Assembly: GCA_006226265.1 (NCBI GenBank)
Contig: SBHH01000111.1
Span: 1-15,693 of the forward strand
Length of the DNA stretch: 15,693 bases
Origin: Alphaproteobacteria bacterium
Lineage (GTDB): Bacteria > Pseudomonadota > Alphaproteobacteria > Sneathiellales > Sneathiellaceae
Reading direction: 5' to 3'
How positions within the stretch are numbered: position 1 is the first letter of the stretch; each line of letters opens with the position of its first letter. The notes under the pieces were generated by a model, which did no database searches, had not been told where the DNA came from, and was given only the letters and a program-made list of their open reading frames with translations. Of this stretch, positions 1 through 15,693 are shown piece after piece. The translations under genes were made by a program, and so were the position numbers.

Positions 1-143
1 TTGTTCGACATATTCTGCGGCTTGAACGGGCGCACAATAAGGCCCCGGTTGCTGTAGGCACGGGCCAGCCCGGCGACAAGCAGCGACTTGCCGACATCGG
101 ACCCCGTTCCCTGCAGCATCAGGGTGGCGGCGCGCCCAGTCAT
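1..143 (-). CDS. cobQ: Cobyric acid synthase CobQ, N-terminal fragment
   Basis: CobQ is the glutamine-dependent cytoplasmic enzyme that amidates four carboxyl side chains of adenosylcobyrinic acid a,c-diamide to give cobyric acid. Only the first 47 or so codons lie in the window; the gene runs off the left edge. Translation from the ATG at 143-141 gives the P-loop-like motif [16 protein letters not shown] near residues 10-25, then [11 protein letters not shown], both hallmarks of the CobQ/BioD-type ATP-binding domain. The start overlaps the cobO stop by one base (TGATG). There is no strong ribosome binding site of its own, so translation is probably coupled to cobO. It is the distal visible gene of the riboswitch-controlled B12 operon. 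The short visible part leaves little doubt about the family. Confidence 0.93.
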
Positions 144-775
144 CAGAATTCTATTCCGACCTGCGCCTTGACGCCGGAGCGGAAGGGATGCTTGATCTGG
201 GTCATTTCGGTGACGAGATCGGCAATCTCGATCAGTTCCTCTTTCGCGTTCCGGCCCGTCACCACCACATGCAGCTTTTCAGGCTTGTTTTTGAGGAACT
301 CCACCACCTCTTCAAGCGGCAGGCTGTTATAGCGGAGCACGATGTTAAGCTCATCGAGGATGATCATGTCATAGGCGGGATCATCGCCCCGGCAGGCGTC
401 GATCATTGTCTTCGATTTTTCCCAGGCATTCTCGGCGGCGCGAATGTCGCGCTCGCGATCCTGCGTCTCCCAGGTGAAGCCTTCGCCCATCGTGTTGATC
501 TCGATCTGGTCGGGGAAGGCTTCCAGCACCTTTCGCTCCCCCGTCTCCCATTTGCCTTTCACATATTGCACGACGCCGACTTTCATGTCGTTGCCGATGG
601 CGCGAGCAGCGAGGCCGAAGGCCGCCGTGGACTTCCCCTTACCCTTGCCGGTATGGATGATGAGAAGGCCCTTCTCGATCGTTTTGGTGGCGAGCATTTT
701 ATCGCGTGCGGCTTTCTTCTTTGCGGCCTTGGCGTTGGCGCGGGCAATTTCCTCTGGCGTCAGGTTCTGGCTCAT
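143..775 (-). CDS. cobO: Corrinoid (cob(I)yrinic acid a,c-diamide) adenosyltransferase
   Basis: This 210-residue protein is a CobA/CobO-family ATP:corrinoid adenosyltransferase, which transfers the 5'-deoxyadenosyl group from ATP to the cobalt of cob(I)yrinic acid a,c-diamide. The basic N-terminal helix (residues 1-30) is followed by the P-loop [10 protein letters not shown] (41-50), the [14 protein letters not shown] segment near 97-110, the Walker-B-like DMIILDELN near 136-144, and the family-typical C-terminus [15 protein letters not shown]. Length is normal. The ATG overlaps the cobN stop as ATGA, and a good Shine-Dalgarno (GGGAGGGAG) lies just upstream inside the cobN end. The stop overlaps cobQ. 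It acts in the cytoplasm between cobalt insertion by CobNST and amidation by CobQ. The start is well supported. Confidence 0.96.
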
Positions 776-3700
776 AGGGCTCCCTCCCGTTTTAATTGAT
801 TGAGATCGTTGTGAATGGTGTTGCGGCGGGGCTGCCAGAGGCCGCGGGCAAGCGCCTCCTCGAACCGTTCCGCCATCTCGCGAAGTGCGTCGGGGTTATT
901 CTTTTCCAGAAACTCCCGCACTTTTTCATCGCCAAGATAGGCATCGAACAGCGCCTCGAAATGATGATCCCTTACCGCATGGGCGGTCGCGGCGAAAGCG
1001 AAAAGATAATCGACTGTTGCCGCCATTTCGAACGCGCCTTTATAGCCATGGCGCATCACGCCCTCGATCCATTTGGGATTGGCGGCGCGGGCACGGACGA
1101 CGCGGCCGACTTCTTCCTCCAGCGTGCGGATTTTGGGGCTTTCGGGCCGGGAATGATCGTTATGGAAGACCTGCGGCTGCGCGCCTTTCAAATGCCGGAC
1201 CGCCGCCGTCACGCCGCCTTCGAACTGGTAGTAATCGTCGCTATCCAGCAAGTCATGCTCCCGGTTGTCCTGATTATGAACAACGGCTTCGATCTTGGAG
1301 AGGCGCTTCTCGAACAGGCCATGGGCGGCCGTGCCTTCCGATCCGCCGCCATAGGCATAGCCACCCCAGGCGACATAGGCGCGGGCAAGATCGCCGGTAT
1401 CGGACCAGCCTTTTTCATCGATGAGGGCCTGAAGCCCCGCGCCGTAAGCGCCGGGTTTCGATCCGAACAGGCGGAAACTGGCTTGCTTTTTGGCGGCCTC
1501 CTCACTTGCCCCGGCGGCGATCAGCTCGGCCTTGTCCGTCTTGATCCGGGCGGCGAGGGGGTTGGTTTTCGCATCCTCCGGAAGCTCGCCGACGGCGCGG
1601 ACGGCACTATCAAAGAGGGCCATCTGCTGCGGGAAGGCATCGCGAAAAAAGCCGGAGACACGGAGCGTCACATCGACGCGCGGCCGATCGAGGAGGGAGG
1701 CGGGAATAATCTCGAACCCCGTCACGCGGGTCGAGGCCTTGTCCCATGTCGGCCGTACCCCCATGAGGGCGAGGGCCTGCGCAATATCATCGCCACCCGT
1801 CCGCATATTGGCGGTACCCCAGGCGCTTAAAATCATTGTCTTTGGCCAGGCGCCGTTTTCCTGGCGATAACGGTCGATCAGCAGCCCCGCCGATTTCCAG
1901 CCCAACAGCCAGGCGGTCGGCGTCGGTACAGCGCGGCTGTCGACGGAATAGAAATTGCGTCCTGTCGGCAGGACATCCTCCCGCCCGCGGGTCGGCGCGC
2001 CGGACGGGCCGGGATCAACGAACCGGCCATCGAGGCCTTTGAGGAGCCCCTCGATTTCCGCGCTCCCGCAAGTCTCGACATTCGGGCGGAGGACATCGTT
2101 CAAATGATCGAGCACGGCGTTCGTTGCCCTCCAGTCCTGGGCTGGGGCTTTCACGCCCGCCACCAGATCGGCGGCGAGCAGTTCCAGCCTTTCCACCGTA
2201 TCGCCGTTCGACCGCCATGTGCCGTCATATTGAAGCGCCTCGGGCCGGGTGCCTTGCCATTCCGCGCCCATCTCGCAATCGAGCGGGTCAAATTCTTCCA
2301 GAAGGTGAAGGTCGCTTGCAAGGCTTCGGATAAGGGAGGCGCTCGCCCCCTTGCCATCGCCCCGCGGGATGCGGAGAAGGGCGACGAGCAGGTCGGTCAA
2401 TTGCCGCCCGGTGGGCGCTCGCCCAAAGATATGTAGCCCGTCGCGGATCTGCAGCTCCTTCAACTCACAGAGATAATTGTCGAGCTTGGCAAGCCGGCTG
2501 TCTTCCGGATCATCGGGGTCAATGCCGCAATCCGTATCGATCCCGGTTGATTGCGTGAGTTCCAGAATTTGCCGGCGCAACAGCGCAATCCGGCGTGGAT
2601 CGACCCCAGCGGCATCGTAATATTCATCGACCAGCCGTTCGAGGTCGGCAAGCGGGCCATAGCTCTCGGCGCGGGTCATGGGCGGCGTCAGGTGATCGAT
2701 GATGACGGCGCTCGCCCGGCGCTTGGCTTGCGTTCCTTCGCCCGGATCATTGACGATGAAGGGATAGAGATGAACCATCGGGCCGAGCATGGTCTCGGGA
2801 TAGCATTCATCGGACAGCGCGACCGACTTGCCGGGCAGCCATTCCAGATTACCATGCTTGCCCATATGGATAACGGCCTGTACTTCTTCCGTCTCGCGCA
2901 GCCAGGCATAAAAGGCGAGATAGCCATGCGGTGGTACCAGATCGGGATCGTGATAGCTGGCGGCGGGATCGATATTATAGCCGCGCGCGGGCTGGATGCC
3001 GGTCAGGATATTGCCATAGCGGCGAATAGCGAGATGAAAATGATCGCCCGCGACGAAGGGATCGCTTTCGGGATCGCCCCAGCGCGCCATTATCTCGGAC
3101 TGCAACTTCTCAGGCAGCTTTGCGAAGAAGGCGCGATAGCTTGCAATCGAATAGGGGACACCCTGCCGTGTCGTGGCGCGCGTCCGGTCATTGGTCGGCC
3201 CCGCCAGCAAGTCGTCAATCAAGGCATTGCCATCCGCCGGAAAGGTGCCGGTCTCATATCCCGCCGCCTGAAGTGCCTTTAAAACCTCGATCGCGCCCGC
3301 AGGGGTATCAAGGCCGACGCCGTTGCCGATGCGGCCGTTTTTATTGGGATAGTTCGCTAAGATCAGCGCGACTTTCCGGTCTTCTGCTTTCGTATTACGA
3401 AGCTTCGCCCAGGCGGCGGCAAGATCGGCGGTAAAGTCGATCCGGTCCGGCACGGGCTTATAGGCAACGATGCGCGTTTCCGTAAGGTCATCGAAGCCCG
3501 CATCGGACTTGAAGGAGACGGCGCGCGCGAGGATACGCCCGTCCACTTCCGGCAAGGCGACATTCATCGCGATATCGCGCGCGGAAAGACCACTTACCCC
3601 GTTCCGCCAGTTCTCCTCGTTGCTCCCTGAAAAAATCACCTGCAGGACGGGGCAGTCCGCTGCATCGAAGGGTGTTTCCTTCCGCACCGCCCCGGGGTTG

Positions 3701-4509
3701 GAGACGGCAAATCCCGTCGCGTTCAACAGGACCGAGGGCTTCGTTTCACCAAGGCAATGACGGACGATATCGGCGGAGACAGGGTCTTTCAGGCTTGCGA
3801 CAAAGAGCGGCAGGGGATTGAGCCCGCGTTTCTGGAGGGCTGTGATCAGCGCATCGACGGGCGCAAGATTATCCGCCTGATAAAGCGCGCGGTAGAAGAC
3901 GATACCAACGACGGGCGCCTCGGCCTGCCAGAATTTTCTCAAATCCTCAAGTGCGGGAAGGCCCATTTCGGGCCAGTAAATTCCGGCTTTGAGAAGCGGT
4001 TTCGGCTCTCGCCAGCCGCTTTTCTCATCAAGAAGATAGGCCGCGTAATCAAGGAAGCCCGCGTAATTCTCCGCTCCGCCTTCGACCATATAACGCCAGA
4101 GCCGGTGCGCGGCCTCGCGCGGCAGGGTATTGAGGGCGGAAAGCTCCTCATCCGGCTGGTCGTCGCCCGGCAGGATGGCAAGCTTGATCCCCTTCGCGCG
4201 GCAGCATTCGGTGATTTTCTCAACCCCGTAAGGCCAATAGCTGATCCCGCCCAGGAGCCGCAAAATGACCAGCTTTGCGTTCGCGATCATTTCCTCGACA
4301 TAGATATCGACGGAAAGGTTATGGGCAAGCTGCATGGAATTGGCGAGCCGGAGGGTAGGGGCGTCAACGCGCGTGCTTTGCGCCTTCGAAAGACTCGCAA
4401 GCTCGCTGTCGGCGGCGGACAGGTAGAGGATCTCGCCCGGCGTCTGGGCAAGATCAACCGCTTCCGATCCGTCCGAGACGCTTCCCGGTATGGCTGCCAG
4501 AAGATGCAT
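772..4509 (-). CDS. cobN: Cobaltochelatase subunit CobN
   Basis: CobN is the large substrate-binding subunit of the aerobic ATP-dependent cobaltochelatase (CobNST), which inserts Co(II) into hydrogenobyrinic acid a,c-diamide. The 1245 residues match the usual size. The N-terminus (MHLLAAIPGSVSDGSEAVDL, then ILYLSAADSELASL) is typical of CobN. The BchH/ChlH-like core carries the conserved HMGKHGNLEWLPGKS block near residues 547-561, followed by VHLYPFIVNDPGEGTQAKRR. The frame is intact, with no frameshift. The partner subunits CobS and CobT are not in this window. The ATG lies one base after the cobW stop (TGA-C-ATG) and has no evident ribosome binding site, so it is probably translated by reinitiation. 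BchH or the nickel chelatase homologues are less likely, given the neighbours cobW, cobO and cobQ. Confidence 0.97.
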   Translation of the reverse strand: MHLLAAIPGSVSDGSEAVDLAQTPGEILYLSAADSELASLSKAQSTRVDAPTLRLANSMQLAHNLSVDIYVEEMIANAKLVILRLLGGISYWPYGVEKITECCRAKGIKLAILPGDDQPDEELSALNTLPREAAHRLWRYMVEGGAENYAGFLDYAAYLLDEKSGWREPKPLLKAGIYWPEMGLPALEDLRKFWQAEAPVVGIVFYRALYQADNLAPVDALITALQKRGLNPLPLFVASLKDPVSADIVRHCLGETKPSVLLNATGFAVSNPGAVRKETPFDAADCPVLQVIFSGSNEENWRNGVSGLSARDIAMNVALPEVDGRILARAVSFKSDAGFDDLTETRIVAYKPVPDRIDFTADLAAAWAKLRNTKAEDRKVALILANYPNKNGRIGNGVGLDTPAGAIEVLKALQAAGYETGTFPADGNALIDDLLAGPTNDRTRATTRQGVPYSIASYRAFFAKLPEKLQSEIMARWGDPESDPFVAGDHFHLAIRRYGNILTGIQPARGYNIDPAASYHDPDLVPPHGYLAFYAWLRETEEVQAVIHMGKHGNLEWLPGKSVALSDECYPETMLGPMVHLYPFIVNDPGEGTQAKRRASAVIIDHLTPPMTRAESYGPLADLERLVDEYYDAAGVDPRRIALLRRQILELTQSTGIDTDCGIDPDDPEDSRLAKLDNYLCELKELQIRDGLHIFGRAPTGRQLTDLLVALLRIPRGDGKGASASLIRSLASDLHLLEEFDPLDCEMGAEWQGTRPEALQYDGTWRSNGDTVERLELLAADLVAGVKAPAQDWRATNAVLDHLNDVLRPNVETCGSAEIEGLLKGLDGRFVDPGPSGAPTRGREDVLPTGRNFYSVDSRAVPTPTAWLLGWKSAGLLIDRYRQENGAWPKTMILSAWGTANMRTGGDDIAQALALMGVRPTWDKASTRVTGFEIIPASLLDRPRVDVTLRVSGFFRDAFPQQMALFDSAVRAVGELPEDAKTNPLAARIKTDKAELIAAGASEEAAKKQASFRLFGSKPGAYGAGLQALIDEKGWSDTGDLARAYVAWGGYAYGGGSEGTAAHGLFEKRLSKIEAVVHNQDNREHDLLDSDDYYQFEGGVTAAVRHLKGAQPQVFHNDHSRPESPKIRTLEEEVGRVVRARAANPKWIEGVMRHGYKGAFEMAATVDYLFAFAATAHAVRDHHFEALFDAYLGDEKVREFLEKNNPDALREMAERFEEALARGLWQPRRNTIHNDLNQLKREGAL

Positions 4510-4510
4510 G

Positions 4511-5539
4511 TCAGGCCGTGATCACGCGGGCGATGGCCTCACGGTCCATGCCATGCTCACCGATGATGACAAGCTTGCTGATACGGGGTTCGCCCGCGTC
4601 CCATTCCCGGTCGAAATAATGCTGAAGCCGGTTACCGACTCCCTGCAGGATTAATCGCATCTCCTTGCCTTCGACGGTAAGGAAGCCTTTCACGCGGAGG
4701 ATCTTGTGATCCGCAATTGCCGCTTCCAGCCGTTCGATCAGATGGGCAGGCGAGGGGATGGCTCCGACATCGAGAACGAAGCTGTCGAAATCGTCATGCT
4801 CGTGATCGTCCGCGTCGTCATGGACGGAGGGACGGGCGGCAAGGTCATCCTCCGCCGCCGCGCCGAGGCCCAGAAGCACCCGCGCATCGATATCCGCATG
4901 GCTGGTGCTGAGCAGCTTAACCGCAGGGCGGACACGCGCCTTCAAAGTGGCCGTTGCCTTGGCCAGTGCCTCGGCATCCAGCATGTCGGACTTGTTGATC
5001 AGGATCATGTCGGCGCAATTTACCTGATCGTCGAACAGCTCTTCCAGCGGGCTGTCATGATCCAGCATCTCGTCCGCCTCCCGCTGTGCCTGTACGGCTT
5101 CCGGATTGGCGGCGAAAAGCCCATCGCGGAACGCAGGTCCGTCGATCACGGTCACGACGCCGTCGACGGTGACGCGGGTTCTGACTTCCGGCCAGCCGAA
5201 AGCGCGGACCAGCGGTTTTGGAAGCGCAAGGCCCGAGGTTTCGACGATGATATGATCGGGCTTGTCTTCCCGGTCGAGCAGTTTCTGGATGGTCGGCAGG
5301 AAGTCATCGGCGACGGTGCAGCAGATGCAGCCGTTCGCGAGCTCGACAATATCTTCCTCCGTGCAGTTTTCGTTGCCGCAACCTTTTAGGAGCTCGCCAT
5401 CGACGCCGAGATCGCCGAACTCGTTGATGATGAGGGCGAGCTTGCGTCCCTCCGACTTCTCGATGAGATTGCGGATCAGGCTGGTCTTGCCGGCACCGAG
5501 GAAGCCGGTGATGACGGTCGCGGGGATTTTCTGGGTCAT
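4511..5539 (-). CDS. cobW: CobW, COG0523 GTPase (cobalt metallochaperone for B12 synthesis)
   Basis: CobW is a G3E-family GTPase (SIMIBI class), thought to deliver cobalt for corrin synthesis. The 342-residue protein has Walker A GFLGAGKTS (12-20), the metal-binding CxCC motif as GCICC (C71, C73, C74), ETSGLA near 100-105, and the guanine-specificity motif NKSD (182-185). A His/Asp-rich linker HDDADDHEHDD (240-250) precedes the C-terminal CobW_C domain (about 253-342). The ATG overlaps the stop of an upstream 43-codon ORF as ATGA, and nothing resembling a Shine-Dalgarno stands directly before it. Translation therefore probably depends on that ORF. It is the first large gene behind the B12 riboswitch and immediately precedes cobN. 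COG0523 paralogues for zinc exist, but the context points to cobalt. Confidence 0.96.
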   Translation of the reverse strand: MTQKIPATVITGFLGAGKTSLIRNLIEKSEGRKLALIINEFGDLGVDGELLKGCGNENCTEEDIVELANGCICCTVADDFLPTIQKLLDREDKPDHIIVETSGLALPKPLVRAFGWPEVRTRVTVDGVVTVIDGPAFRDGLFAANPEAVQAQREADEMLDHDSPLEELFDDQVNCADMILINKSDMLDAEALAKATATLKARVRPAVKLLSTSHADIDARVLLGLGAAAEDDLAARPSVHDDADDHEHDDFDSFVLDVGAIPSPAHLIERLEAAIADHKILRVKGFLTVEGKEMRLILQGVGNRLQHYFDREWDAGEPRISKLVIIGEHGMDREAIARVITA

Positions 5540-5667
5540 GGATGAAGTCCGGTTGTAAGGGGATCGTTATGTCCGCTGTGCGGCGCGGACACGCAAAGAC
5601 AGGCCGCAGGAAAGCCGCCTTTGTCAGGGTTCGGGAAAGTATCGCGCAAATTCAAAACGCTCATCAT
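5536..5667 (-). CDS. Small 43-residue ORF coupled to cobW, function unknown
   Basis: I do not recognise this protein. The ORF begins with two ATGs in tandem (5667 and 5664) behind a strong GGAGG (5675-5671). It runs 43 codons and stops in a TGA that overlaps the cobW ATG (ATGA at 5539-5536). cobW itself has no visible ribosome binding site, so this ORF probably supplies ribosomes to it. The second ATG has the better spacing (6 bases). The peptide starts MMSVLNLRDTFPNPDKGGFP and then contains CLCVSAPHSGHND, with two cysteines and three histidines (H30, H33, H42) that could bind a metal. No signal peptide or membrane segment is evident. It could be a functional small protein or only a leader peptide that passes riboswitch control on to cobW. 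The arrangement is seen directly; the role is inferred. Confidence 0.55.
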   Translation of the reverse strand: MMSVLNLRDTFPNPDKGGFPAACLCVSAPHSGHNDPLTTGLHP

Positions 5668-5681
5668 GATCCTCCGTCATG
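5665..5681 (-). promoter_or_regulatory. Hairpin presenting the small-ORF ribosome binding site
   Basis: On the minus strand the sequence reads CATGA-CGGAGGA-TCATG: 5-bp perfect arms around a 7-base loop. The GGAGG lies in the loop and the first ATG in the 3' arm. It sits 24 bases past the riboswitch B12 box, where a translational expression platform would be expected. There is no run of Us, so an intrinsic terminator is unlikely. The pairing is seen; regulatory use is inferred. Confidence 0.35.
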
Positions 5682-5704
5682 CAGCAGAAGTGTCAATGGA
5701 TGAT

Positions 5705-5838
5705 GGCAGGTCTCCTGGCTTGCGAATGACACCGGCACAGACCTTCCCGAGCAAGTCAGTGGTGTGTTGTACCGGCTAATCGCTTACAGTTGCGGGGACA
5801 GCCGCGGCTTTGATCGATAAATCTCACCGCATTCCCTT
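5705..5838 (-). promoter_or_regulatory. Cobalamin (AdoCbl) riboswitch
   Basis: The minus strand has the cobalamin riboswitch elements in order: GGGAATGCGGTGAGA at the 5' end, CCGCGGCTGTCCCCGCAACTG in the middle region (the first part of it quoted, 5808 to about 5788), CCACTGACTTGCTCGGGAAGG, and the terminal B12 box AAGCCAGGAGACCTGCC ending at 5705. The aptamer binds adenosylcobalamin and lowers expression of the downstream genes when B12 is plentiful. It lies 38 bases before the small ORF and 166 bases before cobW, so it should control the small ORF and cobW-cobN-cobO-cobQ. No terminator hairpin with a U-run follows, which suggests control of translation start. The 5' and 3' limits are approximate. 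No convincing promoter was identified in the roughly 80 bases between it and the cobC stop. Confidence 0.95.
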
Positions 5839-5917
5839 ATAATCCCGAAATGGGAACCATCGGATGGGACGCTACGGCGGAATGGCGATGCTGTCAATCC
5901 GTAAGCACCGCCGGGCG

Positions 5918-6952
5918 CTATTTTGCGAAGGCGTGAAGCGCAACCTTCAACCGGCGCCAATCTTTCTCTTCGCCCGGCAGGCCGAAGCGGAGATGGCGGG
6001 GCCGCCCTTCGAAAGCGCGGACAAGCAGGCCCGCCCTGCAAAGATGATCGAAAAGCCGTGGCGCGTCCGGCGTTTCGACAAGGCGGAAAAGATCGGTGCC
6101 ACCCCGAAGCTCAAGTCCGGTATTTTCAAGCATCCGATCGACCCGTTTCGCGGACAGCGCAAGCGATTTTCTCATTTCATCGATCCAGATGGAATCGGTG
6201 AGTGCTTTCGTCCCGATTTCAAGTGCGGGTCCGCTTACTGCCCAGGGGCCGATTTCCTCGCGCATCTGCTCGACAAGTATCAAAGGCCCCGCCATGAAAC
6301 CGAGCCGGAGTCCGGCAAGGCCGAAGAACTTGCCGAGTGATTTCAGGATGACGAGTCCGTCACCCCCAGCAAGCGGGGCGAGGGAGACATCGGGCGCGGT
6401 ATCGGCAAAAGCTTCGTCGACGACCAGCAGGCCGCCCCGCCGCCGCATTTCCTCCTGAAGCGCGTGAAGTTCCAGTTTGGCGTAGAGCCGTCCATCCGGA
6501 TTGTTGGGATGGACGAGAACCACGACGCGGGCGTTTTTCAGTTCCGACAGGGTCGAGATTTCCCGCACCCTGTGGCCTGCCCGGGCCCAGCAGATGCCGT
6601 GCTCTGAATAGGTGGGGGAGAGGATCGCAACTTCGCAAGGGGCAATCAAATGGGGCAGGCGCTGGATCGCGGCCTGCGTACCGGGAAGGGGGCAGAGGGA
6701 GGCATCCTCGGAAAAGCCATAATAGCGCCGTGCGGTGTCGAGGAGCTTTCGTGTGGCCGTTTTTCCGGGTAGCCGCTGCCAGCTTTGGGGCGAAATTTCG
6801 GGCAAGGGATAGGCGTTCGGATTTATTCCCGTGCTGAGATCGAGCCATCCTGCTTTCGGCGTTCCGTAAATGACGGCCGCCCAGTCGAGATTACCGCCGT
6901 GAGCGGGCAGGAAGGATGATTTTTCTGGCCCATCGGCAGGAAGGATTTGCAT
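5918..6952 (-). CDS. cobC: Threonine-phosphate decarboxylase CobC (PLP-dependent)
   Basis: This class I/II aminotransferase-fold enzyme decarboxylates L-threonine O-3-phosphate to (R)-1-amino-2-propanol O-2-phosphate, the linker for the nucleotide loop of B12. The family signature HGGNL lies at residues 18-22, HPNNPDG at 149-154, DEAF at 179-182, and the PLP-lysine motif SLGKFFGLAGLRLGF at 205-219 (K208), with LRFGLPG near the C-terminus. I place the start at the ATG at 6952, which has GAGG 6 bases upstream. This gives 344 residues. An in-frame ATG 33 bases earlier (6985) has no ribosome binding site. A histidinol-phosphate aminotransferase is the closest alternative, but HGGNL and the B12 context favour CobC. 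The usual companion cobD/cbiB (cobinamide synthase) is absent here. It lies upstream of the riboswitch and so is not under it. Confidence 0.93.
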   Translation of the reverse strand: MQILPADGPEKSSFLPAHGGNLDWAAVIYGTPKAGWLDLSTGINPNAYPLPEISPQSWQRLPGKTATRKLLDTARRYYGFSEDASLCPLPGTQAAIQRLPHLIAPCEVAILSPTYSEHGICWARAGHRVREISTLSELKNARVVVLVHPNNPDGRLYAKLELHALQEEMRRRGGLLVVDEAFADTAPDVSLAPLAGGDGLVILKSLGKFFGLAGLRLGFMAGPLILVEQMREEIGPWAVSGPALEIGTKALTDSIWIDEMRKSLALSAKRVDRMLENTGLELRGGTDLFRLVETPDAPRLFDHLCRAGLLVRAFEGRPRHLRFGLPGEEKDWRRLKVALHAFAK

Positions 6953-7033
6953 GACGCCTCGTGAAAAAGGAAACTGCCCTCTCATAGCAGAATGCAGCTT
7001 GTTTTCGCAAATTTATCCTGTAGGGTTAGGCGC

Positions 7034-7822
7034 ATGGCGGGAAAATCGGACATGAAGATCGTCGTCAAGGATCTTTGCAAGAGTTTCGACGGCGTACAGG
7101 TTTTGAACGGAGTGAATCTCGAGGTACGAAACGGCGAGATCATGACCCTGATCGGCCCGTCCGGTGCGGGCAAGACGCTCACCCTCAAATGCATCCTCGG
7201 CCTTGTGAAGCCCGACAGTGGCTCGATCCTGCTGGATGGTGTGGAAGTCCGCGATCTGTCGGACAAGGAACGGACCGAGTTTTTCCGCAATTTCGGCATC
7301 CTGTTTCAGCGTTCCGGTCTCTTCGACAGCCTTCCCGTATGGGAGAATATCGGCTTCCGACTGCTGCAGCAGCCGGGCGCAACCCGAAAGGAAGTAAAAG
7401 CCGAGGCGATTGAGCGGCTCCGCTCCGTCGGGCTTTCTGCCGACATCGCCGATCTTTTTCCGGCGGAACTGTCGGGCGGCATGCAGAAACGCGTCGGCTT
7501 CGCGCGCGCCATCGCGGGCAAGCCGCCGATCCTCTTTCTCGATGAGCCGACGGCTGGTCTCGACCCGATCATGAGCAATGTGATCAACGACCATATCTTC
7601 AATAATGTACGCGAACTTGGCAGCACTGTCGTCGCGATCACCAGCAATCTCCTGACGGCCCGCATCATTTCCGACCGGATCGCAATGCTGCATGAGGGGC
7701 GGATCGTCTGGACGGGCGATGTGCTCGAAGCGGTGAAAAGCGATGATCCTTATGTTTCGCAATTCTGGAACAAGCGCAAAGACGGTCCGATCCAGATGCC
7801 GGTGACCACGATTTCCGCCTGA
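7034..7822 (+). CDS. MlaF-like ABC transporter ATPase with an altered H-loop
   Basis: This is an ABC ATPase of the MlaF/Ttg2A group, which energises phospholipid or sterol movement between inner and outer membranes with an MlaE-type permease and MlaD-type MCE proteins. From the chosen ATG (262 residues): Walker A GPSGAGKT (41-48), Q-loop Q92, signature LSGGMQKR (147-153) and Walker B ILFLDEPTAGLDP (166-178). The typical tail IAMLHEGRIVWTG follows, then YVSQFW and KDGPI. The H-loop, normally ITHD, reads ITSN, so the catalytic switch histidine is serine at residue 204. No permease or MCE gene adjoins it; the 3' neighbour is an unknown protein. The start at 7034 follows AGG at short spacing. 6992 and 7052 are alternatives, and homology begins at the latter. 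Confidence 0.88.
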   Translation: MAGKSDMKIVVKDLCKSFDGVQVLNGVNLEVRNGEIMTLIGPSGAGKTLTLKCILGLVKPDSGSILLDGVEVRDLSDKERTEFFRNFGILFQRSGLFDSLPVWENIGFRLLQQPGATRKEVKAEAIERLRSVGLSADIADLFPAELSGGMQKRVGFARAIAGKPPILFLDEPTAGLDPIMSNVINDHIFNNVRELGSTVVAITSNLLTARIISDRIAMLHEGRIVWTGDVLEAVKSDDPYVSQFWNKRKDGPIQMPVTTISA

Positions 7823-7901
7823 AATCCTGACTTTTCTTGCTCACGAAGCCCGTCGCTTTTGCGTCTCAAGGGTCAGACTGCGGATAGTCGGGAAAATCAC
7901 T

Positions 7902-8663
7902 ATGAAAGAGACACAGGATGCCTTCATCCCGGCCTCGATCCTGTTGCGGCCGCGACGCAATCTGCCCTGGAAAGGTGACGGCGTCTTCAAGGTTTGCTGG
8001 TCGCGGCCTTTTCTGATCGAAAATCGGATCACTCGCGCCGCCATGAGCCGGTGCCTCTATGAGGAGCAGGTGGGACGGGACATCCTGCGCGGCCAGGTCG
8101 GGGGCGAGCTTGCGCTGCTGCCAGCCTATCGCACGCGTTTCTGGAAGACGGAATACGCCTTTCTTGAAAAGATGATGTCACTCGCCCAACTCACCATCTA
8201 CGCGCCCGCCTTTATTCGACTGGCAAAGGTTATGCCGCAGCGGCTCGTCTACAGTCGTCAACAGGTAGTTAGGCGTTATCTGGAAGGGAAATATGGGGCG
8301 CCGGGGCGTTATATCAGCGGACTTTGCCGCCGCTTCATCCGGTCCAGCGTGTTGCTCTATCCGGCGGAAAGGTTGATTTCTTCCGCCGACAGCTTTCTCG
8401 ATCTTGCGCGTCGTTCCGCCGACCAGAGCGCTGCCGCCAACCGGGAACGGGTGATAATGCTGCTCCGCTCGCTCCATATGATGACGGATCAGGAGATTTG
8501 CGATCAGTTCCAGCAGGAGCAGGACTATCTGGACGAGTTGAAACTTCTCGCCGATCTGGCGCGTCATTACCGCATCGGCGCGGAGGAGGTGTTCCGGGTG
8601 AGCGCGGAGGAAATGGCCTGGTTCTGGGAGCGCTATGAGCGCCCCCAGACTACAAGGGGCTAG
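7902..8663 (+). CDS. Hypothetical protein, 253 residues
   Basis: I do not recognise this family. The protein starts at ATG 7902 after a weak GGGAAAA ribosome binding site. It has no signal peptide or clear membrane segment, so it is probably cytoplasmic. The central part (about residues 40-190) is rich in arginine, with RRYLEGKYG, LCRRFIRSS and DLARRSADQS. The C-terminal third looks all-helical (DQEICDQFQQEQDYLDELKL, then a tryptophan-rich AEEMAWFWERYERP). It sits 79 bases downstream of the MlaF-like ATPase on the same strand and could be co-transcribed, which is the only functional hint. Codon usage looks like its neighbours. The stop shares a CTAG with the stop of the convergent dehydrogenase gene. 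The reading frame is long and convincing; the function is unknown. Confidence 0.75.
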   Translation: MKETQDAFIPASILLRPRRNLPWKGDGVFKVCWSRPFLIENRITRAAMSRCLYEEQVGRDILRGQVGGELALLPAYRTRFWKTEYAFLEKMMSLAQLTIYAPAFIRLAKVMPQRLVYSRQQVVRRYLEGKYGAPGRYISGLCRRFIRSSVLLYPAERLISSADSFLDLARRSADQSAAANRERVIMLLRSLHMMTDQEICDQFQQEQDYLDELKLLADLARHYRIGAEEVFRVSAEEMAWFWERYERPQTTRG

Positions 8664-9424
8664 AGCGGCAAGCCGACCCTTTTGCGAAGGGCTTCGTCGC
8701 GGATGGAAAGCTCCTGTCCGGCGAGATCGCTTGCCTCATCGCCGCAGAGCCAGGCGATGGCTTTCGCGGGCTGTTCGGCCGTGGCCAGATTTTCGCGCGG
8801 CAGCTGGCTTACCGGATTGATGCCGGAGGCGCGAATCAGTACCTGCATCTCCGTATCGACCACGCCGGGGCCGAAGCCGTAGACGCGCACACCCGAGGCC
8901 TCCGCCTCAAGCGCGGTCGCGCGGGTCAGCATATAGACACCCGCCTTGCCGGAACAGTAGGCGCTCCATCCTTCCAGCGGGTTATGCGCGGCACCGGAGC
9001 TCACATTGACGATGACGCCTTTTTTCTGTTCAGTGAAATGCGGCAGCACGGCGCGGATGCCGTGATAGACACCGATGAGATTGACCGAAATGTTGCGCGC
9101 CCAGTCAGCCGGATCACTTTTTTCAAGTGGGCCGATTGGATCGATCATGCCCGCATTGTTGATCAGCGCATCGAGACGGCCGAACCGGTCCAGCGTCTCG
9201 GCAACCATTTTCTCGATCTGTTCATAGTCGGAGACATCGCAGCTTGCGGCAAAAGCTTCGCCGCCTGTGTTCTTGATCTGCTCTAGCGTGTCGCTGCAGG
9301 AGGCTGCCGAGCGGGCCGAGAGGCAGAGCTTTGCCCCCTCCGACGCGAGGGCGACGGCCGTCGCCGCGCCGATGCCGCGGCTTGCGCCGGTGACGATAAT
9401 AACATGATCGGTAAGATTACCCAT
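8660..9424 (-). CDS. Short-chain dehydrogenase/reductase (classical SDR)
   Basis: This is a 254-residue NAD(P)-dependent oxidoreductase of the classical SDR superfamily with a Rossmann fold. It has the cofactor motif TGASRGIG (12-19), the structural NNAG (89-92), the catalytic Asn in VNLIG (N115), Ser in VNVSSG (near 142-143), and the YxxxK motif YCSGK (Y156, K160). After strand beta-2 it has LSARS, an arginine that suggests NADP(H) preference (inference). The substrate cannot be told; it is FabG-like in sequence, but nothing ties it to fatty acid synthesis. The start ATG has AAAGG 8 bases upstream. The DUF924 gene ends 45 bases before it on the same strand, so the two probably form an operon. 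The stop overlaps the convergent hypothetical gene. Confidence 0.93.
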   Translation of the reverse strand: MGNLTDHVIIVTGASRGIGAATAVALASEGAKLCLSARSAASCSDTLEQIKNTGGEAFAASCDVSDYEQIEKMVAETLDRFGRLDALINNAGMIDPIGPLEKSDPADWARNISVNLIGVYHGIRAVLPHFTEQKKGVIVNVSSGAAHNPLEGWSAYCSGKAGVYMLTRATALEAEASGVRVYGFGPGVVDTEMQVLIRASGINPVSQLPRENLATAEQPAKAIAWLCGDEASDLAGQELSIRDEALRKRVGLPL

Positions 9425-9469
9425 GAAATTGCCTTTCTTGGTCAGGGGTAGGAATTGCTTTGACGAGGG

Positions 9470-10033
9470 TCAGAAGGAGGAATTGGGCTCTTTCAGGAAC
9501 GCCTCTTCCGTAGACGTGCTTGTCCGGCCGAGGGTCTTGTTCCGGTGCGGAAAGCGGCCGAACTTTTCGATGATGTCGTAATGTGCCTTGGCATAGCGGA
9601 TCAGTTCCGCGTCATTCATGGCGGTAAAGAGCTGCATCGAGCGTTTTTGGTCCGCCAGATCCTCGCTATGCTCGAAGGGAAGGGCCGCGAACTGGCGCAT
9701 GAAGGGGACAAGTTCCTCATACTGGCCGCTCCGCAGCATATGCCGGGCGATCTCCCGCGCCTTGCCATCGGCCGAGAAAGCGCGCGGATCGTCGCGGAAC
9801 ATATTCCGGGTGAACTGATCGAAAAGGAGAATGAGCGCAAGGGAGCCTTTCGCCCTGTCGGTCCAAGAGAGAAACCGGCCTTCCACGGCCTGTTCGAAAT
9901 CGGCGAGGAATTTCTCACGGATTTCCGCATCGAACTCCGGATTTTTCTCGAACCAGGCCTTGCGCGGTTGGCCATATTCTGCATGAACTTCCGGCAAAAA
10001 CCAGAAATCGAGTATGTCCTGAACTCTTTGCAA
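9470..10033 (-). CDS. DUF924 family protein, TTG start
   Basis: This 187-residue protein belongs to the DUF924 family (TPR-like helical fold), whose function is not established. The family features are the N-terminal VQDILDFWF, the AWFEKNPEFDAEIREKF segment, LILLFDQFTRNMFRDDPRAF in the middle, and the C-terminal KFGRFPHRNKTLGR block. The start is the TTG at 10033-10031, preceded by GGAG at 5-base spacing. An in-frame stop (TAG) lies seven codons upstream with no ATG between, and the conserved N-terminus would be lost with any internal ATG. It is a probable cytoplasmic protein, and its gene is first in a likely two-gene unit with the SDR gene. It is divergent from the small lipoprotein gene. 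Confidence 0.9.
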   Translation of the reverse strand: MQRVQDILDFWFLPEVHAEYGQPRKAWFEKNPEFDAEIREKFLADFEQAVEGRFLSWTDRAKGSLALILLFDQFTRNMFRDDPRAFSADGKAREIARHMLRSGQYEELVPFMRQFAALPFEHSEDLADQKRSMQLFTAMNDAELIRYAKAHYDIIEKFGRFPHRNKTLGRTSTSTEEAFLKEPNSSF

Positions 10034-10053
10034 AGGGGCTCCCGTTTCGTGCT

Positions 10054-10066
10054 ATATTAGGAATAT
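10054..10066. repeat. Short inverted repeat in a divergent intergenic region
   Basis: ATATT-AGG-AATAT is a perfect 5-bp-arm palindrome about 20 bases before the DUF924 start and about 90 bases before the lipoprotein start. It overlaps AT-rich sequence that could hold a minus-strand -10 box (TAATAT). It may be an operator or chance AT-richness. Confidence 0.3.
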
Positions 10067-10158
10067 CATAAGGCTTTCAGGGCTATTCTGCCCCTCCGTC
10101 GGCGAAATCTATAACGATCGGGACAGCCATGCAAGCTCTCCCCTAAAGGAATTTGTCC

Positions 10159-10416
10159 ATGCGCGCACCGTACCGCTTTCTGATCCTGCCGCTTTCTCTT
10201 CTGGCTCTGTCAGCCTGTGAGGAGCGGAAATATGACGAAGCCCTTGCGAAGATCAAAGGGATGACCACGGCCGAGGAGGTTAAGAAGGCGCTCGGTCCGG
10301 CCGATGATGTCGACAGCATCGGCGCGTCCGAGGTCTGGAAATACAAGACGGAAACGAAGCCCATCTGCTTCGCGGTCTCGGGCAGGCTGATTATGCGTCT
10401 TGCAACCTGCGCATAA
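10159..10416 (+). CDS. Small BamE/SmpA-like lipoprotein
   Basis: An 85-residue precursor has an N-terminal signal MRAPYRFLILPLSLLALSAC with lipobox LSAC (C20). It is therefore a predicted lipoprotein of about 66 mature residues. The mature part has the pattern GMTTAEEVKKALGPADDV, then SEVWKYKTETKPICFAVSGR, which resembles the short SmpA/OmlA/BamE fold (helix 'T..EV...LG' followed by a W-Y beta strand). Two further cysteines (in PICF and the C-terminal ATCA) could form a disulfide. I chose the ATG at 10159, with AAGGA 8 bases upstream, over an in-frame TTG two codons earlier that is too close to it. It is not the BamE of the BAM complex by context, since no outer-membrane genes are nearby. The lipoprotein call is strong; the fold assignment is tentative. 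Confidence 0.8.
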   Translation: MRAPYRFLILPLSLLALSACEERKYDEALAKIKGMTTAEEVKKALGPADDVDSIGASEVWKYKTETKPICFAVSGRLIMRLATCA

Positions 10417-10420
10417 GGCT

Positions 10421-11815
10421 TTAGCTCCTGCCTGGCTCTTCCCCTGTCTCCGCATCGGGACGGGCAGGCCGGTCCTCTTCCATCATGGCCTGATAGGTTG
10501 CGGCGTCCTCGCTCTGGATGATGGTCTCGCCCGCATCGCTTGAGTTGCGTTCCTTCGAGAGGAGCGATTTCAGATATCCGCGCGTGGTCTTGGCAAGACG
10601 GAGAACGAAAACCGTCTCCTTGCCATAGAGATTGTCCCAGACGGTGCGGAAGTTGTTCGCTTGTCCTGCGGCGAGGGCCTGTGCCCGTCGTGCCGTCAAC
10701 AGCCAGAGCGGGCTGATCATCAGGCTGAGCGCAATTACGGTGATCATCAGTTGAGAGGCATTGCCGGACACATAGCCGCTGTCCTCCCCGCTCGCCATCA
10801 AAAGGAACGAGAATTCTCCGATCTGGCCAAGCGCAGTGCCCGCAATGAAGGCGGAGCGCCAGTCGATCCCGGTAAAGCGCAAAATAAGGATATTCACTGC
10901 CGTCTTGCCAATGATGACAATCAGCAGCATGACCAGCACAAGGCCGATATTCTGGATGATATAGGTAAGGTCGATCAGCAGCCCGATGGAGAGGAAGAAG
11001 ATCATCAGCAGAATTGCCTGAATGGGCTGTGTCGCCTCGGCAATGCGTTTTCTCTCCTGACTGTTACCAATGATGAGCCCGGCGAGAAAGGCGCCGAAAG
11101 CGGGAGAAAGACCGATCAGGCCGCTGATGGCGGCAAGGCCGAGGCAAAAGACGATACCGAACAACGGCGCGAGGTCGGCATGACCCGAGATCAGGTTGAG
11201 GAAGGGCAGATGAACGCGCTCCCGCTGATTCAGGAAGAGGATGAGACCGACAAGAAAGGCGACGGCGAGTGCAAGGGTGAAAAGCAGGATGGGGACATTC
11301 ACCGCTTCCCCCGACAGGCTGCCGATGATCAGCAGCATCGGTACCACGGCAAGATCCTGCGCGATCAGCAAGCCGACAGCAATATTGCCGGAGCGGTGAT
11401 GCAACTCACCGATATCTTCGAGAATCTTGACAGCAACGGCCGTCGAACTGATCGACAGGCTGAAAGCGAGCAAGATGACGAGTTGCCAGGGCCAGCCGAG
11501 ATAGAGCGCAATCAAGCCGAGGATCGCGCCTGCGCCTGCGACCTGCAACAGGACGCCGCCGATTGCCGCTTTCCAGATGCGCATGAAGGACTTGAGGTTC
11601 AACTCCATCCCGATCAGGTAAAGGAGCAGAAGGACACCAAGTTCGGCGAGGATATTGACATTGGTCCGGTCCTCAACAAAGCCGAAAACGGAGCGGCCGA
11701 GCACCATGCCGGTGAGGAGATAACCAACAATCGCAGGTTGTTTAAGGCGTGTCATGATCATGCCGAGAAGCAGAGCGACTGCAGCGATTATGGTAATTTG
11801 GGTAAGCTCGTGCAT
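10421..11815 (-). CDS. Monovalent cation/proton antiporter, CPA2 family (KefB/KefC-like)
   Basis: This 464-residue integral inner-membrane protein has about 12 hydrophobic segments up to roughly residue 378 and belongs to the Na+/H+ exchanger (CPA2) family. Conserved blocks include QPAIVGYLLTGMVLG (26-40), ELGVLLLLYLIGMEL (58-72), SISSTAVAVKILEDIGE (121-137), and GLLIAQDLAVVPM (148-160) with the ion-site QD (D154). It exchanges K+ or Na+ for H+; the specificity cannot be read reliably, although the QD form is the one seen in KefB/KefC. The C-terminal 85 residues are hydrophilic and acidic and are too short for the RCK/TrkA-N domain of Kef proteins, so it is a membrane-domain-only form. The stop lies 4 bases from the convergent lipoprotein gene stop. 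No strong ribosome binding site precedes the ATG. Confidence 0.9.
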   Translation of the reverse strand: MHELTQITIIAAVALLLGMIMTRLKQPAIVGYLLTGMVLGRSVFGFVEDRTNVNILAELGVLLLLYLIGMELNLKSFMRIWKAAIGGVLLQVAGAGAILGLIALYLGWPWQLVILLAFSLSISSTAVAVKILEDIGELHHRSGNIAVGLLIAQDLAVVPMLLIIGSLSGEAVNVPILLFTLALAVAFLVGLILFLNQRERVHLPFLNLISGHADLAPLFGIVFCLGLAAISGLIGLSPAFGAFLAGLIIGNSQERKRIAEATQPIQAILLMIFFLSIGLLIDLTYIIQNIGLVLVMLLIVIIGKTAVNILILRFTGIDWRSAFIAGTALGQIGEFSFLLMASGEDSGYVSGNASQLMITVIALSLMISPLWLLTARRAQALAAGQANNFRTVWDNLYGKETVFVLRLAKTTRGYLKSLLSKERNSSDAGETIIQSEDAATYQAMMEEDRPARPDAETGEEPGRS

Positions 11816-11973
11816 TTTTTCTAAAACACCTGAAAAGAGTGTTGAAGTGCGAGGACATCGGTCACATCTCCAGTCTGAAGCCTAGCAGATAAAGCATCAT
11901 TTGTTGACGGTTTTACGCAAAATTTATTCCTGCGTCTTATGGTGAGAGAAACAGTCTCGCAGAGGGCTGCCGC

Positions 11974-11991
11974 ATGAAAGTATTCGTATGA
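11974..11991 (+). CDS. Five-codon leader ORF before the protease gene
   Basis: ATG AAA GTA TTC GTA TGA (MKVFV) follows AGAGGG at good spacing. Its TGA overlaps the protease ATG (ATGA at 11988-11991). The protease ATG itself has only a weak GAAAG upstream. This suggests translational coupling through a mini-ORF. An equally simple reading is that the ribosome binding site serves the protease with poor spacing. Confidence 0.3.
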   Translation: MKVFV

Positions 11992-12866
11992 TTGAGACGA
12001 AGCGAAAGCCGCAAGGTGGAAGGGCGGAGTGGTTGCTGCTTCTGATAGCGCTGTTCGTTTCGGCCCTGCCACTCCGGGCATGGTCTGCGGAGCAGAAGCA
12101 GGCTATGGGCAAGCTTCCGCATGTCGCGGGCATCAAGGGAGCGGACGATCGTCTGACTCTCGACGTTACTCGTTATCCTTGGACTCGGGTGGGCCGTCTC
12201 AATCATAATGGCAATTTTTGCACCGGAATCCTTGTCGCGCCCTCGCTGATCGTTACGGCGGCACACTGTTTTTGGGATGTCCGACGGCGGAAATGGGCGC
12301 CGCCCAGCGTCTTCCATTTCCTTCTCGGCTATAACAAGGGGGCCTATCAGGCTCATAGCCGACTTAAAAGCTATATCCTCTCAAGTGGAACAAAGCCGGC
12401 TCCTGGCGATGTCCGGCCCCCTGCCGAAAGAGACTGGGCGATTGCAGTCCTGACGGCGCCGCTTGGTGAGAAAGCTGGCTTTCTGCCGCTCGTATCCTAT
12501 CACGATGTTGATTTCCGGACGCATCGTTACCGACCCGACGGAGTTCGCGTCTCTTTCGCACAAGGTGGATACAGCCGCGACATTTCCCATGTCCTGACCG
12601 GGGACCGGGCCTGCGATATCAAGGGCATCATGCGCTCCAGGGACGGCAAGGGGCGGCTTCTGGTCCATATGTGCGATGCGACACGGGGCGATTCCGGCTC
12701 CCCCATTCTCTTGCGCGAGGGCAATAGCTATCGCCTGCTTGCCATCCATGTGGCGACGCTTCATCAGCCAGGCGGGGAGGAGTATGGCCTTGCCGTGCCT
12801 GCCGATGCTTTCCGGACCCGTCTTCGCGAACTTGAGGCCCGGATGGGCGGATCAAACGGCAAATAG
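11988..12866 (+). CDS. Secreted trypsin-like serine protease (S1 family)
   Basis: A 292-residue precursor carries a Sec-type signal peptide: basic n-region to residue 13, hydrophobic WLLLLIALFVSALPL, and a likely cut after RAWSA (about residue 34). The mature part is a chymotrypsin-fold domain with the complete catalytic triad: His93 in VTAAHC, Asp149 in RDWAIAVL, and Ser236 in RGDSGSPI. C78 with C94 and C209 with C229 are plausible disulfides, the first being the one that flanks the catalytic His in S1 proteases. It resembles bacterial V8/S1B-like endopeptidases; the substrate is unknown. There is no C-terminal membrane anchor or PDZ domain, so it is not DegP-like. It is probably periplasmic or exported. 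The ATG is coupled to a possible 5-codon leader. The antiporter gene is divergent, 172 bases away, with no confident promoter in the gap. Confidence 0.92.
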   Translation: MIETKRKPQGGRAEWLLLLIALFVSALPLRAWSAEQKQAMGKLPHVAGIKGADDRLTLDVTRYPWTRVGRLNHNGNFCTGILVAPSLIVTAAHCFWDVRRRKWAPPSVFHFLLGYNKGAYQAHSRLKSYILSSGTKPAPGDVRPPAERDWAIAVLTAPLGEKAGFLPLVSYHDVDFRTHRYRPDGVRVSFAQGGYSRDISHVLTGDRACDIKGIMRSRDGKGRLLVHMCDATRGDSGSPILLREGNSYRLLAIHVATLHQPGGEEYGLAVPADAFRTRLRELEARMGGSNGK

Positions 12867-12874
12867 ATAAAATT

Positions 12875-12904
12875 TTATGAAAAATAAAAGAAAATTGTTA
12901 TAAT
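12875..12904 (+). promoter_or_regulatory. Candidate sigma-70 promoter
   Basis: A perfect TATAAT lies at 12899-12904, with a weak -35 (TTATGA, 12875-12880, 18-base spacer). The stretch is very AT-rich and could act as an UP element. It lies 38 bases after the protease stop and 144 bases before the acidic-protein gene. The -10 is striking in GC-rich DNA; the -35 is poor. Confidence 0.4.
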
Positions 12905-12922
12905 ATCCCTCAAATGAGGGAT
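12905..12922. repeat. Perfect 18-bp palindrome at a promoter, possible operator
   Basis: ATCCCTCA-AA-TGAGGGAT has perfect 8-bp arms around AA. It begins at the base after the TATAAT box and would span the transcription start. This is the geometry of a repressor operator. It could also be a weak terminator hairpin for the protease gene, but no T-run follows it (next bases GCTAATTG). Confidence 0.55.
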
Positions 12923-13047
12923 GCTAATTGTGCTTTGCCTCTCTAATATTGACAATGACGGAGCAGGATTTTGTCTTGTCCGTCCTCGACAACAGGAAGA
13001 TGCGTTTAGGGTTATGGAACGCTGGACGGCGTTGTATAAGGTGACTT

Positions 13048-13377
13048 ATGAGTGCGGAAAACAAACCGGCCGATGCGCCGATCGAGCAGGATACAACCAG
13101 GGCCATTTCCGAAACGCCGCTTTCGGAAACGGATACCCTTTCCTTCCTTGATGCCGGTCAGGACGGTGCAGTTGATCTCGATGCGCTGTTCGACGCCCTC
13201 AATATTGCTGCCAGCCACGATGGCGGGGCAATGGATTATGTCGCCCATGAAGACGGCGGCGGGACGCTGATCATTTCAGGCACGGAGCTTGCGGTCGATC
13301 CCGGCATTGGCGGAGAGGACCTTGCGCTTCAGGCCGAGCATCTGCTGAAAGCGGCTATCGTTTCGGACGAATCCTGA
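13048..13377 (+). CDS. Hypothetical acidic protein, 109 residues
   Basis: I do not recognise this protein with confidence. The ATG at 13048 follows AAGGTG at good spacing. It is extremely acidic, with about 23 Asp/Glu against three Lys/Arg. The N-terminal 35 residues look disordered (polar, Thr/Glu/Pro rich). The rest reads DGAVDLDALFDALNIA, then MDYVAHEDGGGTLIISG, then DLALQAEHLLKAAIV. The run of DL..L..L, a beta segment with GTLIISG, and a final leucine-rich strand loosely recalls the C-terminal target domains of type I secreted proteins, but no RTX nonapeptides are present. It has no signal peptide or membrane segment. A candidate promoter and palindrome lie upstream, leaving a leader of about 140 bases. 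It is convergent with the HD-GYP gene, 45 bases away, where no clear terminator is seen. Confidence 0.7.
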   Translation: MSAENKPADAPIEQDTTRAISETPLSETDTLSFLDAGQDGAVDLDALFDALNIAASHDGGAMDYVAHEDGGGTLIISGTELAVDPGIGGEDLALQAEHLLKAAIVSDES

Positions 13378-13422
13378 TCCGGCGCGTCTTTATTAATCTT
13401 TGAATCTGTTTAATTTCAAAAG

Positions 13423-15501
13423 CTAATTCTTCGGAGCGTCATTCGCAGGCGCCGTCAGTATTTCGCGGAACTCCTGACCGATATCGCTTGCGAAAAAGGT
13501 ATCGAGCGCCGCCACTACTTCCTGATCGTATTTTTCCGGATTGCTGCGGAACACATTAAGGGCTTCCTCAATCGTGATCGCCTCACGGTAGGATCGGGGC
13601 GAGATGCGCGCGATCAGCACATCCACCATGCCAAGAATGCGTCCGGGCATGCCGATCTCGGCGGCTTCAAGCCCGTTCGGATAACCGCTGCCATCCAGTC
13701 TTTCGTTGATCTGGGTCACGGCGGCGACGACCTCGGGGGACATTTCCGCCTCCTCCAGCAGTTTGGCCGCGACCAGCACATGTTTCTGCATGACTGCCTG
13801 CTCGTCTTCTGTCAGGCGGCTTTCCTTGACGCGAATTTCACGCGGAATGGAGATTTTACCGACCTGCGAAAGATGCGCCCCCGCAGTGAGCACGCGGTGT
13901 ATCTCTTCGGGCAGGGCAAGCTCCGTCGCGACATGATCGGCCAGCTTGCTGAGTCGGTCCGAATGGCCTGCAAGATAGGGGTCATTCGCTTCCAGCATTC
14001 GCACAAGAACATTGATGGACTTCTTCGCCATTTCTTCCTTGTGGCGCTGATGTTCGACGAATTCGGTGATGTCGCTGCTGACCGTAACGATGCCGACGAA
14101 GCTCCCTTCCTCGTTCAGGAAGCGCGACTTGGCGATGCGCAAGGTGCGAGGGCCGTCCAGGCTGTCTATCTCGACAAAGGCATTGACCGTCTGTTCCGTC
14201 GCGATGGCCTTGCGGTCGAACTCGGCGAGCTGCCGTGCGACTTCCTCACCGAACAGGTCGCGATCCGTCTTGCCGGGGATCGCCCGCACCGGAAAATTGG
14301 CCATCCGTGCGAGCGAAGGATTAGCATAGATATAGACGCCTTCTGGATCGGTAAGCCCGATCAGTTCGTCAATCGAATTGTTGATACTGCCAAGCAGGCG
14401 GCGCTGTACATTGATCTGGCCCGCAAACTCCATGTACTGTGTGGCAAGAGCGCGGGCGTTCTGCCCTTTAAGGGTCAGCCAGATGGCAGCAAGAACCGTA
14501 AAAATAACGATAATCATGCTGATGGCGAGACCGACGACGAACAGGCTGTAGGTTTCGAGGCCTGCAAGCGCGTCTTCCTCGTCGATCTGCTGAAACAGGA
14601 TAAGATCCGTGCCGGAAACAGGCGCGCCATCAGCATAGCGAACCAGTCCGTCGGGGAAGACGACCCGCTGGAAATCGAGTTTGCCGGTCGAGAGGGTCGG
14701 GTCTTTGCGGGATGAAAGATAAGGCGCGCGAGATGGCGTCAATTCGTATAGCACGCCGCCGCGATCCTGGAAAAGGCGTGAGGTGACCGGTTCGGCCGAA
14801 AATCTGGGCGGTGCAAGAAAGCGGCTGAACGGTTCGCTCGCCGGAACCGAGACCAGCAGAACACCGACCACGTCGGTCGCATCGCCAGAGGTCGCGGACT
14901 GTGCCGCATGGATCGGTACCAGGAAGTCGAGCACCAGCCCCGCGGTGCCCGCCCGGAGGGGCAGGAAAGTGAGAGCAGCCTTGCTGTCGTACTGGGATTT
15001 CGCGGCGATGCGCTGATCGTCGGTAAGAGAGGGGGCATCGCCCGAAGCGAGAAAGGCGCGTCCGGCGCGGCCGATCAGATAGGCCCCGATCAGGTTGTCC
15101 TGCAGCGCGAAATTGGTGATGGCATTCTGCATATAGGGAAGCTGCGCCGCCAAAGGTTCCGGAAGCTTGTCACCGGCAGACTGATTGACCTCGCTTGCAA
15201 ATAACTGGAACAGCTCGTTTCGGGCAATGCGGCCCGCCCGTTGCGCCGTCGCATCGAGCCATGTCTCGACGACATTCGCTTGCCCTGCATCGCTGATGTC
15301 GAGACGGCGTTCCGCTTCGTGCAGCAGGTCCGCCTTCCGCGCACCAATCGCATAGTTTGCAATCAGGTATGCGGCGACGACCAGCAGGAAAAGAAGCACT
15401 CCCACCGTTTTCAGTGGCGTCCGGTTCATCCATCCCTTTTCCGCAGGCGGATCATGCGCAAGGAAGCTGTTAAGATCAAGTTTTGCGGTCATCTCAGTCA
15501 T
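13423..15501 (-). CDS. Membrane receptor with periplasmic sensor, PAS and degenerate HD-GYP domain
   Basis: A 692-residue inner-membrane signalling protein. TM1 is about 31-51, then a periplasmic region of about 265 residues (52-318, Cache-like by position, with no motif to prove it), TM2 about 319-345, a PAS domain about 366-480, and an HD-GYP domain about 490-670. HD-GYP enzymes hydrolyse cyclic di-GMP. Here GHS (H513), MQKH (H574), DGSGYP (603-608) and D627 remain. However, the defining HD is SQ (545-546, in HLSQVGK) and the HH is IN (598-599), so four metal ligands are lost and activity is unlikely. I set the start at 15501: GGGAGGAAAG stands 8 bases before it, whereas an in-frame ATG 30 bases earlier (15531) has no support. 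The start overlaps the stop of a BTLCP peptidase gene by 8 bases, so the two form an operon. Confidence 0.9.
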   Translation of the reverse strand: MTEMTAKLDLNSFLAHDPPAEKGWMNRTPLKTVGVLLFLLVVAAYLIANYAIGARKADLLHEAERRLDISDAGQANVVETWLDATAQRAGRIARNELFQLFASEVNQSAGDKLPEPLAAQLPYMQNAITNFALQDNLIGAYLIGRAGRAFLASGDAPSLTDDQRIAAKSQYDSKAALTFLPLRAGTAGLVLDFLVPIHAAQSATSGDATDVVGVLLVSVPASEPFSRFLAPPRFSAEPVTSRLFQDRGGVLYELTPSRAPYLSSRKDPTLSTGKLDFQRVVFPDGLVRYADGAPVSGTDLILFQQIDEEDALAGLETYSLFVVGLAISMIIVIFTVLAAIWLTLKGQNARALATQYMEFAGQINVQRRLLGSINNSIDELIGLTDPEGVYIYANPSLARMANFPVRAIPGKTDRDLFGEEVARQLAEFDRKAIATEQTVNAFVEIDSLDGPRTLRIAKSRFLNEEGSFVGIVTVSSDITEFVEHQRHKEEMAKKSINVLVRMLEANDPYLAGHSDRLSKLADHVATELALPEEIHRVLTAGAHLSQVGKISIPREIRVKESRLTEDEQAVMQKHVLVAAKLLEEAEMSPEVVAAVTQINERLDGSGYPNGLEAAEIGMPGRILGMVDVLIARISPRSYREAITIEEALNVFRSNPEKYDQEVVAALDTFFASDIGQEFREILTAPANDAPKN

Positions 15502-15693
15502 CGGCCTTTCCTCCCTGCGCGGTTTGCACATTCAGGAAGTCCCGGGGGATATGCGCCCATCGCCATTTTTCATTCACGGAATAGACGGGGACGTAATATT
15601 TCACGAGGTCTTCATCGAGCGCGGTGTTGCTGAGGCTGTCGAGGACATAGCGCCGCCCGCGAAGTGATACGCTTAAAATCGCATGGGGGCGGT
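15494..15693 (-). CDS. BTLCP (LapG-like transglutaminase-fold cysteine peptidase), C-terminal fragment
   Basis: Only the last 65 or so codons are present; the gene enters from the right edge. The reading frame gives PHAILSVSLRGRRYVLDSLS, then VKYYVPVYSVNEKWRWAHI, and ends GGKADD. The His in PHAIL and the Asp in YVLDS, 15 residues apart, match the second and third members of the Cys-His-Asp triad of bacterial transglutaminase-like cysteine peptidases (BTLCP, DUF920). The VLD followed by the Y.W region is also family-typical. The catalytic Cys and the expected signal peptide would lie outside the window. Pseudomonas LapG, which cuts surface adhesins in the periplasm under control of the c-di-GMP receptor LapD, belongs here. 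The stop overlaps the start of the HD-GYP receptor gene by 8 bases (ATGACTGA). The family call rests on a short fragment. Confidence 0.75.
   Translation of the reverse strand, partial: RPHAILSVSLRGRRYVLDSLSNTALDEDLVKYYVPVYSVNEKWRWAHIPRDFLNVQTAQGGKADD

Follow-up and report, generated by a model that had tools for sequence, protein, structure and literature searches.

A BTLCP homologue without its catalytic cysteine beside a DvhD-type receptor in Sneathiella and its relatives: a tentative non-cutting competitor in adhesin release

In the Lap and Dvh systems, the release of adhesins by BTLCP proteases is a principal switch between an attached and a free-living state. The locus described here comes from an alphaproteobacterial genome of the Sneathiellaceae and differs from LapD/LapG of Pseudomonas fluorescens in both partners. 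Its receptor (receptor A) was rejected as a LapD family member, as no LapD/MoxY periplasmic domain, HAMP, GGDEF or EAL appeared among its Pfam matches, and its BTLCP (BTLCP-A) has no catalytic Cys. The closest described system is DvhD/DvhG of Desulfovibrio vulgaris, where a BTLCP is paired with a degenerate PAS/HD-GYP receptor (PMC13090378; an earlier reconstitution, PNAS 2024, is cited via this paper). As that system is described in PMC13090378, our locus shares with it a dCache-PAS-HD-GYP receptor with two membrane helices and the HD motif changed to SQ, an adjacent BTLCP gene, and an operon with type I secretion genes. Moreover, the A-type BTLCPs, dead and alive, group with members from Desulfovibrio and Desulfuromonas in a single branch (100/99). 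The differences are that the BTLCP lacks the catalytic Cys, that a second, Cys-bearing pair lies across the same secretion genes, and that the host belongs to the Alphaproteobacteria.

The original prediction for this DNA had put a degenerate HD-GYP receptor in the place of LapD beside a BTLCP peptidase, which the data support. It had also held such a pairing to be undescribed, but PMC13090378 already reports it as DvhD/DvhG, which rules out novelty of the pairing as such; its interpretation as a whole is partly supported. What has not been described, as far as the open-licence literature goes, is that the BTLCP partner of the receptor is dead. Among the papers listed, our search of that literature brought up neither a dead LapG- or DvhG-type protein nor any work on Sneathiella adhesins, and a dead DvhG is not mentioned in the sections and passages of PMC13090378 that we consulted. 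The word Alphaproteobacteria is absent from the main text of that paper, and the class may already be included in its class-level distribution figure. In keeping a dead relative beside live ones, the locus resembles pseudoproteases in general, e.g., iRhoms, as far as these are covered in the sources available to us. We tentatively propose, as a real possibility still short of an even chance, that the dead BTLCP-A, paired with the DvhD-type receptor A, acts as a non-cutting competitor for adhesins trimmed by a predicted live paralogue. The proposal proceeds from sequence, predicted fold, gene order and selection, from which we infer the binding of BTLCP-A to receptor A and to adhesins, the activity of the paralogue (BTLCP-B), and the competition between them.

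Receptor A and its junction with the BTLCP gene

The window, i.e., the whole stretch of DNA analysed (15,693 nucleotides), is the entire contig C22 of a 2.58 Mb assembly in 370 contigs, 70% complete; the 23 relatives used (G001–G023) are of the same genus. The pair is situated at the contig's right-hand end, where the upstream gene, BTLCP-A, is truncated. The homologues of BTLCP-A that bear species names belong to Sneathiella, a marine bacterium (S. marina, S. chungangensis, S. chinensis, S. glossodoripedis and others).

Receptor A (13423..15501, minus strand) is a DvhD-type protein of 692 aa in which all the predicted parts were found: two membrane helices flanking a periplasmic dCache domain (about residues 53–317, 14551..15345), a PAS domain (about residues 376–482, 14056..14376) and a degenerate HD-GYP domain (about residues 497–662, 13516..14013), all on the minus strand. 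The length refers to the ATG at 15501; an alternative in-frame ATG upstream, at 15531, would give 702 aa, and in this longer numbering the Pfam matches are PAS_4 at 386–492 (E 6.8e-17) and HD_5 at 507–672 (4.3e-35). We prefer the start at 15501 because the junctions of related loci agree with it. There the receptor gene overlaps the stop of BTLCP-A by the eight bases that had been predicted, ATGACTGA (15494..15501, minus strand), and the same string was found in 12 of the 17 related loci; the other five, with ATGA in four and TAATG in one, overlap by 1 to 4 bases. The ATGACTGA overlap suggests translational coupling of BTLCP-A and receptor A.

The HD-GYP domain lacks its key ligands, as was originally read. 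Ser-Gln replaces the metal-binding His-Asp (13864..13869, minus strand, from the alignment with receptor A rows and DvhD) and Ile-Asn replaces His-His. All 18 receptor A rows, like DvhD, have SQ for HD, and HH is replaced in 18/18 receptor A rows. Hence, receptor A has neither of the metal motifs (HD and HH) of an active HD-GYP phosphodiesterase, and it combines this loss with the full architecture of the DvhD family: two TM helices, periplasmic dCache, PAS and HD-GYP. Judging by sequence, the metal-stripped domain likely binds c-di-GMP without cutting it. Among 12 c-di-GMP contact positions compared, the window keeps Y523, P567, L577, Y621, R650, Y652 and R653, whereas K520, R569, K582, M646 and E668 differ from DvhD; of the kept ones, P567, L577, Y621, R650 and Y652 also occur in the active phosphodiesterase PmGH and thus tell more of the HD-GYP fold than of a receptor. 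Among solved structures, DvhD matches receptor A best, the kinship being evident in every solved piece. As fold matches, other dCache sensors score about 9 to 10 Z units under DvhD, and therefore no ligand is proposed.

A BTLCP without its catalytic cysteine

The window holds the C-terminal 65 codons of BTLCP-A (15494..15693, minus strand), which are DvhG/LapG-like by translation and by comparison with full-length relatives and do not include the Cys site. The predicted BTLCP-like fragment with His and Asp is indeed the C-terminal part of a BTLCP, in which the same comparison places the triad His at 15685-15683 and the triad Asp at 15640-15638. By itself this piece (15693-15494) has no Pfam match because it is too short, and it aligns with the C-terminal part of the full BTLCP-A genes in relatives. 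The Cys region was located by comparison with relatives on another contig of the same assembly (C10:1-517), whose translation aligns to residues 27–171 of the S. marina protein, the window piece continuing from there. The two halves were translated separately and never joined; from the gene order in relatives, we infer that they are one gene.

The N-terminus of BTLCP-A is signal-peptide-like by reading, as the original prediction expected of the full upstream gene. The catalytic Cys expected there is absent, an outcome that the original prediction had itself named as a refutation: the gene reads GGSSVDF, whereas Cys-bearing members have GDCEDY or similar. The Cys half on C10 thereby rules out a working protease with its receptor, and pair A cannot act through proteolysis by its own BTLCP; the second pair keeps the Cys. 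The Cys is replaced in all 18 syntenic loci and in 75 of 78 database homologues, which have Ser (67), Ala (6), Pro (1) or Thr (1) at this site. The fold and the family profile (Peptidase_C93) are both found in BTLCP-A, the predicted fold persisting with most active-site neighbours, and the Cys alone is gone from the Cys-His-Asp triad; His and Asp are nearly always kept among the 78 homologues. The Ca ligands D and E beside the Cys are kept in 58 and 59 of the 78, respectively; the window genome's BTLCP-A has lost them (GSSVD). In public records the S. marina protein is labelled 'transglutaminase-like cysteine peptidase', and proteins so labelled need not cut anything.

Could the Cys-to-Ser change have left a working serine protease with altered specificity? 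The prevalence of Ser (67/78) with His and Asp kept, and a Ser codon that is always TCN with silent changes present (22 rows), would fit this. We nevertheless consider it very improbable: Ala, Pro or Thr takes the place in eight homologues (6, 1 and 1 of 78), one copy (B37T1B8) has Gly and has lost His and Asp too, another (G017, locus L044) has Gln for His, the Ca ligands are missing in part of the genus, and DvhG with its Cys changed is inactive according to PMC13090378. Still harder to credit is that BTLCP-A is a decaying relic, left over from a former Dvh operon and in the course of being lost. It does evolve faster than BTLCP-B (mean distance 0.586 vs. 0.366 over 16 loci), but its dN/dS is about 0.05–0.06 (two close pairs), there are 75 Cys-less homologues in the database, and receptor A with the overlapping junction is kept in 17/17 loci that have the pair.

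Dead copies extend beyond the genus. We scanned genome contigs with five dead members as queries, which biases the scan towards dead copies, and took the best 80 of 408 relatives. In the 66 of these 80 loci where the ORF filter called a BTLCP, the Cys was absent in 13, all of them adjoining an A-type receptor (four of the other 14 loci were read, and all had Cys). The 13 comprise nine Sneathiella-like loci (Ser), Dive96_bin1.131 (Thr), RI_95 (Asp), the Geminicoccaceae genome HKST-UBA14 (Ala) and B37T1B8 (Gly, in addition to changes at His and Asp); there are thus dead copies in four further lineages or genomes outside the window's genus. B37T1B8 has a Sneathiella-like layout, a dead A pair beside a divergent Cys-bearing B pair, with no TolC called. 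Each of these four genomes has a further Cys-bearing BTLCP, and one was present in all 22 dead-copy genomes checked (17 Sneathiella, the window's included, one family member and four others). As assembled, the B-type BTLCP of Dive96_bin1.131 (L203, about 1114-1794, G405:C141) is interrupted in its N-terminal part by an in-frame stop, which may be an assembly error or decay. All six examined genomes with a single PF06035 match, of the A type by tree or receptor, keep the Cys, as do 11 of the 12 A-type loci outside the family but within the class, the exception (G202:C9) being in the same genome as RI_95.

Since the dead rows are related, the 22 dead-copy genomes and the six with a single match do not nearly amount to 28 independent cases. 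With 72 rows, the best tree has four Cys losses, bootstrap trees have 2–4 (5–95% range), and the well-supported branches force only one; L049, L130 and L138 sit on an open fork of this tree, two of the three on long branches, and L172, one of three intended outgroup rows, fell on a very long branch inside the A-type part. By this tree, the dead copies would go back to few independent events. In one further locus (L257, G373:C47), the contig also ends inside the A-type BTLCP gene right before its receptor.

The secretion genes and the second pair

The BTLCP-A and receptor A pair was present in 17 of the 20 neighbourhoods compared, and the remaining three, from other families, had a B-type pair only. 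This confirms that the pairing is real and beyond chance, in line with the conservation originally expected. On C10, the BTLCP-A piece is followed by HlyD (TIGR01843), ABC (TIGR03375), TolC (TIGR01844), BTLCP-B and receptor B, as identified by family scans (PF06035 for BTLCP); the type I secretion genes that were sought nearby are thus in the operon, as in the Dvh system. Two relatives listed gene by gene (L034 and L048) have a trypsin-like gene and a small gene; next come receptor A, BTLCP-A, HlyD and ABC, all pointing the same way, followed by TolC, BTLCP-B divergent from receptor B, and a response-regulator-like gene. The Sneathiella loci searched (16/16) each contain the two receptors, the two BTLCPs, ABC, HlyD and TolC.

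The second pair therefore consists of BTLCP-B, with its Cys intact, and receptor B, across the same secretion genes. It belongs to the alphaproteobacterial B-type pairs, which are made of the same two protein families as pair A but differ from it in that their BTLCP keeps the Cys and forms a separate branch, and in that the HD motif of the receptor is MN or LN. By sequence, receptor B gave no match at E 1 to the DvhD periplasmic structure. A survey of the class found a BTLCP within 2 kb of at least 39 of 59 B-like receptor matches, 35 of these being divergent.

A protein of 109 aa is encoded convergently with receptor A (13048..13377, plus strand). Members of this group, 90–110 aa long, carry VDLDALFDALNIAA and mostly a C-terminal SDES; they adjoin receptor A in the window and in 16/16 Sneathiella loci and were not found in L049–L052. 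Their profile matches the very C-terminal end of an ORF that lies immediately upstream of an adhesin (L212, E 2e-5), which makes the protein look like a detached, standalone C-terminal signal for type I secretion. With such a neighbour, and with BTLCP-A lying directly behind HlyD and ABC and overlapping receptor A, one may think of BTLCP-A as a fixed periplasmic subunit of receptor A, a sensory co-receptor or gate that senses or regulates type I secretion and takes no part in proteolysis. We regard this as improbable, for Cys-bearing A-type proteases stand behind ABC and HlyD in other Alphaproteobacteria too, so that the position is inherited and gives no reason to assume a new role.

Candidate adhesins and competition for them

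The site reported for LapG and DvhG is DP...[TAP]AAG (PMC13090378). In Dive96 and B37T1B8, a large ORF divergent from ABC has FDPGQVAPAAG and FDPSTVATAAG, respectively, in its N-terminal region. Used as a query, the Dive96 N-terminus gave matches in 19 of 24 genus genomes and none in the window genome; a LapA retention profile matched in 22 of 24, over the cut-off in none, and the window genome's candidate obtained in this way, below the cut-off, reads FDPDKINPQGG. Across the adhesin loci surveyed (L207–L226, L054–L063, L205), PAAG occurs in nine genomes (G004, G005, G007, G009, G011, G012, G014, G018, G023) and P[EQ][AG]G in 12 (G000, G001, G002, G003, G008, G013, G015, G017, G019, G020, G021, G022), the window's genome belonging to the latter class; the Sneathiella loci L056, L061, L062 and L218 and the genomes G006, G010 and G016 gave no match to the site. 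BTLCP-A is GDSED in 9/9 PAAG genomes, whereas its Ca ligands are lost in nine of the 12 P[EQ][AG]G genomes (GGSRD, GRSRD, GGSKD or GSSVD) and kept in three (GDSEG in G002, GDSED in G020 and G022), such that all losses seen coincide with a changed adhesin site. A shared substrate would produce this pattern, but the pattern may reflect one or two events and proves nothing.

According to the proposed competition, c-di-GMP, and perhaps a periplasmic ligand as well, would make receptor A hold or release BTLCP-A. Once free, BTLCP-A would dock on the retention domain or the cleavage segment of the adhesin, thereby keeping the live BTLCP-B off, and shedding of the adhesin would require BTLCP-B to be free while BTLCP-A is held. 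The outcome would be a two-input control of detachment, possibly an extra switch for attachment and release. A dead protease kept by selection beside its own receptor and near a Cys-bearing copy would add a layer absent from the LapD/LapG and DvhD/DvhG models.

Co-variation was assessed by a mirror-tree test with partial correlations beyond the secretion genes. Over 120 non-independent pairs from 16 loci, BTLCP-A gave 0.25 with receptor A, 0.19 with receptor B and −0.27 with BTLCP-B, BTLCP-B gave 0.28 with receptor A and 0.32 with receptor B, and the two receptors gave 0.80 with each other. The last value is as if the receptors shared a partner or dimerised, and it brings in the main rival explanation, in which BTLCP-A binds the receptors and not the adhesin, competes with BTLCP-B for docking and so lowers the amount of sequestered live protease. 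Keeping the fold and most active-site neighbours while losing catalysis would suit such a decoy, and the co-variation of the receptors is compatible with competition at the adhesin and at the receptor alike. We find the decoy unlikely, however, as the near-complete retention of His and Asp and the frequent retention of the Ca site point to the substrate cleft and not to a receptor face, and in the Desulfovibrio model (PMC13090378) the docking surface for the receptor is the back of the active site.

The preferred reading, a dead BTLCP-A competing with BTLCP-B for the adhesin, has evidence against it as well. In the window genome, BTLCP-A lacks the Ca ligands (GSSVD) and the adhesin has NPQGG instead of PAAG, which makes a shared substrate less obvious. 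Should receptor A work as DvhD does, low c-di-GMP would free both proteins at once, and release would then be blunted rather than gated, unless the receptors differ in set point. BTLCP-A co-varies weakly with its receptor (0.25) and negatively with BTLCP-B (−0.27), several of the kept c-di-GMP contacts are shared with the active PmGH and 5/12 positions are unlike DvhD, the 'live' copy of Dive96 has the in-frame stop in the assembly, and few independent events stand behind the dead copies. More doubtful, though possible, is the broader idea of a class of pseudoproteases gated by c-di-GMP receptors, in which dead DvhG paralogues of more than one origin would serve as natural substrate traps, capping adhesin retention domains and blocking cleavage by a live DvhG/LapG paralogue; if it is true, surface release is a two-receptor decision. 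PMC13090378 describes single-domain constructs and a cleavage reporter for DvhG, and because these exist, competition at the adhesin is directly testable.

Several minor features of these loci may be added. At the third position ahead of the catalytic His, the residue in BTLCP-B is G in 10 loci of the P[EQ][AG]G group and R or Q in seven of the PAAG group. Behind receptor B lies a protein of 340–360 aa (L002 9540-10625, minus strand; likewise placed in L034 and L048), whose weak receiver domain falls under the Pfam cut-off; the protein could be an output or input of the receptors. A trypsin-like serine protease gene occupies 11988-12866 (plus strand) of the window, with a similar-looking gene in the same place in L034 and L048. 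Farther away, positions 143-6985 resemble, by reading, what we take to be a cobalamin biosynthesis block (cobO, cobN, cobW and an aminotransferase-like gene).
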